This document shows positions 1 through 64,000 of a stretch of 64,000 bases of DNA, piece after piece. The translations under genes and the position numbers were made by a program. The notes under the pieces were generated by a model, which saw only the letters and a program-made list of their open reading frames with translations, did not search any database and was not told the DNA's origin. Origin of the DNA: Senegalia massiliensis (GTDB lineage Bacteria; Bacillota; Clostridia; Tissierellales; SIT17); the NCBI RefSeq assembly GCF_009911265.1, contig NZ_QXXA01000006.1, forward strand, positions 124,001 to 188,000, in the 5' to 3' direction. Each line of letters opens with the position of its first letter. The stretch's first letter is position 1.

Positions 1-274
1 ATGCACTACTACCTATATTATCCTTTTTATCAGGTAAGCCAAATAACATTATATAATGAATACCTAATTTAGTTAATTCTTTTACTTCTTCAACTAATTT
101 GTCTATTGAAAAATGATAATTATTTGGTAGTGAAGGAATTTCTTTTTTTATATTTTCTCCTTCCACTACAAATAATGGATATACTAAATCTTCTATGTTT
201 AACTTAGTTTCTCTTACTAAATTTCTTATTATTCCATTTGTCCTTAAACGTCTTGGTCTGTTTTTTAATTCCAC
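1..274 (-). CDS. hemB: Porphobilinogen synthase (ALA dehydratase), N-terminal part, cut by window edge
   Basis: About 91 N-terminal residues are visible, starting VELKNRPRRLR with RNLVRETKLN and DLVYPLFVVEG following, the typical start of HemB, which condenses two 5-aminolevulinate molecules to porphobilinogen. The frame stays open to the left edge, so the catalytic lysines lie outside the window. The start is a GTG at 274-272, preceded by AGGAAG that overlaps the stop codon of the upstream cobA/hemD gene, which indicates translational coupling. It is the last visible gene of the cbiX-hemA-sirC-hemC-cobA/hemD operon. The family is secure; only the GTG start is inferred. Confidence 0.9.
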   Translation of the reverse strand, partial: MELKNRPRRLRTNGIIRNLVRETKLNIEDLVYPLFVVEGENIKKEIPSLPNNYHFSIDKLVEEVKELTKLGIHYIMLFGLPDKKDNIGSSA

Positions 275-285
275 TTTTTCACTTC

Positions 286-1776
286 CTAATTGTTTAATAT
301 AGAGCTTATTATTCCATCTATTGTATATTCCTTTGCTTGACTAAATACTTTAAATCCAAATTCCTCTATTGCAGATGACGTAACAGGTCCTATTGATATT
401 AGTTTTGCGTTACTTAATAACTTCTTATTTTCTTTACCTATAATTTCAAAGAAATTTTCAACAGTAGATGAAGATGTAAATGTAATATAATCTACATCTT
501 TAAAATTATCTATAAACTCATCACTTTTACTATCATCTATAACTGTGGTATATGTATGTATTTCACATACATTTGATATTTGGTTTAATTTTTCTACTAT
601 AAACTTTCTTCCTTTAGCTGACCTAGGCAAAAGTATATTGTCATCTTTTTTCACTTTATCTTTTAATAAACCATACAATTCTTCTTGTTTGTAAGTTTTA
701 GGCATTATATCTGCTATTATTCCAAATTGTTTTAATTTTTCTGTAGTAGATTTTCCTATTGATACTATTTTAGAGTTTTTAAGCCACCTACTATCATAAC
801 CCATTTTATATAATTCTTTAAAAAATATTTCTACTCCATTTTCACTTGTTAGTATTATATAATTATATTTATCTATATTTTTTATTTCATTTATTAACTT
901 TGTATTTTCTAATTTTTCTATTTTTATTGTTGGAAACTCTATTGGATTTGCTCCTAATTCTCGTAATTTTTTTATCATAGAACTATTTTGAGCTCGTGAA
1001 CGTGTTACAACTATATTTTTACCATGTAGTGGTTTTTTCTCAAAGAAGCTTAATTTTTCTCTATAGTCTACCACATCACCTATTACTATAAGACTTGGTG
1101 AAGACATATTTTTCTCCACTGCATAATCATATATCTTATTTAATCTTTCAGTAATTACTTTTTGATTATTTCTAGTAGCCCAATTTATTATTGCAACAGG
1201 AGTATCAGGGTTTTTACCATATTCCATTAATCCCTTAGTTATTTTTTCTAAATTTTTCATTCCCATTAAAAAAACTAAAGTTCCATTTAATTTAACTATA
1301 GATTCAAAGTCAAATTCTTTTTCATCATCACTTAAATGACCTGTGAAAACATGAAATGAGGTTGCAACGTTTCTTTGAGTAATAGGAATTCCAGCATAAC
1401 AAAGCCCACCAATAGCTGAAGTAATTCCTGGTACTACTTCAAATTCTATATTATTTTTATATAATTCCTCTCCTTCTTCTCCACCTCTACCAAAGACGTA
1501 AGGATCTCCACCTTTTAACCTTACTACTGTTTTACCTTCTTTGGCTTTTTCAACCAATAACTTATTTATTTCACCTTGCTTAAGTGTATGATGATTTGGT
1601 TTTTTGCCTACATATATCATTTCACATTCTGTTTTAGATTCTTTTAAAAGGCTATCATTTACTAATCTATCATATACTATTACATCAGCTTCCTTTAATT
1701 TTTCCATTCCTTTTACTGTAATAAGACCTATATCCCCAGGTCCTGCTCCTATAAGATAAACTTTACCTTTATTCAT
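286..1776 (-). CDS. cobA-hemD: Uroporphyrinogen-III C-methyltransferase / uroporphyrinogen-III synthase fusion
   Basis: This is a two-domain protein of about 496 residues. Residues 1-245 are a SAM-dependent uroporphyrinogen-III methyltransferase: YLIGAGPGD near the N-terminus, VRLKGGDPYVFGRGGEE, and VVPGITSA. Residues about 250-496 are a HemD-type uroporphyrinogen-III synthase beginning at KNIVVTRSRAQ. The protein would close hydroxymethylbilane to uro'gen III and then methylate it twice to precorrin-2. Such fusions are common in clostridia. An in-frame TTG lies six bases further out at 1782, but the ATG at 1776 has AGAGGAG seven bases upstream and is preferred; it overlaps the hemC 3' end by eight bases. 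Confidence 0.95.
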   Translation of the reverse strand: MNKGKVYLIGAGPGDIGLITVKGMEKLKEADVIVYDRLVNDSLLKESKTECEMIYVGKKPNHHTLKQGEINKLLVEKAKEGKTVVRLKGGDPYVFGRGGEEGEELYKNNIEFEVVPGITSAIGGLCYAGIPITQRNVATSFHVFTGHLSDDEKEFDFESIVKLNGTLVFLMGMKNLEKITKGLMEYGKNPDTPVAIINWATRNNQKVITERLNKIYDYAVEKNMSSPSLIVIGDVVDYREKLSFFEKKPLHGKNIVVTRSRAQNSSMIKKLRELGANPIEFPTIKIEKLENTKLINEIKNIDKYNYIILTSENGVEIFFKELYKMGYDSRWLKNSKIVSIGKSTTEKLKQFGIIADIMPKTYKQEELYGLLKDKVKKDDNILLPRSAKGRKFIVEKLNQISNVCEIHTYTTVIDDSKSDEFIDNFKDVDYITFTSSSTVENFFEIIGKENKKLLSNAKLISIGPVTSSAIEEFGFKVFSQAKEYTIDGIISSILNN

Positions 1777-2668
1777 CTCCAAACTCCTCTAATACAGTTT
1801 TTGCAAGTTCTAATCCTAGTTCTTCTGCTTCACTAATTTTTGAACTCTTTGTTTTTCTAACTAATTTTTTACCATCTTCATCTCCAAATAATGTGTCAAG
1901 AATTATTTCATCACCATTTATAGTTGCATATGCTCCTATTGGTATATGACAGCCTCCATTAACACCTTTTAAAAATGCTCTTTCAGCTTTTACTTGAATA
2001 CAAGCTTGTTTTGAAGATATAGAATCTATCATATCTTCTAACTGTTTATCATCTTCCCTTATTTCTAGTGCAAGTGCACCTTGACTAGGTGATGGTAATA
2101 TTATTTCATTAGGTAAATACATAGAAATTTTTTCTTCTAATCCTAATCGCTTAATACCTGCTGCAGCTAAAACTACTCCATCTAAATTTTGAGTTTTTAT
2201 CTTTTCTATTCTAGTTTCAATATTACCTCTAATAGGTACTATTTCTAAATCATCTCTATAATTTAATAATTGATACTTTCTCCTTTTGCTTCCAGTACCA
2301 ATTTTAGCTCCTCTTGGAAGACTATCTAAGTCACTATATCCTTCTTTTAATATAAGAACATCTCTTGCATCTTCTCTCTTAGGTATAGATGCAAATTTAA
2401 GTCCAGTTGGTAAACTAGAAGGCATATCTTTCATGCTATGAATTGCTATATCTATTTCACCCTTTAATAAAGCATTTTCAATTTCTTTTACAAATAATCC
2501 CTTGTCACCTATTTTATCTAATGGAATATCTTTTATTTTATCACCTTTTGTGCGTATTATTTTTATCTCAAAATCTATATTGGGATTTTTCTCCTTTAAT
2601 TTATCTACTACCCATCTCGTTTGAGTTAGAGCTAATTTACTTCCTCTAGAGCCTACTTTTATTTTCAT
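1769..2668 (-). CDS. hemC: Hydroxymethylbilane synthase (porphobilinogen deaminase)
   Basis: At 299 residues this has normal length for HemC, which polymerises four porphobilinogens into hydroxymethylbilane. It starts MKIKVGSRGSKLAL and contains the arginine-rich cofactor/substrate region (GTGSKRR near 124-130, RGNIETR near 147-153). The dipyrromethane-carrying cysteine is Cys240 in NGGCHIPIGAY. The 5' end overlaps sirC by 23 bases and the 3' end overlaps the cobA/hemD start by eight bases, so the genes are tightly coupled. Expression should follow the cobalamin riboswitch upstream of cbiX. Confidence 0.97.
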   Translation of the reverse strand: MKIKVGSRGSKLALTQTRWVVDKLKEKNPNIDFEIKIIRTKGDKIKDIPLDKIGDKGLFVKEIENALLKGEIDIAIHSMKDMPSSLPTGLKFASIPKREDARDVLILKEGYSDLDSLPRGAKIGTGSKRRKYQLLNYRDDLEIVPIRGNIETRIEKIKTQNLDGVVLAAAGIKRLGLEEKISMYLPNEIILPSPSQGALALEIREDDKQLEDMIDSISSKQACIQVKAERAFLKGVNGGCHIPIGAYATINGDEIILDTLFGDEDGKKLVRKTKSSKISEAEELGLELAKTVLEEFGDE

Positions 2669-3266
2669 ATAATTTTTTTCTCCCCTTTAAATCATCTAAG
2701 CTCAAATTTATTATTTCATTTAATATTTCCTTTTTTCTTTTTTCATCATTACATTTTTCTAATACTATTTTTCTTATATCACCTAATAATTTTAAGAACT
2801 CTATATACTTTTCATCATACTTTTCTTCTAATTCAAATATTATACTCTTTGAAAGTGATGGACTTTTTCCATTTGTTGAAACAGATATTGTAAGATCTCC
2901 TCTTTTAAAAGTAGAAGGTACAATGAAATCAGAATTTCTATCTGTTACATTATTACATAATATGTTTTCATCTTTACAATCAATACCTATTTTTCTATTT
3001 AACTTTTTATCATCAGTTGCTGCTATTACTATTGAAGAATTTAAAATATATTTTTTATTATACTTATCTTTTATTATATTAATTTTATCTTTATAATTAT
3101 AAAACTCAGATTCTATTTTAGGGCTTATAATACTTAGTTTTCCCCCATATTCCATTAAATTTTTAGCTTTTCTTAGAGCTACCTTTCCTGCTCCTATTAT
3201 TACTATATCTTTATCTTTTAAATTTAACATAATTGGATAAAATGAAGTTTCTTCTTTATAACTCAT
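2646..3266 (-). CDS. sirC: Precorrin-2 dehydrogenase (siroheme synthase N-domain type)
   Basis: The 206-residue protein has an N-terminal NAD-binding fold (DIVIIGAGKVALRKAKNL, about residues 19-36) and the SDFIVPSTFKRGDLTISVSTNGKSPS block typical of the CysG N-domain, Met8p and SirC family. The family oxidises precorrin-2 to sirohydrochlorin with NAD. No ferrochelatase extension is obvious; the small CbiX encoded at the head of the operon would insert cobalt. It lies between hemA and hemC and overlaps both (11 bases with the hemA end, 23 bases with hemC). Confidence 0.88.
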   Translation of the reverse strand: MSYKEETSFYPIMLNLKDKDIVIIGAGKVALRKAKNLMEYGGKLSIISPKIESEFYNYKDKINIIKDKYNKKYILNSSIVIAATDDKKLNRKIGIDCKDENILCNNVTDRNSDFIVPSTFKRGDLTISVSTNGKSPSLSKSIIFELEEKYDEKYIEFLKLLGDIRKIVLEKCNDEKRKKEILNEIINLSLDDLKGRKKLYENKSRL

Positions 3267-4494
3267 AAATATCTGACATCATTTCTATATAATTATCTAG
3301 TTTTTCTTTATCATTTATTTGCTTTAATTTAATTGCTGGATTTCTAATTATTCTTTTAAATGAAGAATGTATTATCTTTTCCATTATTTTTTTATCTCTT
3401 GAACTTAAATCTATTTTTCTAAATATATATTCTAAGGTGTTTTTCTCTATTTCCTCACATTTATCACTCATACTTTTAACTATAGGATCTACTTTTAAAG
3501 TATCTATCCAATTCTTAAAACTAATTATATCTTCATTTATTAAACTTTTAGCTTTTTTGGATAATTCTTTTCTTTTAACTTCATTTTTTTCTGAGATTTC
3601 CTTTAAATTATCTATATTATAAAGATTTACATTTTCTAGCTCTTCTACATCCTCTTCTACATCACGTGGTAGTGCAAGATCTAAAATATATAAATTCTTT
3701 TCTAATTTCTTCATATCTTTTTTCCTTATTATATGATGAGGGCAGGCTGTTGCTGTTATGAGTATATCTATATCTTTTATAATATTATATCTATCATCAT
3801 ATTCAATTGGAGTTACATTTTCATATAATTCTTTTATTTTATATAATTTATCATGACTTCTATTTGACATGAAAATCTCATCTAAATCTTCTTCTTCTAA
3901 GTATTTAAGAGCTAGATTTCCCATTTTTCCTAATCCTATAATAAGTGCTTTTTTGCCTTTTAAATCAATTTTTTCTCTTAAAAATTTAACTCCTATATAA
4001 CTTATGGAAAGAGGTATTTCTGAAATTTTAAGTTCTTTCTTTACTTTTTTAGCTGTAGTAACTGATTCTCTAAATAACTTGTTTAATCTTTTGCCACTTC
4101 CGCCTATTTCCATAGCTAGCCTATGTGCTTCTTTTACTTGTCCTAAAATTTGATCTTCACCAAGTACTATAGATTTTAAACCAGCTGCTACTTCATATAA
4201 ATGATAAATTGATTCTATCTCTTTTTTTACAAAAAAATATTTATCAATTTGCTTTATATCTGACTTTTTTCTATAAATATTTTTAACTACTTCTATATCC
4301 CTATCTACATTTCCATCTTCACTATATATATATATTTCACTTCTATTGCAGGTAGAAAGTATAATACATTCTTTTACTCCACTATCTAAAAGATATGTTG
4401 TAGTTTCTATTTTCATACTATCTGTAAAAGCTACCTTTTCTCTAATATCTGTTGTTGCTGTATTGTGATTTATTCCCACTACTGAAATATTCAT
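3256..4494 (-). CDS. hemA: Glutamyl-tRNA reductase
   Basis: HemA reduces glutamyl-tRNA to glutamate-1-semialdehyde, the first step of C5 tetrapyrrole synthesis. It begins MNISVVGINHNTA, has the nucleophilic cysteine in LSTCNRSEIY (about Cys49), the YHLYEVAAGLKSIVLGEDQILGQV block, and a Rossmann motif ALIIGLGKMG. From the preferred ATG it is 412 residues, normal for the family. The ATG at 4494 has AGGAG nine bases upstream; the longer in-frame TTG at 4503 abuts that same Shine-Dalgarno and is unlikely. The partner enzyme HemL is not in the window. Confidence 0.95.
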   Translation of the reverse strand: MNISVVGINHNTATTDIREKVAFTDSMKIETTTYLLDSGVKECIILSTCNRSEIYIYSEDGNVDRDIEVVKNIYRKKSDIKQIDKYFFVKKEIESIYHLYEVAAGLKSIVLGEDQILGQVKEAHRLAMEIGGSGKRLNKLFRESVTTAKKVKKELKISEIPLSISYIGVKFLREKIDLKGKKALIIGLGKMGNLALKYLEEEDLDEIFMSNRSHDKLYKIKELYENVTPIEYDDRYNIIKDIDILITATACPHHIIRKKDMKKLEKNLYILDLALPRDVEEDVEELENVNLYNIDNLKEISEKNEVKRKELSKKAKSLINEDIISFKNWIDTLKVDPIVKSMSDKCEEIEKNTLEYIFRKIDLSSRDKKIMEKIIHSSFKRIIRNPAIKLKQINDKEKLDNYIEMMSDIYEL

Positions 4495-4518
4495 AGATAT
4501 CAACTCCTGATCCTATTT

Positions 4519-4884
4519 CTAATTAACACTTTCTGCACGCTCAAGTAATATATCACCTAAAACTGGCTCAACTCCTAATGGTTTAGATATTTTAAAATTA
4601 ACTTCTTCATATTTATTATCTAACTCTTTTATTATATGAGGTATATCTTCTTTTATATGAATTCCTTCATATAAAAAGTAAGGTACTACTGTTATATCTT
4701 TTATATCTTCATTAACCATTTCTTCTACTACTTCTGGTATAAAAGGTCTACTTATCTCCATATAAGCGCCTTTTATAATATACTTATCTGTTTTCTCTTT
4801 TACGATATCTATCATATCAGAAAATCCTTTTTTTGCTTCATTTGATCTACTTCCATGTCCTATAATTAACAATCCCTTTTTCAT
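4519..4884 (-). CDS. cbiX: Small sirohydrochlorin cobaltochelatase (CbiX short form)
   Basis: At 121 residues this matches the short CbiX form, half the length of the usual two-domain CbiX or SirB. It starts MKKGLLIIGHGSRSNEAKKGF and has VVPYFLYEGIHIKEDIP, carrying the two histidines expected to bind the metal. Short CbiX proteins work as homodimers and insert Co2+ into sirohydrochlorin. It is the first gene after cobalamin riboswitch 1, consistent with a cobalt rather than iron chelatase. A sirohydrochlorin ferrochelatase for siroheme cannot be strictly excluded. Confidence 0.88.
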   Translation of the reverse strand: MKKGLLIIGHGSRSNEAKKGFSDMIDIVKEKTDKYIIKGAYMEISRPFIPEVVEEMVNEDIKDITVVPYFLYEGIHIKEDIPHIIKELDNKYEEVNFKISKPLGVEPVLGDILLERAESVN

Positions 4885-4963
4885 TATATCACCTTTTCTT
4901 TCATTTTTATTTTTAAATAGATAGGTTTATATTATTATATTTATCATACATAATTATTAATAA

Positions 4964-4993
4964 TAAAAAAATCCTACCGTAGAGGCAGGATTA
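4964..4993 (-). terminator. Riboswitch 1 expression-platform terminator
   Basis: Read on the minus strand, TCCTGCC and GGTAGGA pair around CTCTAC, followed by seven T. It lies between the cobalamin aptamer and cbiX and should form when adenosylcobalamin is bound, stopping transcription. Confidence 0.85.
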
Positions 4994-5009
4994 AATATAC
5001 TAATATATT

Positions 5010-5196
5010 CATACTAGTAAATCCTTCCCTCCGAAGGTTACTTCGTAAAATCAGGCAGGTCTCCTGGCTTACCATCATCCTACTTTCTCTCCTTCCCATT
5101 CTAATGAATAGTGGATTTGAGATTTCGTTATGGTTACAGTAGCGGGGGCTGCAGAGGTCTCTCACTTCTTTCCCTATTAATCATAAATATGAACCT
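5010..5196 (-). promoter_or_regulatory. Cobalamin riboswitch 1 (upstream of cbiX-hemA operon)
   Basis: The minus strand carries the cobalamin aptamer hallmarks: the B12-box region AAGCCAGGAGACCTGCCTGA (5070-5051), CAGCCCCCGCTACTGTAACC in the core, and a 5' GGTTCAT...GGGAAAGAAGTGAGA segment. The 3' P-stem ends near CTTCGGAGGGAAGG. A terminator hairpin follows before cbiX. The aptamer core is almost identical to those at 16440-16617 and 25362-25540. Part of it is open in one reading frame, but that frame is not a gene. Confidence 0.95.
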
Positions 5197-5227
5197 AATT
5201 TTAATATTCAGTTTTTCTTGTAAGTTT

Positions 5228-5256
5228 ATAATATCATTTGTTGGAGGGGTTGTAAA
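5228..5256 (-). promoter_or_regulatory. Sigma-A promoter for riboswitch 1 transcript
   Basis: On the minus strand TTTACA (5256-5251), 17-base spacer, TATTAT (5233-5228), about 30 bases before the aptamer. The same arrangement stands before the other two cobalamin riboswitches. Confidence 0.7.
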
Positions 5257-5341
5257 TAGAATGTATATCAAAAATTAATCGAAAAGTATTTTTATTGATT
5301 AATTCGTAATTGAATAATAAAATTAATATTTATAATTTTAT

Positions 5342-5709
5342 TTATCTTACACTAAAAACACATAATAAATAAGTAGAATATGCAGGTACTCCATAGGGAA
5401 TACTTGTAGAAACATCTGCAGATTAAGATTGTGTTCTTCTTGTTGTATAAGTTACACTATGAATTGTAAAACTTGAATTTTTATTGGTATTATTTTTTAC
5501 TATATTGGTGGCTTATAAATCTTCAATCCTCCTCTCTCTATGTATTAATTAAAATAAGATAATAAATTATTTTAATTCAACATTAGTAATTGCATAGTTT
5601 CTGATATGTCTTCATCTTGTGCATAATTTACTTGTGGTATCGATCAAATTAATGCTACAATTATAATTAAGGATATTGTTAATTTTCTGAATATTTTACA
5701 CTTAAACAA
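5342..5709 (-). pseudogene. Remnant of a small secreted protein gene
   Basis: The minus strand encodes a signal-peptide-like start (LFKCKIFRKLTISLIIIVALI), interrupted by an in-frame TGA, then SIPQVNYAQDEDI. Further on, after frame changes, come NNTNKNSSFTIHSVTYTT, a stop, and SADVSTSIPYGVPAYSTYLL before the final stop near 5342. The pieces read like one short exported protein broken by at least two stops and a frameshift. The family is not recognised. The region otherwise holds only the cobalamin promoter. Confidence 0.4.
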
Positions 5710-5731
5710 TCCTTTTACTATGGTAATTTAA

Positions 5732-5962
5732 GTGATTAATTACTTTATTAATTTAATTATACATTATAAAGGAAAATATTTCTATCTGAAAGGGTCTGAC
5801 ATTTTAAAAATCGTTTCTGAATATTTTCTTGGTGAAAATGAAGAAACCTATAAAAATTCTCTTAATAAAGCTATACATATATTAGAAATAAAAGGATATG
5901 ATGAGTTGGCTAAGAATTATAAAGAAATTACAAAAAATAGATATAATATACAATTAAATTAG
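5732..5962 (+). CDS. Small hypothetical protein
   Basis: A 76-residue open frame on the opposite strand to its neighbours. The product is charged and probably helical (ENEETYKNSLNKAIHILEIKGYDELAKNYKE), with a hydrophobic N-terminus (INYFINLIIHY). The start would be GTG, with no convincing Shine-Dalgarno in front, and the stop codon abuts a perfect bidirectional terminator. No family is recognised. It could be a real orphan gene or a leftover frame in a decaying intergenic region. Confidence 0.35.
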   Translation: MINYFINLIIHYKGKYFYLKGSDILKIVSEYFLGENEETYKNSLNKAIHILEIKGYDELAKNYKEITKNRYNIQLN

Positions 5963-5986
5963 AAAAAACCCTTGCAAGGGTTTTTT
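5963..5986. terminator. Bidirectional terminator after cbiJ
   Basis: A perfect 24-bp palindrome: six A, CCCTTG, CAAGGG, six T. It has T-runs in both directions and ends the long cbiA-to-cbiJ operon on the minus strand and the small plus-strand frame. Confidence 0.9.
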
Positions 5987-5990
5987 CATT

Positions 5991-6731
5991 TCATTCTATA
6001 TCCTCAATCAATTCCCTAATACTATTATACTTATTAGGATAATCTATCTGTGGCCTATCTATTAAAAGTACCTTTATATTCATATCAAGTGCTGCCTTTA
6101 TTTTTTCATTTGTACCGCCTATATCTCCGCTATCTTTTGTAACTATATACTTTATATTATAAAACTCATACACAGCTTTATTAAAATCAGTACTAAATGG
6201 ACCTTGAAGTGCTAATATCCTCTTAGGTAAAAATCCTAAATCAGTACATTTTTTTACTACATTTGCTGTAGGAAGTACTCTTATATATAAATTATCTTTA
6301 AAATTCACATTTTTAAATTTATCTAGATTATTACTTCCTGTTGTTAAGATTATATTTTCTTTTTTATTTTCTAAGTACTTTATTACTTGTTCATATGATG
6401 AAAATCTATCTATATTTTCATAAGTTATTTCTTTTCTTTCAAATCTAAAATATTTAATATCTGATTCTTCTGATGCTTCTATGGCATTTTTAGAAACTTC
6501 TGCTGCATATGGATGTGTCGCATCTACTATAATTTTTATATTATACTTCTTAGTTAAATCTACCATATCTTCTTTATCCAATCTTTTTGATATGACTTTT
6601 AAATTAGGATGAGTCTTAAAAAGTCTTGCTCCATAATTTGTAGCTGTTGTTGCAATTACAGAATGATTTTTATCTAGTAGTTTTTCTACAATAAGCCTTC
6701 CATCCTCTGTACCAGATAAAACTAATATCAT
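5991..6731 (-). CDS. cbiJ: Cobalt-precorrin-6A reductase
   Basis: The 246-residue protein begins MILVLSGTEDGRLIVEKLL and has the IIVDATHPYAAEVSKNA block and a C-terminal VTKDSGDIGGTNEKI motif, both diagnostic for CbiJ/CobK. The family reduces a double bond in (cobalt-)precorrin-6A. It is the last gene of the cbiA operon, overlaps cbiH by an ATGA junction, and is followed directly by a strong terminator. Confidence 0.95.
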   Translation of the reverse strand: MILVLSGTEDGRLIVEKLLDKNHSVIATTATNYGARLFKTHPNLKVISKRLDKEDMVDLTKKYNIKIIVDATHPYAAEVSKNAIEASEESDIKYFRFERKEITYENIDRFSSYEQVIKYLENKKENIILTTGSNNLDKFKNVNFKDNLYIRVLPTANVVKKCTDLGFLPKRILALQGPFSTDFNKAVYEFYNIKYIVTKDSGDIGGTNEKIKAALDMNIKVLLIDRPQIDYPNKYNSIRELIEDIE

Positions 6732-7465
6732 ATTTTATAACCTCTAGGTGTTACCATTTTTCCACCATCTATATATGAGTTTGAATTTCCTATTATAACT
6801 GTTGTAAACATATCTATATCAAAATTTAACATATTTTCTAAATCAGTAAGTATTGTTTCTTCACCTTCTCTTTTAGCATTTCTAACTATGGCTACAGGTG
6901 TAGATTTATCTTTATGTTTTAAAAATATATCTCTTGCTATTACAATTTGCTCTGTTCTTTTTTTACTTTTTGGATTATATATTGCTACTGAAAAATCTCC
7001 TTCTGCTGCAAGACGTAACCTTTTTTCTATAAGTGACCAGTCTGTAAGTAAATCACTTAAACTAATTGTAACAAAGTCATGCATAAGAGGAGCACCTACA
7101 CAAGCTGCTGATGCATTGGATGCTGAAACCCCTGGTACTATCTCTACTTCTACATCACTTTTATGCTTTAATACTATTTCAAGCATTATACCAGCCATAC
7201 CATAAACCCCTGCATCCCCACTACTTACAAGTGCTACAGTTTTTCCATCTTCAGCATATTCTAATGTCTTTTCACATCTCTCTACTTCTTTTTTCATTTG
7301 AGATGATACTATTTTCTTGTCATCAATTAAATCATTTACAAGTTCTATATATTTTTTATACCCTATTATAATATCAGATTCTTTTATAGCTTCTACTGCT
7401 CTAAAAGTCATATGTTTCTTATCTCCAGGTCCTATTCCTACTACATATATTTTTCCATTACTCAT
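6728..7465 (-). CDS. cbiH: Cobalt-precorrin-3 C17-methyltransferase
   Basis: At 245 residues this is a tetrapyrrole methylase with KIYVVGIGPGDKKHMTFRA at the N-terminus, VALVSSGDAGVYGMAG, and EIVPGVSASNASAACVGAPLMHDF, the last being typical of CbiH/CobJ ring-contraction enzymes. It methylates C17 and drives ring contraction. It overlaps cbiG by eight bases and cbiJ by four. Confidence 0.94.
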   Translation of the reverse strand: MSNGKIYVVGIGPGDKKHMTFRAVEAIKESDIIIGYKKYIELVNDLIDDKKIVSSQMKKEVERCEKTLEYAEDGKTVALVSSGDAGVYGMAGIMLEIVLKHKSDVEVEIVPGVSASNASAACVGAPLMHDFVTISLSDLLTDWSLIEKRLRLAAEGDFSVAIYNPKSKKRTEQIVIARDIFLKHKDKSTPVAIVRNAKREGEETILTDLENMLNFDIDMFTTVIIGNSNSYIDGGKMVTPRGYKI

Positions 7466-8483
7466 TGTTTTCCTCCCAAATAGATATTGTTATACCATCC
7501 ATTTTTGTTTTTTTCATTATACATGTTCCATTATTACTTGAGATGTATCCTACAGGCTCTGAAACAGAGGATACTCCTATCGACTTTTTCACAAAATTAG
7601 AGCCTTCAAATAGATGTTCAACTTTTTTAATTTCTTCTCTACTAATTATATTAAGTGATACATTTAATTCCTTTGATGATTCTATAAGTCCAATTTCATC
7701 TTTTTTAACATCTACTGTTGCTATTTCTTTTAGACTTTCCATATATAAATTATTATTATCCATAGATTTATATATAGCATATAACATTCTATTTTTCTCT
7801 ATTCCTCTTCTACATCCTATACCTAATACTATATTTCTTGGTATCAATACTGATGTGGGCATAGTGTATTTTTTAATGCTATTTGTTATATCTATTAAAC
7901 TTTGTATATCTTTAAATCTTTCATCTTCTGGTGTGATGAGATTTTTAATTAAATTTTTATCTATAGAAATATCTGATTTAATTCCTACGTTTTTACCATT
8001 TACTATATCTGCTGTGACTATTTTTGCATCTTCCATACTTTCTATAGAAAGATTCAACTCTTTTGCTATCATATCTACAGATAATACACCATTTACATCA
8101 GATGCTGTAGTTATAACAGGTGTTGCTCCTATTAATTCAGATAGATGTATTGCGTAACTATTTGCCCCTCCAATATGCCCTGAAAGTAAGCTTATAATAT
8201 GTTTTCCACCTTCATCCATTACAAGTATAGCAGGATCAATAGTTTTGTCCTTTATATGTGCTGCTATAGACCTTACTACAATTCCTGTAGCCATAATAAA
8301 AAGTATGGTGTCGTAATTTTTAAAGAAATCCTCTATATTCTCTGATAGTTTTCCTTTTATTGATTTGAATTTCCCATAATTATGCTTATCTAAGGTATAA
8401 ATAGGCGTATCTTTTAAATATCTTTTTACTTCTAAAGCTTTCTTAAGTCCGCCTTTTGTAAGTGTAATTATAGCTAATTTCAC
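7458..8483 (-). CDS. cbiG: Cobalt-precorrin-5A hydrolase
   Basis: At 341 residues it matches CbiG, which opens the delta-lactone of cobalt-precorrin-5A and releases acetaldehyde in the anaerobic pathway. Visible blocks are LFIMATGIVVRSIAAHIKDKTIDPA, VISLLSGHIGGAN-like sequence, and in the C-domain VLGIGCRRGIEKN and SVSEPVGYISS. CbiG is a marker of the anaerobic route. It overlaps cbiF by four bases and cbiH by eight. Confidence 0.95.
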   Translation of the reverse strand: MKLAIITLTKGGLKKALEVKRYLKDTPIYTLDKHNYGKFKSIKGKLSENIEDFFKNYDTILFIMATGIVVRSIAAHIKDKTIDPAILVMDEGGKHIISLLSGHIGGANSYAIHLSELIGATPVITTASDVNGVLSVDMIAKELNLSIESMEDAKIVTADIVNGKNVGIKSDISIDKNLIKNLITPEDERFKDIQSLIDITNSIKKYTMPTSVLIPRNIVLGIGCRRGIEKNRMLYAIYKSMDNNNLYMESLKEIATVDVKKDEIGLIESSKELNVSLNIISREEIKKVEHLFEGSNFVKKSIGVSSVSEPVGYISSNNGTCIMKKTKMDGITISIWEENNE

Positions 8484-9238
8484 TTTTTAGCATCCCTATA
8501 TTCATGGGAAAAATTTTTATCATATAATTTTGATAAGCTATATTTATCTCCTAAAAATCCTCCTACTAATATTTGTGCTGTTTTTGTTATATTAGCTTCT
8601 TTTACTTTTTCTGATATATCTTTTAATGTTCCTTGTACTATCTTTTGATCAGGCCAAGTAGCTTTTTGTACCACTGCAACAGGAGTATTTTCATCATAAT
8701 ATTCTAAAAGCCTATCTACTACATTATCAATCATCTGTACTGATAGAAATATAGCCATTGATGCCTTATGACTTGCAAGTTTTTCTAAACTTTCACTTTC
8801 TGGAACAGGAGTTCTTCCTTCAAGTCTTGTACAAATTACTGTTTGAGAAACATCTGGAAGTGTAAACTCCCTATTTAATGCAGCTGCTGATGCTACAAAT
8901 GAACTCACACCTGGTATAACTTTTGATTTTATATCTAGTTCATCTAATCTATCAATTTGCTCTCTTATTGCTCCATATATACTAGGGTCCCCTGTATGAA
9001 CTCTTGCTACAGATTTTCCTTGTTTTATTCCATTTTCCATAACATCAATAACTTCTTCAAGTGTCATAGATGCACTATTATATAATTTACTTTCATCTTT
9101 TCTACAATTTAAAATATCTTTATTAACAAGAGAACCTGCATATATTATAATGTCTGCTTTTTCTACTATGTTTTTCCCTTTAACTGTTATTAAATCAGGA
9201 TCTCCTGGACCTGCTCCTATAAAATATACTGTATTCAT
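8480..9238 (-). CDS. cbiF: Cobalt-precorrin-4 C11-methyltransferase
   Basis: The 252-residue tetrapyrrole methylase shows VYFIGAGPGDPDLITVKG, the ARVHTGDPSIYGAIREQ block and KVIPGVSSFVASAAALNREFTLP, the latter distinguishing CbiF/CobM. It methylates C11 with SAM. The gene is separated from cbiL by no free bases and shares four bases with cbiG. Confidence 0.95.
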   Translation of the reverse strand: MNTVYFIGAGPGDPDLITVKGKNIVEKADIIIYAGSLVNKDILNCRKDESKLYNSASMTLEEVIDVMENGIKQGKSVARVHTGDPSIYGAIREQIDRLDELDIKSKVIPGVSSFVASAAALNREFTLPDVSQTVICTRLEGRTPVPESESLEKLASHKASMAIFLSVQMIDNVVDRLLEYYDENTPVAVVQKATWPDQKIVQGTLKDISEKVKEANITKTAQILVGGFLGDKYSLSKLYDKNFSHEYRDAKK

Positions 9239-9946
9239 TTAAATACCTCCTTTTTTTATTATAAGTGTTGATAAATATGGTACTTTTTTATTTTTTAAAT
9301 CATCAATATCATAGCTTATATTTTCTTCATTTGTGCCACATTTAGATACAAGTACAAATTTATCTTCTAAATTTCTGCTCTCTAAAATTTCAGCTAATCT
9401 TTTATGTTCAGTAGAAGGCTTCATAACTACTAAATTATCATAATCATCTACTACCTTTTCAAATTCACTTATATTTTTCCTAAGAGGTATTATAGAAAGT
9501 GTTTCTTCCTGAGACGCTAGAGGAATATTTACTTTATTCGCTGATGCACAAAAGGATGTTATTCCTGGTATAGTTTCAATATTTATATCTTTCTTTTTTA
9601 AGAAAGGTAATAAATACATATATGTACTATATACCATTGGATCTCCTATAGTTAAAAATGCTATATTTTTTCCTTTTTCAAGTAAATCTAATATTATTTT
9701 AGAGTTTCTCTCCCAAGTAACGTTTAGTTTTTCTTCATCATAAGTCATTGGAAATTCTAATTTTAATATTTCTGCTTTTTTATTTAAATAATCTTCAGCA
9801 ATGGAGAGTGCTACACTTTTACTTTCCTTTTTACTTTTAGGACATATTACAATGTCTATTTTTTCTAATACTTTTACTGCTTTTATAGTAATTAGCTCCG
9901 GGTCACCTGGACCTACTCCAATGCCATAAAATTTTCCTATCATCAT
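9239..9946 (-). CDS. cbiL: Cobalt-precorrin-2 C20-methyltransferase
   Basis: The 235-residue protein carries GIGVGPGDPELITIKAVK, AFLTIGDPMVYSTYMYLLP and ETIPGITSFCASANKVNIPLA, characteristic of CbiL/CobI, the first methylase acting after cobalt insertion. Two consecutive ATG codons are possible starts (9946 and 9943); the second gives the better spacing from AGAGGTG. It follows cbiT with a one-base gap. Confidence 0.94.
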   Translation of the reverse strand: MMIGKFYGIGVGPGDPELITIKAVKVLEKIDIVICPKSKKESKSVALSIAEDYLNKKAEILKLEFPMTYDEEKLNVTWERNSKIILDLLEKGKNIAFLTIGDPMVYSTYMYLLPFLKKKDINIETIPGITSFCASANKVNIPLASQEETLSIIPLRKNISEFEKVVDDYDNLVVMKPSTEHKRLAEILESRNLEDKFVLVSKCGTNEENISYDIDDLKNKKVPYLSTLIIKKGGI

Positions 9947-9947
9947 T

Positions 9948-10520
9948 TCACCTCTTAGCTGATATTATATATATTGGATTTGTACCTATCATCATAGTTA
10001 AGTCTCCAATACTTTTGCCTTTGCTTATATTTACATGTACTATATCTATGTCTTTAAATTTATATTGTTTTAAAAAGTTTATTGCTTTATATGCATTTTC
10101 TATGGTTATAGTGTTTATTACAATCTTATTATTATCTTTTAATTTTTCATATGACCAATTTATTATTGTCTCCATATTTCCAGATGAACCACCAATGAAA
10201 ACCCTATCTATATCACCTATATCTTTTAACGCCTCTGGTGCAACACCTTCAATAATTTCTAAATTATCTATATTAAAATGACTTTTATTTTTAGCTATAA
10301 GATCTACTGCTTCCTTCTTTTTTTCTATTGCATAAACTTTACCATTTTCTACAATAGATGCTATTTCTATAGAGATACCTCCAGTTCCTGCTCCTATATC
10401 TATTACTTTTAAATCCTTTTCTAATTGTAATTTACCTATAGTTATAGCTCTAATTTCAGATTTTGTCATAGGTACTTTTCCTCTTATAAAATCATCATCT
10501 TCTATACTAAATCTACTCAT
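9948..10520 (-). CDS. cbiT: Cobalt-precorrin-6B C15-methyltransferase (decarboxylating)
   Basis: At 190 residues this is a class I SAM methyltransferase with DDDFIRGKVPMTKSEIRA at the start and the SAM-binding motif VIDIGAGTGGISIEIA near residues 39-54. CbiT methylates C15 and decarboxylates the C12 acetate. It is encoded separately from CbiE, as in most anaerobic pathways, and overlaps cbiE by eight bases. Confidence 0.94.
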   Translation of the reverse strand: MSRFSIEDDDFIRGKVPMTKSEIRAITIGKLQLEKDLKVIDIGAGTGGISIEIASIVENGKVYAIEKKKEAVDLIAKNKSHFNIDNLEIIEGVAPEALKDIGDIDRVFIGGSSGNMETIINWSYEKLKDNNKIVINTITIENAYKAINFLKQYKFKDIDIVHVNISKGKSIGDLTMMIGTNPIYIISAKR

Positions 10521-11133
10521 CTTGTAATATCACCACCACATTTAAATCACTATTTTTTATTTTTATTATATCCTCAGGACTTCCACTATGAATCTTTTCA
10601 TTTGGATATGATAAATTCTCTCCTATATAAATAGTTCGTCCTTCTATCCCATTATCCAAAAGTTCCTTTGCTATTTTTTGAGGAGTCCAGATTTTATCTG
10701 TAAGTATTGCTACCTTTTTATTTGTTGCTACTATTTCTAAAATGTCACTTTCTCTACCATGTAATGATAAAAAATGTGCATCTTCCCAAGATTCATTTAT
10801 CCTAGAAAACATATATTGAACTGAACTAATTCCTGGGATTATGTCCATTTCTACATTTTTTAAATTTTTCTTGATATATGACTTTAAACTAAAAAATCCT
10901 GTGTCTCCTGAAACTACGACTGCTATTTTTTTGTTTAGATTTTCTTTTATATAATCTATCATTTTAGAAAGTCCTTGTGATATATCAAAAATTTCTTTTT
11001 TAGAGATATCAATATTTTCTAAATTTCTTTTAGCACCTATTATTATATTTGATTCGGCTATTTTCTTTTTAGCAATAGGTAATATATAATCTTTATGACC
11101 TGGCCCAAGTCCTATTATATATAATTTATTCAT
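10513..11133 (-). CDS. cbiE: Cobalt-precorrin-7 C5-methyltransferase
   Basis: The 206-residue tetrapyrrole methylase has LYIIGLGPGHKDYILPIAKK, VVVSGDTGFFSLKSYI and DIIPGISSVQYMFSRI, the CbiE pattern, with the W-DAHFLSLHGR segment that follows it in the family. It methylates C5. It sits between cbiD and cbiT and overlaps both by eight bases. Confidence 0.94.
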   Translation of the reverse strand: MNKLYIIGLGPGHKDYILPIAKKKIAESNIIIGAKRNLENIDISKKEIFDISQGLSKMIDYIKENLNKKIAVVVSGDTGFFSLKSYIKKNLKNVEMDIIPGISSVQYMFSRINESWEDAHFLSLHGRESDILEIVATNKKVAILTDKIWTPQKIAKELLDNGIEGRTIYIGENLSYPNEKIHSGSPEDIIKIKNSDLNVVVILQDE

Positions 11134-12241
11134 TTTTATATTCCTCCAACATATCTTTTCCTATAGGACACATTCCCAATAATCCATACTTTTTAGAAAA
11201 TATTACTGTGCCAATTTTTATACTGTCATATACTCTGTCTCTACATTTCTCAGTTATTTTTTGTACTAATATTTTAAACAAATCATCTCTTTTATTTTCA
11301 TCAATATATTCTATAGCCTTATCTGTTGTAATACTATTTAGTATATTATTTATATCATCTTGTAATCCACCTAAAGCTGCATAGTTACTAGCTAATATCT
11401 CCATTCTTGCATCTGCTACTTTACTATGTGTATGGAATATTCCACCTGATACTTTTATCATTTTGCCAATATGACCTACAAAAAGTATTTCTTCTATGTC
11501 ATATTCTACAGCTTTATCTAGCATAAAACCTATGAAATTACTTGTCTTTATGAGAGAGTAATTTTTTAAATTTAACTCTTCTACAAAATCTCTACCATAA
11601 TTTCCTGGTGAAAATATTACTTTTTTTATGCCTTTATTTTTAAGTACTGATAGCTCAAGTGCTATGGAATCCTTAAATGCTTCCTCACTCATAGGCTCAA
11701 CTATGCCGCTAGTTCCAAGTACTGATATACCTCCTAATATACCAAGCTTTGGGTTAAAAGTTTTTTTGGCTATATCTACACCTTCTGGTATAGATATAGT
11801 GATCTTTACTCCAAGCCCTTCAGGTAATTCTTCTCTTACGGCTTCAATTATAGTTTTTCTAGGAACAGGATTTATTGCATATTCACCTATGTCTACAGCA
11901 AGTCCCTCTCTTGTTACCTTCCCTACTCCTATTCCACCTGTTAAAATTACTTCTTCGCCTTCTATTAATTCAGCTTCTGCATAAATCTTTATTCCATTTG
12001 TAGAATCAGGATCATCTCCACTATCCTTTACAATAGCACATTTGACTTTATCTTTTTTTATAATAATATCTTCTACATCTAAAATTAAATCCCAACCTTT
12101 AGGAGTTTTTATCTTTACATTTTCTATTTCGCATCCTGTAAATAGCATTCTAGTTGCTGCCTTAGCTGCCGCTGTAGCAGATGATCCTGTGGTATATCCA
12201 TATCTTAATTTTTTACCACCTTTAACTACATATCTATCCAT
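11126..12241 (-). CDS. cbiD: Cobalt-precorrin-5B C1-methyltransferase
   Basis: At 371 residues it starts with the CbiD-specific LRYGYTTGSSATAAAKAA and has DSGDDPDSTNGI, ILGGISVLGTSGIVEPMS and FVGHIGKMIKVSGGIFHTHSKVAD. CbiD methylates C1 and occurs only in the anaerobic cobalamin pathway. It follows cbiC after eight bases with its own Shine-Dalgarno. Confidence 0.96.
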   Translation of the reverse strand: MDRYVVKGGKKLRYGYTTGSSATAAAKAATRMLFTGCEIENVKIKTPKGWDLILDVEDIIIKKDKVKCAIVKDSGDDPDSTNGIKIYAEAELIEGEEVILTGGIGVGKVTREGLAVDIGEYAINPVPRKTIIEAVREELPEGLGVKITISIPEGVDIAKKTFNPKLGILGGISVLGTSGIVEPMSEEAFKDSIALELSVLKNKGIKKVIFSPGNYGRDFVEELNLKNYSLIKTSNFIGFMLDKAVEYDIEEILFVGHIGKMIKVSGGIFHTHSKVADARMEILASNYAALGGLQDDINNILNSITTDKAIEYIDENKRDDLFKILVQKITEKCRDRVYDSIKIGTVIFSKKYGLLGMCPIGKDMLEEYKNE

Positions 12242-12249
12242 ATTATCAC

Positions 12250-12867
12250 CTATATCATATATAAAAGTGCATTTACTATAGCTGCAGCTACTGTACTTCC
12301 ACCTTTTCTACCATTGGTAACTATATATGGCACTCCTAAATCTTTGATTATTTCTTTTGATTCAGCAGCCCCTACAAATCCTACAGGTACTCCTATTATC
12401 AAATCAGGTTTAGGCATTCCTTTTTCTATCTTCTCTTTTAAAGTGAAAAGTGCTGTAGGAGCATTTCCTATTGCAAAAATCTTTATATTTTTATTGTTCA
12501 TTGCCTTTTCTATAGCTACCATTGAACGTGTGATTTCTCTTTTTTTAGCTTCTATTACTACATCCTCATCATGAACAAAATTACATACTTGTCCGCCAAG
12601 TTCACCTAGTACTCTTTTGTTTATACCTGATAAAACCATTCCAGTATCAGCATAAATATCACATCCATTTTTAAGTGCTTTTATCCCACTTTCTATGGCA
12701 TCTTCATGAATTTCTAATATATCAGCATATTCAAAGTCAGCAGTAGTATGTATTACTCTCTTTACTACTTTACCTTCTTTTTCATCAAACTTTTTATCAC
12801 CTAATTCTTCTGTAATTATTTCAAAACTATTTTTTTCTATAGTTTTTGGCTCTTTTACGTAATTCAT
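12250..12867 (-). CDS. cbiC: Cobalt-precorrin-8 methylmutase
   Basis: The 205-residue protein has VKRVIHTTADFEYADIL, with the catalytic histidine in this block, and DLIIGVPVGFVGAAESKE and YIVTNGRKGGSTVAAA near the C-terminus, typical of CbiC/CobH. It moves the C11 methyl group to C12, giving cobyrinic acid. It lies between pduX and cbiD in the same operon. Confidence 0.96.
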   Translation of the reverse strand: MNYVKEPKTIEKNSFEIITEELGDKKFDEKEGKVVKRVIHTTADFEYADILEIHEDAIESGIKALKNGCDIYADTGMVLSGINKRVLGELGGQVCNFVHDEDVVIEAKKREITRSMVAIEKAMNNKNIKIFAIGNAPTALFTLKEKIEKGMPKPDLIIGVPVGFVGAAESKEIIKDLGVPYIVTNGRKGGSTVAAAIVNALLYMI

Positions 12868-12879
12868 TTTTTCACTCCT

Positions 12880-13746
12880 CTAAAATAGGCTTGGACCACC
12901 TTTTATTATGTTATATTCTTGTACTCTTTCATATTTATTAAAATTTATTATATTTTTAATTTCATATAAAAACTTTTCTTTATCAAAACATTCTTTATCA
13001 TATAATATTCCTGTTACAGTACCACTATGTGAAGTGTTTATACCATATGCATTATATTTAACAGCTAAATTATATATATTTTCTAAATCCTCTTTAAATA
13101 AATATTTTTGATTTATGAAAGCACTCAATGTAGACCCTTTGGCTAATTTATGCATATCATTTTCTTTTAGTCCTTTTTCAACTAAACTTAAAGATTTTCT
13201 ATATTCTAACTCATGTTTTATCTTTTCATAGTATAAATTTAATTTGTTAAATTTAACAGTATCAATAGTACCTTTCCCCTCAATACAAAGTACTTTTAAA
13301 TCTAATTTATTCTCATATAATTTTTTATATCTGCCTTTTAAATAATCATATAATGTAAGTTTTTGAAATATAGTACTATCTGTAGGTTCTATTTCTATAG
13401 CTATATTAGCTATTTGTTCATTATCTATTTCTTCGTTTAAATACCTGCTTGTTGCAAGTATAGTAGCAGCTAAGTCAGCTGTACTACTTGCCATTCCTTT
13501 TCCTATTGGAATATTTGAATCTATATCTAAAGCAATGTTTTTATATTCATTTTGATTATATCCAAAATATTTAAGAGACTTTTTTATAGCATTATATGCT
13601 TTAGGATATAATATTTCATTTGATATACCCTCTTTAATTGTAACTACTGAAAATAAATCTATAGGATATGAAATGAGCAAGTTTTTACCATCAATATATC
13701 CCTGAAATAACTCTCCACAACTTGCTGGACATTTAGCTCTTATCAT
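12880..13746 (-). CDS. pduX: L-threonine kinase (GHMP family)
   Basis: The product starts MIRAKCPASCGELFQGYIDGKN and has the GHMP ATP-binding motif NIPIGKGMASSTADLAATI. That N-terminal block is characteristic of PduX, which makes L-threonine-O-phosphate for CobD and thus the aminopropanol arm of cobalamin. The ATG at 13746 is preferred over an in-frame TTG at 13758. The start overlaps cblS. Its partner cobD is in the next operon, so the pathway to aminopropanol phosphate is complete. Confidence 0.88.
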   Translation of the reverse strand: MIRAKCPASCGELFQGYIDGKNLLISYPIDLFSVVTIKEGISNEILYPKAYNAIKKSLKYFGYNQNEYKNIALDIDSNIPIGKGMASSTADLAATILATSRYLNEEIDNEQIANIAIEIEPTDSTIFQKLTLYDYLKGRYKKLYENKLDLKVLCIEGKGTIDTVKFNKLNLYYEKIKHELEYRKSLSLVEKGLKENDMHKLAKGSTLSAFINQKYLFKEDLENIYNLAVKYNAYGINTSHSGTVTGILYDKECFDKEKFLYEIKNIINFNKYERVQEYNIIKGGPSLF

Positions 13747-14485
13747 AGAATTTTCCAACCTTAAAAACAGGTTTATCTATATCGTTTTTCAATGTTTCAT
13801 AGTCCTTATGGTCAATGCTTACTATAATACAAGTTGAAGTTCCTGCTGATTTATATAAATCTATATCGACACTTTCATCTATAGAGTAATCTAAGTCATT
13901 AGTCTTAGCCATTTCTTCTATTTCTTTTAATATTCCTTGTGATCCTACAGGTAATATCTCATGAATATAATCTTTTTGTTTTAAATCAATTATATTTTTT
14001 ATTGAAATTATCTCTCCATTGTCTTCTAATATTTCATTTCCAACTTTAGGAATTCCAACAACTGCTATTAATGAATTCTTTGGAGTATAAGGCATTTTGA
14101 AGTTTCTCTTATCTACTAAACCTATGGCAGTCAATCCTATACCCGTTTGAACTGTAGGAAAATTTTCTTCTGTACTTCCTGTAACTAGTATATCTTCATC
14201 TAAGTTTAATTCTCTTAAAAGATTTTTTATTCCATTTAATATAATGTTTCCTGTAGGGTTCATTTCTACTGATAATGTATTTATTATAGAAATAGGTTTT
14301 GCTCCTATTGAAAATAATTCTGATAATACTACATGAAGTGTTAAATACCCTAAAGTTTCAGGATATGTTTTTACGATATCCTTTTCTTTATTTCCTATAC
14401 CTCCAGCAGAATCACATGAAATTATTAATTTGTCATTTTCATTTATATCTATAAAAGTCAAATCTCTAAATTGTGTGGAATTCAT
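13733..14485 (-). CDS. cblS: Predicted alpha-ribazole kinase (AIR-synthase-like fold)
   Basis: At 250 residues the protein resembles the PurM/ThiL superfamily: an early LIISCDSAGGIGNKEKD with probable metal and ATP-binding aspartates, TLHVVLSELFSIGAKPISIINTLSVEM, and VTGSTEENFPTVQTGIGLTAIG. CblS of Listeria and Geobacillus belongs to this superfamily and phosphorylates alpha-ribazole. Assignment rests on fold, on the adjacent S-component gene and on the lack of cobT in the window. It could be another small-molecule kinase of this fold, but the location inside a cobalamin operon argues for CblS. Confidence 0.72.
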   Translation of the reverse strand: MNSTQFRDLTFIDINENDKLIISCDSAGGIGNKEKDIVKTYPETLGYLTLHVVLSELFSIGAKPISIINTLSVEMNPTGNIILNGIKNLLRELNLDEDILVTGSTEENFPTVQTGIGLTAIGLVDKRNFKMPYTPKNSLIAVVGIPKVGNEILEDNGEIISIKNIIDLKQKDYIHEILPVGSQGILKEIEEMAKTNDLDYSIDESVDIDLYKSAGTSTCIIVSIDHKDYETLKNDIDKPVFKVGKFYDKS

Positions 14486-14489
14486 AAAA

Positions 14490-15002
14490 CTATCTCTCTT
14501 TCTTTTTTATAATTTCAAAAAGTGTAGAAGCTGCTATTATATTTAACATAGATGCTAATGTTAAAGGTATTACTATTGCCATGAATAAAGCCATACCTGA
14601 AAACGGCAATGCTAAAATGCTCGCCAATATTCCTGCTATAAAAGCTGAAATAGGTCCATTTAATATTATAGCTACTACATTTGATAATATCTTAAATCCT
14701 TTTATGTACACTTTTCCAAATACAAATGCTGTAAATGCCATAAGTGCCATAACTTCTAAATGCATAGGTAAGGAAAGAGGAAAGCCACTAGTCATAGCAG
14801 TTAAAAGGTGACCTAAGCCTGCAACCACAGCGCCATATACTGGTCCTAAAAAAATTGATGCAAAAAATCCTGGCATGCTATCAAGTGCAATGGTTGTTCC
14901 AGGATATTTAATCATAGCTCCTATAAAAGATAATGCTATAAGTACTCCTGAATAAGTTAATTTTGTTGTAGTAATTTTCTCATAAGTTTTAGTATTTGTC
15001 AT
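14490..15002 (-). CDS. cblT: ECF transporter S component, predicted alpha-ribazole transporter
   Basis: The 170-residue hydrophobic protein has about five or six membrane segments and the ECF S-component style GVLIALSFIGAMIKYPG start, with a MPGFFASIFLGPVYGAVVAGLGHLLTA block. In Listeria, CblT imports alpha-ribazole. The preferred start is the ATG at 15002 with GGGGGAG four bases upstream; it lies inside the cbiA end (14-base overlap). cblS begins right after it. The gene encodes no ATPase or T component and would need a shared energising module elsewhere. Confidence 0.75.
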   Translation of the reverse strand: MTNTKTYEKITTTKLTYSGVLIALSFIGAMIKYPGTTIALDSMPGFFASIFLGPVYGAVVAGLGHLLTAMTSGFPLSLPMHLEVMALMAFTAFVFGKVYIKGFKILSNVVAIILNGPISAFIAGILASILALPFSGMALFMAIVIPLTLASMLNIIAASTLFEIIKKKER

Positions 15003-16350
15003 AATTCTCCCCCTTAAAATTTTCAATATAATCTAATAAATAATATAAAAATTCTATATTACTATAAAAATGAATATGAGGATATCCTGCAAGAGTATTT
15101 TGTTTCTTTATCCCACATTTCCATCTTTTATATACTTTGCCTTCTCTTTTTTTAGATATATTATATAAGAAATCTATTTCATCATTTTTATTAATCATAG
15201 AGCGATGAAATTCATGAGCATTTATATTTATACCTTTGAAGTCTATTTCAATATATCCAAAGCGTTGAAGTTTTTCTGTCATATGACTATCTGTATCAAT
15301 AAATCCTACCATTTCACTTTTATTATTATCTAAATCATAAATTGAATTTGTAAGATACATAAGTCCCCCACACTCAGCGTAACAAGGAAGTCCTTTTTCT
15401 AATATTTCTTTTAAGTCTTCTCTAAATGATTTGTTTGTTTCTAATTCATTACTAAAAACTTCTGGAAATCCTCCACCTATATATAAAGCATCTACATCTG
15501 GTAATTTTTCATCTTTAATTGGACTTATAGGAATAAGAGTTATGCCTAGTTGCTCTAATAAATCTAAATTATCTTTATAATAAAAATTAAAAGCTTTATC
15601 CTTAAATACTCCTATCTTCAAATCATATTTTTTTGTTATACCTATATAGTTTTGTGTTTTTATAACTTCCAGTTTTGATATTTCTAATAACTTATCTAAG
15701 TCTATAGTTTCTTCTATGGTTTTAGATAATTTTTCACTTTTTTCTTCTAGTTCATCTACTTCTTCAGCTGGTATTAATCCTAAATGTCTACTTTTTAATG
15801 ATATATCTAAATTTTTAGGTAAATATCCAAGACACGGAATATTATTTTCTTTTTCTACTATTGTACGAAGTAAATCATAGTGCATTTTACTTGATACATT
15901 ATTTATAATAACTCCAGCGATGTTAATATCTTTGTCAAAATTTTTATATCCTGATATTAAAGCTGCTAAACTAAGTGACATTCCTCTTCCATCCACTACA
16001 AGTATTATAGGTAATTTAAGTATTTTTGCTATATGACTAGAACTTGCATTGTCTTTTTCTATTCCAAAACCATCATATAACCCCATTACTCCTTCAATTA
16101 TAGATATATCCTTGTCTTTTGAATTTTTATTAAATAGATTTGTAACTAATTCTTTATTTAGTAAATAACTATCTAAATTATATGAAGCATTCCCTGTTAC
16201 AAATTCATGAAATTTTGGATCAATATAATCAGGTCCAACCTTAAAGGGAGCAACTGTAATACCTCTATTTGTAAGTGCCTTCATTATTCCAAGACTTAGA
16301 GTAGTTTTTCCTACTCCACTATTTGTACCAGCTATCATTATACCTTTCAA
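14989..16350 (-). CDS. cbiA: Cobyrinic acid a,c-diamide synthase
   Basis: At 453 residues this has an N-terminal P-loop GTNSGVGKTTLSLGIMKAL, substrate region VGPDYIDPKFHEFVTG, and a C-terminal class I glutamine amidotransferase domain with ALYIGGGFPEVF and the nucleophile in CYAECGGLMYL. CbiA amidates the a and c side chains with glutamine and ATP. The start is a TTG at 16350 behind AGAGGTGAT. It is the first gene of operon B and lies directly behind riboswitch 2. Confidence 0.95.
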   Translation of the reverse strand: MKGIMIAGTNSGVGKTTLSLGIMKALTNRGITVAPFKVGPDYIDPKFHEFVTGNASYNLDSYLLNKELVTNLFNKNSKDKDISIIEGVMGLYDGFGIEKDNASSSHIAKILKLPIILVVDGRGMSLSLAALISGYKNFDKDINIAGVIINNVSSKMHYDLLRTIVEKENNIPCLGYLPKNLDISLKSRHLGLIPAEEVDELEEKSEKLSKTIEETIDLDKLLEISKLEVIKTQNYIGITKKYDLKIGVFKDKAFNFYYKDNLDLLEQLGITLIPISPIKDEKLPDVDALYIGGGFPEVFSNELETNKSFREDLKEILEKGLPCYAECGGLMYLTNSIYDLDNNKSEMVGFIDTDSHMTEKLQRFGYIEIDFKGININAHEFHRSMINKNDEIDFLYNISKKREGKVYKRWKCGIKKQNTLAGYPHIHFYSNIEFLYYLLDYIENFKGENYDKY

Positions 16351-16371
16351 TTCATCACCTCTTTTTATGCA

Positions 16372-16402
16372 AAATAAAAAATCCTACTTCGAAGTAGGAT
16401 TA
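16372..16402 (-). terminator. Riboswitch 2 expression-platform terminator
   Basis: A perfect 20-bp palindrome (ATCCTACTTC/GAAGTAGGAT at 16381-16400) followed on the minus strand by six T, just before the cbiA ribosome binding site. Confidence 0.88.
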
Positions 16403-16439
16403 GATTTACAGCTATAAATATATTATTTACAAGCTAGCA

Positions 16440-16617
16440 ATCCCTTCCCTCCGAAGGCATACTTTTAAAAAATCAGGTAGGTCTCCTGGCTTGCCATCAT
16501 CCTACTTTCTCTCCTTCCCATTCTAATGAATAGTGGATTTGAGATTTCGTTATGGTTACAGTAGCGGGGGCTGCAGAGGTTTCTCACCTCTTTCCCTATT
16601 AATCATAAACATGAACC
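16440..16617 (-). promoter_or_regulatory. Cobalamin riboswitch 2 (upstream of cbiA operon)
   Basis: The minus strand carries the same core as riboswitch 1: AAGCCAGGAGACCTACCTGA B12-box region, CAGCCCCCGCTACTGTAACC, and GGGTTCATG...GGGAAAGAGGTGAGA at the 5' side. Only about six positions in roughly 147 differ from riboswitch 1 by eye. It controls the 13-gene corrin-ring operon. Confidence 0.95.
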
Positions 16618-16650
16618 CAATTTTAATATTCGATTTTTATTGTTAAATAT

Positions 16651-16679
16651 ATATTATCATTTGTAGATATAGATGTAAA
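16651..16679 (-). promoter_or_regulatory. Sigma-A promoter for riboswitch 2 transcript
   Basis: TTTACA (16679-16674), 17-base spacer, TAATAT (16656-16651) on the minus strand. The spacer end and -10 region match the promoter of riboswitch 3 closely. Confidence 0.72.
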
Positions 16680-16708
16680 TATTATTTTTTATTCTCTTAT
16701 GATTTTTA

Positions 16709-17188
16709 TTAAAACTTCTTTATCTTCACATCACCTTCATAGTTAATATTTATTTTTATTTTAGCTTTAGCTTTATTTCCTACCATTTTTATTTGACTTT
16801 TACCAGATTCTAATTTAAGTTCTTTATTATCTGCTATATCCTTTTCATAAATTTCTACTATATCCTTATCTGGTGTAACTAATACTATTTTAAAATCACC
16901 TTCTGTCACTTCTATATCATAATCTAGTATTACTTTCCCATTAGCTTGTGATTCAATTTTCCATAACGTTTTTACTCCAGAAAAGCTACTGAATTTTAAT
17001 GACTTATTATTACCCATATTATTTTCTACGCTTTTTATGAATAATGCACTATCCTCACCTGAAGCTATTTCATGGTTATCATTGTATACTTCACCTTTCT
17101 TTTCACTTAAATATGAACATCCCATTAATGCAAATGATAAAAATATAGTTAAAATAAATATCAGTAATGTTTTTATTGATTTCTTCAT
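16709..17188 (-). CDS. Hypothetical lipoprotein
   Basis: A 159-residue protein starting MKKSIKTLLIFILTIFLSF and ending its signal peptide at a lipobox LMGC, so it is probably anchored outside the membrane. The C-terminal half is rich in beta-type sequence (VILDYDIEVTEGDFKIVLVTPDK, KIKININYEGDVKI) as in small beta-sandwich domains. The ATG at 17188 has GGAGG six bases upstream; a longer frame to 17233 has no such support. It lies between the cobC operon terminator and riboswitch 2 and reads toward the riboswitch. No specific family is recognised. Confidence 0.75.
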   Translation of the reverse strand: MKKSIKTLLIFILTIFLSFALMGCSYLSEKKGEVYNDNHEIASGEDSALFIKSVENNMGNNKSLKFSSFSGVKTLWKIESQANGKVILDYDIEVTEGDFKIVLVTPDKDIVEIYEKDIADNKELKLESGKSQIKMVGNKAKAKIKININYEGDVKIKKF

Positions 17189-17378
17189 CACAAACCTCCA
17201 CTTAATCTTATTTATAAGATCTAACGAATTCATATAAATCCCCTTATATCAATTGAATTTAAAATATGTATAACAAAAACTAATAAATATTCAACATATA
17301 AAATATTCTATAAAAGTTTTTAAATCCCTTCTTTTATTATATTAAATTGAAAGAATCTCTCTAATAATTAATCAAAAC

Positions 17379-17421
17379 AAAAAAACAAGTAAAAAAGTAA
17401 TTACTTTTTTACTTGTTTTTT
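17379..17421. terminator. Bidirectional terminator after cobC
   Basis: A palindrome centred between 17400 and 17401 (AAACAAGTAAAAAAGTAA and its complement) with A and T runs at both ends. It ends the cbiM-to-cobC operon. Confidence 0.85.
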
Positions 17422-17462
17422 CATCTAATATTATATTCCTTAACCTATTAATAGGTTTTTTA

Positions 17463-18044
17463 CTAATAATTAATTAAATTCTTTAGAACTCCATAATCAT
17501 CTATATAGTCTATTTCAACTAATGCTCCTTCTGAAACTTTAAAATGCCATCTATCATCTATATCTAAATCAAGTAATAATGCTATAATGGTTTGAATAAC
17601 TCCACCATGAGTAACTAGCAAATATTTTCCATCTTTTTTCTTTAGAATATTTAAAAATTCTTCTACTCTTGTGTATAAATCCCTTAATGATTCTCCTTCT
17701 GGTATAGCATAATTAATATAATCAACTATCCAATTTCTCCATTCATTTGGATATAGTTTTTCTACTTGTTTATAATTTTTATTTTCAAATATACCGAAAT
17801 TTAATTCATTTATATTTTCTACTATGTCTAATTTAGTATCTATTTTTTCACTTATACTCTTAGCAATTATCTTACATCTTGTCATAGGGCTTGTATAAAT
17901 ACAATCCACATCATAATCAAAGTTATTTACTATCTTATCAAATTGATCTCTTCCTCTATCTGTATATTTAGATTCAGTTTGTCCTATATATACTTTTTTA
18001 CTATTTGCAATGGTCTCAGGATGTCTTAAAAGTATTAGTTTCAT
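17463..18044 (-). CDS. cobC: Alpha-ribazole phosphatase-like histidine phosphatase
   Basis: The 193-residue protein belongs to the histidine phosphatase family: LLRHPETIANSKKVYIGQTES with catalytic His8, SPMTRCKIIAKSI, and LVTHGGVIQTI with the second histidine. The usual RHGET is RHPET here. CobC removes the phosphate from alpha-ribazole phosphate or adenosylcobalamin phosphate in the final steps. The start follows the cobS stop with no gap. It is the last gene before the operon terminator. Confidence 0.88.
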   Translation of the reverse strand: MKLILLRHPETIANSKKVYIGQTESKYTDRGRDQFDKIVNNFDYDVDCIYTSPMTRCKIIAKSISEKIDTKLDIVENINELNFGIFENKNYKQVEKLYPNEWRNWIVDYINYAIPEGESLRDLYTRVEEFLNILKKKDGKYLLVTHGGVIQTIIALLLDLDIDDRWHFKVSEGALVEIDYIDDYGVLKNLINY

Positions 18045-18773
18045 TTAAATCCAACTCCTTAATATATAAATAGAAAATAAAAATATAATTTGTGTTATTT
18101 CAATTATAAACCCTATGGTATCTCCTGTCATCCCACCTATTTTTTTTGTTATATATCTTGTTAAATATAATGATACTAATATACAAATAACAATAGGTAG
18201 AATTGCATTAACTCCAAACAATACTACAGTTATTATACCTAAAAACACAAGTGCCAAACTAGATTCTTTTTTATTTATATTATCCATAAATATCTTACCC
18301 ATACCACTTTCTCTAGCATAATCACTAATTGAAGCTGAAAATATTGCAAGTGTTCTACTTAAAATAGGTACTAATAATATATACTTTAAATCTATATAAG
18401 AAGTTAAAGTGATATTTGATATTAGTAATATTATTATCCCAATTACACCAAATGCTCCTATCCTACTATCTTTCATTATTTCTAACATTTTCTCTTTATC
18501 TCTATTTGAAAAAATTCCATCTATTGTATCAGAAAAACCATCCAAATGAATGGCTCCTGTTATCCAAATATATATAATCCATATGATTAAAGATAATACT
18601 GGTCTATGAATAAATTTTTCTAAAAATGTAAATATAAAAAGTATAATACCTATTATCAAACCTATTATAGGTAAATATTTTATTCCTTTTTTATATTTTT
18701 CTTCTGTATATTCTACATATGGTACAGGAATCCTTGTGAAAAATGATAATAAAAGTATAAAACCTTCCATCAT
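18045..18773 (-). CDS. cobS: Adenosylcobinamide-GDP ribazoletransferase
   Basis: At 242 residues this is an integral membrane protein with several hydrophobic segments and the CobS signature HLDGFSDTIDGIFSNRDKEK, plus KDSRIGAFGVIGI and GGMTGDTIGF near the end. CobS joins GDP-cobinamide to alpha-ribazole (phosphate). It overlaps cobU by four bases. Confidence 0.96.
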   Translation of the reverse strand: MMEGFILLLSFFTRIPVPYVEYTEEKYKKGIKYLPIIGLIIGIILFIFTFLEKFIHRPVLSLIIWIIYIWITGAIHLDGFSDTIDGIFSNRDKEKMLEIMKDSRIGAFGVIGIIILLISNITLTSYIDLKYILLVPILSRTLAIFSASISDYARESGMGKIFMDNINKKESSLALVFLGIITVVLFGVNAILPIVICILVSLYLTRYITKKIGGMTGDTIGFIIEITQIIFLFSIYILRSWI

Positions 18774-19333
18774 TTTTCTCCTTTAATTTCTATAGGTATA
18801 CCAGACACTGTAAGGTACACTTTATTTGCTCTTTTTGCAATATATTGATTTACCCTACCTGCAATATCCCTAAATATACTACCTAATTTATATGAAGGTA
18901 CAATTCCCATGCCTAATTCATTTGTTACAAGTACTACATTTTTATCTTTTAATGCATCTAAAAGTATATATATTTCATTAAATATCTGATTTTCTAAAGT
19001 ATCTATTTCTTCTTCAGAAATATCATCAAAATCTATATTTTTTTCTAATATTAAATTTGAAATCATTATTGTAATACAATCTAATATAATAGTATCTGCA
19101 TATTTAAATTTATCGTCGTCTAATATAATATTAAAGTTTTTATACATTTCTATTGTATGCCAAGATTCTGGTCTTTGTTTTCTATGTTTTTTAATTCTAG
19201 ATTTCATACCTTCATCAAAAGGTATCGAAGTTGCAATATATACTACATTTTTCCCATTCTTTTTTACTATTTTTTCAGCAAAACTACTTTTTCCACTTCT
19301 AGCTCCACCTGTTACTAAAGTTAAATCACCCAT
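18770..19333 (-). CDS. cobU: Adenosylcobinamide kinase / guanylyltransferase
   Basis: The 187-residue protein has the CobU P-loop GGARSGKSSFAEK at residues 8-20, RIKKHRKQRPESWHTIE with the GMP-accepting histidine region, and VTNELGMGIVPSYKLG. It phosphorylates and guanylylates adenosylcobinamide. It overlaps cobD by eight bases and cobS by four. Confidence 0.96.
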   Translation of the reverse strand: MGDLTLVTGGARSGKSSFAEKIVKKNGKNVVYIATSIPFDEGMKSRIKKHRKQRPESWHTIEMYKNFNIILDDDKFKYADTIILDCITIMISNLILEKNIDFDDISEEEIDTLENQIFNEIYILLDALKDKNVVLVTNELGMGIVPSYKLGSIFRDIAGRVNQYIAKRANKVYLTVSGIPIEIKGEK

Positions 19334-20378
19334 TTAATTCACCTGCTTCATCTAATGATTTTAGTGCATCTAATATGAATATATTTTCTTCTCTTCTTTT
19401 TATGGCAATTCTAAAATAGGTATTATCTAAACCTACAAAGTCTTCACATGTTCTAATATAAATATCTTTTTCTAATAATAAATATTGAAGAGTAGATGCT
19501 TCAATATTTTTTAATCTACATAAAAAGAAATTTGTGTAAGTTTTATATACATTCAAATATGATATCCTTTTTAATCCTGAATATAAAAAGTCTCTTTCCT
19601 CATATAACCAAGTTAAACTTTTATAATAATATAGATCATCATCAATTATATCTTTAACTACATTTAATGCTAAACTATTTACAGCCCAAGGCTCAATATT
19701 ATCTTTCATTTTCTTTATAATATCTTTATGTGAAATGCCAAATCCTAGTCTAAGTCCAGGTATAGCATAAAATTTTGTAAGAGACCTTAATATAAAGATA
19801 TTATATTTATCTATAAATTCTATAGTGGTTTTTTCTTCTAAAAAATCTACAAAAGATTCATCTATAAATAAAAATATATTTCTTTCATCTAATATCTCTA
19901 ATAACTTTTTTAGAAAGTCATTATTGTAGAAATTCCCTGTAGGATTGTTTGGATTACACAACACAAGACAATCTATATTTTTTTCATCTAAATGGATTTT
20001 TAGCTTTTCTAAATCTATATTAAAATTATCTTTGTCTGTTTTAAAATACTCTATATTACTTCCACTAAGACTAAATGCCCTTTCATATTCATTAAAAGTA
20101 GGTTGGACTATAGATATATTTTTGAATTTTATACAACGTGAAAAAACGTATATAAGCTGTATTGCACCATTTCCAAGTATTACATTTTCACTACTAATTC
20201 CTAATTTTTTCGAAATTGCTTCTCTTTGTCTCTTTCCATCTACTTCTGGATATTTATCTATATTATCTAAAGAGCTTCTTAAACTTTCTATTACTCTTTC
20301 AGATGGACCTAATGGATTAATATTTATACTAAAATCTATTATATTTCCATCTCCATAATATCCACCATGTTTATTCAT
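19326..20378 (-). CDS. cobD: Threonine-phosphate decarboxylase
   Basis: At about 350 residues this is a class I PLP aminotransferase-like enzyme: MNKHGGYYGDGNIIDFSININPLGP at the start, CNPNNPTGNFY, FIDESFVDF, and the PLP lysine in RSLTKFYAIPGLRLGF. In the cobalamin context this is CobD, which makes aminopropanol phosphate from the PduX product. The ATG at 20378 behind GGAGGG is preferred; the longer in-frame TTG lies inside that Shine-Dalgarno. Confidence 0.92.
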   Translation of the reverse strand: MNKHGGYYGDGNIIDFSININPLGPSERVIESLRSSLDNIDKYPEVDGKRQREAISKKLGISSENVILGNGAIQLIYVFSRCIKFKNISIVQPTFNEYERAFSLSGSNIEYFKTDKDNFNIDLEKLKIHLDEKNIDCLVLCNPNNPTGNFYNNDFLKKLLEILDERNIFLFIDESFVDFLEEKTTIEFIDKYNIFILRSLTKFYAIPGLRLGFGISHKDIIKKMKDNIEPWAVNSLALNVVKDIIDDDLYYYKSLTWLYEERDFLYSGLKRISYLNVYKTYTNFFLCRLKNIEASTLQYLLLEKDIYIRTCEDFVGLDNTYFRIAIKRREENIFILDALKSLDEAGELNG

Positions 20379-20382
20379 ATAT

Positions 20383-21342
20383 CTACCCTCCAATTACAAA
20401 TACTATAACAATGAAAAATAAGGAAAATAATATTTCACTTATATACATAATATTTATAGTTCTATTTATATCTTCAATTTCTAATGTTCTATTTTTATCT
20501 CCTATAGTTGGCTTATATATTTTTTCACCGAAATAAATATTCTCCCCACCTATTTGAATATTTAATAACCCTGCTACTGCAGATTCAGGAAATCCTGCAT
20601 TTGGACTCTTATGATTAAATCTATCTCTTATAAATATTTTAAAGCCATTTTTTATATCATATTTTAATAAACCAACTAAAATCATAAAAAAACTTCCTAT
20701 TCTTGCTGGTATAAAATTTACTACATCATCTAATTTAGCTGAGAAGTACCCAATATCTTTATATTTTTTATTAGTGTAACCTACCATTGAATCAAGTGTA
20801 TTTATTGATTTATATAAAAATACAAATTGTACAGGCATTTCTACTAAAAATCCTATAAATATATAAAACAAAGGTGCTAATACTCCATCAATAGTATTCT
20901 CTGCTATAGTTTCTACTGTAGCACGTGTTATTTCATCTTCAGATAAATTTTCTGTATCACGTCCAACTAAATATGATATTAATATTCTTGCTTTTTTTAT
21001 ATCACCTTTTTTTAATACTTTATAAATTTTAATTCCTTCATCTCGTAAACATTTTGCTGCAAGGGATGTGTAAAGCAAATAAATAGTTATTACAATATTA
21101 AAAACCGGGTGAATCTTATTAGCTATAAAAAGTATAATACTAATAATTATAAAAACTATCATTAATACTAATATTAAAAGTAAAAATCCTCCTATTTTTA
21201 AATCCATTTTTGATTTTCTGATTTTATTTTCAATATATGATATTAACTTACCTATATAAACAATAGGATGTGGTATAAAATATGGGTCCCCAAATAAAAA
21301 ATCTAATATAAGAGCTAAAAAAATTATATACATTTCTATCAT
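20383..21342 (-). CDS. cbiB: Adenosylcobinamide-phosphate synthase
   Basis: The 319-residue membrane protein has LDFLFGDPYFIPHPIVYIGKLI at the N-terminus and SEDEITRATVETIAENTIDGVLAPLFY in the middle, both CbiB signatures. CbiB attaches aminopropanol phosphate to adenosylcobyric acid. It lies three bases after cbiP and just before cobD. Confidence 0.95.
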   Translation of the reverse strand: MIEMYIIFLALILDFLFGDPYFIPHPIVYIGKLISYIENKIRKSKMDLKIGGFLLLILVLMIVFIIISIILFIANKIHPVFNIVITIYLLYTSLAAKCLRDEGIKIYKVLKKGDIKKARILISYLVGRDTENLSEDEITRATVETIAENTIDGVLAPLFYIFIGFLVEMPVQFVFLYKSINTLDSMVGYTNKKYKDIGYFSAKLDDVVNFIPARIGSFFMILVGLLKYDIKNGFKIFIRDRFNHKSPNAGFPESAVAGLLNIQIGGENIYFGEKIYKPTIGDKNRTLEIEDINRTINIMYISEILFSLFFIVIVFVIGG

Positions 21343-21345
21343 TTT

Positions 21346-22803
21346 TTACAATCCCATTATTTCTTTTATTTTATCCATATCTAAATTTGTTCTAGTTAAA
21401 TCTGCTAATTTGTTATACTCACCTTGTTTTATTTCTTCAAAGCTAGTTTTATCTTTATCTTTTTCTAATCCTTTTTTTTCTAATATTTCTTCTATTATAT
21501 TTATTCTAAAATTATCATTTTCAAATATTCCATGAAGATAAGTACCATATACTGTTCCCTTATCATTTATAGCACCATCAAATCTATTTCCTTCTAATTC
21601 TATAAATGGTTTACAATTAAATCTCTCAGTTTTACCCATATGAATTTCGTATCCATTTATACTTTCACCATTAAGTTTTCCTGATACTCTTAATGTATCT
21701 TTCTTTTCATTTATAACTGTTTTAGTACTAAGAAGGCCTAGTCCATTTATTCTATCCATATTAGATTCAATATGTAATGGATCAGATATTTCTTCTCCTA
21801 ACATTTGATATCCTCCACATATACCCATAATAGGAATACCTTCTTTATGCTTTTTATATATTAATTTATCTAAATCGCTTTTTATTATATATTCCATATC
21901 TTTTATAGTGTTTTTACTTCCTGGAATTATAAGAAAATCTATATTATCAAAGTCTTCTTTTTTAGTAATATATCTTACATTTACTCTTCTTTCCATTTCT
22001 AGAGGCGTAAAATCACTAAAATTTGATACAAATGGAAGCTTAATAACTCCTATATTCACATCATTATCCACATTTTTATTAAATCTTGTAGTTACACTAT
22101 CTTCATCATCAATATCTAATTTAGTAAATGGAAGAACTCCAAGACAAGGTATATTTATTTTTTCTTCTAACATTTTTATTCCAGGATTTAATATTTCAAT
22201 ATCCCCTCTAAATTTGTTTATAATGAAGCCTTTTATTCTTTCTCTCTCTTCTGGCTCTAATAACATAATAGTTCCATAAATACTTGCAAACACGCCTCCT
22301 CTTTCTATATCTCCTACAAGTATTACAGGACTATCTACCATTTCTGCAAGTCCCATATTTACAATATCATTTTCACGTAAGTTTATTTCTGCAGGACTTC
22401 CTGCTCCTTCTATTGCTACTATATCAAATTTATCATTTAATTCATTATATGCTTTTTTAACAATTCCCTTTATATTTGGTACTTCTTTTCTATATTCAGA
22501 TGCAGTTAAAGTTCTATGAACTCTACCCATAAGTATTACTTGACTACCTACATCACTTGTAGGTTTTAAAAGTATTGGATTCATTTCAACCATTGGTTCT
22601 ATTTCTGCTGCTTCAGCTTGTACTACTTGAGCTCTACCCATTTCTTCTCCATTTTCAGTGACATATGAATTCAATGCCATATTTTGTGATTTAAATGGAG
22701 ATATACTATATCCATCTTGTTTAAATATTCTGCAAAGAGCAGCAGTAACTATACTTTTTCCTACAGAAGACCCTGTGCCTACTATCATTATATTTTTTGC
22801 CAT
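21346..22803 (-). CDS. cbiP: Cobyric acid synthase
   Basis: At 485 residues it has the N-terminal P-loop GTGSSVGKSIVTAALCRIF, FKSQNMALNSYVT, EGAGSPAEINL, and a glutamine amidotransferase domain with PIMGICGGYQMLG and the YGTYLHGIFEN end motif. CbiP amidates the b, d, e and g side chains. It overlaps the end of cbiO by 16 bases. Confidence 0.97.
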   Translation of the reverse strand: MAKNIMIVGTGSSVGKSIVTAALCRIFKQDGYSISPFKSQNMALNSYVTENGEEMGRAQVVQAEAAEIEPMVEMNPILLKPTSDVGSQVILMGRVHRTLTASEYRKEVPNIKGIVKKAYNELNDKFDIVAIEGAGSPAEINLRENDIVNMGLAEMVDSPVILVGDIERGGVFASIYGTIMLLEPEERERIKGFIINKFRGDIEILNPGIKMLEEKINIPCLGVLPFTKLDIDDEDSVTTRFNKNVDNDVNIGVIKLPFVSNFSDFTPLEMERRVNVRYITKKEDFDNIDFLIIPGSKNTIKDMEYIIKSDLDKLIYKKHKEGIPIMGICGGYQMLGEEISDPLHIESNMDRINGLGLLSTKTVINEKKDTLRVSGKLNGESINGYEIHMGKTERFNCKPFIELEGNRFDGAINDKGTVYGTYLHGIFENDNFRINIIEEILEKKGLEKDKDKTSFEEIKQGEYNKLADLTRTNLDMDKIKEIMGL

Positions 22804-23603
22804 GACTTTTCTCCTTTATAATTATAAAATTCTTTTTCATTTTCAAACAATGGTATCTCTAATTTTTTATGGACTTTAACAAGCCAAGGTTCTTTTAAAC
22901 TAGCCTTATCTAATGTTTTTTTATTTAAAAATACTTCTCTTGTTATACCAGAATCTATTATTTCACCTTTATTTAATACATATATATAATCGCAATATTC
23001 ATATATAAAATCCATATCATGACTTGATACTATTGTTTTTTTTCCATCATTAACAATACTATTCATAGTATTTATCATATTATCTGTCATTATTGGATCT
23101 AAACCAGCTAATGGTTCATCAAAAAATATTACTTTACAATCTAATGCTAAAACTCCTGCTATTGCAACACGTTTCTTTTCCCCATGGCTTAAAAAATGAA
23201 CTGGTTTATCTTTAAATTCTTCTATATTGAGTAAATTTATTATTTTATCAACTTTTATTTTTACAGTATCTTCATCAATTCCTAAGTTTCTAAGCCCAAA
23301 GGCTATATCATCATAAGTGTTAGAATAAAAAATTTGTTTATCTGCCTCTTGAAATACTATCCCTACTTCTTTTCTTAAGTTCCTTAAAAATTTTTTATTG
23401 TATTTTATTTTTTTATCATTAAATAAAACTTCACCTTTATTGGGTTTAAGATAACCTATTAGATTTAAAAAAAGAGTAGTTTTCCCAGCACCATTTCCTC
23501 CAACTATACCAATTTTATTTCCTTTATTTAAATCTATATTTATATTTTTTAATGCAACTTTTCCGTCTTCATAATTATAATTTAAATCTACTGTCTTTAA
23601 CAT
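22788..23603 (-). CDS. cbiO: Cobalt ECF transporter ATPase
   Basis: The 271-residue ABC ATPase shows Walker A GGNGAGKTTLF, Q-loop GIVFQEADKQIF, signature LSHGEKKRVAIAG and Walker B VIFFDEPLAGLD. As the only ATPase of the cbiMNQO set it would act as a homodimer energising cobalt uptake. It follows cbiQ and precedes cbiP in one transcript. Confidence 0.94.
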   Translation of the reverse strand: MLKTVDLNYNYEDGKVALKNINIDLNKGNKIGIVGGNGAGKTTLFLNLIGYLKPNKGEVLFNDKKIKYNKKFLRNLRKEVGIVFQEADKQIFYSNTYDDIAFGLRNLGIDEDTVKIKVDKIINLLNIEEFKDKPVHFLSHGEKKRVAIAGVLALDCKVIFFDEPLAGLDPIMTDNMINTMNSIVNDGKKTIVSSHDMDFIYEYCDYIYVLNKGEIIDSGITREVFLNKKTLDKASLKEPWLVKVHKKLEIPLFENEKEFYNYKGEKSWQKI

Positions 23604-23611
23604 ATATTCAC

Positions 23612-24292
23612 CTACATATAAAACCTATTGTCATAATTTTTACTTTCAAGAGAAATTATCATATCTTTATATCGTTTAATAATCCTAACAATTAATGTTC
23701 TTAAAAGTAATCCTAAAGAATTAAAACTATTTTTCATGTTTATATATCCAAACCTTAAATCTTGTGCTTTATAAATCTTAGCTATCTCTTCTAAAAGTAT
23801 AAATATAAATCTATATGTGAGCATTATAAGCTCTATTAAAAGGACTGGTATTTTATATTTTAATAATAATTTAATTAAATTATTAAAGGGTGTAGTAAGT
23901 ATTAAAAAGTAACTACAAGATATGGCTGAAAATGCTCTAGTTGTAAGGATGATAGCTTTAAGTAAGCTATCATCCCTTACAACTAGATAAAAATTAGAAA
24001 GTTTAACGCTAAAAAAAGTGTCTACATTACTATGTGAAATCGAAAAAACTAAAGCTATTAAACTTAAAATAATAAAACTCATAGGTAATAAATACATTTT
24101 AAAGTATCCTTTTATAGGTATTTGGGCAATACCTACTAAAATAACACTCATAATAATGAAAATAGATATATGAACAATATAGCTATTAGAAAATAAAGCT
24201 ATAGTAATCATCATAATAAATAAAAAAAGCTTTAAATCATCATTAAAATATCTTAATTTATTTATATATGCATATCTATCAATTATTAGCAT
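23612..24292 (-). CDS. cbiQ: Cobalt ECF transporter transmembrane (T) component
   Basis: The 226-residue membrane protein has at least four hydrophobic segments and a C-terminal cytoplasmic stretch, AQDLRFGYINMKNSFNSLG, matching the T-component coupling helix region. Its place between cbiN and cbiO identifies it as CbiQ. It overlaps cbiN by 14 bases. Confidence 0.9.
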   Translation of the reverse strand: MLIIDRYAYINKLRYFNDDLKLFLFIMMITIALFSNSYIVHISIFIIMSVILVGIAQIPIKGYFKMYLLPMSFIILSLIALVFSISHSNVDTFFSVKLSNFYLVVRDDSLLKAIILTTRAFSAISCSYFLILTTPFNNLIKLLLKYKIPVLLIELIMLTYRFIFILLEEIAKIYKAQDLRFGYINMKNSFNSLGLLLRTLIVRIIKRYKDMIISLESKNYDNRFYM

Positions 24293-24557
24293 TTTTAGCT
24301 TTACCCTTCATATAGCCTAAGAAATATGCTATTATTCCAGTACCTATAGCTCCTTGTAAGGTAAATATAAGGGTTTCAGTTTCTCCTCCTGGTGGTTCCC
24401 AAAGAGGACTAAACCAAGGAGTATAGCTTTCAGGAATAGCTTCCTCAGCTAGAGAATCAGAGCCTGCAAACTCAGAGTCTTTTATTACAAGTATTGGAAC
24501 AGCTATAAGTATTACAACTATAAATAAAAGTAATAAATTTTTATATGTTTTTTTCAT
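24279..24557 (-). CDS. cbiN: Cobalt transport accessory protein
   Basis: The small 92-residue protein has two membrane segments flanking an outer loop with [20 protein letters not shown] and [18 protein letters not shown], the usual CbiN pattern. CbiN associates with CbiM and is needed for cobalt uptake. It overlaps cbiM by 17 bases. Confidence 0.92.
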
Positions 24558-25266
24558 AAGCTAAAACTCCTTCCTCTTTATATCCAGCTATTAAATTATA
24601 TACAATAACACTAAGTATTCCTTCTGCTATAGCAAGCGGTATTTGAGTTATAGCAAATATAGATAAAAACTTAACTAATAATTCCATAAATCCTTCATTT
24701 GCTCCTGCATGAGCCATGGCAAGCTGAAAAGATGTAACAACATAAGTTATTAAATTTCCAAATGCAGCTGCTAGAAATATTGAAAACTCTTTTTTCCATC
24801 CAGCTTTCTGAGAAAGCTTATAAATACCAAATGCTACAAAAGGTCCTACTATTGCCATAGAAAACGTATTTGCTCCAAGTGTAGTGATTCCTCCGTGGGC
24901 AAGTAATAATGCTTGAAAAATTAGCACAATCATCCCAATTACACTCATTACAGATGGACCTAATACTATTGCTCCAAGACCTACCCCTGTAGGATGTGAT
25001 GAACTTCCTGTTATAGATGGTAATTTTAAAGCAGATAACACAAATACAAATGCCCCCATAAGTGCTATTAATATTTTTTTGTTTCCATCTTCTTTCACCA
25101 TTTTAGAAATATTCCTAAATCCTAAAATTACAAAAGGCAAACTAACAATTGTCCAAAGTCCTGCCCAAAAAGGACTTAAGTAGCCTTCCATGATATGCAT
25201 AGCATTTGCATATTTTGGCATAAACACTAATACTAAACCAAATAAAACTAGATACTTCTTTTTCAA
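24541..25266 (-). CDS. cbiM: Cobalt ECF transporter substrate-binding membrane component
   Basis: The protein of about 241 residues has a signal peptide ending before [16 protein letters not shown]; in CbiM the N-terminal Met-His of the processed protein helps bind Co2+. [16 protein letters not shown] and [17 protein letters not shown] are further family blocks. The preferred start is TTG at 25266 with GGAGGGG six bases upstream; a longer frame begins within the riboswitch terminator and is unlikely. It opens operon C behind riboswitch 3. Confidence 0.95.
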
Positions 25267-25285
25267 CTTTATCCCCTCCGAATAT

Positions 25286-25312
25286 TTTTTACACAATAAA
25301 AATCCTACCTCG
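25286..25312 (-). terminator. Riboswitch 3 expression-platform terminator
   Basis: ATCCTACCT and AGGTAGGAT pair around three bases (25292-25312), followed on the minus strand by a run of T, immediately before the cbiM ribosome binding site. Confidence 0.88.
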
Positions 25313-25361
25313 GAGGTAGGATAGTTTTTTAGCTAAAATATATATTATCTATAAGCTGGTA

Positions 25362-25540
25362 TATCCTTCCCTCCGAAGGCTTAATTCCCTAAATTAGGCA
25401 GGTCTCCTGGCTCGCCATCATCCTACTTTCTCTCCTTCCCATTCTAATGAATAGTGGACTTGAGATTTCGTTATGGTTACAGTAGCGGGGGCTGCAGAGG
25501 TTTCTCACCTCTTTCCCTATTAATCATAAGTATGAACCTA
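25362..25540 (-). promoter_or_regulatory. Cobalamin riboswitch 3 (upstream of cbiMNQO operon)
   Basis: The third copy of the same aptamer on the minus strand: GAGCCAGGAGACCTGCCTAA in the B12-box region, the CAGCCCCCGCTACTGTAACC core and the GGTTCATAC...GGGAAAGAGGTGAGA 5' part. It controls cobalt transport and the late cobalamin genes. Confidence 0.95.
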
Positions 25541-25571
25541 AATTTAATATTCGATTTTTATTGTTAAATAT

Positions 25572-25600
25572 ATATTATCACTTGTGAAGATAGAAGTAAA
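25572..25600 (-). promoter_or_regulatory. Sigma-A promoter for riboswitch 3 transcript
   Basis: TTTACT (25600-25595), 17-base spacer, TAATAT (25577-25572) on the minus strand, with the same position relative to the aptamer as in the other two copies. Confidence 0.7.
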
Positions 25601-25626
25601 TATATTTTTAGTTTTTATTCTGATTA

Positions 25627-25677
25627 TAAAAAAACCTATAAAATAGACCTCTCTAAAATCATCTATCTTATAGGTTT
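25627..25677 (-). terminator. Terminator after fruA
   Basis: On the minus strand, AAACCTATAAGATAGA pairs with TCTATTTTATAGGTTT across a 14-base loop, followed by a T run, downstream of fruA. Confidence 0.75.
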
Positions 25678-25704
25678 ATATTAATATAATTTATCGTTTA
25701 TCTA

Positions 25705-27588
25705 TTAACTTTCTACTTCTCCTAAAGCAACTGGTTTCTTCAATACCTTTAAAAGTAATGCTGTAATTATACTTCCTACTAATATTGCTATTATATATAA
25801 GAGCCAATTTGTAACTACAGGGAATACAAATATTCCTCCATGTGGTGCAGGGGAAGATGCTCCAAATACTGCGGATAATCCTCCTGCTATAGCTGAACCT
25901 GCTATTATTGAAGGTATTACACCTTTTGGATCTGCTGCTGCAAAAGGTATTGCTCCTTCCGTTATAAATGAAAGTCCCATTACATAATTAGTTTTTCCTG
26001 CATCTATCTCTTTTTCTGTAAATTTATCTTTAAAGAATGTAGTCGCAAGCGCTATTCCAAGTGGTGGTACCATTCCTCCAGCCATTACTGCTGCCATTAT
26101 ATGTCCATTTCCTTCTGCAACTGATGCTACACCAAATACATATGCTGCTTTATTTACAGGGCCTCCCATATCTACTGCCATCATCCCACCAAGTATTAGT
26201 CCTAATAATAATTTATTTGCTCCACCAAGTCCACTAAGCCAGCTATTTAGTCCTGTATTTAGCCATTCTACTGGTGGAACTACTATAAAGTTCATAATAG
26301 CACCTACTATTAATATTCCAAATAGAGGAAATAACAGAACTGGTTTTATTCCTTCTAATGATTGTGGCAAATTACTAAATAGTTTTCTGAGCATTTTTAC
26401 TACATAACCTGCTAAAAATCCTGCTAAAAGTGCTCCTAAAAACCCTGCTTTTCCATTTGCAGCAAGAGCTCCTCCTACAAATCCTGGTGCTAGAGCTGGT
26501 CTATCGCCTATAGATGATGCAATGAATCCTGCAAGTATTGGTAGCATAAAGCTAAATGCTGTGCCTCCTAGTGTATTAAAAAATGCCGCAATTTCATTAC
26601 CTGAACCATAATTATCTGCTCCTGCATTATTAAAATCAAATAAAAATGCTAATGCTATTAATATTCCTCCACCTACTACAAATGGAAGCATATTTGATAC
26701 ACCATTCATTAAATTTCTATATATTCCCTTGCCTGTACTTTGAGATTTAGTAGATGTAGAAGTTTCTTTTGCTTCGTATACATCACCATTTTTTTCTAAT
26801 GCTCTTTCTATTAAAGCACCTGGCTGCTTTATAGCATCTGATACTGGAGTTTGTATTACAACTTTTCCATGAAATCTATTCATTTCTACTTTTGTATCTG
26901 CTGATACTATTATAGCCGTTGCTTCTCTTATTTCTTTATCTGTGAGTCTGTTTTCTACACCTGTTGAACCATTTGTTTCTACTTTTATATCTACATTCAT
27001 TTTTTCAGCTTTAGATTTTAAAGCGTCTGCTGCCATATAGGTATGAGCTATTCCAGTAGGGCATGCTGTAACTGCAAGTATTTTTTCTCTTTTTTGTTCT
27101 ACTTTAGGTTTTTCTTTTTCTAATCCTTCTTTTTCTATTTGTTTTTTATCTATTATATCTAATATTTCTTTTTTGGTATCTGCAATTAATAATTCTTTTC
27201 TAAAACTCTCATCCATCAAAAATGTAGATAGTTTCTGAAGGGTTTTTAAATGATCATTGTGTGCTCCTTCACTTGCTGCTATCATAAAAAATAAATGAGT
27301 AGGTTCTCCATCTAATGAATCAAAGTCTATACCATCTTTACTTCTCCCAAATGCTATTGATGGAGTTTTTACTGCATTAGTTTTAGCATGAGGTATTGCA
27401 ACTCCTTCTCCTATTCCTGTAGTCCCTTCTGATTCTCTTTTTAATATTTCTTTTTTATATTCCTGTTTATCATTAAGTCTATCTGCTTCATCTAATTTAT
27501 TTATAAGTTCATCTAATGCATCTTCTTTCTTTATACTTTCTAATTCTAATATAATAGTATCATTTTTTATTAATTCAGTAATTTTCAT
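25705..27588 (-). CDS. fruA: PTS fructose transporter, EIIABC
   Basis: The 627-residue single-chain enzyme II has three parts: a EIIA domain (residues 1-150, phospho-accepting His67 in GVAIPHAKT), a EIIB domain (about 165-270, phospho-Cys176 in TACPTGIAHTYMAADAL), and a EIIC membrane domain (about 290-620). It imports fructose as fructose-1-phosphate. The order A-B-C is the usual Firmicute FruA arrangement. It follows fruK by 13 bases. Confidence 0.94.
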   Translation of the reverse strand: MKITELIKNDTIILELESIKKEDALDELINKLDEADRLNDKQEYKKEILKRESEGTTGIGEGVAIPHAKTNAVKTPSIAFGRSKDGIDFDSLDGEPTHLFFMIAASEGAHNDHLKTLQKLSTFLMDESFRKELLIADTKKEILDIIDKKQIEKEGLEKEKPKVEQKREKILAVTACPTGIAHTYMAADALKSKAEKMNVDIKVETNGSTGVENRLTDKEIREATAIIVSADTKVEMNRFHGKVVIQTPVSDAIKQPGALIERALEKNGDVYEAKETSTSTKSQSTGKGIYRNLMNGVSNMLPFVVGGGILIALAFLFDFNNAGADNYGSGNEIAAFFNTLGGTAFSFMLPILAGFIASSIGDRPALAPGFVGGALAANGKAGFLGALLAGFLAGYVVKMLRKLFSNLPQSLEGIKPVLLFPLFGILIVGAIMNFIVVPPVEWLNTGLNSWLSGLGGANKLLLGLILGGMMAVDMGGPVNKAAYVFGVASVAEGNGHIMAAVMAGGMVPPLGIALATTFFKDKFTEKEIDAGKTNYVMGLSFITEGAIPFAAADPKGVIPSIIAGSAIAGGLSAVFGASSPAPHGGIFVFPVVTNWLLYIIAILVGSIITALLLKVLKKPVALGEVES

Positions 27589-27601
27589 TTTTTCACATCC
27601 T

Positions 27602-28516
27602 TTACTTTAATCTTTCAATAACTATATTATCTAGCAATTGTTCCACTTCTTCTTTTTTAGCTAAATCACTAGAAAAAGCTGTTGCAGAGCCTGCTGCTAC
27701 CGCCCATCTAAATGAATTTAGTACATCTTTTGTCTTTGTATAACTTGATAAAAATCCTGCTATCATTGAATCTCCTGAACCTACTGAATTTTTAAGTATT
27801 CCTTTTGGTGATTTTACAAAATGCACTTCATTTTCTGATAGTAATATTGCTCCATCACCTCCCATAGAAACTATTACGTTTTCCGCTCCTCTTCGTTGTA
27901 ACTTCTGTCCATACTTAATTATGTCTTCATTATCCTTTATTTCTATATTAAATATTTCTTCCAATTCTTTCTTATTTGGCTTTATCAAAAATGGATTATT
28001 CGAAAGAGTTTTTTCTAAAGATTCTCCTGTTGTATCTACTATTATATTAATATTTTTTTCACTACATCTTTCTTGTATTGTAAAATACATATCTCTTCTA
28101 AGTGATGATTGAATATTTCCTGCAAGTATTAAGAAATCACCATCTTTTAATTTATCTATTTTTTTATAAAATTCTTCTATTTTTTCATCAGGAATATCAG
28201 GACCTATTGCATTTATTTCTGTTTCAATTTCACTTTTCAATTTCACATTTATTCTTGTTGGTTCATCTAAATATATAAAGTCTGTATTAATATCGGATTT
28301 CTTTAAATACTCTTCTAAGTATTTTCCTGTAAAACCACCTATAAACCCTAAAGCTGTACTTTCTACTTCTAAATTATAGAGTACTCTTGAAATATTTATT
28401 CCCTTGCCCCCTGGATAAATATATGTGTCTTTTGCTCTATTTGTTTCTCCAAAATTTATTTTATCTATTTCTAGGTTATAATCTATTGCTGGATTAAAAG
28501 TTACTGTGTAAATCAT
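27602..28516 (-). CDS. fruK: 1-phosphofructokinase
   Basis: The 304-residue PfkB-family kinase starts MIYTVTFNPAIDYNLEIDK and has the PGGKGINISRVL glycine-rich block and the C-terminal NSVGSGDSMIAGFL signature with the catalytic aspartate. It converts fructose-1-phosphate to fructose-1,6-bisphosphate. It starts at the base where fruR ends and is followed by fruA. Confidence 0.93.
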   Translation of the reverse strand: MIYTVTFNPAIDYNLEIDKINFGETNRAKDTYIYPGGKGINISRVLYNLEVESTALGFIGGFTGKYLEEYLKKSDINTDFIYLDEPTRINVKLKSEIETEINAIGPDIPDEKIEEFYKKIDKLKDGDFLILAGNIQSSLRRDMYFTIQERCSEKNINIIVDTTGESLEKTLSNNPFLIKPNKKELEEIFNIEIKDNEDIIKYGQKLQRRGAENVIVSMGGDGAILLSENEVHFVKSPKGILKNSVGSGDSMIAGFLSSYTKTKDVLNSFRWAVAAGSATAFSSDLAKKEEVEQLLDNIVIERLK

Positions 28517-29253
28517 TACTCTGTCACCTCTATTTCTGTATGTTTAGTATAATTACTTTGTTCTTTATCTGTAATTATTATGACATCAGAAAAATCTGTT
28601 ACTTTCACAAAACTAATTTTGTCAAATTTACTATGATCAGCTAATACAAAACTTTCAGTAGAATTATCTATTGCCCTTTTTTTCATTATAGCTTCCTCTG
28701 TGTCTGGTGTTGTAAGTCCATACTCTAAATGAATACTATTAATCCCAATAAAAACTTTATCGAATCTAAATTTTTCTAAATTTTTAAGTGCGTCTGATCC
28801 TACTACTGCTTTTGTCTTTCGTTTAATTTTTCCACCTAATATATATACATCTATTCCTCGGTCAAGTAGTAAATCTACATTATCAACTCCATTAGTTACT
28901 ACAAGTATATTTTTTTTATCTATTAATTTAGCCATTTCATATGCAGTAGTTCCAGCATCTAAATATATACTATCTCCTTCTTCTATAAGTGATGCTGCAT
29001 ATTTTGCTATAGAAACCTTTTCCTTTTTATTATGAATAAGCTTATCTTTAAAACTTTCTTCATTAAATCTTCCTTCTAAAAGTGCAGCTCCTCCATGAAC
29101 TCTTTTTAATTTATTCTCCTGTTCTAAATATGATAAATCTCTTCTTATGGTTGATTCTGAAGAGTTTGTTATTTCTACAAGTTGATTTACTTTTACAATT
29201 CCTTTTTTATTTAATTCTTTTAATATAAGTTCTTGTCTTTGTTCTGTAAGCAT
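28516..29253 (-). CDS. fruR: DeoR-family transcriptional repressor of the fructose operon
   Basis: The 245-residue protein begins MLTEQRQELILKELNKKG and has a DeoR helix-turn-helix (NQLVEITNSSESTIRRDLSYL, then KRVHGGA) followed by a sugar-phosphate-sensing domain with DSIYLDAGTTAYEMA. It probably represses its own operon and responds to fructose-1-phosphate. The ATG at 29253 behind AAGGTGA is chosen; the frame is open 20 codons further but the extension is not conserved-looking. Confidence 0.88.
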   Translation of the reverse strand: MLTEQRQELILKELNKKGIVKVNQLVEITNSSESTIRRDLSYLEQENKLKRVHGGAALLEGRFNEESFKDKLIHNKKEKVSIAKYAASLIEEGDSIYLDAGTTAYEMAKLIDKKNILVVTNGVDNVDLLLDRGIDVYILGGKIKRKTKAVVGSDALKNLEKFRFDKVFIGINSIHLEYGLTTPDTEEAIMKKRAIDNSTESFVLADHSKFDKISFVKVTDFSDVIIITDKEQSNYTKHTEIEVTE

Positions 29254-29274
29254 ATTTTTCACCTTCTTAATTAC

Positions 29275-29346
29275 ATTATAAATTAAAAAAACTATAAAGT
29301 CAATCATATTCACTCAATTATATTCATTAACAATCACAAATATTCA
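29275..29346 (-). promoter_or_regulatory. fru promoter with repeated FruR-type operators
   Basis: Minus-strand TTGACT (29303-29298), 17-base spacer and TATAAT (29280-29275) form a near-consensus promoter. Direct repeats TGAATATGATTGA and TGAATATAATTGA (29312-29300 and 29326-29314) lie on and just upstream of the -35, with a third related TGAATATTTGTGATTG at 29346-29331. The 14-bp repeat period resembles operators of FruR-type DeoR regulators, so repression by blocking polymerase is likely. Confidence 0.72.
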
Positions 29347-29380
29347 TATATGCAGTCACTTTCAATCATATCATGTAATA

Positions 29381-29410
29381 AAGGTACTAGGATTTGTGCC
29401 CTAGTACCTT
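29381..29410. terminator. Terminator after the MYG1-family gene
   Basis: AAGGTACTAGG pairs with CCTAGTACCTT across an eight-base loop, with short T runs on both sides. It separates the MYG1-family gene from the fru promoter. Confidence 0.7.
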
Positions 29411-29426
29411 TATTATCTATATTTAA

Positions 29427-30368
29427 TTATTTTTTAAATATATCTCTTATAAAATCAAATATACTTTTACTTCTCTTTTCTTCAGGTGCATTTATAGCTA
29501 AATCAGCCATTTTTAGTATTCCTTCCTTAGATTTGGCAACTGCTATAAATCTTCCTGAATGACAAAATACAGCATCTTCTACTCCAGTTATTTCTGCTAA
29601 TTCATCATTTTCTTTTCCTGCCCAAGATTTAGGCAATTTCTTCTTATCAGTACCATCTTTACCTCTTACTGTCTGGATAGCATAATTATGATCTTTAGGA
29701 TATATTACAAATAATACTTCTCCTCTTTCATCTATTTTTTTTAATATTTCTCCCCAAGGAGAAAATTGTTGTAAAATTAATATCTTTGGATTTGTTCTAT
29801 TTTCAAAAGCAGTTATAATATTTTCTGTAGATTTTATTACTGAAATCCTACTATTAAAAGTATTTTCAAATACTACTTTTGCTAATTTCACAGCTTCCAT
29901 AAAAGCATTGTCTATAGAATCATCTAAATACCAAGGAGGATTAAACCCTGATATTATTTTGGAAATATGCATAAGTGGTATATCTTGTTGAATTCTAATA
30001 CCATTATCTAAAGCATCTATTCCTTCTATTACTACTCTATCTATATAGTGAAATATATCATTGACTTCTTCTTCACTTAATGAATCTTCTTTAAACTTTA
30101 TAATCTCTTTACCAAATTGTCTCCATATTAAGCCACAAGCTGCATATGGTATTCCATTTTCTCTATATTTTTTCTCTATACCATGATGGTCAAATTCTCC
30201 TCTACCTACATCATAAACAATATCTAGATCTTTTAATATATCATTATCTCTAGTTCTTATTAATTCTATATCAAATATTTGTTTAAGTATTGCTGTAGCC
30301 ATGACATCATCTGCATGAAATCTACCATTATGAGTACCTACTTTTTTAAATTCTTTTTGATTAGCCAT
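29427..30368 (-). CDS. MYG1/UPF0160-family protein
   Basis: The 313-residue protein starts with VGTHNGRFHADDVMATAILK and has DVGRGEFDHHG, the metal-binding His/Asp pattern related to DHH phosphoesterases. PKILILQQFSPWGEIL and IYPKDHNYAIQTV are other blocks of the family. The eukaryotic homologue MYG1 is reported as a 3'-5' RNA exonuclease; the bacterial role is not well defined. It has its own AAGAAGGTGAT ribosome binding site after the terminator that follows xth. Confidence 0.85.
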   Translation of the reverse strand: MANQKEFKKVGTHNGRFHADDVMATAILKQIFDIELIRTRDNDILKDLDIVYDVGRGEFDHHGIEKKYRENGIPYAACGLIWRQFGKEIIKFKEDSLSEEEVNDIFHYIDRVVIEGIDALDNGIRIQQDIPLMHISKIISGFNPPWYLDDSIDNAFMEAVKLAKVVFENTFNSRISVIKSTENIITAFENRTNPKILILQQFSPWGEILKKIDERGEVLFVIYPKDHNYAIQTVRGKDGTDKKKLPKSWAGKENDELAEITGVEDAVFCHSGRFIAVAKSKEGILKMADLAINAPEEKRSKSIFDFIRDIFKK

Positions 30369-30387
30369 CTTATCACCTTCTTAAAAT

Positions 30388-30418
30388 AAAATCTCTATCA
30401 TGTCATGATAGAGATTTT
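30388..30418. terminator. Terminator between xth and the MYG1-family gene
   Basis: AAAATCTCTATCATG and its complement stand almost back to back, with flanking A/T runs. On the minus strand it ends the xth transcript 20 bases before the MYG1-family start. Confidence 0.75.
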
Positions 30419-30469
30419 ATAATTATATATTTCTATTTTTTACGAATTCCTTTTTATTATCCTTATTTT

Positions 30470-31225
30470 TTATAATTCAATTTCAAGTTCTACTGGACAA
30501 TGGTCACTTCCCATTATATGCGAATGAATTTTTGCATCTATTAAATCATTCTTTAATCTTTCAGAAACTACAAAGTAATCGATTCTCCATCCAGAGTTTC
30601 TCTCTCTTGCTTTTCTCATATAACTCCACCAACTATATACTTCTTCTTTATCAGGATAAAAGTGTCTAAATGTATCTATAAAGTTAGCATTTAAGAGTTC
30701 TGTCATCTTTCCTCTTTCTGTATCTGTAAATCCAGCATTTTTCCTATTGCTTGATGGATTTTTAAGATCTATTTCATTATGTGCTACGTTTAAATCACCA
30801 CATAATATTACAGGCTTATTTTTGTCTAATTCAATTAGATAATTTGTAAAATCATCTTGCCATCTAGCTCTATAATCTAATCTTTCAAGACCTCTTTTTG
30901 AATTAGGTGTATAAACATTTACAAAATAAAATTTATCAAATTCAAGAGTTATTACTCGTCCTTCTTTATCATGTTCTTCTATCCCAAGTCCTTTAGTAAA
31001 AGATATAGGTTTTTTCTTTGTAAATACTGCCGTTCCAGAATAACCTTTCTTTTCTGCATAGTTCCAATACTGATTATAACCTTCTAAATCCAAATCAATT
31101 TGTCCCTCTTGTAATTTTATCTCTTGAAGTGCAAATATATCTGCATCTACTTCATCAAAATATTCTAAAAATCCTTTTTTTACACAGGCCCTAAGACCAT
31201 TTACATTCCAAGATATCATTTTCAT
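30470..31225 (-). CDS. xth: Exodeoxyribonuclease III
   Basis: At 251 residues the protein begins MKMISWNVNGLRACVKKGF and has ADIFALQEIKLQ, CGDLNVAHNEIDL and a C-terminal GSDHCPVELEIEL, the catalytic Asn, Glu, Asp and His motifs of the exonuclease III/AP endonuclease family. It repairs abasic sites in DNA. The ATG at 31225 has GGAGTGA upstream; the frame's earlier GTG lies inside that ribosome binding site. Confidence 0.94.
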   Translation of the reverse strand: MKMISWNVNGLRACVKKGFLEYFDEVDADIFALQEIKLQEGQIDLDLEGYNQYWNYAEKKGYSGTAVFTKKKPISFTKGLGIEEHDKEGRVITLEFDKFYFVNVYTPNSKRGLERLDYRARWQDDFTNYLIELDKNKPVILCGDLNVAHNEIDLKNPSSNRKNAGFTDTERGKMTELLNANFIDTFRHFYPDKEEVYSWWSYMRKARERNSGWRIDYFVVSERLKNDLIDAKIHSHIMGSDHCPVELEIEL

Positions 31226-31330
31226 ATATATCACTCCAATTAAATATTAATGTCCATATAAATGATACCACTATTTAGAGTAAAAAAACAATTATATTAA
31301 ATATTCCATTTTGTGATATATTGGTTTTGT

Positions 31331-31380
31331 TTGTGGTATAAATATATTAAATATTTCATTTTAATATATTTATACCACAA
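31331..31380. repeat. Perfect 21-bp inverted repeat with direct-repeat copy nearby
   Basis: Arms 31331-31351 (TTGTGGTATAAATATATTAAA) and 31360-31380 are exact complements around an eight-base loop. In addition a 20-bp stretch at 31293-31312 (TATATTAAATATTCCATTTT) is repeated at 31343-31362 with one change. The repeat lies in the gap between xth and the ABC transporter. It could be a terminator, an operator or a mini transposon end. Confidence 0.65.
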
Positions 31381-31383
31381 TAC

Positions 31384-31620
31384 GTGATAGGAATTATTGT
31401 AAAAAATAATAAATATAAATTACATGATAATAAAAGAATTGCAATAGTATGTCATAGAGATGAACAACATGAATTAGGAGCAGGTATGATAACATATTTT
31501 TTTATTTTAGTAGGTTATAATAATGATATAAAAATAAGAAAAAGTCATATAAAGATATAGATCCAGATATATACTTAGACAGTTTTAATGATATCTTAAA
31601 CTTAAGAAAGGAAGATTCAA
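31384..31620 (+). pseudogene. Frameshifted gene fragment upstream of the ABC transporter
   Basis: From a GTG at 31384 the frame reads VIGIIVKNNKYKLHD, RIAIVCHRDEQHELGAGMI, TYFFILVGYNNDI, then stops at 31560. In another frame the reading continues as KKSYKDIDPDIYLDSFNDILNLRKED into the start of the permease gene. A single small deletion or insertion near 31540 would restore one frame. I do not recognise the family. Confidence 0.4.
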
Positions 31621-32778
31621 ATGAAATTAGCTTTTAAAATTGCAGTAAGATTTTTAAAATCCAATAAAGGTCAAACTATTCTTATTGCACTTGGTATTGC
31701 AGTTGGAGTATCAGTTCAAATATTTATAGGTTCACTTATACAAGGTCTTCAAAAGGATTTAGTGGATAGTACAATTGGTAATTCATCACAAATAACAATA
31801 ACTTCTGATTCAAATGACAATATAATAAGTAATTATGATGAAAAAGTGAAAACAATAAACAATACAGATGATAGAATAAAAAATATATCTGTAGCTGCAG
31901 ATGGTCCAGCACTTACTCGTGGTGATAAAAAAGATTATTCTTTACTTATAAGAGGATTAAATATTGATAATGCAAATAATATATATGATATAAATAAAAG
32001 AATCTATAAAGGTAAAAAACCAAAAGGCAATGGTGAAGTCTTAATAGGTAAAGTTTTAAAAGAAGAATTGGATGTAAATTTAAATGAAAATATTGATGTT
32101 GTAACCAATTCAGGTAAAACAAAAGAAATGAAAATAGTAGGTTTTTTTGATTTAGGCGTAGCAACAATTAATGAATCTTGGATGATCACAACCCTTGAAA
32201 CAGCTCAAAATTTATTTGAATTCAATGATAATATTACAAGTATAGAAATGCAAGTAGAAGAAGTATTTGAGGCAGATGTTATTGCTAATAAAATTAAAAG
32301 TAATCTAGATGAAAATATAAAAATTACAAACTGGAAAGCTCAAAATGAGGAATTATTAAGTGGTTTAAATGGTCAAAGTATATCTAGCATAATGATTCAA
32401 GTTTTTGTTATTATATCAGTAGTTTTAGGTATAGCATCAGTCCTCGCTATTACTGTTATACAAAAGTCTAAGCAACTTGGAATTCTTAAAGCAATGGGTA
32501 TACAAGATAAAACTGCTAGCTTGATATTCTTGTTTGAAGGATTACTTCTTGGAATAATTGGTGCAATACTTGGAGTAGCACTTGGACTTTTTATAAGCTA
32601 TATGTTTACTCAATTTGCAGTAAATCCAGATGGATCACCTGTAGTAGCATTATATATTGATCCTATATTTATTGTCATATCAACATTTATAGCAATAGCT
32701 GCATCTGTTATTGCAGCACTTATACCAGCAAGACGTTCTTCAAAATTAAGTCCAATAGAGGTGATTAGAAATGGGTGA
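31621..32778 (+). CDS. ABC transporter permease, MacB/LolC type
   Basis: The 385-residue protein has one N-terminal membrane helix (about 18-38), a large extracytoplasmic domain (about 45-255) and three C-terminal helices with QKSKQLGILKAMGIQDKTA and ARRSSKLSPIEVIR, the FtsX/MacB permease pattern. Together with the ATPase it overlaps by eight bases it would form a mechanotransmission-type ABC system for peptides, lipids or antibiotics. The ribosome binding site is GGAAGA eight bases before the ATG. No substrate can be read from sequence. Confidence 0.88.
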   Translation: MKLAFKIAVRFLKSNKGQTILIALGIAVGVSVQIFIGSLIQGLQKDLVDSTIGNSSQITITSDSNDNIISNYDEKVKTINNTDDRIKNISVAADGPALTRGDKKDYSLLIRGLNIDNANNIYDINKRIYKGKKPKGNGEVLIGKVLKEELDVNLNENIDVVTNSGKTKEMKIVGFFDLGVATINESWMITTLETAQNLFEFNDNITSIEMQVEEVFEADVIANKIKSNLDENIKITNWKAQNEELLSGLNGQSISSIMIQVFVIISVVLGIASVLAITVIQKSKQLGILKAMGIQDKTASLIFLFEGLLLGIIGAILGVALGLFISYMFTQFAVNPDGSPVVALYIDPIFIVISTFIAIAASVIAALIPARRSSKLSPIEVIRNG

Positions 32779-33460
32779 TAGTATTTTAAAATTAGAGAAT
32801 ATCGATAAAGTATATGGTGAAAAAATAAAAACAAAAGTACTACACGATATAAACTTAAAATTCCAACAAGGAACATTTAACTCAATAATAGGCACTTCAG
32901 GTAGTGGTAAAAGTACACTTCTAAATATAATAGGTACATTAGATAAGCCTACTAAAGGAAAGGTTATTATTGACGGTAAAAGAACTGATACCATGAAAAA
33001 AAATGAAATAGCTACTTTACGAAATAAAACTATGGGGTTTATTTTTCAATTCCATTATTTATTGCCTGAATTTACAGCTTTAGAAAATGTCCTCATGCCA
33101 TATAGAATAGGAAATAACAAGGTAACAAAAGAAGTAAAAAGAAGAGCTGAAGAACTTATAGAATTTGTAGGATTAAGCCATGTAAAGAATAATTTAGCTA
33201 CAGATATGTCTGGAGGTCAACAACAAAGAACTGCTGTTGCAAGAGCTCTTATCAATAAACCTAAGTTACTTTTAGCAGATGAACCAACTGGAAATCTTGA
33301 TTCTGAATCAACTGAAAAAGTATATTCTTTACTAAGGAATATAAGTAAAGAAATGAATACTACATTTATAGTTATAACCCATGATAAAAAAATAGCTGAA
33401 AGAACAGATAGAATAATAGAATTAAAAGATGGAAAGATAAATATGGATGTAGACAAATAA
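32771..33460 (+). CDS. ABC transporter ATPase, MacB/LolD type
   Basis: The 229-residue ATPase has Walker A GTSGSGKSTLLN, GFIFQFHYLLPEFTALENVLMP, signature MSGGQQQRTAVARAL and Walker B LLLADEPTGNLD, typical of LolD/MacB/SalX ATPases. It pairs with the permease just upstream. Its last four codons and stop lie inside the left 23-bp inverted repeat of the neighbouring degenerate element, so the natural C-terminus may have been changed by that insertion. Confidence 0.93.
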   Translation: MGDSILKLENIDKVYGEKIKTKVLHDINLKFQQGTFNSIIGTSGSGKSTLLNIIGTLDKPTKGKVIIDGKRTDTMKKNEIATLRNKTMGFIFQFHYLLPEFTALENVLMPYRIGNNKVTKEVKRRAEELIEFVGLSHVKNNLATDMSGGQQQRTAVARALINKPKLLLADEPTGNLDSESTEKVYSLLRNISKEMNTTFIVITHDKKIAERTDRIIELKDGKINMDVDK

Positions 33461-33544
33461 AAGTTTGGCATTAATGATATGATACTTCCAAAGTAGACAA
33501 TCTAATTAATTAAAATTTAGATTATCTACTGGGAGGTATTTTTT

Positions 33545-33790
33545 ATGGCAAAAAAATCAAAGCATAATATTTATCCCTTGGTTCTTAGAAACTAGATTAA
33601 TAAATCGTATAATGATATAGAAACAGTAAAGTGGGTTATCCAAAATGATATGAGTTATAAGGATACTGTTAGTAAATATTCACTTATAATTATGAAAAAC
33701 TATTAAGAATTACTTAATAAAAATACAAAATTAAATACAAATCCTTTCATAAAAGATTATAATATATATAAGAACTTAATGACAAAGTAA
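33545..33790 (+). pseudogene. Decayed IS3-family orfA (HTH) gene
   Basis: From ATG 33545 the frame reads MAKKSKHNIYPLVLRN, stop, then SYNDIETVKWVIQNDMSYKD and TVSKYSLII, another stop, and ends NLMTK. VKWVIQNDMSYKDTVSKYSL resembles the helix-turn-helix of IS150-type OrfA proteins. A GGGAGG ribosome binding site precedes it. Two in-frame stops make it non-functional. Confidence 0.55.
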
Positions 33791-33808
33791 AAGGGAGGAG
33801 GTTGTTTT

Positions 33809-34048
33809 TTGAAAATTATTCAAATTATACTTTCTATTATTGTAGTTATTTTAGGAGTAATCTCTATTGTTAACGGAAGTTCTATTAAAACTATCACAAT
33901 GTCATTTATGCTTATAGTTTTAGGGATTCTTCAGGGCGTTGATGCAATATATTTTTACAAACAAGATAAGAAGATTATTGCTGGAATTATGTTATTAATA
34001 AGTTTATTTATTGTTATAATCACAATTGTCAATTTTTTTACAATGTAA
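33809..34048 (+). CDS. Small membrane protein, DUF3953 (YczI)-like
   Basis: The 79-residue protein has three hydrophobic segments (about 4-22, 28-48, 57-77) separated by short charged turns such as FYKQDKK. The layout resembles Bacillus YczI/DUF3953 proteins of unknown function. The start is TTG at 33809 with a strong GGGAGGAGG seven to eight bases upstream. It lies within the IS-like island and looks intact. Confidence 0.6.
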   Translation: MKIIQIILSIIVVILGVISIVNGSSIKTITMSFMLIVLGILQGVDAIYFYKQDKKIIAGIMLLISLFIVIITIVNFFTM

Positions 34049-34344
34049 AAATTTATATTATAAAAAAATATTAATAAAATAATAAACTTATTTGTCATTG
34101 GATCTTGTTTTAAGTTAATAGTTAATGTTTTGAAAAATAAGTAGCCATAAACTACTTACTTTTCCGCATTTATATATTCAAATCCCTATAAAAATTGTTA
34201 ATTTAATCTTACCTAGTTTCTAAATACCTTTCTGTTGCCAAATTAGGTTGCGACAACATCAATATTAAAAGCTTGCATTATATTTCACAATATTCTATAA
34301 TTTAACTATGAAATCTCTATTATAAATGAAATGAGGTGAAAATC

Positions 34345-34441
34345 ATGAAAAAATTATTTGTTTAATTATGGTTAGTACATTTTTTTAAGTTCTTCTAGTT
34401 TAGTATTTCCTGAAACTAATTTAACATCTTTCCAAAATTAA
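34345..34441 (+). pseudogene. Frameshifted small exported protein gene
   Basis: GAGGTGA precedes ATG 34345, which reads MKKLFV and stops. In the next frames LIMVSTFF and SSSSLVFPETNLTSFQN follow, so a signal peptide of about 25 residues has been broken by two frameshifts. Confidence 0.45.
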
Positions 34442-34462
34442 ATCTTATTAAAGGAGAATATT

Positions 34463-34639
34463 ATGGACATTATAAAGAAATTTGTTGTTACATATGTAGA
34501 ATTTTTTATTATAATTTTTCTTGCTGATTTATTAATTGATAAAACATTTAATATTGTAGGAAATTTAAAAGGTTCATTTATTATAACAGCCATATTTATG
34601 TTATTTGGATATGTCTTTAAAAAATTATCATATAAATAA
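34463..34639 (+). CDS. Small membrane protein, 58 residues
   Basis: ATG 34463 follows AAAGGAGAATATT, a good ribosome binding site. The product begins MDIIKKFVVTYVEFFIIIFL and has two hydrophobic segments (about 9-24 and 38-51) with FKKLSYK at the end. It lies within the IS-like island. No family is recognised; the clean ribosome binding site and intact frame argue for a real gene. Confidence 0.5.
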   Translation: MDIIKKFVVTYVEFFIIIFLADLLIDKTFNIVGNLKGSFIITAIFMLFGYVFKKLSYK

Positions 34640-34754
34640 AAATCCATGTGAAAGACTTTTATAATATTTACTCCAATGTCTAAATATATTTAATTATAAA
34701 ATGTTTTTAATTTTAAACAATTAACTTCTAAGAAAAGCAGAACATTAACAATAA

Positions 34755-34876
34755 TTTGAAGAGTTAACAGAAAAAATAAAAGAATATATTAGATTTTATA
34801 ATGAAAGAAGGTTACAAAAAAACTAGGATGTATGGCTGCTTTAGAATATCGAAACCACACATCCCTTTGTGCATAA
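34755..34876 (+). pseudogene. Tail of IS3-family orfB transposase
   Basis: FEELTEKIKEYIRFYNERR, then after a frameshift in a poly-A run, LGCMAALEYRNHTSLCA and stop. This is the typical C-terminus of IS3/IS150 integrases (IKEYIxYYNxERxQ...LSPxEYR). Only about 40 codons remain. Confidence 0.7.
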
Positions 34877-34941
34877 AATTTTAATTAAATTATCTGTCTA
34901 CTTAACATAGGTCAGTTCATAATGCCAAACTTTTATTTGTC

Positions 34942-35739
34942 TTATCCTAAGGCAACATCTAGTGTCATCATTACAGCAAAACCAAGCATTGCTCCAATTG
35001 TTGCTACATCTGTATGTGATTCTTGTTGCGCTTCTGGTATAAGCTCCTCTACTACAACATAAATCATTGCTCCTGCTGCAAATGCTAAAGCATATGGAAG
35101 TATTGGTCTCATTACAAGTACTAAAGCAGCTCCAAGCACTCCTGCTATTGGCTCAACTATTCCAGATGCCTGACCATACATAAAACTCTTTCTCCTAGAT
35201 AATCCTTCACGTCTTAAAGGTATTGAAACTGCTGCTCCTTCAGGAAAGTTCTGGATTCCTATACCTATTGCAAGAGCTATAGCACCTGCTAAAGACGCAG
35301 ATGGTAAACCTGCTGCTGTTGCCCCAAAAGCAACTCCTACAGCTAATCCTTCTGGTATATTATGCAAAGTAACTGCAAATACTAACAATATACTTCTTTG
35401 TAAACTCGTCTTTATACCCTCGGCTTTTTGTCTAGGTTCACCTAAGTGTAAATGAGGAAGTAATTTATCAACTAATAATAAAAATACTCCTCCAGCTAAA
35501 AATCCTATTAAAGCTGGTACAAATGACCCATCTGACATTTCTATTGCTGGTGCGAGTAATGACCAAAAACTTGCAGCAATCATAACTCCCGCTGCAAAAC
35601 CTAACATTCCATTTAATACATTTATATTAATCTTTTTAAAGAAAAATACAAGGGCAGCTCCAAGGGCAGTAAACCCCCATGTAAATAATGTTGCAAGTAA
35701 CGCTTGAACTACTGGATTTAATTCTAAAAACCAATTCAT
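34942..35739 (-). CDS. ZIP-family metal transporter
   Basis: At 265 residues the protein has about eight membrane helices and the ZIP metal-site motifs [14 protein letters not shown] (helix 4) and [16 protein letters not shown] (helix 5), as in the GufA subgroup. It would import zinc or another divalent metal. The ATG at 35739 with AGGAG nine bases upstream is preferred over one six codons earlier. The stop codon touches the right inverted repeat of the IS-like island. Confidence 0.9.
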
Positions 35740-35921
35740 ATATTCATTCTCCTTCATTTATAATTGCAATTATTTTATTATATTATTCAGTTAATTAAAT
35801 ATATACCCATTGTCATATAATTGTAACCAAAAAGTTAGCTTCAGCTAATAATCAACCATTTGATATAATGTAAATATATGATAAGATTAATAGGACAAAT
35901 TAGTTTATATTATATATTTTA

Positions 35922-36267
35922 AAGAAAGTGAACTAATACAAAATAAAGCAGTTGTACTTGGAGCAAATTATTACATAGGTCTTAGTATTATACGCTCACT
36001 AGGAATGGAGGGTATAAATGTAACTGCTATTGACTATTCTAAGAAAGATACTATGATTTTTATTCTAAATAAAAAATTAATAGCTCCTCATTATAAGGAA
36101 AAACCAATACTATTTCGTAGTGCTGATCCTTATGTAGAGTTTATAGAGCAGAAAAGCATAATATAGCTGTACCTGAAGCATATGCAATATGGGATATAAA
36201 AGATCCAAAACCAGTAATATCATTTATGGATTTAAAATTAAAACATGTTAAAAATAAGTTTTTATAA
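35922..36267 (+). pseudogene. Internally deleted ATP-grasp ligase gene
   Basis: The N-terminal part reads NKAVVLGANYYIGLSIIRSL and GINVTAIDYSKKD, followed by a frame slip (the DFYSK expected there is in another frame), then KKLIAPHYKEKPILFRSADP. After a jump the C-terminal part reads NIAVPEAYAIWDIKDPKPVI and SFMDLKLKHVKNKFL with a stop at 36265. The central ATP-grasp catalytic core is missing. It stands directly before the Mur-ligase-like gene and resembles carboxylate-amine/D-aspartate ligase-like proteins. Confidence 0.7.
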
Positions 36268-36286
36268 TATAGGAGATGAATAACAA

Positions 36287-37849
36287 ATGATTAAATTAAA
36301 TGAACTTCTTAAATCAATAAACATAATTAATTCTTGGAATGAAAAAAATATGGATATAACAGGAATATCATATCATTCAAAAAAAGTTGAAAAGGGCAAT
36401 ATTTTTGTATGCATAAAAGGATATAAAACTGATGGTCATAAATATATAATGAATGCAATTAATAATGGAGCAAGTGCATTAATTGTAGAAGAATACCAAG
36501 ATGGATGGAATATTCCACAATATAAAGTAGCAAATAGTAGAAAAGCACTCGCACATTTAAGTAGTTATTTTTATAATAACCCTTCACGAACTATGAAAAT
36601 AATAGGAATAACAGCTACAAATGGGAAAACAACAACTTCATTTATGATAGATAAAATACTTGGTGATAATGGATATAATACAGGACTTATTGGAACAGTT
36701 ATGAGTAAGTTTGGAGATGTAACAATACCTTCAATTTTAACAACTCCTGAATCATTAGATTTGCAAAATTATTTTTATCAAATGAAAAACAAGAAAGTTT
36801 CACATGTAACAATGGAAGTTTCATCATCTTCTTTGGAATTAAGTAGAGTTGAAAACGTAGACTTTGATATTGTTGCCTTTAATAATATAAGTAGAGAACA
36901 TATTGATTTACATGGATCCTTTGAAGATTATTTTAATGTAAAATCAAGTCTTATTACAAATGCTAAAAAATCTGCTTGGTCTGTGCTTAATATTGATTCA
37001 CCTATGCTTAAAGATTTAATAGATAAAACTAAAGCAAATATTTTAACATATGGTGTTGAAAATAAAGATGGTGATTTATCATGTGAAGAACTAGATCTAT
37101 CTACAGGTAGAGCAAGTTTTTATGTATCTATAAATAATACTTTAAATCTAGGAAATATAAAATATGATAAAAGAAGATTTAAAATAAATTTATCAGTACC
37201 AGGATTCCACTCAGTATACAATTCAATGAGTGCTATTGCTATTGCTCTCTTATCTGGAGTTCCAATAAAAAATATTCAAAAAAGTTTAGAAAGCTTTGTT
37301 GGTGTTGAGAGACGTTTTCAATTTGTATTTGAAGATAACTTTAAAATTATAGATGACCATTTTGCAAATGTTGGAAATATAAATGTTACACTTGGCACTC
37401 TTCATAAAATGGTTTATAAAGATTTACATTTAGTATATGGAATAAGAGGAAATCGTGGACCAATAGTTAATAAAGAAAATGCTGAAACAATAGCAAACTG
37501 GGCAGACAAATTAGGCTTTAAGAAAATAATAGCAACAACAAGTGACTCTCATGTAACAGAAAAAGATAAAGTCACTAAAGAAGAATTAGATGTATTTATG
37601 GATATCATGAATAAGAATAATATAGAAGTAGAGTTATATAATGAATTACCTGATGCAATTAATAGTGGGCTTTCTCGTGCAAAAGATAGTGATGTAGTAT
37701 TACTTGCAGGATGTCAAGGTATGGATTATGGTGCTCATATTGCACTTGAAATTATGCATGACTTAAGACCTGATATAAATAAAGCTTTATTATATGCACC
37801 TCTAAAAGATAGAGTGGCTGGTTCATCAGAGTTAGATATTATGGAATAA
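36287..37849 (+). CDS. Mur-ligase-family protein (MurE-like)
   Basis: At 520 residues it has the three-domain Mur ligase layout: N-terminal SHKK/SRKALAHLSSYFYNNPS region (like MurE), central ATP site IGITATNGKTTTSFMID, EVSSSSLELSRVE, HIDLHGSFEDYF, and a C-terminal domain with GVERRFQF. The MurE motif DYAHxPDG is replaced by DDHFANVGN and DNPR by DSHV, so the amino acid used is unlikely to be diaminopimelate. ATG 36287 follows AGGAGATGAAT. Its flanking ATP-grasp and racemase genes are broken, but this frame is intact. It may ligate an unusual acidic or D-amino acid; the substrate is unknown. Confidence 0.85.
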   Translation: MIKLNELLKSINIINSWNEKNMDITGISYHSKKVEKGNIFVCIKGYKTDGHKYIMNAINNGASALIVEEYQDGWNIPQYKVANSRKALAHLSSYFYNNPSRTMKIIGITATNGKTTTSFMIDKILGDNGYNTGLIGTVMSKFGDVTIPSILTTPESLDLQNYFYQMKNKKVSHVTMEVSSSSLELSRVENVDFDIVAFNNISREHIDLHGSFEDYFNVKSSLITNAKKSAWSVLNIDSPMLKDLIDKTKANILTYGVENKDGDLSCEELDLSTGRASFYVSINNTLNLGNIKYDKRRFKINLSVPGFHSVYNSMSAIAIALLSGVPIKNIQKSLESFVGVERRFQFVFEDNFKIIDDHFANVGNINVTLGTLHKMVYKDLHLVYGIRGNRGPIVNKENAETIANWADKLGFKKIIATTSDSHVTEKDKVTKEELDVFMDIMNKNNIEVELYNELPDAINSGLSRAKDSDVVLLAGCQGMDYGAHIALEIMHDLRPDINKALLYAPLKDRVAGSSELDIME

Positions 37850-38038
37850 ATAGAGAAAAACTTTGAAAAAGCCGGTGTGGATATAGTATGTATACCTTGC
37901 ATTACTACCTATTATTTTATAGAAAAAATTCAAAGCAATTTAAAAATTTCAATCTTAAATTGCCTAAAACAAACTAATAGATATATCCAGCTACTAGATC
38001 CTATGCAAATATTAGCAGATTATATAACAAAAAGCTAA
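37850..38038 (+). pseudogene. Fragment of aspartate/glutamate racemase-family gene
   Basis: Directly after the Mur-ligase stop, the same strand reads IEKNFEKAGVDIVCIPCITT, YYFIEKIQSNLKISILNCL and ends in LADYITKS. AGVDIVCIPCxTxxYF resembles the second half-site of Asp/Glu racemases (AGADxIVIPCNTAH). Only about 62 codons exist, without a start and without the rest of the protein. Confidence 0.6.
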
Positions 38039-38060
38039 TTCACTTTGGAATTAGCTTTTT
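38029..38060. terminator. Bidirectional terminator between racemase remnant and PBP gene
   Basis: AAAAAGCTAATTC pairs with GAATTAGCTTTTT around a six-base loop. The stop codon of the racemase fragment lies in the left arm, and the PBP gene ends 11 bases to the right on the other strand. Confidence 0.85.
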
Positions 38061-38070
38061 GTTATTATTT

Positions 38071-40098
38071 TTATTTTAAATAATACTCCATTATATTTTT
38101 AACTCTTGGAACAACATGATGACTACCACCTTTATCTTCTACACCTTCTATTATCATAGAAACTACTAGTTCAGGATTATCAATGTCCATAGCTACAAAC
38201 CATCCATCTTCTTTTCCAGTTTCATTTTGTGATGACTTTAATTCTGCTGTTCCTGTTTTACCTGCCAATTTTATGCCGTCAAGTTTAGCTTCATTTCCTG
38301 TACCATTTTTATCTTCAATTATATTAATTAAACTTTGTTTTAATATGTCTATATTTTTATCAGTTATAACATCTTTCTTCCATATTTCTGATTTAACACC
38401 TTCACCTTGTTCTAATATAGGCTTCATTATATCTCCTTCATTTACAACTGAACTATATATTAATGAAAGATGTAATGGACTTACAAGTACTTCTCCTTGA
38501 CCATAACCTGTATTAGCTAATAGTATTTCATTTCCCATCTTATTTTCATTAGCAATCTGAGATTTTTCTATAGGATAATTCACTGGAATATCTTCATTAA
38601 ATCCAAATTTTTTCGATTCTTCTATAAAGTTTTTTTCTCCAATTTCAAGTGCAGCCATAGCAAAATATATATTATCCGAATATACAAATGCATCATTTAA
38701 ATTAACATTAGAAATTTTATCACTCACTCTAGTTACTTTATAATCTCCCCAAGAGTTATCTTTTTGCCACTGCTTTCCATTTATACTCAATTTTTCACTA
38801 GGATTTATTGAATTTTTATCTAAAGCAATATCTGCCGTTACAAGTTTAAATGTAGAACCTGGAGAATATGCATCATTAAATCTATTTTGAAATTCATTTA
38901 CTTCTGTATCTTCCCATTCCTTAGATTGAGTGTTTGATATATAAGTTGTAAATAAATTTGAATCAAATGAAGGAGAACTTACCATTGATAAAACTTCACC
39001 AGTTATTGGATGTATGGCAACAGATGCCCCTACATTTCCATCCATTTCATTATATATTTTCTTTTGTAAATCCATATCTATAGATAACTTTAAATCTTTG
39101 CCATCTTCAGGCCTAGTTTTTGCTAAAACTACCTTATCTATTTCCTTTCCATCATTTATCTTAGATATATATATTTCTTTACCATCTTTAGAACGAAGAC
39201 TTTCTTCATAAACTGACTCTAGTCCTAGTTTACCAACTATACTTGTACTGTTATATATACCTTCTTTATCCTTTTCTAATTCTTCAGCTGTTATAGAGCC
39301 AGTATAGCCAATTAAGGATCCAAAAGCTTCTCCTCCAGGATATATTCTTTCTTTAACTTCTTGATGTTTTACACCTTTGATATCAAGAAGTTGCGAAAGT
39401 TTTGTATCATCTACTGACAATTTTACTATAGGAATAAAATATTCTGGATTAGTATTTTTGTCTAATTTATCTTCTATTAATTCTTTGTCTATGTCGAGAA
39501 TGTTTGACATATTAGATATATTAGATTCTTTATTTTCTTCAAATAATTTAGGATATATACCTATGTTATATCTTGTCCCATTTACAGCAAGCCCATTTCC
39601 AGATTTGTCGTATATTTCTCCTCTTTCTGAATATAATGTTTCAATTCTAACTTTATCCTCTTTATTCATATCTGGGAAAATTAAATTTTCATCCCATTTC
39701 ACATGCCAATTATTTTCTCCATCTATATCCTCTTCTACCATTCTAATATTAAAATCTTCTAGTTTTATTTCACCTGCTATTGAATCCATCTTCAACGTAA
39801 ATTTCAATGTATCATCTTTATCTTGTTCGTCATTTAATTCTATATGTATATCCTTAGCTCCAATACCATCATATATATTAGTATATCTTGTTATAAAGTC
39901 TTCTTTTGATATATATTTTTTTGAATCAGTTGATAAAATGTCATACATTTTTTCATAATCTTTAGATGCCCAGCTATCTTTATACGCATTAAATGCATCT
40001 TCTTTAGTCTGACTACTACATCCAGTAAATATTAATACAGTCATTAAAAATACGACTATAATTAAAATACTTATTTTATGTTTATTCAATTTATACAC
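38071..40098 (-). CDS. Penicillin-binding transpeptidase, MecA/PBP3-like lipoprotein
   Basis: The 675-residue protein has a lipoprotein signal (IFTGC, Cys27), an NTF2-like MecA_N domain (about 30-145), a PBP dimerisation domain (about 150-310), and a transpeptidase domain with S415-TFK, SDN 474-476 and KTGTAE 614-619. This is the class B layout of low-affinity PBPs such as MecA, PBP5 and clostridial homologues. It would cross-link peptidoglycan outside the membrane and may contribute to beta-lactam tolerance. It is a single gene, downstream of the ltaS-like gene on the same strand. Confidence 0.92.
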   Translation of the reverse strand: MYKLNKHKISILIIVVFLMTVLIFTGCSSQTKEDAFNAYKDSWASKDYEKMYDILSTDSKKYISKEDFITRYTNIYDGIGAKDIHIELNDEQDKDDTLKFTLKMDSIAGEIKLEDFNIRMVEEDIDGENNWHVKWDENLIFPDMNKEDKVRIETLYSERGEIYDKSGNGLAVNGTRYNIGIYPKLFEENKESNISNMSNILDIDKELIEDKLDKNTNPEYFIPIVKLSVDDTKLSQLLDIKGVKHQEVKERIYPGGEAFGSLIGYTGSITAEELEKDKEGIYNSTSIVGKLGLESVYEESLRSKDGKEIYISKINDGKEIDKVVLAKTRPEDGKDLKLSIDMDLQKKIYNEMDGNVGASVAIHPITGEVLSMVSSPSFDSNLFTTYISNTQSKEWEDTEVNEFQNRFNDAYSPGSTFKLVTADIALDKNSINPSEKLSINGKQWQKDNSWGDYKVTRVSDKISNVNLNDAFVYSDNIYFAMAALEIGEKNFIEESKKFGFNEDIPVNYPIEKSQIANENKMGNEILLANTGYGQGEVLVSPLHLSLIYSSVVNEGDIMKPILEQGEGVKSEIWKKDVITDKNIDILKQSLINIIEDKNGTGNEAKLDGIKLAGKTGTAELKSSQNETGKEDGWFVAMDIDNPELVVSMIIEGVEDKGGSHHVVPRVKNIMEYYLK

Positions 40099-40118
40099 CC
40101 CTTATACAAAATAATATT

Positions 40119-40152
40119 AAAGGCAACCTATTTACTTCAATAGGTCGCCTTT
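40119..40152. terminator. Terminator between the ltaS-like gene and PBP gene
   Basis: AAAGGCAACCTATT and AATAGGTCGCCTTT form a stem with one mismatch around a six-base loop, just after the ltaS-like stop. The T run is stronger on the plus strand. Confidence 0.6.
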
Positions 40153-40156
40153 TTAA

Positions 40157-42139
40157 TTAGCTAATTGGTTCCATATACATCATAGATCTCTTTTCTGGTG
40201 TTAATACTTTTTGATGAGCAAGTAACCCGTTAAAAAATCTTATTAAATCATTTTGAATTATATTATTAGATAAATCTATCTTTTTATCTATCATTTCATT
40301 TGTAACAATTAAATTTGGATTTTCTATTACTTCATCACTTTCAAATGAATACAGTTTTGAAGATGATGCTGAATAAAAATGTTTTTTATTCAACCATGAT
40401 CCATCAGGAAATACCACATTATTTTCTTTTACACTCATAATGTCATTACCTAATTGATAAGGATTAAATATCCCTAACATATTTGAAATTGTAGGTAGAG
40501 CATCTACCATTCCCATTGGTGTGTTGATAGTTTCATTAAATTGCTTATCTTTAGACCAAACAATAAATGGAGTTCTTTTTAATTGCTTTTTAAATCTTCC
40601 ATTCATAGCTGTATATTCTGGATCTTCTTTTGTATAATATTCTCCTGTATCTTGATTATAATTAAATGTCTTTCTGTAATCATCAGTTGATATTTTAGCA
40701 TGGTGGTCACCATATAAAACTACTACAGCATTATCTAATAATCCTTCTCTATCCATTCCTTCTATAAATGATTGTAAAGCTAAATCAGCATAATGATAAG
40801 ATTTTAAGTAATTTCCTATATCTGTGCCTTCTAAATGTCCTACATTAAACCCTGGATATTTTTCTACATCATCAAAAGGATAATGATTGGAAAGAGTTAT
40901 AAGAGTTGACATAATTGGCTTCTGTTGTTCTTGTTTAACCTGCTTTATTTTTTGAATTGATTGGTTAAAGAAAGATTTATCACTTAATCCTAATCCTAAT
41001 CCTATTTCTTCATCAATTACATAATCATCTTTAGAAAAAAACTTGTCATAACCTAACGTTTTGTGCATCACATTTCTATTCCAAAAGTCTCCATTATTAC
41101 CATGCATACTCATTGTGTAGTATCCTTTATCTTTCAATAATTTTTGCAAAGATACATAATTTCTATCAGCATGAGTCATAAAGACCGTTCCATTATTTAT
41201 TGGCAAAAGTGAAGTATTAAATGTAAACTCTGAATCACTACTTGTTCCTACTGAATGCTGAGGATAGAAGTTATCAAAATATAGCCCTTCACTAGCCATT
41301 TTATTTAAAAACGGAGTTACAGAACCATCTTCAAATTCTAAATCCATAGCAAATCTTTCTGCACTTTCATAATGTATTACATACACATCTTTACCTTTAA
41401 ATATATCTGTATATTCATTTTTATTTTGTTTATCTATATTGTTTTCAACTAAATCTTCTAATAATACAGTAGCTTCTTCTGTTTTAATTTCTGGTACACT
41501 ACTTGAAGCGATATTCTTCACAAAATCTGCAGTTGTATAAGAATAAATACCTAATTGTTCAACTAAGTATGGTCTATTCCACTGTTTCATTATACGACTC
41601 TTATCTGTACCACTTAAAGTACTAAATACAAAGAATAAAATTGTAGTTCCTATAACAAGTGGAACAACAAACTCTAATCTACTTCTATTATTCTCTGCTT
41701 TTTCAAAGAAATTTCTTCTCTTTAACTTACGTATCACTACTACTAATACTATTGTAGGAATTGCAAATAATAATACTTTAAGATCTAATGTTTTTATTAC
41801 ACTATCTCCTACTTCTTTAACCTGAGTAAGTTGCTTTAATAATGAAAATGATAAAAATGAACTATAATGCTTATAATAAACATAATTCATTCCATTTAAT
41901 AAACTAAAAAATACTGACAGTGCTACATATAAATAGTTCCTACGTTTATATGATAAAAATAATGCTATTATACTTGTAAAAATTATCATTGGTATAGTAG
42001 TTACAATAGGTTTCCAATAAGAAATTCCACCTACTGTCATCTTTCTTAATAACATATCATTTAGAATTGCTCCTATTATCAGTAGTATAAATATTATATT
42101 GTTTTTAAACCCACTTAGTAATTTGTTTTTGAGTTTCAT
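40157..42139 (-). CDS. ltaS: Lipoteichoic acid synthase-family protein
   Basis: At 660 residues it has five N-terminal membrane segments (to about residue 185) and a long extracellular sulfatase-like domain: VIHYESAERF, FYPQHSVGTSSDSEFTFNTS with the catalytic Thr/Ser region, HGNNGDFWNRN, and VVLYGDHHAK with metal-binding Asp/His. LtaS polymerises glycerol phosphate from phosphatidylglycerol onto a glycolipid anchor. Paralogues may act as primases or phosphoglycerol transferases, so the exact product is inferred. A plausible promoter (TTGATA, 16 bases, TAAAAT) lies near 42190-42215. Confidence 0.88.
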   Translation of the reverse strand: MKLKNKLLSGFKNNIIFILLIIGAILNDMLLRKMTVGGISYWKPIVTTIPMIIFTSIIALFLSYKRRNYLYVALSVFFSLLNGMNYVYYKHYSSFLSFSLLKQLTQVKEVGDSVIKTLDLKVLLFAIPTIVLVVVIRKLKRRNFFEKAENNRSRLEFVVPLVIGTTILFFVFSTLSGTDKSRIMKQWNRPYLVEQLGIYSYTTADFVKNIASSSVPEIKTEEATVLLEDLVENNIDKQNKNEYTDIFKGKDVYVIHYESAERFAMDLEFEDGSVTPFLNKMASEGLYFDNFYPQHSVGTSSDSEFTFNTSLLPINNGTVFMTHADRNYVSLQKLLKDKGYYTMSMHGNNGDFWNRNVMHKTLGYDKFFSKDDYVIDEEIGLGLGLSDKSFFNQSIQKIKQVKQEQQKPIMSTLITLSNHYPFDDVEKYPGFNVGHLEGTDIGNYLKSYHYADLALQSFIEGMDREGLLDNAVVVLYGDHHAKISTDDYRKTFNYNQDTGEYYTKEDPEYTAMNGRFKKQLKRTPFIVWSKDKQFNETINTPMGMVDALPTISNMLGIFNPYQLGNDIMSVKENNVVFPDGSWLNKKHFYSASSSKLYSFESDEVIENPNLIVTNEMIDKKIDLSNNIIQNDLIRFFNGLLAHQKVLTPEKRSMMYMEPIS

Positions 42140-42591
42140 ATTATCCCCTCTTCATTCCATATCCTATTAATTTACATTATCTTTCTATTTTACTATAAAG
42201 ATAGTTTATATCAAAGTGAGTAAAATATCAATTATCTATTCTTATTAATAGTATTAAAAAACTATAACAACAATTCTTATTTTTTTAGATATAATAAAAT
42301 TATTTTATTTTATACAAATATAGCTTATTATAATTTATATGTTCAATCCCTTTAAACAAGCCAATTGAATTTTCAAAAATGTTTAGAATTAACTATACAA
42401 TTAAAACTTTTTTTAGATTCATAACATATATTACATAATTATTTCAAAAAAATGGATTTATAGCTTGTTTTTTTTGTTATATTACATTTTCATTAAAGTT
42501 TATTCTTCTATTGCCTTATTATACTATTTTCCATAATCATAAATAAAAATTTTATGGGTGAATTAGATTTCCTTCAATATGTTTAAATAAA
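42140..42591. other. Intergenic region without recognised gene
   Basis: 452 very AT-rich bases between the ltaS-like and MFS genes. Apart from the possible ltaS promoter near its left end, I see no coding frame, hairpin with T run or RNA motif. Confidence 0.5.
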
Positions 42592-43863
42592 CTATTCTTC
42601 AAGTTGAACATCTCTTTTCACTTTACTATTGTCACTTTGATATAGTTTTGGAAATATTGATTTATCTAACTTATAATTAAAGCCTACTACTATTGCAGCT
42701 ATTATTCCTATAATTCCAAGAACAATAAATGCAGCTCTATAAGACATATTATCAATTAAATATCCCATAACTACCCTTCCCCCAGTTCCACCTATAAAAT
42801 ATCCAATATTTCTATAACTATTTATCCTACCTCTATGACTTGCTGGAACTCTTCTACTTATATAAGGTGCTGATCCTAACATATTTACTATTTCTCCTAT
42901 TGTGAATGCAAACATCATTATGTAAAAGATAAAATAAATATCAGTATCTACTATGATCAAGTAACTAAGTGAATAGAGAGTTATTCCTATTATTATTTTA
43001 GGCAATTCATTCAATTTTCTTAGTAAATGAGTAACTATAGGGGTAAACGCTATAACTACGAATCCATTAAAACTAGAAATTAAACCAAAGTATCTTGCTC
43101 CTTTATCTAAAAATATATCTTCCATATAAAGAGGCAATACAAAAGACCATTGATCATATATAAATGATGAAAACATAAATATTATTAACTGTATAAGTAT
43201 TGATTTTCTCTTTTTCAAAATATCAAGTGATGAAGTATTTACGTCAGCATCATTTTCATATTCATTTTCTTCTTCTTCAATATTTTGAATTTTTACATTT
43301 TTAATAAAAAATATTATAAGCATAGTAGATAAAAGAGTTGTTGCTCCATCAATTATAAATGCTAGACTTAAATAATTTTCAAATAACAATCCACCAATAC
43401 TTGCTCCAAACATAAATCCCAAATTATGCCCTAAATATGATAGTGAATAAACTTTTTCTCTCTCTTTTGGTTTAGTTACATCTGCTATTAATGCTTCAAA
43501 TGCTGGATATTCCATATTAGCAAATAACCCTGCTATTACAAAAAATACAAGCATTAATGTTCCAGGTTCTACAAGACCTGCTAACATAAAAAATATTACA
43601 GTTATTATATCAAATGTAATTATTAAATTTTTTCTGTTATATTTATCAGCAAGTTTTCCTCCTATTATTGTAGCAGGCAAAAATAATCCTCCAATAGCAA
43701 TAGATAGCCAAGCTATTGTAGATGCTGAATATCCAATCTTTCGACTAAGTATCAAAGTTAAAAGTGGCCAAATAAATCCTCCCATATTTGTTATTATTCT
43801 AGCAAAGAATATAACATATGCAGATTTAGAAAGCCCCTTATATTGAGAAAATATACTTATCAT
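42592..43863 (-). CDS. MFS transporter
   Basis: The 423-residue protein has about 12 hydrophobic helices with a central charged loop (NIEEEENEYENDADVNTSS, about residue 195-213) and the MFS motif A GGKLADKYNRKNLI near residue 66-79. It is probably a drug or small-molecule proton antiporter; substrate unknown. It follows the osmoprotectant operon and a large AT-rich hairpin. Confidence 0.85.
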   Translation of the reverse strand: MISIFSQYKGLSKSAYVIFFARIITNMGGFIWPLLTLILSRKIGYSASTIAWLSIAIGGLFLPATIIGGKLADKYNRKNLIITFDIITVIFFMLAGLVEPGTLMLVFFVIAGLFANMEYPAFEALIADVTKPKEREKVYSLSYLGHNLGFMFGASIGGLLFENYLSLAFIIDGATTLLSTMLIIFFIKNVKIQNIEEEENEYENDADVNTSSLDILKKRKSILIQLIIFMFSSFIYDQWSFVLPLYMEDIFLDKGARYFGLISSFNGFVVIAFTPIVTHLLRKLNELPKIIIGITLYSLSYLIIVDTDIYFIFYIMMFAFTIGEIVNMLGSAPYISRRVPASHRGRINSYRNIGYFIGGTGGRVVMGYLIDNMSYRAAFIVLGIIGIIAAIVVGFNYKLDKSIFPKLYQSDNSKVKRDVQLEE

Positions 43864-43889
43864 TATTGTTCATCTCCTTAATTTCAAAT

Positions 43890-43933
43890 AAAAATAACAC
43901 CAATTATATTATAATATAATTAGTGTTATTTTT
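43890..43933. repeat. Long AT-rich hairpin between opuC-type operon and MFS gene
   Basis: AAAAATAACAC, one mismatch, AATTATATTA and the complementary half form a stem of about 21 bp with practically no loop. On the minus strand it lies 11 bases after the opuC-type stop, so it may be a terminator; it is also 27 bases before the MFS gene and could serve as an operator there. Confidence 0.6.
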
Positions 43934-43943
43934 CTCCTTTATT

Positions 43944-45494
43944 TTAGATTAAACCTTCTTTTTCTAGGAAATCTCTTGCTACTTTTTCTATATCTTCTTT
44001 TTCAACATCCACAAGATAATTCATATTCTGCATTTCTTCATCTGATATAGTATCACCTAGCTTTTCTAATACTCCTTTTAACTCTGGGTATTTTTTAAGG
44101 CTTTCATTATGCATTATAGGGGCTGCATAATATGGTGGGAAAAATGACTTATCATCTTCTAAAACTTTTAAATTTAACTCTATTATCTTCCCATCAGTTG
44201 AAAAGGCATCAATAGTATCTACTTCCCCACTATCTATAGCATTATATCTTAATCCTGGATCAAGACCATTTGTTTCTCCGAATTCAAAACCATAAGCTTC
44301 CTTAACTCCTGGATAACCATCACTTCTCTCCAAAAACTCTACAGTAGCACCTAAAGTTAATTCCCCTGCTACACTTGCTAAATCACTGAAAGTTTCTAAA
44401 TTATTTGCTTCAGCTAAATCTTTTTCTACTGCAAATGTATAAGTGTTATTAAACCCTAAAGGTTCTAACCATGTAATATTATATTGATTTTGATATTCTT
44501 CTTTTACTATATTATATACTTTATCTGGATCAGTTACTTTATCTTCTCTTTTAAGTATAGCTTCAAATGCTGTACCCGTATATTCTACATAAGTGTCTAT
44601 TTCATTACTTTTAAGTGCTTCAAATGCTGGTAGTGTTCCACCTAACTCTTTTATTTCAGTTTCATAATCTGTGTTTTCTTCGATTAATATTGAAAGTATC
44701 TGTCCTTCTATTCTAGCTTCTGTATAATTTTTAGTTCCTACAATGACAGTTTCATCTTCATTGAAATACTGATATCCTACAACACTCACTATAATTAATA
44801 CAACTGCTAAAGCCAAAGCCCCTATTCTTTTTCTTGTTTTTTTATCAGTAATAATGTGTCCAAAGACAGAAACTGAAGCTTTCTTTTCTATCAAACCAAG
44901 TAAATAATCTATCCCAAGAGCTAATGCTGTCGTAGGTATTGCTCCTGCAAGGATTATAGAATTATCACTCATAGATATTCCTCTAAATATAAAATCTCCA
45001 AGGCCTCCTGCACCAATAAGAGCTGCTATTGTTGTAGTACCAATGTTTATTACAGTAGCAACTCTTATACCACCCATTATAACCGGAAATGATAGTGGCA
45101 AGCTTACCATAAACAATATTTGTATAGGTGTCATTCCTACACCTTTTGCTGATTCTTTTATAGATTCATCTACACTCTTTATACCTATAAACGTATTTTT
45201 AATAATAGGTAAAAGCGCATATAAAAATAATACTATAACTGCTGGTCTATAACCTATACCACCTATTAATGGAATTGGAATGATAAATCCAAACATAGCC
45301 AAGCTTGGTATAGTTTGAAATATATTTGCTACAGTAAGTATTCCATCTCCAAGCTTTTTACTTCTTGAAACTATTATTCCGAGTGGTACCCCTATAAGTA
45401 CTGCTAATAATACTGCAGTAAGTGTTATTTGCATATGTTCAATAGTTTTCGCTATAATCTCACCAAAATTTTCAATCATATAATTAAAAACCAT
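43944..45494 (-). CDS. Osmoprotectant ABC transporter, fused permease and substrate-binding protein
   Basis: The 516-residue protein joins an OpuCB/OpuBB-type permease (residues 1-210, with IIVSRSKKLGDGILTVANIF and KSVDESIKESAKGVGMTP EAA-type loop) through a membrane helix (about 226-245) to an OpuCC-type glycine betaine/choline-binding domain (about 250-516: VIVGTKNYTEARIEGQILSI, GALKSNEIDTYVEYTGTA-like). Such fusions occur in Firmicutes (BusB-like arrangement). It would import quaternary ammonium osmoprotectants. It follows the ATPase by 14 bases. Confidence 0.92.
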   Translation of the reverse strand: MVFNYMIENFGEIIAKTIEHMQITLTAVLLAVLIGVPLGIIVSRSKKLGDGILTVANIFQTIPSLAMFGFIIPIPLIGGIGYRPAVIVLFLYALLPIIKNTFIGIKSVDESIKESAKGVGMTPIQILFMVSLPLSFPVIMGGIRVATVINIGTTTIAALIGAGGLGDFIFRGISMSDNSIILAGAIPTTALALGIDYLLGLIEKKASVSVFGHIITDKKTRKRIGALALAVVLIIVSVVGYQYFNEDETVIVGTKNYTEARIEGQILSILIEENTDYETEIKELGGTLPAFEALKSNEIDTYVEYTGTAFEAILKREDKVTDPDKVYNIVKEEYQNQYNITWLEPLGFNNTYTFAVEKDLAEANNLETFSDLASVAGELTLGATVEFLERSDGYPGVKEAYGFEFGETNGLDPGLRYNAIDSGEVDTIDAFSTDGKIIELNLKVLEDDKSFFPPYYAAPIMHNESLKKYPELKGVLEKLGDTISDEEMQNMNYLVDVEKEDIEKVARDFLEKEGLI

Positions 45495-45508
45495 AAAATT
45501 CTCCTTTC

Positions 45509-46627
45509 TTAATCAACTTGTAATAAATCTGATATAACATTTAATGCACTACTTTTCGTTACTGCTCCTTTTACTTTATTTTGAGAGTTTATAACAGGAA
45601 CAAAGTTAATATTTTGTTCATTTATTATATTTATAACATCTGCCATGCTCATATCTTCATGCACTGGTTTTATATCTGTTCTTTTCAGTTCAGTCATAGT
45701 CATATTTTTATCATTACTTCTTGTATCCTTAGCAGTTATATAACCTTGATAATTTTCATCTTTATCTACAATTATAAGAAAGTTAACTTCTCTTTCTCTC
45801 ATTCTTTCAACTGCTTCAGCAAGTCTTCTTCTAAGATAAATCTTGGGATATTTTTTAACCATTATATCACTAGCACTAATCAGTTCTGGACTCCTCCATA
45901 ACCTATCTTTTCCAACAAAGTTTTCTATAAATTCATTTTTAGGATTAGATAATATTTCTTCTGGAGTATCAAATTGTACAATATTTCCTTTATCCATAAC
46001 AGCTATTCTATCTGCCATTTTTATAGCTTCATCCATATCATGAGAAACCATAACAATTGTTTTCGATAACTCTGATTGCAATCTTATAAGTTCATCTTGT
46101 AATTGTTCACGGGTTATAGGATCAAGTGCAGAAAAAGGTTCATCCATTAATAAAATATCAGGATTTGCAGCTAATGCCCTTGCTATACCTACCCTTTGTT
46201 GTTGACCTCCACTTAATTCTGAAGGATACCTTTTAGCATATTCATCTGCTGGAAGTCCTACTAAATCTAATAATTCGCGTGCCCTTTCTTCTCGTTCTTC
46301 TTGAGTCCACTCCTTTAGTAGTGGTACAAGCTCAATGTTTTCACTTACAGTCATATGTGGAAAAAGACCAACCATTTGAATAACATATCCTATATTTCTT
46401 CTAAGTTCTATAGCGTTTATATCTAATATGTTATCACCATTTATTAATATTTCTCCTCCTGATGGCTCAATGAGTCTATTTATCATCTTCATTGTAGTAG
46501 TCTTTCCACAGCCACTCTCTCCAATAAGTACAACTAACTCTCCTTTTTTGATTTGAAAGCTTAAATCATCAATAACAGCTTCAGTTGCATCATCAAATAT
46601 TTTTTTTACGTTCTTAAATTGAATCAT
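45509..46627 (-). CDS. Osmoprotectant ABC transporter ATPase with CBS domains
   Basis: At 372 residues it has Walker A GESGCGKTTTMK, signature LSGGQQQRVGIARAL, Walker B ILLMDEPFSALD and a C-terminal pair of CBS domains (about 255-370: SASDIMVKKYPKIYL and DIKPVHEDMSMADVINII). OpuCA/OpuA ATPases use these CBS domains to sense ionic strength. It forms an operon with the fused permease-binding protein. Confidence 0.93.
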   Translation of the reverse strand: MIQFKNVKKIFDDATEAVIDDLSFQIKKGELVVLIGESGCGKTTTMKMINRLIEPSGGEILINGDNILDINAIELRRNIGYVIQMVGLFPHMTVSENIELVPLLKEWTQEEREERARELLDLVGLPADEYAKRYPSELSGGQQQRVGIARALAANPDILLMDEPFSALDPITREQLQDELIRLQSELSKTIVMVSHDMDEAIKMADRIAVMDKGNIVQFDTPEEILSNPKNEFIENFVGKDRLWRSPELISASDIMVKKYPKIYLRRRLAEAVERMREREVNFLIIVDKDENYQGYITAKDTRSNDKNMTMTELKRTDIKPVHEDMSMADVINIINEQNINFVPVINSQNKVKGAVTKSSALNVISDLLQVD

Positions 46628-46993
46628 TTAATTTCTCCTTTCCTTTTATATTAAAAATAATTTCAACAATATTTTTTATAATATAATTATTAACATTTAA
46701 AATTAAAGCTAGAAGTTTATACACATATCTAGCTTGTCCTTATCAGTTATGATATTATAATTTATATTTAAAAATCTTTGGTAAAGTAAGATATAGCCTA
46801 AAGTAATATAAGAGAATTAATCTATAAGAGGATTAAAAAACCTAATAAGTAAATTACTATATTTTATTATATTACATTTTCAGAATATTTTCCAGTAAAA
46901 TTCCGAATTATAATATATTTTTTTTGTTAAATGTTATTTAAATTACTTTGTTTTAATATTAAATGTATCTGTATAGTTCATTATTTTATATAT
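46628..46993. other. Intergenic region without recognised gene
   Basis: About 366 AT-rich bases upstream of the osmoprotectant operon and downstream of rluF. It must hold the operon promoter, but I cannot single out a convincing -35/-10 pair, and see no coding frame. Confidence 0.45.
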
Positions 46994-47030
46994 TAAAAAT
47001 AAAATGGACCTTTATTGGTCCATTTTATTT
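46994..47030 (-). terminator. rluF terminator
   Basis: AAAATGGACC and GGTCCATTTT pair around six bases, followed by a TATTTTT run on the minus strand. The rluF stop codon TAA is in the loop, so the last codons of the gene form the left arm. Confidence 0.8.
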
Positions 47031-47743
47031 GAATTTTTAGTCATTTCATTTATAGTATTCATTTCTTTATTTGTTAAATACCTCCATTTACCTATAGGTA
47101 AATTTTCTAAAGTTACATTCATTATTCTTATTCTTTTAAGTTTTACTACATTATACTCTAAATATGAACACATTCGTCTAATTTGTCTATTAAGTCCTTG
47201 TGTTAATATTATCTTAAATTTATATTTACTAATTTTTTCAACAAAACATTTCTTTGTTACTGTATCTAATATAGGTACTCCATTTGACATATCTTTTATA
47301 AATTTATTTGTTATAGGTTTATCTACTGTTACTATATATTCTTTTTCATGGTTATTTCCTGCCCTAAGAATTTTATTTACAATGTCCCCGTCATTTGTTA
47401 AGAATATTAGCCCTTCAGAATCTTTATCAAGTCTACCTATAGGAAATATCCTTTCAGGATAATTTACAAAATCTACTATATTGCCTTTAACATGTGATTC
47501 TGTTGTACATGTTATACCTCTAGGCTTATTTAATGCTATATATATAAGTTCTGGTTTGGCATTCATTAATTTACCATCTACTTCTATATAATCATTAAAA
47601 TCAACTTTATCCCCTAATTCTGCTTTTTTACCATTTATTTTAACTCTTCCTTGCTCTATCATTGAATCAGCTTCTCTTCTAGAACAAAGTCCTGTCTCTC
47701 TTATAAATTTATTAATTCTTTTCTTTGAATTATTTTGTTCCAT
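47012..47743 (-). CDS. rluF: 23S rRNA pseudouridine synthase, RluF type
   Basis: The 243-residue protein has an N-terminal S4 RNA-binding domain (about 8-60: [20 protein letters not shown]) and an RsuA-type catalytic domain with [20 protein letters not shown], where the Asp after GRL is catalytic. [13 protein letters not shown] and [13 protein letters not shown] fit RluF (U2604 of 23S rRNA in E. coli). It is a single gene with its own terminator. Confidence 0.88.
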
Positions 47744-47759
47744 TAAATATTATTACTCC

Positions 47760-47893
47760 TTAGAATTTAATTATTTTTGATTTTGTAACATCTATTTCTA
47801 TCTTTCTTAACTCTTCACTTTCACCTGTAATTGCATGAACACTAGGAATATACTCCCTCCAATATTTATATTCGTTAATAAAATTATACCCTT
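47760..47893 (-). pseudogene. C-terminal gene fragment upstream of rluF
   Basis: On the minus strand a frame of about 44 codons reads GYNFINEYKYWREYIPSVH, AITGESEELRKIEIDV, TKSKIIKF and stops at 47760. The composition is clearly protein-like, but the frame is closed by a stop just upstream and has no start. It appears to be the end of a lost gene of unknown family. Confidence 0.4.
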
Positions 47894-47990
47894 ATGTGCT
47901 AATTATAACACAAAATTTAATTATCACTATCTCATTTTACCTATGTTATAATTGTATTGATAGTAAAATATAAATTTAAAAGGTGAAGAT

Positions 47991-49016
47991 ATGGAAAAAA
48001 AGAGTAATCTTAATTTTGTAATAATACTACTTATATCCTTGATTGGAACAGGAGTTATTGGATATAAAATATTACTTGAACTTAATTTTATAGATGCATT
48101 ATATATGACTGTTATAACAATATCTACTGTTGGTTATGCAGAAGTTGGAGAAATGGATACAGAAGCAAAACTCTTTTCTATAATCTTAATATTTATAAGC
48201 TTAGGTACAGTAGGTTATTTATTTAGTAGTATAGTGTCTTCTTTTTTAGAGGGAGATTTAAGAAAGGCTTGGAGGAGGAGAAAAATGGAGCAGTACATAA
48301 CAAAATTAAATAATCACTATATAATATGTGGCGCAGGAGAAACAGGTTATAATGCTATCAAACAGTTTAAAAGAAGTAATGAACCATTTGTGGTTATAGA
48401 TAAAGATAAAAATAAAATTAATGAATTAATAGAAAATGATATATTTGGAATATGTGGAGATGCAACAGCAGAAGATACACTTAAAAAAGCTAAAATTAAA
48501 AATGCCAAGGGACTTATATCTTCTCTATCAACTGATGCAGAAAATGTTTATACAGTTTTAACTGCAAGACAAATGAATAAAGATTTATATATAGTATCTC
48601 GTGCTATAAATAAACATGCAGATGAAAAATTAAAAAAAGCTGGAGCAAATAACACTATTTCTCCAAATGAAATAGGTGGAACCAGAATGGCTGCATTAAT
48701 GCTTAGACCTACAGTTATTTCTTTCTTAGATATAATGACAAGAGCCGGCGATGTAATACTTGATCTTGAAGATGTAGTTATATCAGAAAATTCCTCACTT
48801 ATAGATAAGGCACTTCAAGAAGCTAAAATCCCCGAAAAAACTGGATTAATTGTACTTGCTATAAAAAAGAAAGATTCAGAAAAATTATCATTTAATCCAA
48901 GTTCAGATGAGATTTTAAAAGAAGGCGATACAATGATAGTATTAGGTAGAGAAGAGCAAGTAAATGACTTAAGAGAAATAGCAAATGATAGAGGAAAAAG
49001 ACATTTAAGTATATAG
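47991..49016 (+). CDS. Potassium channel protein with RCK (TrkA-N) domain
   Basis: At 341 residues the protein has two membrane helices (about 7-27 and 64-84) around a pore loop with the selectivity filter STVGYAE, then a RCK/TrkA-N domain ([52 protein letters not shown]) and a TrkA-C domain (about 255-335). This is the MthK/Kch-like layout for a ligand-gated K+ channel. The ribosome binding site is AAAGGTGAAGAT. The filter has GYAE where GYGD is commonest. Confidence 0.92.
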
Positions 49017-49030
49017 AAAAGGAGACTATA

Positions 49031-49705
49031 ATGCAGATTTTAAAAAATCATTGGAAATGTTTATTAGAAGATGAATTTAAAAAAGATTATTATTTAAACT
49101 TAAGAAAATTTTTAATAAATGAATATAAAACTAAAGTTATTTATCCAGATATGTATGATATATTTAACGCTTTGCATTTTACTGACTATAAAGATGTAAA
49201 AGTAGTCATTTTAGGACAAGACCCATATCATGGCCCAAATCAGGCTCATGGTTTAAGCTTTTCTGTAAAACCTGAAGTTGGAATTCCTCCTTCTTTAGTA
49301 AATATTTATAAAGAATTAAATAATGATTTAAATTGTTATATACCTAATAATGGATATTTAAAAAAATGGTCAATGCAAGGGGTAATGCTACTTAATACTG
49401 TATTAACAGTTAGAGCACACAACCCAAACTCTCATAGAAATATGGGATGGGAATATTTTACGGATAAAATAATTAGTTTACTAGATAAGAGAAAAGATCC
49501 TATTGTTTTTATATTATGGGGTAAAAATGCCCAATCTAAACAAGATTTAATAAATAATCCAATTCATCATATTATAAAAGCACCTCATCCAAGTCCATTA
49601 GCTGCTTATAGAGGTTTTTTTGGAAGTAGACCTTTTTCTAAAACTAATAAATTTTTAAAATCTATAGGAAAAAACCCTATAGATTGGCAAATTGAAAATA
49701 TATAG
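49031..49705 (+). CDS. ung: Uracil-DNA glycosylase
   Basis: At 224 residues it matches family 1 [25 protein letters not shown] with the catalytic Asp, [34 protein letters not shown] and [20 protein letters not shown] with the catalytic His. It removes uracil from DNA. It starts 14 bases after the K+ channel gene and shares its transcript; a terminator overlaps its stop. Confidence 0.96.
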
Positions 49706-49734
49706 AGGATAGTGGTATCCTCTATATATTTTTT
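49699..49734 (+). terminator. ung terminator
   Basis: ATATAGAGGAT pairs with ATCCTCTATAT around AGTGGT, followed by six T. The ung stop codon TAG is part of the left arm. Confidence 0.85.
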
Positions 49735-49747
49735 ATGTCTTTGATTT

Positions 49748-50710
49748 TTACAATTGGTAAAAACATTCAACACTAAATACTTCTTGTCCTGAATATATTG
49801 CCGTTTTTGTAGAAGGTATATTTTCACAATCAATATTGCACCATAATACTTCTACAAATTTAGGTAAGATGTTTATAAAATGGCTAAGTAATAATTCAGA
49901 ATATTTATTTCCTCTATAATCTTTAGCTATCATAATTTCATTAATATATATACCTTTTAACCCAAAAACATCATTTTTTTCCGCTGCAATTATCCCAACT
50001 TTTTTATTATTCACAACACCATAATATAATAGATTTTCTTTACGACATTTTTCCATTAATTCAATATCATTTATAGGTATTCTTTCTTTCATATCAGGAT
50101 TCATAATATGAAAATTGTTGTACTCATTTTCATACCATTTATAATATTCACTACTCTTAACTTGTTCAAGTTTAAATTTACTTTTAGCCGTTGTAGAATT
50201 TTTTGAATTTAATTTTATTACATTACCAATAAAAGATTGTTGAACAGTAAAAAACTTTTCATCTAATTCATATTTTGATAATAAAATAGGATTGATCCAA
50301 AAATTAATGTGTAGTGGTTTAAAAACCTTGAAATATGGATATACATTTTTAACTATATCTTTAATATCAGCTTGTTTTATCATAAAATTAGGCCATATAT
50401 AAATAAAGGGTTTATTAGCATTTCCCCCCATATGTCGAATTCCTGCTAAAACAAATTTATCTGTTTTTCCAATCTTAATTAATTTTTGTTCGTAATCAGA
50501 AATCTTTGTTTTGGAAATATTAAAATGTTTAAATCTTGCCTTCATAATATCTCTTTTATTTAATTCTAATAATTCATCTAACTCTGATAAAATGTACTTA
50601 TTTACTTCTTCCTCATTTATTAATTTACCTAAAATTTCTAAATCATAGATGAATTCAGATGCAACTTGTACAAATTTCATTTTCATTTTATTATCTAAAA
50701 TAACTTCCAC
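49748..50710 (-). CDS. GNAT-family N-acetyltransferase-like protein
   Basis: The 320-residue protein ends in a GNAT fold (about 180-320): VGIIAAEKNDVFGLKGIYIN, EIMIAKDYRGNKYSELLL for acetyl-CoA binding, and VEVLWCNIDCENIPSTKTAI. The N-terminal half (1-170) is not recognised. The substrate is unknown. The start is uncertain: GTG at 50710 abuts its Shine-Dalgarno, whereas ATG at 50686 lacks one. It is monocistronic and converges with ung. Confidence 0.7.
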   Translation of the reverse strand: MEVILDNKMKMKFVQVASEFIYDLEILGKLINEEEVNKYILSELDELLELNKRDIMKARFKHFNISKTKISDYEQKLIKIGKTDKFVLAGIRHMGGNANKPFIYIWPNFMIKQADIKDIVKNVYPYFKVFKPLHINFWINPILLSKYELDEKFFTVQQSFIGNVIKLNSKNSTTAKSKFKLEQVKSSEYYKWYENEYNNFHIMNPDMKERIPINDIELMEKCRKENLLYYGVVNNKKVGIIAAEKNDVFGLKGIYINEIMIAKDYRGNKYSELLLSHFINILPKFVEVLWCNIDCENIPSTKTAIYSGQEVFSVECFYQL

Positions 50711-50769
50711 TCCTCTTTTTATGAATTACTATTTTCATTAATATTCCTCCCAATATATTTACCCCGATT

Positions 50770-50935
50770 TCACTTGAAATATTTTTCAATTTCTTTAGCA
50801 AAGTCATCTCTAATTCGTTCTAATAATTCATGAAGATAATTTTACCCTTTGAGATTGTATTAATAAGATAGTTTCTCCTGAAAATAATACACCTATATTC
50901 AATTCTTGTTTATTTTTATTTAATTTTCTTATCAT
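50770..50935 (-). pseudogene. Frameshifted small gene of unknown function
   Basis: From ATG 50935 (with AGAGGATATTATT in front) the minus strand reads MIRKLNKNKQELNIGVLFSG, ETILLIQSQRVKLSS, stop. In the next frame LHELLERIRDDFAKEIEKYF continues to a stop at 50770. One frameshift separates the two halves of a protein of about 55-60 residues. Confidence 0.45.
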
Positions 50936-51329
50936 AATAATATCCTCTAAATTTACTTTTTGTCATTTAAGCTATGAAGATATAATCATTAACTAGATAG
51001 CTAAGAAATTATTTTATATATTTAAAAACTATGGAGTTAATCCACAGTTTAAATTAAGAAACTACATGATAGAAAAATTAGCATATGTCTAAATTCTTAT
51101 AAGTAAAATTATATTCTTTATTAAATCCATATATTAGTATTTGTTGAGTAGATACAGTATCTTCACAGTTACCTAGAATTAATAATATCACAAATAAAGA
51201 TGCTAAAGGCACCTATTTTATGCTAAATCTACTTATACTAAGTTTAATACTAGCTTAATCCTATGTCAATCATCTATCTCTTTTTTCTTATATGGATCTT
51301 TTGATGTAATTTACTAATGACTTGAATCT
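50936..51329. other. Intergenic region without firm features
   Basis: About 390 AT-rich bases between the broken small gene and MATE gene 1. A short protein-like stretch IFKNYGVNPQFKLRNYMIEK occurs on the plus strand near 51015-51085 but has no start or family. Probably gene debris. Confidence 0.4.
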
Positions 51330-52661
51330 TTAGACTGTTTTTTCACACAAATAATTTTTTTTAACTAAATATATGCCTATAATAAATGTCATACATTCCG
51401 CTAATGGAACTGTAACCCATACTCCATTTATTCCTATAATCATAGGAAGTATATTTATACCCAAAATTATAAATACTATACCTCTACTTGCTGATATTAT
51501 AATAGATGCCGTAGCACTTCCTATTGCAGTAAAATATCCTGAGTTTATTATATTAAAACCACACAATAAAAAAGCAAATGCATATATCTTTGATCCTCTT
51601 ACTGCTAAATCTAAAACATCTTCATTTCCACTTGCAAATAATGATACTAATTGTTTTCCGAATCCAAATAATATAAAAAACAACACTGTCCCAACAACTA
51701 AATTTACCTTTGATGCTAACTTTAAGGTATCATTTAGTCTATCATGTTTTTTGTAACCATAGTTATAACTTAGTATAGGTGCTATTCCATCTGATATCCC
51801 AAACATTATATGAATTCCAAATTGAGATATATAATTTATTGTTGTAAATGCTGCAACACCAGATTCTCCAGCGATTTTCATGAATGAAACATTAAACATA
51901 TATGCAGTTGTAGCCGTTGCAATTGCAATTACTCCTTCTGATGAACCATTGTATGATATAGGTATTATTACTGATTTATCAAATTGACCTCTAAATATAT
52001 TTACTATATTCTTTTTCCTTAACATAGGACGTACTACTACAAAAAATGATGATACGTATGCTATTCCTGTTGCAAATGCCGCTCCCCTTATTCCCAAACT
52101 TAATTGTTTTATAAATATAAAATCTAAACTCACATTGACAACTACACTTAAAATCATACCCCTTAAATATAATTCTGGTTTTCCTACTACCCTGTTGATA
52201 AATCCAAACAAAAACATTAAACACATTAGTGGTGCAAATATAGATATTGTTCCTATATAAATTGATACACCTTCTAACAATACTTTATTTGCACCTAATA
52301 ATACTGAAATTTCTTCACTAAATAACCTGCCAACTAATAGTATACCTAAAGATATAATAGTAATAAATACAAATGCTGTTTTAAATATATTTTGTGCCTC
52401 TTCTCTTTTACCTTCTCCTAGACTTCTTCCTATAGAGCTTAGAGAACCCACACTTATAATCATACTAAAGCCTATTATAACTTCCATAAATGGTTGAACT
52501 ATATTTATACTAGCAAGTGCATTTTCACCAATAAAGTTTCCCAAAAATATTCCATCTATTATAACTTGTGCACCTGCTATTACCATAGAAATAATTGCTG
52601 GGATTGAAAATTTAATAAATAATTTAGATATCTTTTCTGTTCCTAATATATTTTCACTCAT
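51330..52661 (-). CDS. MATE-family efflux transporter (1)
   Basis: The 443-residue protein has about 12 membrane helices and MATE features: FIKFSIPAIISMVIAGAQVIIDGIFLG, GRSLGEGKREEAQNIF after helix 2, and APILSYNYGYKKHDRL in the second half. It probably exports cationic drugs in exchange for Na+ or H+. It lies behind a MerR-type promoter and the merR-like gene at 52764-53591, which very likely controls it. It is a paralogue of the MATE gene at 53852-55159. Confidence 0.9.
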   Translation of the reverse strand: MSENILGTEKISKLFIKFSIPAIISMVIAGAQVIIDGIFLGNFIGENALASINIVQPFMEVIIGFSMIISVGSLSSIGRSLGEGKREEAQNIFKTAFVFITIISLGILLVGRLFSEEISVLLGANKVLLEGVSIYIGTISIFAPLMCLMFLFGFINRVVGKPELYLRGMILSVVVNVSLDFIFIKQLSLGIRGAAFATGIAYVSSFFVVVRPMLRKKNIVNIFRGQFDKSVIIPISYNGSSEGVIAIATATTAYMFNVSFMKIAGESGVAAFTTINYISQFGIHIMFGISDGIAPILSYNYGYKKHDRLNDTLKLASKVNLVVGTVLFFILFGFGKQLVSLFASGNEDVLDLAVRGSKIYAFAFLLCGFNIINSGYFTAIGSATASIIISASRGIVFIILGINILPMIIGINGVWVTVPLAECMTFIIGIYLVKKNYLCEKTV

Positions 52662-52736
52662 TTACTCTACCTCCAAAACAATATAACAAAACACGAAATA
52701 ACTATATGGTTAATATGTTTTATTCTTATGGAGTAG

Positions 52737-52767
52737 ATTATAAACCTTTGTGTAACACAAAGGTCAA
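52737..52767 (-). promoter_or_regulatory. MerR-type promoter/operator of MATE gene 1
   Basis: Minus-strand TTGACC (52767-52762) and TATAAT (52742-52737) are 19 bases apart, the over-long spacer typical of MerR-activated promoters. The spacer holds a perfect dyad: ACCTTTGTG and CACAAAGGT around TTA. The -35 overlaps the TGA stop of the merR-like gene. Confidence 0.88.
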
Positions 52768-53591
52768 TATTCTTTTATAGGTATTTGTATTTCAAATAAT
52801 TCTTCTTCACTTTGATCTGTAACACTAATGTCAATTTGAACTATTTGAAGGATATCACCACATACTCTATATCCCTTTTTCTCAATATATTCAGTCATTT
52901 TCTTAAAATAAATTTCCTTATCCCACATACTTCCTTTATAATACATAGAGGCGTAAGTCCCTTTAGGAATCTTTCTTATATGCTTTTCATCAATATTCTC
53001 TCGATCTTTGATAAAAAGAAATACAACAAATGATTCTATACACTTATTCAACGCTATGTCCGTTTGTTTTATAATTGTTCCAAATCGATTACTTGCAATT
53101 ATAGGTGCTATTTCTTTTAATGTATTCTCTAATTCAAGGAATGCATAACTTAAATCAAATTCATCTTTTATAGATTTATCAGAAGTAATTATTTCTCTTT
53201 CTTTGATTTCTTTAATAACTATTTCTTCAAAATTTGATACCTGAGAAATATCTTCTAAGTGTTTTATTTTTTCATTAATACTTTTTTCTAACTGTTGTAA
53301 TTCCTTTATTCTTTTTATAAGCTCATTATGTTTATCTCTTAGTATATTAACAGATTGATCTATATTTCTATTATTAAAGTACTTCTTAATTTCATCAATA
53401 CTCATCTCTAGTTGGCGAAGTTCTTTAATGGTTCCTAATTGTTCATACTGTAAAATAGAATAGTATCTATATCCAGTTTTATGGTCTACTTTAATAGGCT
53501 TAAGTAGTCCTATTCTATCATAGTATCTTAATGTTTCAGTTGTAATATTTCTTAAGCTTGCAAATTCACCAATTGATATTTTATCTTTCAC
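52764..53591 (-). CDS. MerR-family regulator with effector-binding domain (1)
   Basis: The 275-residue protein has a MerR DNA-binding domain (ISIGEFASLRNITTETLRYYD, IGLLKPIKVDHKTGYRYYSI), a coiled-coil dimerisation helix (about 75-120) and a C-terminal GyrI-like/BmrR-like domain (about 125-275). BmrR-type regulators bind cationic drugs and untwist promoters with 19-bp spacers. It directly precedes MATE gene 1. Confidence 0.9.
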   Translation of the reverse strand: MKDKISIGEFASLRNITTETLRYYDRIGLLKPIKVDHKTGYRYYSILQYEQLGTIKELRQLEMSIDEIKKYFNNRNIDQSVNILRDKHNELIKRIKELQQLEKSINEKIKHLEDISQVSNFEEIVIKEIKEREIITSDKSIKDEFDLSYAFLELENTLKEIAPIIASNRFGTIIKQTDIALNKCIESFVVFLFIKDRENIDEKHIRKIPKGTYASMYYKGSMWDKEIYFKKMTEYIEKKGYRVCGDILQIVQIDISVTDQSEEELFEIQIPIKEY

Positions 53592-53686
53592 TTTTTCTTC
53601 TTATCCCCTAACTATATATTCTTTTAATATTTTTTTTAGTAGATTATTATAGCAGATTAAGTATCTTTAAATATTTTATTTAATGC

Positions 53687-53800
53687 TTATGATGAAAACT
53701 TTACACCACTCTTAAGGTCATTGGCTTTTATATACATTCTAAATAATTCTATAATTTCACCTTGAATAGAAACCTTTTTAACTGTATTAATTTTTACCTC
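53687..53800 (-). pseudogene. Short protein-like remnant between the two MerR-MATE cassettes
   Basis: The minus strand reads EVKINTVKKVSIQGEIIELF and RMYIKANDLKSGVKFSS, then stops at 53687. There is no start in frame (an ATG in another frame lies just upstream). Length is about 37 codons and the family is unknown. Confidence 0.3.
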
Positions 53801-53851
53801 TCATTCATATTAATCATGTTATTTATTATATGAATTTATTTGTAATTTAGA

Positions 53852-55159
53852 TTAATTTTTATTTATTGCTATTTTCTTTATATTTATCAAATATAAAGAA
53901 AATAGCAAAGTACATATCTCCGCTAAAATAATAGAAGTCCAAATGCCTATATCTTCTATAATTAGAGGAAGAATTATTACAAAAACTACTGTAAACACTA
54001 GCCCTCTACTTGCAGATATAATATTTGCTATTTTAGGCTTTTCTGTTGATTGATAATAATTTATATTAACTATATTTATTGAGGCAATAATAAATGAAAA
54101 GGCATAAATAACCATAGCATCAAAAGTTAATTTTATAAGTGTTTTATCACTATTAAAAATACTAATTATTTTTTCTCCTAAAACTAATATTATTAAATAT
54201 ATTATTAATGAAGCAGTAAAGTTAGTTTTTACTCCCATTTTGAATACTTTGTTTACTTTTTTATAATTTTCTTTTCCATAATTATAGCTTAATAATGGTT
54301 GTATGCCTTGAGAAATACCAATAAATAATGCTATAAGCACCACACTTATATATCCAATTATACTAAAGCTTGCAATACCAACCTCTCCAATTCTTCTCAT
54401 TATAACTTGGTTAAAAACGAATACACTAACTGCTGGTGATACCTGAACTATAAACTCTGGTGTTCCTGCCTTAAGAATTCTAATGAGTTCAGATTTTTTA
54501 AGCTGAGGTATATATAGTTTAAGTTTTCCCTGATTTCTAAAAAAATGACTTAGTAGTAAGAATACACTAGATAATTGCCCTAATCCTGAGGCTATTGCCG
54601 CCCCAACTATTCCATAATTAAAAATAAATATAAACATATAATCTAAAACTATATTAGTTATTGCACCTACAATTAAAGCAATCATAGCTAGTTTTGGATT
54701 TCCATCATTTCTAACAAATGCACTTAGAGCTAAACTACCTGAAAACCCAAGACCGAACATCAAATAATAACGAAGATATTCAGCTGTACCTTTTGCTAAC
54801 TCATTACTAGCACCTAACATTTTAGCTAACCCCTCAGGAAAAAATACTCCAACTACTGATAATATACCTGTTATAACTACTATTAAAAATAAGCTTTCTA
54901 AAAATATATTATTACCTTCATCATACTTATTCTGACCAAATTTTATAGATGTTACTGCTGCACCACCCATAGTTATCATCATTGTAATAGCTATCATAAG
55001 TGTTGTAACAGGTAAAGCTATATTTATTGAAGCTAAAGCACTTGCTCCTACTCCTCTACCTACAAATATTCCATCAACAACTATATAAAGTGCAGAAACC
55101 ATCATACCTATTACAGATGGTACAGCATATTTTATAAACTCTTTCCATAGTGACTTCAT
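53852..55159 (-). CDS. MATE-family efflux transporter (2)
   Basis: The 435-residue protein has about 12 membrane helices and the MATE blocks FIKYAVPSVIGMMVSALYIVVDGIFVG, TSIKFGQNKYDEGNNIF and QPLLSYNYGKENYKKV. It is clearly related to the MATE protein at 51330-52661 but diverged over its length. It has its own MerR-type promoter and follows a second merR-like gene. Confidence 0.9.
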   Translation of the reverse strand: MKSLWKEFIKYAVPSVIGMMVSALYIVVDGIFVGRGVGASALASINIALPVTTLMIAITMMITMGGAAVTSIKFGQNKYDEGNNIFLESLFLIVVITGILSVVGVFFPEGLAKMLGASNELAKGTAEYLRYYLMFGLGFSGSLALSAFVRNDGNPKLAMIALIVGAITNIVLDYMFIFIFNYGIVGAAIASGLGQLSSVFLLLSHFFRNQGKLKLYIPQLKKSELIRILKAGTPEFIVQVSPAVSVFVFNQVIMRRIGEVGIASFSIIGYISVVLIALFIGISQGIQPLLSYNYGKENYKKVNKVFKMGVKTNFTASLIIYLIILVLGEKIISIFNSDKTLIKLTFDAMVIYAFSFIIASINIVNINYYQSTEKPKIANIISASRGLVFTVVFVIILPLIIEDIGIWTSIILAEICTLLFSLYLINIKKIAINKN

Positions 55160-55180
55160 AGTTCATCCCTCCTAAAAGAG

Positions 55181-55211
55181 ATTATAAAGTCTATACCATA
55201 TATAGAGTCAA
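55181..55211 (-). promoter_or_regulatory. MerR-type promoter/operator of MATE gene 2
   Basis: Minus-strand TTGACT (55211-55206) and TATAAT (55186-55181) are 19 bases apart. The spacer contains the dyad CTATA...TATAG. It lies between the second merR-like gene and the MATE gene. Confidence 0.85.
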
Positions 55212-55215
55212 TAGT

Positions 55216-56028
55216 TTAAATTAAAATTTGCAATTCATATAACAAATCAGAATTTTCACCTTGTTCTATTGTATTAAACAATTGCGTTTCGACTCCAATA
55301 CCTAAAGGATGAATATTATTTTCTTTAATGTACTTTAGTAATTTATCCATTGCCATTTCTCTTTCACTATCAAAATAGGCAATACATATAAAATTTCCAC
55401 CTAAAATTTCTTTAATATCAATTTCTTTGTTATTATTCTCAACACAAAGAGTTGAATAAACACTTTCATAAGATATCTTTCCTTCATTTAAAAACAAATC
55501 TAAACAAATAAAATATCCTGATTCTCCTTCAAACATAATCTCATTCTCTTCTATAATTTTATCCATACTTCTTAGTTTTATTTGAAAATCGCTCTCTTCA
55601 TCTTTTTTATTTAATGCAATCTCTATAATAAATCTTTTTTCAATTTGTCTAAAATATATTTCATTAGTTTCTTTATATTCTGTACCATATTTAATTTTAT
55701 CTTCTATATGTCCTATAGCCGTACTTATATTTTTTAGTCTAATTACCTCTTTATCTACTATTTTTTGTTGACTTTTTATAAAAGATAGTAATTTAATAAC
55801 ATCTTTACTATCTAATATTTTCTTAAGTTCCTTAAGAGGTGCTCCTATCTGTTTTGAATATTTAATTAGATCTAAATACATAAACTGATTTATTGTATAG
55901 TATCTATAGTTAGTATGTGGATCAACATAGGCTGGTTTTAAAAGTCCCATTTTGTCATAAAGCCTTAATGCTTGAATAGATACATTATTAATCTTAGCTG
56001 TTTCTCCTATAGAAAAATATTTTTCCAT
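55216..56028 (-). CDS. MerR-family regulator with effector-binding domain (2)
   Basis: At 270 residues it has a MerR DNA-binding domain (FSIGETAKINNVSIQALRLYD, MGLLKPAYVDPHTNYRYYTI), a coiled-coil linker (about 78-118) and a BmrR-like effector domain. It precedes MATE gene 2 and likely activates it. It differs strongly from the other MerR protein in its effector domain, so it may sense another compound. Confidence 0.9.
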   Translation of the reverse strand: MEKYFSIGETAKINNVSIQALRLYDKMGLLKPAYVDPHTNYRYYTINQFMYLDLIKYSKQIGAPLKELKKILDSKDVIKLLSFIKSQQKIVDKEVIRLKNISTAIGHIEDKIKYGTEYKETNEIYFRQIEKRFIIEIALNKKDEESDFQIKLRSMDKIIEENEIMFEGESGYFICLDLFLNEGKISYESVYSTLCVENNNKEIDIKEILGGNFICIAYFDSEREMAMDKLLKYIKENNIHPLGIGVETQLFNTIEQGENSDLLYELQILI

Positions 56029-56129
56029 AAATTCCTCCCTAATATAATTACTATATATAAAATATAAATCAATTTTCTATTCTATATACTTTTCTTAAAT
56101 TATATATATTTCTAGTGTAAATAACTATA

Positions 56130-56561
56130 TTACCTATTTTGTATTGCCCTACTTATAATCTTATTGTAAATTTCAATTAAATAAGGTTCATTAGAATATT
56201 TATCCAGGTTATTAGTTTTAACCCATCCTACAGCACTAGTTTCATATTCATTCAAAATTAACTCTTCATTTTCATCTGCTATTAATATATAAGATATATT
56301 TAGGTGTAAATGGGAAGAAACATACTTTCCCCTTTTAACATGACCATATACTGGTATAATATCAATAGATATAATCTCCTTGGTTAATGGCCAGACTTTA
56401 GAAATCCCTGTTTCTTCTTTTGCTTCTTTGAGTGCCACTTCTAGCATATAGTTATTTCCATCTGCATGACCTCCAGTCCAAGTCCAAGTATTATAAATAT
56501 TATGATGAATCATAAGTACCTTGTCTAAAGATTTATTTAAGATTAATCCAGAGCTAGTCAT
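56130..56561 (-). CDS. NUDIX hydrolase, start uncertain
   Basis: The NUDIX box is seen as GHADGNNYMLEVALKEAKEETGI, near residues 36-58 from the ATG at 56561, with WTWTGGH before it. The family cleaves nucleoside diphosphate-X compounds. From this ATG the protein is only 143 residues. The frame continues upstream for 49 more codons (to 56708) with protein-like sequence such as NFREEIKNYKPINEQEVNDK and YIDKFYDDILTRENEIAHM, but holds no ATG, GTG or TTG. An AGGAAG stands eight bases before an ATT at 56693. Either a rare start codon is used or the gene has lost its start. Confidence 0.8.
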   Translation of the reverse strand: MTSSGLILNKSLDKVLMIHHNIYNTWTWTGGHADGNNYMLEVALKEAKEETGISKVWPLTKEIISIDIIPVYGHVKRGKYVSSHLHLNISYILIADENEELILNEYETSAVGWVKTNNLDKYSNEPYLIEIYNKIISRAIQNR

Positions 56562-56830
56562 ATGAGCTATCTCATTTTCTCTAGTTAGTATATCGTCATA
56601 AAATTTATCTATATACTCTAAAATAACTTTTTTATCATTAACTTCTTGTTCGTTAATTGGTTTATAATTCTTTATTTCTTCTCTAAAGTTAATAAGTCTA
56701 CACTTCCTTTATATTTTATAATTAAATATTTAGAATTGTGGTTATTTATTTCTAATTTTATTTTATCTTATTTTGCAAAGATTTTACTACTTATGGCATG
56801 TTGACTGTCAATTAACTTGTATTATTATAG

Positions 56831-57454
56831 TTATTGTTTACAATAAAAAGATTTTATTATTTCTGCTAATTCTTTTGGTGAATCAGTATTTACCTCGTGT
56901 CCAGCATTTTTTACAAATTGAATTTCTGATTTTATGATATTTTCAGCTATATTCTTTGTAGCTTTTTTATTTGCTTTATCTTTTTCTCCACATATAACTA
57001 GCACAGGACATGAAATATTTTTTAGGTTTTGACTAAAGTTTAAATCCATCATAGAATTTGTTAATTCAATAAATTCTTTCTTTCTAAGTCCTACCCCTTT
57101 AAAAGATTTCTCAGGTATGAATCGAAAAATAATATTTTGAAGTTTAAGTAATACTTTTGGCATTTCATATTGTGTCCCTATCAATATCAAAGAATTAACC
57201 TTTGAAGGATTATCTATGGCATAATTTAATGCAAGAACTCCACCTAATGAAAGTCCACATAGATTTAACGGTTCCGAAAAATTATCACAATACTGTGAAA
57301 AGGACTGATATAGATTTGAATATGTTATATCTCCTATTCTTAGAAATAAAGATAAATCTGGACAGATAATATTCTCTTGTACTCCCATATAAGAAATTGT
57401 TTTATTCCAACTTGATGAATCTTGTCCAAGTCCATGAATTAATATATACTTCAT
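56831..57454 (-). CDS. Alpha/beta-hydrolase
   Basis: At 207 residues it has the oxyanion region MKYILIHGLGQDSSSWNKTI, nucleophile elbow LCGLSLGGVLALNYA (Ser), an Asp in VICGEKDKANK and a C-terminal His in VKNAGHEVNTDSP, the full catalytic triad. Substrate unknown. The ATG at 57454 with AAAGGAAG upstream is preferred over a TTG seven codons earlier that lies in front of the Shine-Dalgarno. Confidence 0.88.
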   Translation of the reverse strand: MKYILIHGLGQDSSSWNKTISYMGVQENIICPDLSLFLRIGDITYSNLYQSFSQYCDNFSEPLNLCGLSLGGVLALNYAIDNPSKVNSLILIGTQYEMPKVLLKLQNIIFRFIPEKSFKGVGLRKKEFIELTNSMMDLNFSQNLKNISCPVLVICGEKDKANKKATKNIAENIIKSEIQFVKNAGHEVNTDSPKELAEIIKSFYCKQ

Positions 57455-57754
57455 TATATACTTCCTTTCTGACAAGCTTTAATTCGTTGCCATAGTTTAT
57501 TAATAATTACATATTTCTTTCTTAATTATTAAATATAATCTTTTTTATGTATATTTGTCTTATTACCCATAAAGGATTCTATAGTATAAATACAATCTTC
57601 AGATATACTATATTGTATCATTTATATAAAACTAATGTCTGAAAATTCCCCTTCTTTTTCACGTAAATTTTCAACAATAAAATTCGATTTGGATTTCATC
57701 TTTATCAACCAGATATCCTAGAGTTGAACATAATCTTTCATGCCAGATACATAT
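57455..57754. other. Intergenic region with possible gene debris
   Basis: Between the hydrolase gene and the decarboxylase operon terminator. The minus strand shows protein-like pieces in two frames (WHERLCSTLGYLVDKDEIQI and NFIVENLREKEGEFSDISF), without a convincing start, which suggests a small decayed gene around 57620-57735. Confidence 0.35.
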
Positions 57755-57782
57755 AAAAAAAGCCAGGGAAAATTCCCTGACT
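57755..57782 (-). terminator. Terminator of the malonate/decarboxylase operon
   Basis: On the minus strand AGTCAGGGAA pairs with TTCCCTGGCT with a very small loop, followed by seven T, just after the beta-subunit stop. Confidence 0.88.
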
Positions 57783-57787
57783 TATTT

Positions 57788-58918
57788 CTAAGCAAAAAAC
57801 ATTAATAATAGTCCTGCTGCTACTGCTGAACCAATAACTCCTGCCACATTTGGTCCCATTGCATGCATAAGTAAGAAGTTTGAAGGATTTTCTTCTTGTC
57901 CAACCTTTTGAGCTACCCTTGATGCCATTGGTACTGCTGATACACCTGCTGCTCCTATGATTGGGTTTATCTTTCCACCGCTTAATTTATACATCAATCT
58001 TCCAAATAATACTCCTGTTGCAGTTCCTACGGAGAATGCTAAAAGTCCTAAAGCTATTATGCTTAATGTTTCAGCTGTTAAAAATAACTCAGCTTCTGCC
58101 TTTGCTCCAACTGTTATGCCTAATAAAATTGTAACTATATACATTAATGAATTTTGAGTTGTTTCTGTAAGCTTTGGTACTACTCCTGATTCCTTGATCA
58201 AATTACCAAGCATCAACATTCCTATCAAAGCTGCTGCTGATGGTAATAACAATATTGTAAATATAGCCACTATTATTGGAAATATTATCTTTTCCTTTTT
58301 AGATACTGGTCTTAACTGTTCCATCTTAACCTGTCTCTGTTCCTTAGTAGTTAAAGCCCTCATTATTGGTGGCTGTATAATTGGTACTAAAGCCATGTAT
58401 GAATAAGCTGCTATGGCTATAGGACCTAATAGATCAGGAGCTAATCGGGATGTTAAGAATAATGCCGTAGGCCCATCTGCTCCCCCTATTATTGCCACTG
58501 ATGCTGCCTCTGGTCCTGAAAAACTTACAAAGGGTAAAATTTTATCTAAAAATATTGCCCCAATAAATGTGAAGAATATACCAAATTGAGCTGCCGCTCC
58601 CAACAATATACTCTTAGGATTAGCAATCAGAGGACCAAAATCCGTTCCTGCTCCTACACATAGGAAAATTAATGGAGGATAAATTCCTAAATCAGTTCCC
58701 TGATATAGATAGTACAATAGACCTCCCTCTTCCATTAGTCCCCCTAAAGGCATATTAACTAATAACATACCAAAGGCAATAGGTATTAATAAGTATGGTT
58801 CATATCCTTTTTTTATAGCTAGATATAAAAATGTCAAAGCTATTCCTATCATAATTACTTCTTTATAAGTAATAGCTGCAAAGCCGGTACTTTGCCAAAA
58901 TTCCTGTAATATATCCAT
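57788..58918 (-). CDS. Na+-translocating decarboxylase, beta subunit
   Basis: At 376 residues this is the membrane ion pump of the OadB/GcdB/MmdB family: GVGAGTDFGPLIANPKS-type LCVGAGTDFGPLIANP, IIGGADGPTALFLTSRLAPDL with the Na+-binding Asp, and INPIIGAAGVSAVPMASRVA, NFLLMHAMGPNVAGVIGSA. It decarboxylates carboxybiotin and exports Na+. It is the last gene of the operon. Confidence 0.95.
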   Translation of the reverse strand: MDILQEFWQSTGFAAITYKEVIMIGIALTFLYLAIKKGYEPYLLIPIAFGMLLVNMPLGGLMEEGGLLYYLYQGTDLGIYPPLIFLCVGAGTDFGPLIANPKSILLGAAAQFGIFFTFIGAIFLDKILPFVSFSGPEAASVAIIGGADGPTALFLTSRLAPDLLGPIAIAAYSYMALVPIIQPPIMRALTTKEQRQVKMEQLRPVSKKEKIIFPIIVAIFTILLLPSAAALIGMLMLGNLIKESGVVPKLTETTQNSLMYIVTILLGITVGAKAEAELFLTAETLSIIALGLLAFSVGTATGVLFGRLMYKLSGGKINPIIGAAGVSAVPMASRVAQKVGQEENPSNFLLMHAMGPNVAGVIGSAVAAGLLLMFFA

Positions 58919-58950
58919 TTAAATTTACCTTCCTTTCTTCCTTAGTAAAA

Positions 58951-59346
58951 TTATTCTAAAGATATCAATGGATCTCCTGAGCTAACTGATGCTCCCTTAG
59001 AAGTATTGATTGCTGCAACTTTTCCGGCTCTTGGTGCCATTATCTCATTTTCCATTTTCATAGCTTCAAGTATTAATAATACATCCCCTTCAGCTACTGT
59101 ATCTCCTTCATTTACCTTTACATCTACTACAGTTCCTGGCATTGGTGCGTTTACAGTTTCTGCTCCTACTGGTGCTGGCTTAGGTGCTGGAGCTGCTTTC
59201 TTTGGTTGTGGCTTTGGTTGAGCCTTTGGTGCCGGTGCTGGTGATGGTTTTGACTCTCTAGATGTCCTTACTTCAGATCCAACTCCTACTTCCTCTACTT
59301 CTACCTCATATGTGTTTTCATTAACAGTTATATTATATTTTTTCAT
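58951..59346 (-). CDS. Biotin carboxyl carrier subunit of the decarboxylase
   Basis: The 131-residue protein has a short N-terminal beta segment, an Ala/Pro/Lys-rich linker (about 33-60, [16 protein letters not shown]) and a C-terminal biotinyl domain with EAMKMEN, biotin on Lys97. It shuttles CO2 as carboxybiotin from the carboxyltransferase to the membrane pump. It lies between the small membrane subunit and beta-subunit genes, as in the mmd operon of Propionigenium and Veillonella. Confidence 0.93.
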
Positions 59347-59360
59347 ACCTAATATCCTCC

Positions 59361-59741
59361 TTAATGTCCCTTTAGATTATTATATATTCCCTCTTGTCTT
59401 CCTGCCATAGCCCATACAGGAGATGCTTGAGATACCCTTTTAATATTTCTTATATATATATTTTCCACAGACTGTCCTGTAGCTGCTGATATAGCAGCAG
59501 CAATAACTGATACTAACTCTTCGTCATTATCTACAATCTCTTCAGTATTCTCCACTACAGTATTTTCATTAACTGGTAGTACTCCCTTTTTTACAGGCTC
59601 TTTTTTCTCTTCCTTATAAAAAGCTGATTTAAATCCAGTTAATATTAAAGATATAACTACTAGTGTAGCAAATACTATTGCCATACTAAATACTGTTACG
59701 ATTAAACCTTCTGAAAGAGATATTCCATCTTGTAAATTCAT
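59361..59741 (-). CDS. Decarboxylase small membrane subunit (OadG/MmdD type)
   Basis: The 126-residue protein has one N-terminal membrane helix (about 13-35), a charged linker and a C-terminal segment with [20 protein letters not shown] and [16 protein letters not shown] typical of the OadG/MmdD family. It helps assemble the carboxyltransferase on the membrane. It follows mmdA with a 26-base gap. Confidence 0.85.
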
Positions 59742-59767
59742 CTAATTCACCTCTCTAACTATTAAAA

Positions 59768-61315
59768 TTATAATGGAAGATTACCATGTTTCTTAGCAGG
59801 TCTATCTTCTCTCTTACTTGATAACATATCAAATGCACTAATAATTCTTGGTCTAGTTAATTGAGGTTCTATTACATCATCAACATATCCTCTTGATGCA
59901 GCTATATAAGGATTTGCTATTGTATCTCTATATTCTTTTATCTTCTTACCTCTCATTTGAACTGCATCATCAGCATTTTTAATCTCTTTTCTAAAGATTA
60001 TATTAGCAGCACCTTCCGGTCCCATTACTGCAATTTCTGATGTAGGCCATGCCAATACTAAATCAGCCTTAAGATGTCTTGAACACATTGCAATATATGC
60101 TCCACCATAAGCTTTTCTAAGTATTACAGTTACCTTTGGCACTGTAGCTTCTGAATATGCATATAACATCTTAGCCCCATGTCTTATAATTCCTCCATAC
60201 TCTTGACCAGTTCCTGGTAAGAATCCTGGAACGTCTACTAAAGTAAGTAATGGTATATTAAAGGAATCACAAGTTCTTATAAATCTTGCCGCTTTATCTG
60301 AAGCGTTGATATCTAAACATCCTGCTAAAACCTTCGGTTGATTAGCTACAATACCTACTGATCTACCGTTTAATCTTATAAATCCAGTTACTATATTCTG
60401 TGCATAATAAGGTTGAACTTCTAAGAACTCTCCCCCATCTGCTAGTGTATATATTATATCCTTAATATCATAAGGTCTATTTGGATTATCAGGTACTATT
60501 TCATTTAACTTCTCATCGATTCTATTTATTTCATCTTGGGAATCAAATATTGGAGCATCTTCTAAATTATTAGAAGGCAAGAAGCTTAATAATAATTTGA
60601 TCTTTTCAATCGTTTCCTCTTCACTATTGTCTACAAAATGGGCTACACCACTAGTAGAGTTGTGAGTCATTGCTCCTCCTAACTCTTCAGCTGAAACCTC
60701 CTCTCCAGTTACTGTTTTGATAACTTGCGGACCAGTGATAAACATCTTACTAATATTATCTACCATGAATATAAAGTCAGTTAATGCTGGTGAATAAACT
60801 GCACCACCGGCACAAGGACCCATTATTACAGAAATCTGAGGAATAACTCCTGAAGCTATGGTGTTATTAAAGAATATATCTCCATATCCAGATAAAGCAT
60901 CTACGCCTTCTTGAATTCTAGCTCCACCGGAGTCATTTATTCCTATAATAGGAGCTCCTACCTTCATAGCCATTTCTTGTACCTTGGTGATTTTAGCTGC
61001 ATGCATCTCCCCTAAAGATCCACCAATTACAGTGAAGTCTTGAGCAAATACATATACTAATCTTCCATCAACAGTACCATATCCTGTAACTACTCCTTCC
61101 CCAGAAGTTTTTTTCTTTTCCATTCCAAAATTAGTACATCTGTGCTCTACAAAGGTATCTACCTCGATAAAGCTACCTTCATCCATTAACTTTTCTATCC
61201 TTTCCCTTGCTGTTAATTTACCCTTAGCATGTTGTTTTTCTATGCTCTTTTCTCCACCACCAAGTTTTACCTTTTTCTTTAAGTTTCGGAGTTCTTCTAA
61301 CCTATCTATTGACAT
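59768..61315 (-). CDS. mmdA: Acyl-CoA carboxyltransferase, methylmalonyl-CoA decarboxylase alpha-like
   Basis: At 515 residues it matches the acyl-CoA carboxyltransferase family: [48 protein letters not shown] and [19 protein letters not shown], with the two oxyanion regions. MmdA moves CO2 from (methyl)malonyl-CoA to biotin. The neighbours here are malonate genes and no methylmalonyl-CoA mutase or epimerase, so malonyl-CoA may be the real substrate. Start ATG behind AGGAGGAAAGGAA. Confidence 0.92.
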
Positions 61316-61378
61316 TTCCTTTCCTCCTAATATTAAATTTAAACATCTATAAAATAAGTTCTTAGCTATATATTAATA

Positions 61379-62137
61379 CTAAAATATAGCATTTACTAAC
61401 ATGTATCCTATTGATGGTACTAAAAGACTTCCCAATCCAGTAAAGAATGTGGCAGTCATTGCACCATAAGGAACAAGTTCTGCATTAGTAGCTGCTAGTC
61501 CTCCAGCAACTCCACTTGTAGTTCCTATAAGCCCACCATATACCATTGCTGATGTTGGGTTATCTAATTTAATTATTGAAGCAACGAAAGGAGTAATGAT
61601 CATAGTTAATACTGATTTAACAACTCCTGCTGCAATTGATAATGCAATTACATCAGAACTAGCTCCTAGAGCTGATCCTGCAACAGGACCCACTACAAAA
61701 GTAACTGCTCCTCCACCTATAGTAGTTATATCTGCAGGATCAGTATATCCCAATAGTGCAGCGATAGCTGCTCCTATAATAAAGGAAAATAATACCCCTA
61801 CTAAAAGAGATACTATACCTGGTAATCCAGCTTTTTTTATATTTTTAAGGTCTATACCATAGGCAGTAGATATTATAGCATAATCCCTAAGCATTCCTCC
61901 ACCTAACAATCCAACTCCTGTAAATAAACTCACATCAGCTAGTCCCTTTTCTCCACCAGTATATTTTCCAGCTATATAAGCAAGAACTAAACCAACTACA
62001 ATTGCTATAGCAGATCCCATTCTTCTTTGTCCAATCATATCGGCAAAACCATAGGATATAACCATTATTAATGCAACTATACCAAGGGCTGCTACTAGAT
62101 CATAGGATGTAAATAATGTATTTATGATATCCATCAT
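61379..62137 (-). CDS. madM: Malonate/Na+ symporter subunit MadM
   Basis: The 252-residue membrane protein has about eight to nine helices and the MadM blocks LFTGVGLLGGGMLRDYAIIST, GGGAVTFVVGPVAGSALGASS and YGGLIGTTSGVAGGLAATN. MadL and MadM together take up malonate with Na+ in Malonomonas rubra. It directly follows madL. Confidence 0.92.
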   Translation of the reverse strand: MMDIINTLFTSYDLVAALGIVALIMVISYGFADMIGQRRMGSAIAIVVGLVLAYIAGKYTGGEKGLADVSLFTGVGLLGGGMLRDYAIISTAYGIDLKNIKKAGLPGIVSLLVGVLFSFIIGAAIAALLGYTDPADITTIGGGAVTFVVGPVAGSALGASSDVIALSIAAGVVKSVLTMIITPFVASIIKLDNPTSAMVYGGLIGTTSGVAGGLAATNAELVPYGAMTATFFTGLGSLLVPSIGYMLVNAIF

Positions 62138-62149
62138 CTTTAATCACCT

Positions 62150-62521
62150 CTACTCGTTATTTTCTTTGATAGTTAATTTTGTAATTAATGGCACTAATAA
62201 TAATGCTCCTATGGTTGCAACTCCTCCTGATAAAAATGCTACAGCTCCACCTTCAAAGGCTGCTACAACATTTTGTCTAGCAGACATTGCAACTACAATA
62301 GGTATATATAATGAACTCAATAGTAATATTCCATTTGATGTTCTCTTACTAAAGGGCTTGCCTTTCTTTTCAAAATGATTAGTAACTAAAATCAACATAA
62401 GCATTGCAAAACCTACTCCACCTACATTTCCACTTATTCCTAATAAGTTTCCTAATCCCATTCCAATAAATGAGCCTACGAACATACATAAAGCAACTAT
62501 GCCAAGACCATAAATTTCCAT
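62150..62521 (-). CDS. madL: Malonate/Na+ symporter subunit MadL
   Basis: The 123-residue membrane protein begins MEIYGLGIVALCMFVGSFIG and has GNVGGVGFAMLMLILVTNHFE and VVAAFEGGAVAFLSGGVATI, as in MadL. It has four hydrophobic stretches. It is the smaller partner of MadM, and its gene lies 12 bases upstream of madM with an AAGGAGGAC ribosome binding site of its own. Confidence 0.92.
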   Translation of the reverse strand: MEIYGLGIVALCMFVGSFIGMGLGNLLGISGNVGGVGFAMLMLILVTNHFEKKGKPFSKRTSNGILLLSSLYIPIVVAMSARQNVVAAFEGGAVAFLSGGVATIGALLLVPLITKLTIKENNE

Positions 62522-62551
62522 ATGCTTGTCCTCCTTGTTTTTATTAAATTA

Positions 62552-62581
62552 TAAGAAGATAGAGAAGACTCTATCTTCTTA
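62552..62581 (-). repeat. Intercistronic hairpin between CoA-transferase gene and madL
   Basis: A 13-bp perfect stem (TAAGAAGATAGAG and complement) around four bases, just after the CoA-transferase stop and without a T run. It could be a RNA processing or 3'-end stabilising element that sets different levels for the first gene and the rest. Confidence 0.65.
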
Positions 62582-62587
62582 CATGTA

Positions 62588-63775
62588 TTAAATAGCGTTG
62601 TTCTCTCTAAGTTTTTGAATTTTCTCCTCACTTAAACCTACAAAATCCTTTAAGATTTCTTCAGTGTGCTCTCCTAGAATAGGTGCTGGACTTTCTACTT
62701 TACCTTGAGTTTCACTCATCTTAATAGGTACTCCCGGAATCTTAGTCTTTCCAGCAGTAGGATGTTCTATCTCTACTACCATTTCTCTTTCATTTACCTG
62801 AGGATCATTTAATACCATCTCTATATTATTTATTGGTCCATTAGGCACTCCAGCATCATCTAATAATTTTTGCCATTCCTTAGTGCTCTTTTTCTTAGTT
62901 TCTTCAACAATAATAGGTCTTAACTCATCATAATTTTCATTTCTCAATGGATTTGTCTTAAATCTCTCATCATCTGCAATTTCTTCCTTACCAAATACCT
63001 TAAATAACTTTCTAAATAAATTATCATTACCTGCTGCAATAACAATTTCTCCATCGGAAGTTTCAAAAGGCTCAAATGGTACAATGGATGTATGTTTGTT
63101 TCCTGCTGGCTCTGGTGACTTTCCAGTAGCAAAATATCTTGAGATAGCGTTTTCAAGTATAGCAACTTGACAGTCTAACATAGCAACGTCCACTTTTTGT
63201 CCCTTACCTGTCTTATTTCTATAATTTAATGCACCTAATATTCCAATAGCTGTAAATAAGCCTGCAGTAATATCTCCTATAGAAGGTCCTACCCTTGTTG
63301 GTTTTCCTCCCTTTTGTCCTGTTATACTCATTATTCCACCCATCGCCTGAACTACACCATCATAAGCTGGTCTTTGACTATAAGATCCTGTATGACCAAA
63401 TCCTGATGCTGCTGCATATATTATTCCTGGATTTACTTCCTTTAATTTGTCATATCCTAAACCAAGTTTCTCCATTGTTCCTGGTCTATAGTTTTCTACA
63501 ATAGCATCTGCATTTTTAACCATTTCTAATAATAATTCTTTAGATTCCTCTTTCTTTAAATTTAGAGTCATGCTTTTCTTATTTCTATTAATACTCATAA
63601 AATAAGCACTTTCTCCATTAACATAAGGCCCAAATGCTCTGGAGTCATCACCTTTGTTAGGGATCTCTATTTTAATAACTTCAGCTCCCATATCTGCCAA
63701 TACCATAGTAGCATAAGGTCCTGCTAAAACTCTAGTAAGATCAAGTACCTTGATACCTTCTAATGCTTTATTCAT
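62588..63775 (-). CDS. Class III (CaiB/BaiF) CoA-transferase
   Basis: At 395 residues the protein has the family III start ALEGIKVLDLTRVLAGPYAT, LADMGAEVIKIE, SINRNKKSMTLNLKKEE and the block GKGQKVDVAMLDCQVAILE with the expected nucleophilic Asp. These enzymes transfer CoA between acids through an aspartyl-CoA ester. As first gene of an operon with madLM and a biotin decarboxylase it may activate malonate to malonyl-CoA. Formyl-, succinyl- or mesaconyl-CoA transferases are in the same family. ATG behind AAAGGAGG. Confidence 0.9.
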   Translation of the reverse strand: MNKALEGIKVLDLTRVLAGPYATMVLADMGAEVIKIEIPNKGDDSRAFGPYVNGESAYFMSINRNKKSMTLNLKKEESKELLLEMVKNADAIVENYRPGTMEKLGLGYDKLKEVNPGIIYAAASGFGHTGSYSQRPAYDGVVQAMGGIMSITGQKGGKPTRVGPSIGDITAGLFTAIGILGALNYRNKTGKGQKVDVAMLDCQVAILENAISRYFATGKSPEPAGNKHTSIVPFEPFETSDGEIVIAAGNDNLFRKLFKVFGKEEIADDERFKTNPLRNENYDELRPIIVEETKKKSTKEWQKLLDDAGVPNGPINNIEMVLNDPQVNEREMVVEIEHPTAGKTKIPGVPIKMSETQGKVESPAPILGEHTEEILKDFVGLSEEKIQKLRENNAI

Positions 63776-63835
63776 AATAATTCCTCCTTTTATTTTTTAT
63801 AGTTATCAACATTTCATAACTTTACTATATATAGT

Positions 63836-63851
63836 TGCAAACATCATGCCA
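63836..63851 (-). promoter_or_regulatory. Sigma-54 promoter of the malonate operon
   Basis: The minus strand shows TGGCATGATGTTTGCA (63851-63836). It matches the -24/-12 consensus TGGCACRNNNNTTGCW at all fixed positions except the C after TGGCA. The start codon lies about 60 bases downstream, leaving a leader of about 50 bases. Confidence 0.85.
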
Positions 63852-63964
63852 CTTTATACAATTTAGTATATTACTTTATTCGTTGGCTTAATACAAATCT
63901 TTGATTTAAGTAATTGAATCTAATATAATTTTACTAAGAAAACTTTTCTTTTATTACATTTAAA

Positions 63965-64000
63965 AAGTGATAACTTTTGTATCACTTAATTACAAAAGTT
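63965..64000. promoter_or_regulatory. Overlapping palindromes upstream of the sigma-54 promoter
   Basis: AAGTGATA and TATCACTT (63965-63972, 63980-63987) form one dyad; AACTTTTGTA and TACAAAAGTT (63972-63981, 63991-64000) form a second one that overlaps it. They lie 115-165 bases upstream of the -24 element, the usual distance for an enhancer-binding activator. The second might instead be a hairpin belonging to a gene beyond the edge. Confidence 0.55.

Follow-up and report, generated by a model that had tools for sequence, protein, structure and literature searches.

MurE sets which diamino acid enters peptidoglycan. In Senegalia massiliensis an open MurE-like gene lies between the broken remains of an ATP-grasp ligase gene and of an Asp/Glu racemase gene, which raises the question of what this trio is for and whether its surviving member is still in use. 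We addressed this question with the 64,000 nucleotides around the locus (contig NZ_QXXA01000006.1, positions 124,001 to 188,000; hereafter the window) and with 249 genomes of the order. The comparison suggests that the locus is a locally decaying cluster of an alternative MurE and the enzymes that probably build its cross-bridge.

Anatomy and decay of the locus

The most informative relative is a second genome of the same genus (G001), whose central protein is 95% identical. At the same spot it carries an intact ATP-grasp gene (392 aa), MurE-like gene (520 aa) and racemase gene (230 aa), with a ZIP transporter gene on one side and a penicillin-binding-protein gene on the other. Both flanking ends are common to the window, and since the trio is whole in G001 the remnants in the window (Table 1) are not chance similarities.

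Table 1. Features of the cluster in window coordinates
Feature	Position	Strand	Description and basis
ATP-grasp carboxylate-amine ligase remnant	35936..36267	+	alignment and blastn against the intact 392-aa G001 gene (L009:303-1481)
MurE-like Mur ligase, clade C	36287..37849	+	520 aa, open; pMurE-type C-terminal domain
Asp/Glu-family amino-acid racemase remnant	37858..38038	+	blastn against the intact 230-aa G001 gene (L009:3081-3773)
Inverted repeat, cluster end	38024..38065	none	self-complementary blastn match, L009:3759-3800 against window 38065-38024; terminator-like, presumed function

Aligned to the G001 gene, the ATP-grasp remnant falls into four pieces, with two short stretches of the interior between the 5' part and the 3' end. 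It lacks a start codon and most of its catalytic core: blastn against G001 places deletions of about 52, 96 and 680 bp in the window lineage, the largest of which removed most of the core, as the first-pass annotation of this DNA had read from the window alone. The racemase remnant consists of two joined pieces (37858-37986 and 37992-38038). After deletions of about 225 and 308 bp (blastn against G001) some 176 of 693 bp remain, the earlier figure of about 62 codons was correct, and the score to TIGR00035 is 18.7 bits, far under the cut-off of 93.1. All five larger deletions lie in the flanking genes, and the central gene has none of such size. Piecewise loss with abrupt junctions marks the flanking genes as real remnants. 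The genome of the window (G000) also encodes a full-length ATP-grasp paralogue (C7:189057-190202, 55% identical) and, given this survivor, the ATP-grasp loss is local. For the racemase, a search at E 1e-12 returned the remnant as the only match in this genome and no second member of the trio's family.

The cluster is directly adjoined by a gene for a penicillin-binding protein with MecA_N, dimerisation and transpeptidase domains (window 38071-40098, minus strand), and by eye the end of the same gene adjoins the cluster in G001 and G002 too. On the other side, just upstream of the ZIP gene, a frameshifted remnant (window about 34758-34874, plus strand) looks to us like the C-terminal end of an IS3-type transposase.

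The central gene contains neither a stop codon nor a frameshift. Compared with G001 its dS is 0.230 and its dN 0.027; the resulting dN/dS of 0.117 shows purifying selection, and the value for the adjoining penicillin-binding-protein tail is higher (0.142). Together with the deletions in the flanks, this test, which the first-pass annotation had proposed, bears out its view of two decayed outer genes around a preserved centre. Polarised amino-acid changes number eight on the window branch versus two on the G001 branch, with seven versus nine synonymous changes, a hint of relaxation on the window branch. The genome also carries SpoIVA, DapF, DapB and a canonical MurE (585.3 bits to NF001126) in an apparent dcw cluster, as judged by eye; that the central gene might be the sole MurE of this genome, a case considered earlier, does not hold.

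The central gene could be a leftover in this genome, left open by the recency of the decay, with the pathway dead and the wall of plain DAP type. Such a history would fit the deletion of both neighbours in a genome where no second racemase of this family was found, the presence of canonical MurE, DapF and DapB, and the excess of amino-acid changes on the window branch. It fits poorly, however, with a dN/dS below that of the penicillin-binding-protein tail in a gene free of stops and frameshifts, with the restriction of all five larger deletions to the flanks and with the retention of the ATP-grasp paralogue. We therefore consider a mere leftover unlikely, and favor a central gene that remains in use.

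Family, motifs and C-terminal domain of the central protein

The window protein has a P-loop and all three Mur-ligase domains (Pfam), in agreement with the first-pass statement that the frame is open and the ATP motif kept. It passes the general MurE model TIGR01085 (296.1 bits, cut-off 257.3) and stays below the equivalog cut-offs for DAP-adding MurE (NF001126, 347.1 versus 373), Lys-adding MurE (NF010628, 204.7 versus 536) and, over the whole protein, archaeal pMurE (NF053648, 167.7 versus 600). The motif readings made earlier stand in the alignment, with DDHFANVGN in the DYAHxPDG region and TSDSHV in the DNPR region. Every aligned sequence of the clade to which the protein belongs (clade C) has DDHFAN or DDHYAN, and the changes in these regions are therefore a trait of the clade and not of the window copy. 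Clade C has no DNPR or DNPA motif, and it shows AIRG[SN]RG (GIRGNRG in the window copy) where MurE has GCGGDRD. A scan of the contigs with a general P-loop pattern, in which 449 of 593 stretches were related and the best 80 were kept, was dominated by canonical MurE; among these best 80 of 449 only the first four were at least 50% identical and of C type, and 37 of the 80 were aligned. Four stretches from Halobacillus, Planococcus, Oceanobacillus and Terrihalobacillus (L081, L082, L123, L124) hold another MurE variant, with GFRGDRD and with DDLN replacing DNPR.

In bacterial Mur ligases the C-terminal domain is described as binding the incoming amino acid (PMC11915815). This domain of the central protein scores 112.5 bits to archaeal pMurE versus 28.7 to MurE, while the same domain of the canonical MurE in the same genome scores 38.5 and 233.8 bits, respectively. 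A search of the PDB with the C-terminal domain likewise recovered pMurE first (83 and 60 bits), followed by MurC (27), MurD (25) and Thermotoga MurE (20). A third MurE-like gene of the genome, of a group that we call clade B (L166:12452-13885; G000:C1:215460), adjoins a polysaccharide deacetylase gene. The clade B C-terminal domain is of pMurE type too (135.5 bits). An AlphaFold2 model of the complete central protein (pLDDT 87.6, pTM 0.88) is closest to the Lys-adding MurE of S. aureus (4c12; Z 38.7, rmsd 2.7, 473 residues aligned), followed by M. tuberculosis MurE (2wtz, Z 37.4), 1e8c (Z 34.8) and pMurE (Z 31.1).

Domain trees were built from 45-46 chosen sequences. The C-terminal-domain tree (46 rows) unites clade C, clade B, pMurE and two related Bacillota rows in a single group (support 97/94), inside which pMurE, clade B and the two Bacillota rows stand together (98/83). 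Joining pMurE with canonical MurE was rejected for this domain (AU p 0.0019), and joining it with a single long MurC row was not (AU p 0.24). The central-domain tree gave no link between clade C and pMurE, the latter being a long branch beside MurC, and we dropped a whole-protein kinship of the two for this reason; one clade of C, B and the two related rows was unsupported there (AU p 0.064). Lupo et al. favor an affinity of pMurE, their Mur-delta, to MurC, but some trees that they report place it among the Bacillota sequences of MurE (PMC11915815). At least for the C-terminal domain, clades C and B could be the missing relatives of Mur-delta. One may tentatively go further and propose that the amino-acid domain of clades C and B is that of pMurE, that it defines a third MurE specificity class for a non-DAP wall and that canonical MurE serves spores only; we regard this extended proposal as possible but rather doubtful.

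Clade C, its partners and DAP supply across genomes

Clade C occurs in 89 of the 249 genomes. In 59 of the 89 it is the only MurE-type match at E 1e-35, a threshold that a diverged Lys-type MurE can miss (several genera of family f4 give none). For six of these 59 genomes the search was carried to 0.001, and no further MurE-type protein appeared among the matches listed (to about 1e-14). The set with C alone includes Peptoniphilus mikwangii, P. catoniae and Anaerosphaera multitolerans, whose C genes reach 247-254 bits to TIGR01085, just under the cut-off of 257.3, with the next match below 80. In many relatives the gene is thus the only MurE-type match, and the picture of a decaying remnant, suggested by the window, does not extend to clade C in general.

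The partner genes were examined in the 36 best-scoring of the 89 C loci, the window's own included, over about 1.5 kb on each side (L045 ends at a contig edge). A full-length ATP-grasp gene of the same family lies directly beside C in 25 of the 36, of which eight also have the racemase and hence the full intact trio; the 11 loci without it include that of the window. Acetoanaerobium noterae has ATP-grasp, MurE and racemase intact in a row, and this species belongs to the Peptostreptococcales, Peptoniphilus to the Tissierellales. The trio is therefore a real conserved set, as had been supposed from the decayed copy, and its intact members do co-occur. The replicon of A. noterae concerned (NZ_CP154629.1, L209; 2.63 Mb) is labelled a plasmid, yet it has housekeeping-like genes and may be a chromosome. 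Over whole genomes the ATP-grasp family of the trio (family 1; E at most 3.5e-50, a limit that admits two members of only about 30% identity, G063 and G064) was found in 60 of the 89 genomes with C versus seven of the 160 others. The racemase search gave a match in 46 of 52 genomes, a sample that includes 45 of the 89 with C.

A direct exchange is seen in genus g69. In one genome (G158, L171) a single operon encodes racemase, ATP-grasp, AsnB-like amidotransferase and a MurE of C type; in another (G160, L170) the last gene of this operon is instead a canonical MurE, which passes the DAP-ligase cut-off (549.3 versus 373). This in-place exchange indicates that both proteins do the same kind of job. 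Calls made by eye from first residues are the dcw neighbours in L164, the racemase in L186 and AsnB in L168 and L171. We also considered reading the substrate from the motif alone and dropped this: the MurE of G160 has DNPR, yet G160 does not figure among the genomes listed with DapB, DapF or Ddh. As the MurE that replaces C in this genome keeps DNPR, the motif is an unsafe guide.

Among the 59 genomes with C alone, DapB was found in 15, DapF in two and Ddh in 15, so that 16 carry at least one of the three and 43 carry none, in a count that uses these three enzymes. A PLP-dependent DAP epimerase, DapF2, is also described (PMC9026213); the step upstream of it is covered by DapB. Restricting the set to genomes at least 90% complete left 38 of 53 without DapB, DapF and Ddh. 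From the 43 genomes we conclude that clade C probably adds a diamino acid other than DAP. It might be argued that C simply adds meso-DAP, as an ordinary MurE whose sequence drifted in a redundant second copy, given that it passes TIGR01085 and that a sister species has a DAP-ligase-scoring MurE in the same operon slot. However, the score to NF001126 is below the cut-off, the C-terminal domain is replaced by one of pMurE type and C is the only MurE-type match in the 43 genomes that lack DapB, DapF and Ddh, all of which makes a drifted DAP ligase very unlikely.

The presence of a further MurE-type gene in a genome with C goes together with SpoIVA. It was found in all 27 C genomes with SpoIVA versus three of 62 without (G121, G226 and G227); conversely, SpoIVA is present in 27 of the 30 C genomes with a further MurE-type gene and in none of the 59 with C alone. 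DapF is distributed similarly (26 of 30 versus two of 59). Fisher's test gives p 8e-20 for the link between SpoIVA and the further MurE, a value that overstates independence because few lineages are involved (family f4, the Peptoniphilaceae, as a block and parts of f5). The further MurE matches are mostly 33-37% identical, and not all were typed by motif as canonical; the three matches of G223 include a C gene split over two contigs, and the third match of G002 is partial. Exceptions also include twelve genomes in which C and a further MurE occur together with DapF but without a DapB match (G210, G215, G216, G025, G038, G222, G056, G223, G226, G227, G245 and G248). The simplest reading of the distribution would be that canonical MurE is kept for a DAP-containing cortex and C for growth, and that canonical MurE is lost when sporulation is lost.

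The partner enzymes are best judged from the intact genes of G001. The racemase passes the aspartate racemase model TIGR00035 (192.6 versus 93.1) and also that of cysteate racemase (NF052483, 211.7 versus 190). Its closest PDB match is 1jfl (195 bits), of the aspartate-racemase family, which we take to be the Pyrococcus aspartate racemase. The ATP-grasp protein passes the Pfam cut-offs of Dala_Dala_lig_C and CPSase_L_D2 and reaches no NCBIfam cut-off (best 62.9 bits versus 218). Family 1 is 23% identical (E 3e-21) to a carboxylate-amine ligase of Latilactobacillus curvatus that adjoins an amino-acid racemase and is presumably AslA. In lactic acid bacteria the ATP-grasp ligase AslA adds D-Asp to L-Lys; the D-Asp is amidated by AsnH, in L. 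lactis racD lies in the operon of aslA, and in L. plantarum asnB1 co-localises with murE (PMC4155827). In Virgibacillus indicus the gene that comes after C encodes a lactobacillus-type ATP-grasp protein (32% identical to that of L. curvatus), and a family-1 gene lies elsewhere beside an apparent racemase, called by eye. With a lactobacillus-like ATP-grasp adjoining C in Virgibacillus, the family-1 enzyme may have a different substrate.

The first-pass annotation had also considered a cyanophycin-like product, and a trio making a soluble peptide or storage polymer instead of wall precursors would share the ATP-grasp and Mur-ligase make-up of cyanophycin synthetase, but this is highly improbable with a weak TIGR02068 match of 89.4 bits, far under the cut-off of 850, with the two activities on unfused genes, with many genomes in which C is the only MurE-type match for an obligatory wall, and with AsnB and racemase partners that match the wall modules of lactic acid bacteria.

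Proposed role and comparison with known systems

We propose that the cluster is an alternative peptidoglycan-precursor module, and we give this reading, including the substrates and the division between vegetative wall and spore, a probability of roughly 0.68. The MurE of clade C would extend UDP-MurNAc-L-Ala-D-Glu with a diamino acid that is not meso-diaminopimelate, L-ornithine and L-lysine being the most likely candidates. D-Asp (or D-Glu) would come from the racemase, and the ATP-grasp ligase would join it to the side-chain amine as cross-bridge residue, giving a wall of A4 type; in some relatives the AsnB-like amidotransferase of the same operon may amidate this residue. Making and attaching a D-configured acidic amino acid, one of the options put forward from the window alone, is thus also part of our best reading, with a MurE of unusual type as the third member. 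Relatives that do not form spores would rely on C alone. In spore-formers, including the genome of the window, canonical MurE would feed the DAP spore cortex and C the vegetative wall. In the window lineage the racemase and the adjacent ATP-grasp gene have been deleted piecemeal, with MurE and the distant ATP-grasp paralogue kept.

The Peptoniphilus wall is of the Orn-D-Glu type. Our search of the literature on the walls of Peptoniphilus, Tissierella, Acetoanaerobium and Virgibacillus found no measured wall of a species that carries C. An L-Lys-D-Glu wall is reported for Anaerococcus prevotii (PMC3035230) and meso-DAP for Gottschalkia (PMC5737214), reports that are not tied to genomes in our set. 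As the only MurE-type match in many genomes of the Peptoniphilus family, and one joined by a further MurE in spore-formers of that order, clade C offers a direct test of how one cell holds two wall chemistries. Archaeal pMurE, the origin of which published trees leave open, also gains bacterial relatives in this clade. Genes of clade C would probably be annotated as DAP ligases, and genome-based predictions of wall type may be wrong for this reason.

Compared with canonical MurE (Lys-adding in S. aureus, DAP-adding in E. coli and M. tuberculosis), the central protein has the same three-domain fold and P-loop and MurE-like N-terminal and central domains, but its C-terminal amino-acid domain is not of MurE type and DNPR or DNPA is missing. 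With archaeal pMurE (Mur-delta; 6vr8, 7tzi) clade C shares the type of C-terminal domain and the motifs AIRGSRG and GxQGMD; the central domain of pMurE, on the contrary, is far off and unplaced, and the whole-protein score of the window protein stays below the pMurE cut-off. The set of parts resembles the AslA/RacD(/AsnH) module, with an ATP-grasp carboxylate-amine ligase, a racemase and, in some relatives, an AsnB-like amidotransferase, although the ATP-grasp protein is only distantly similar here and is linked to a MurE of its own. A precedent for the division of labor that we propose is Lysinibacillus (Bacillus) sphaericus, which has a Lys wall, a DAP cortex and two MurE proteins, both of canonical types. 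It is likewise a spore-former with one MurE for each wall, whereas in the system described here one of the two would carry a pMurE-type domain.
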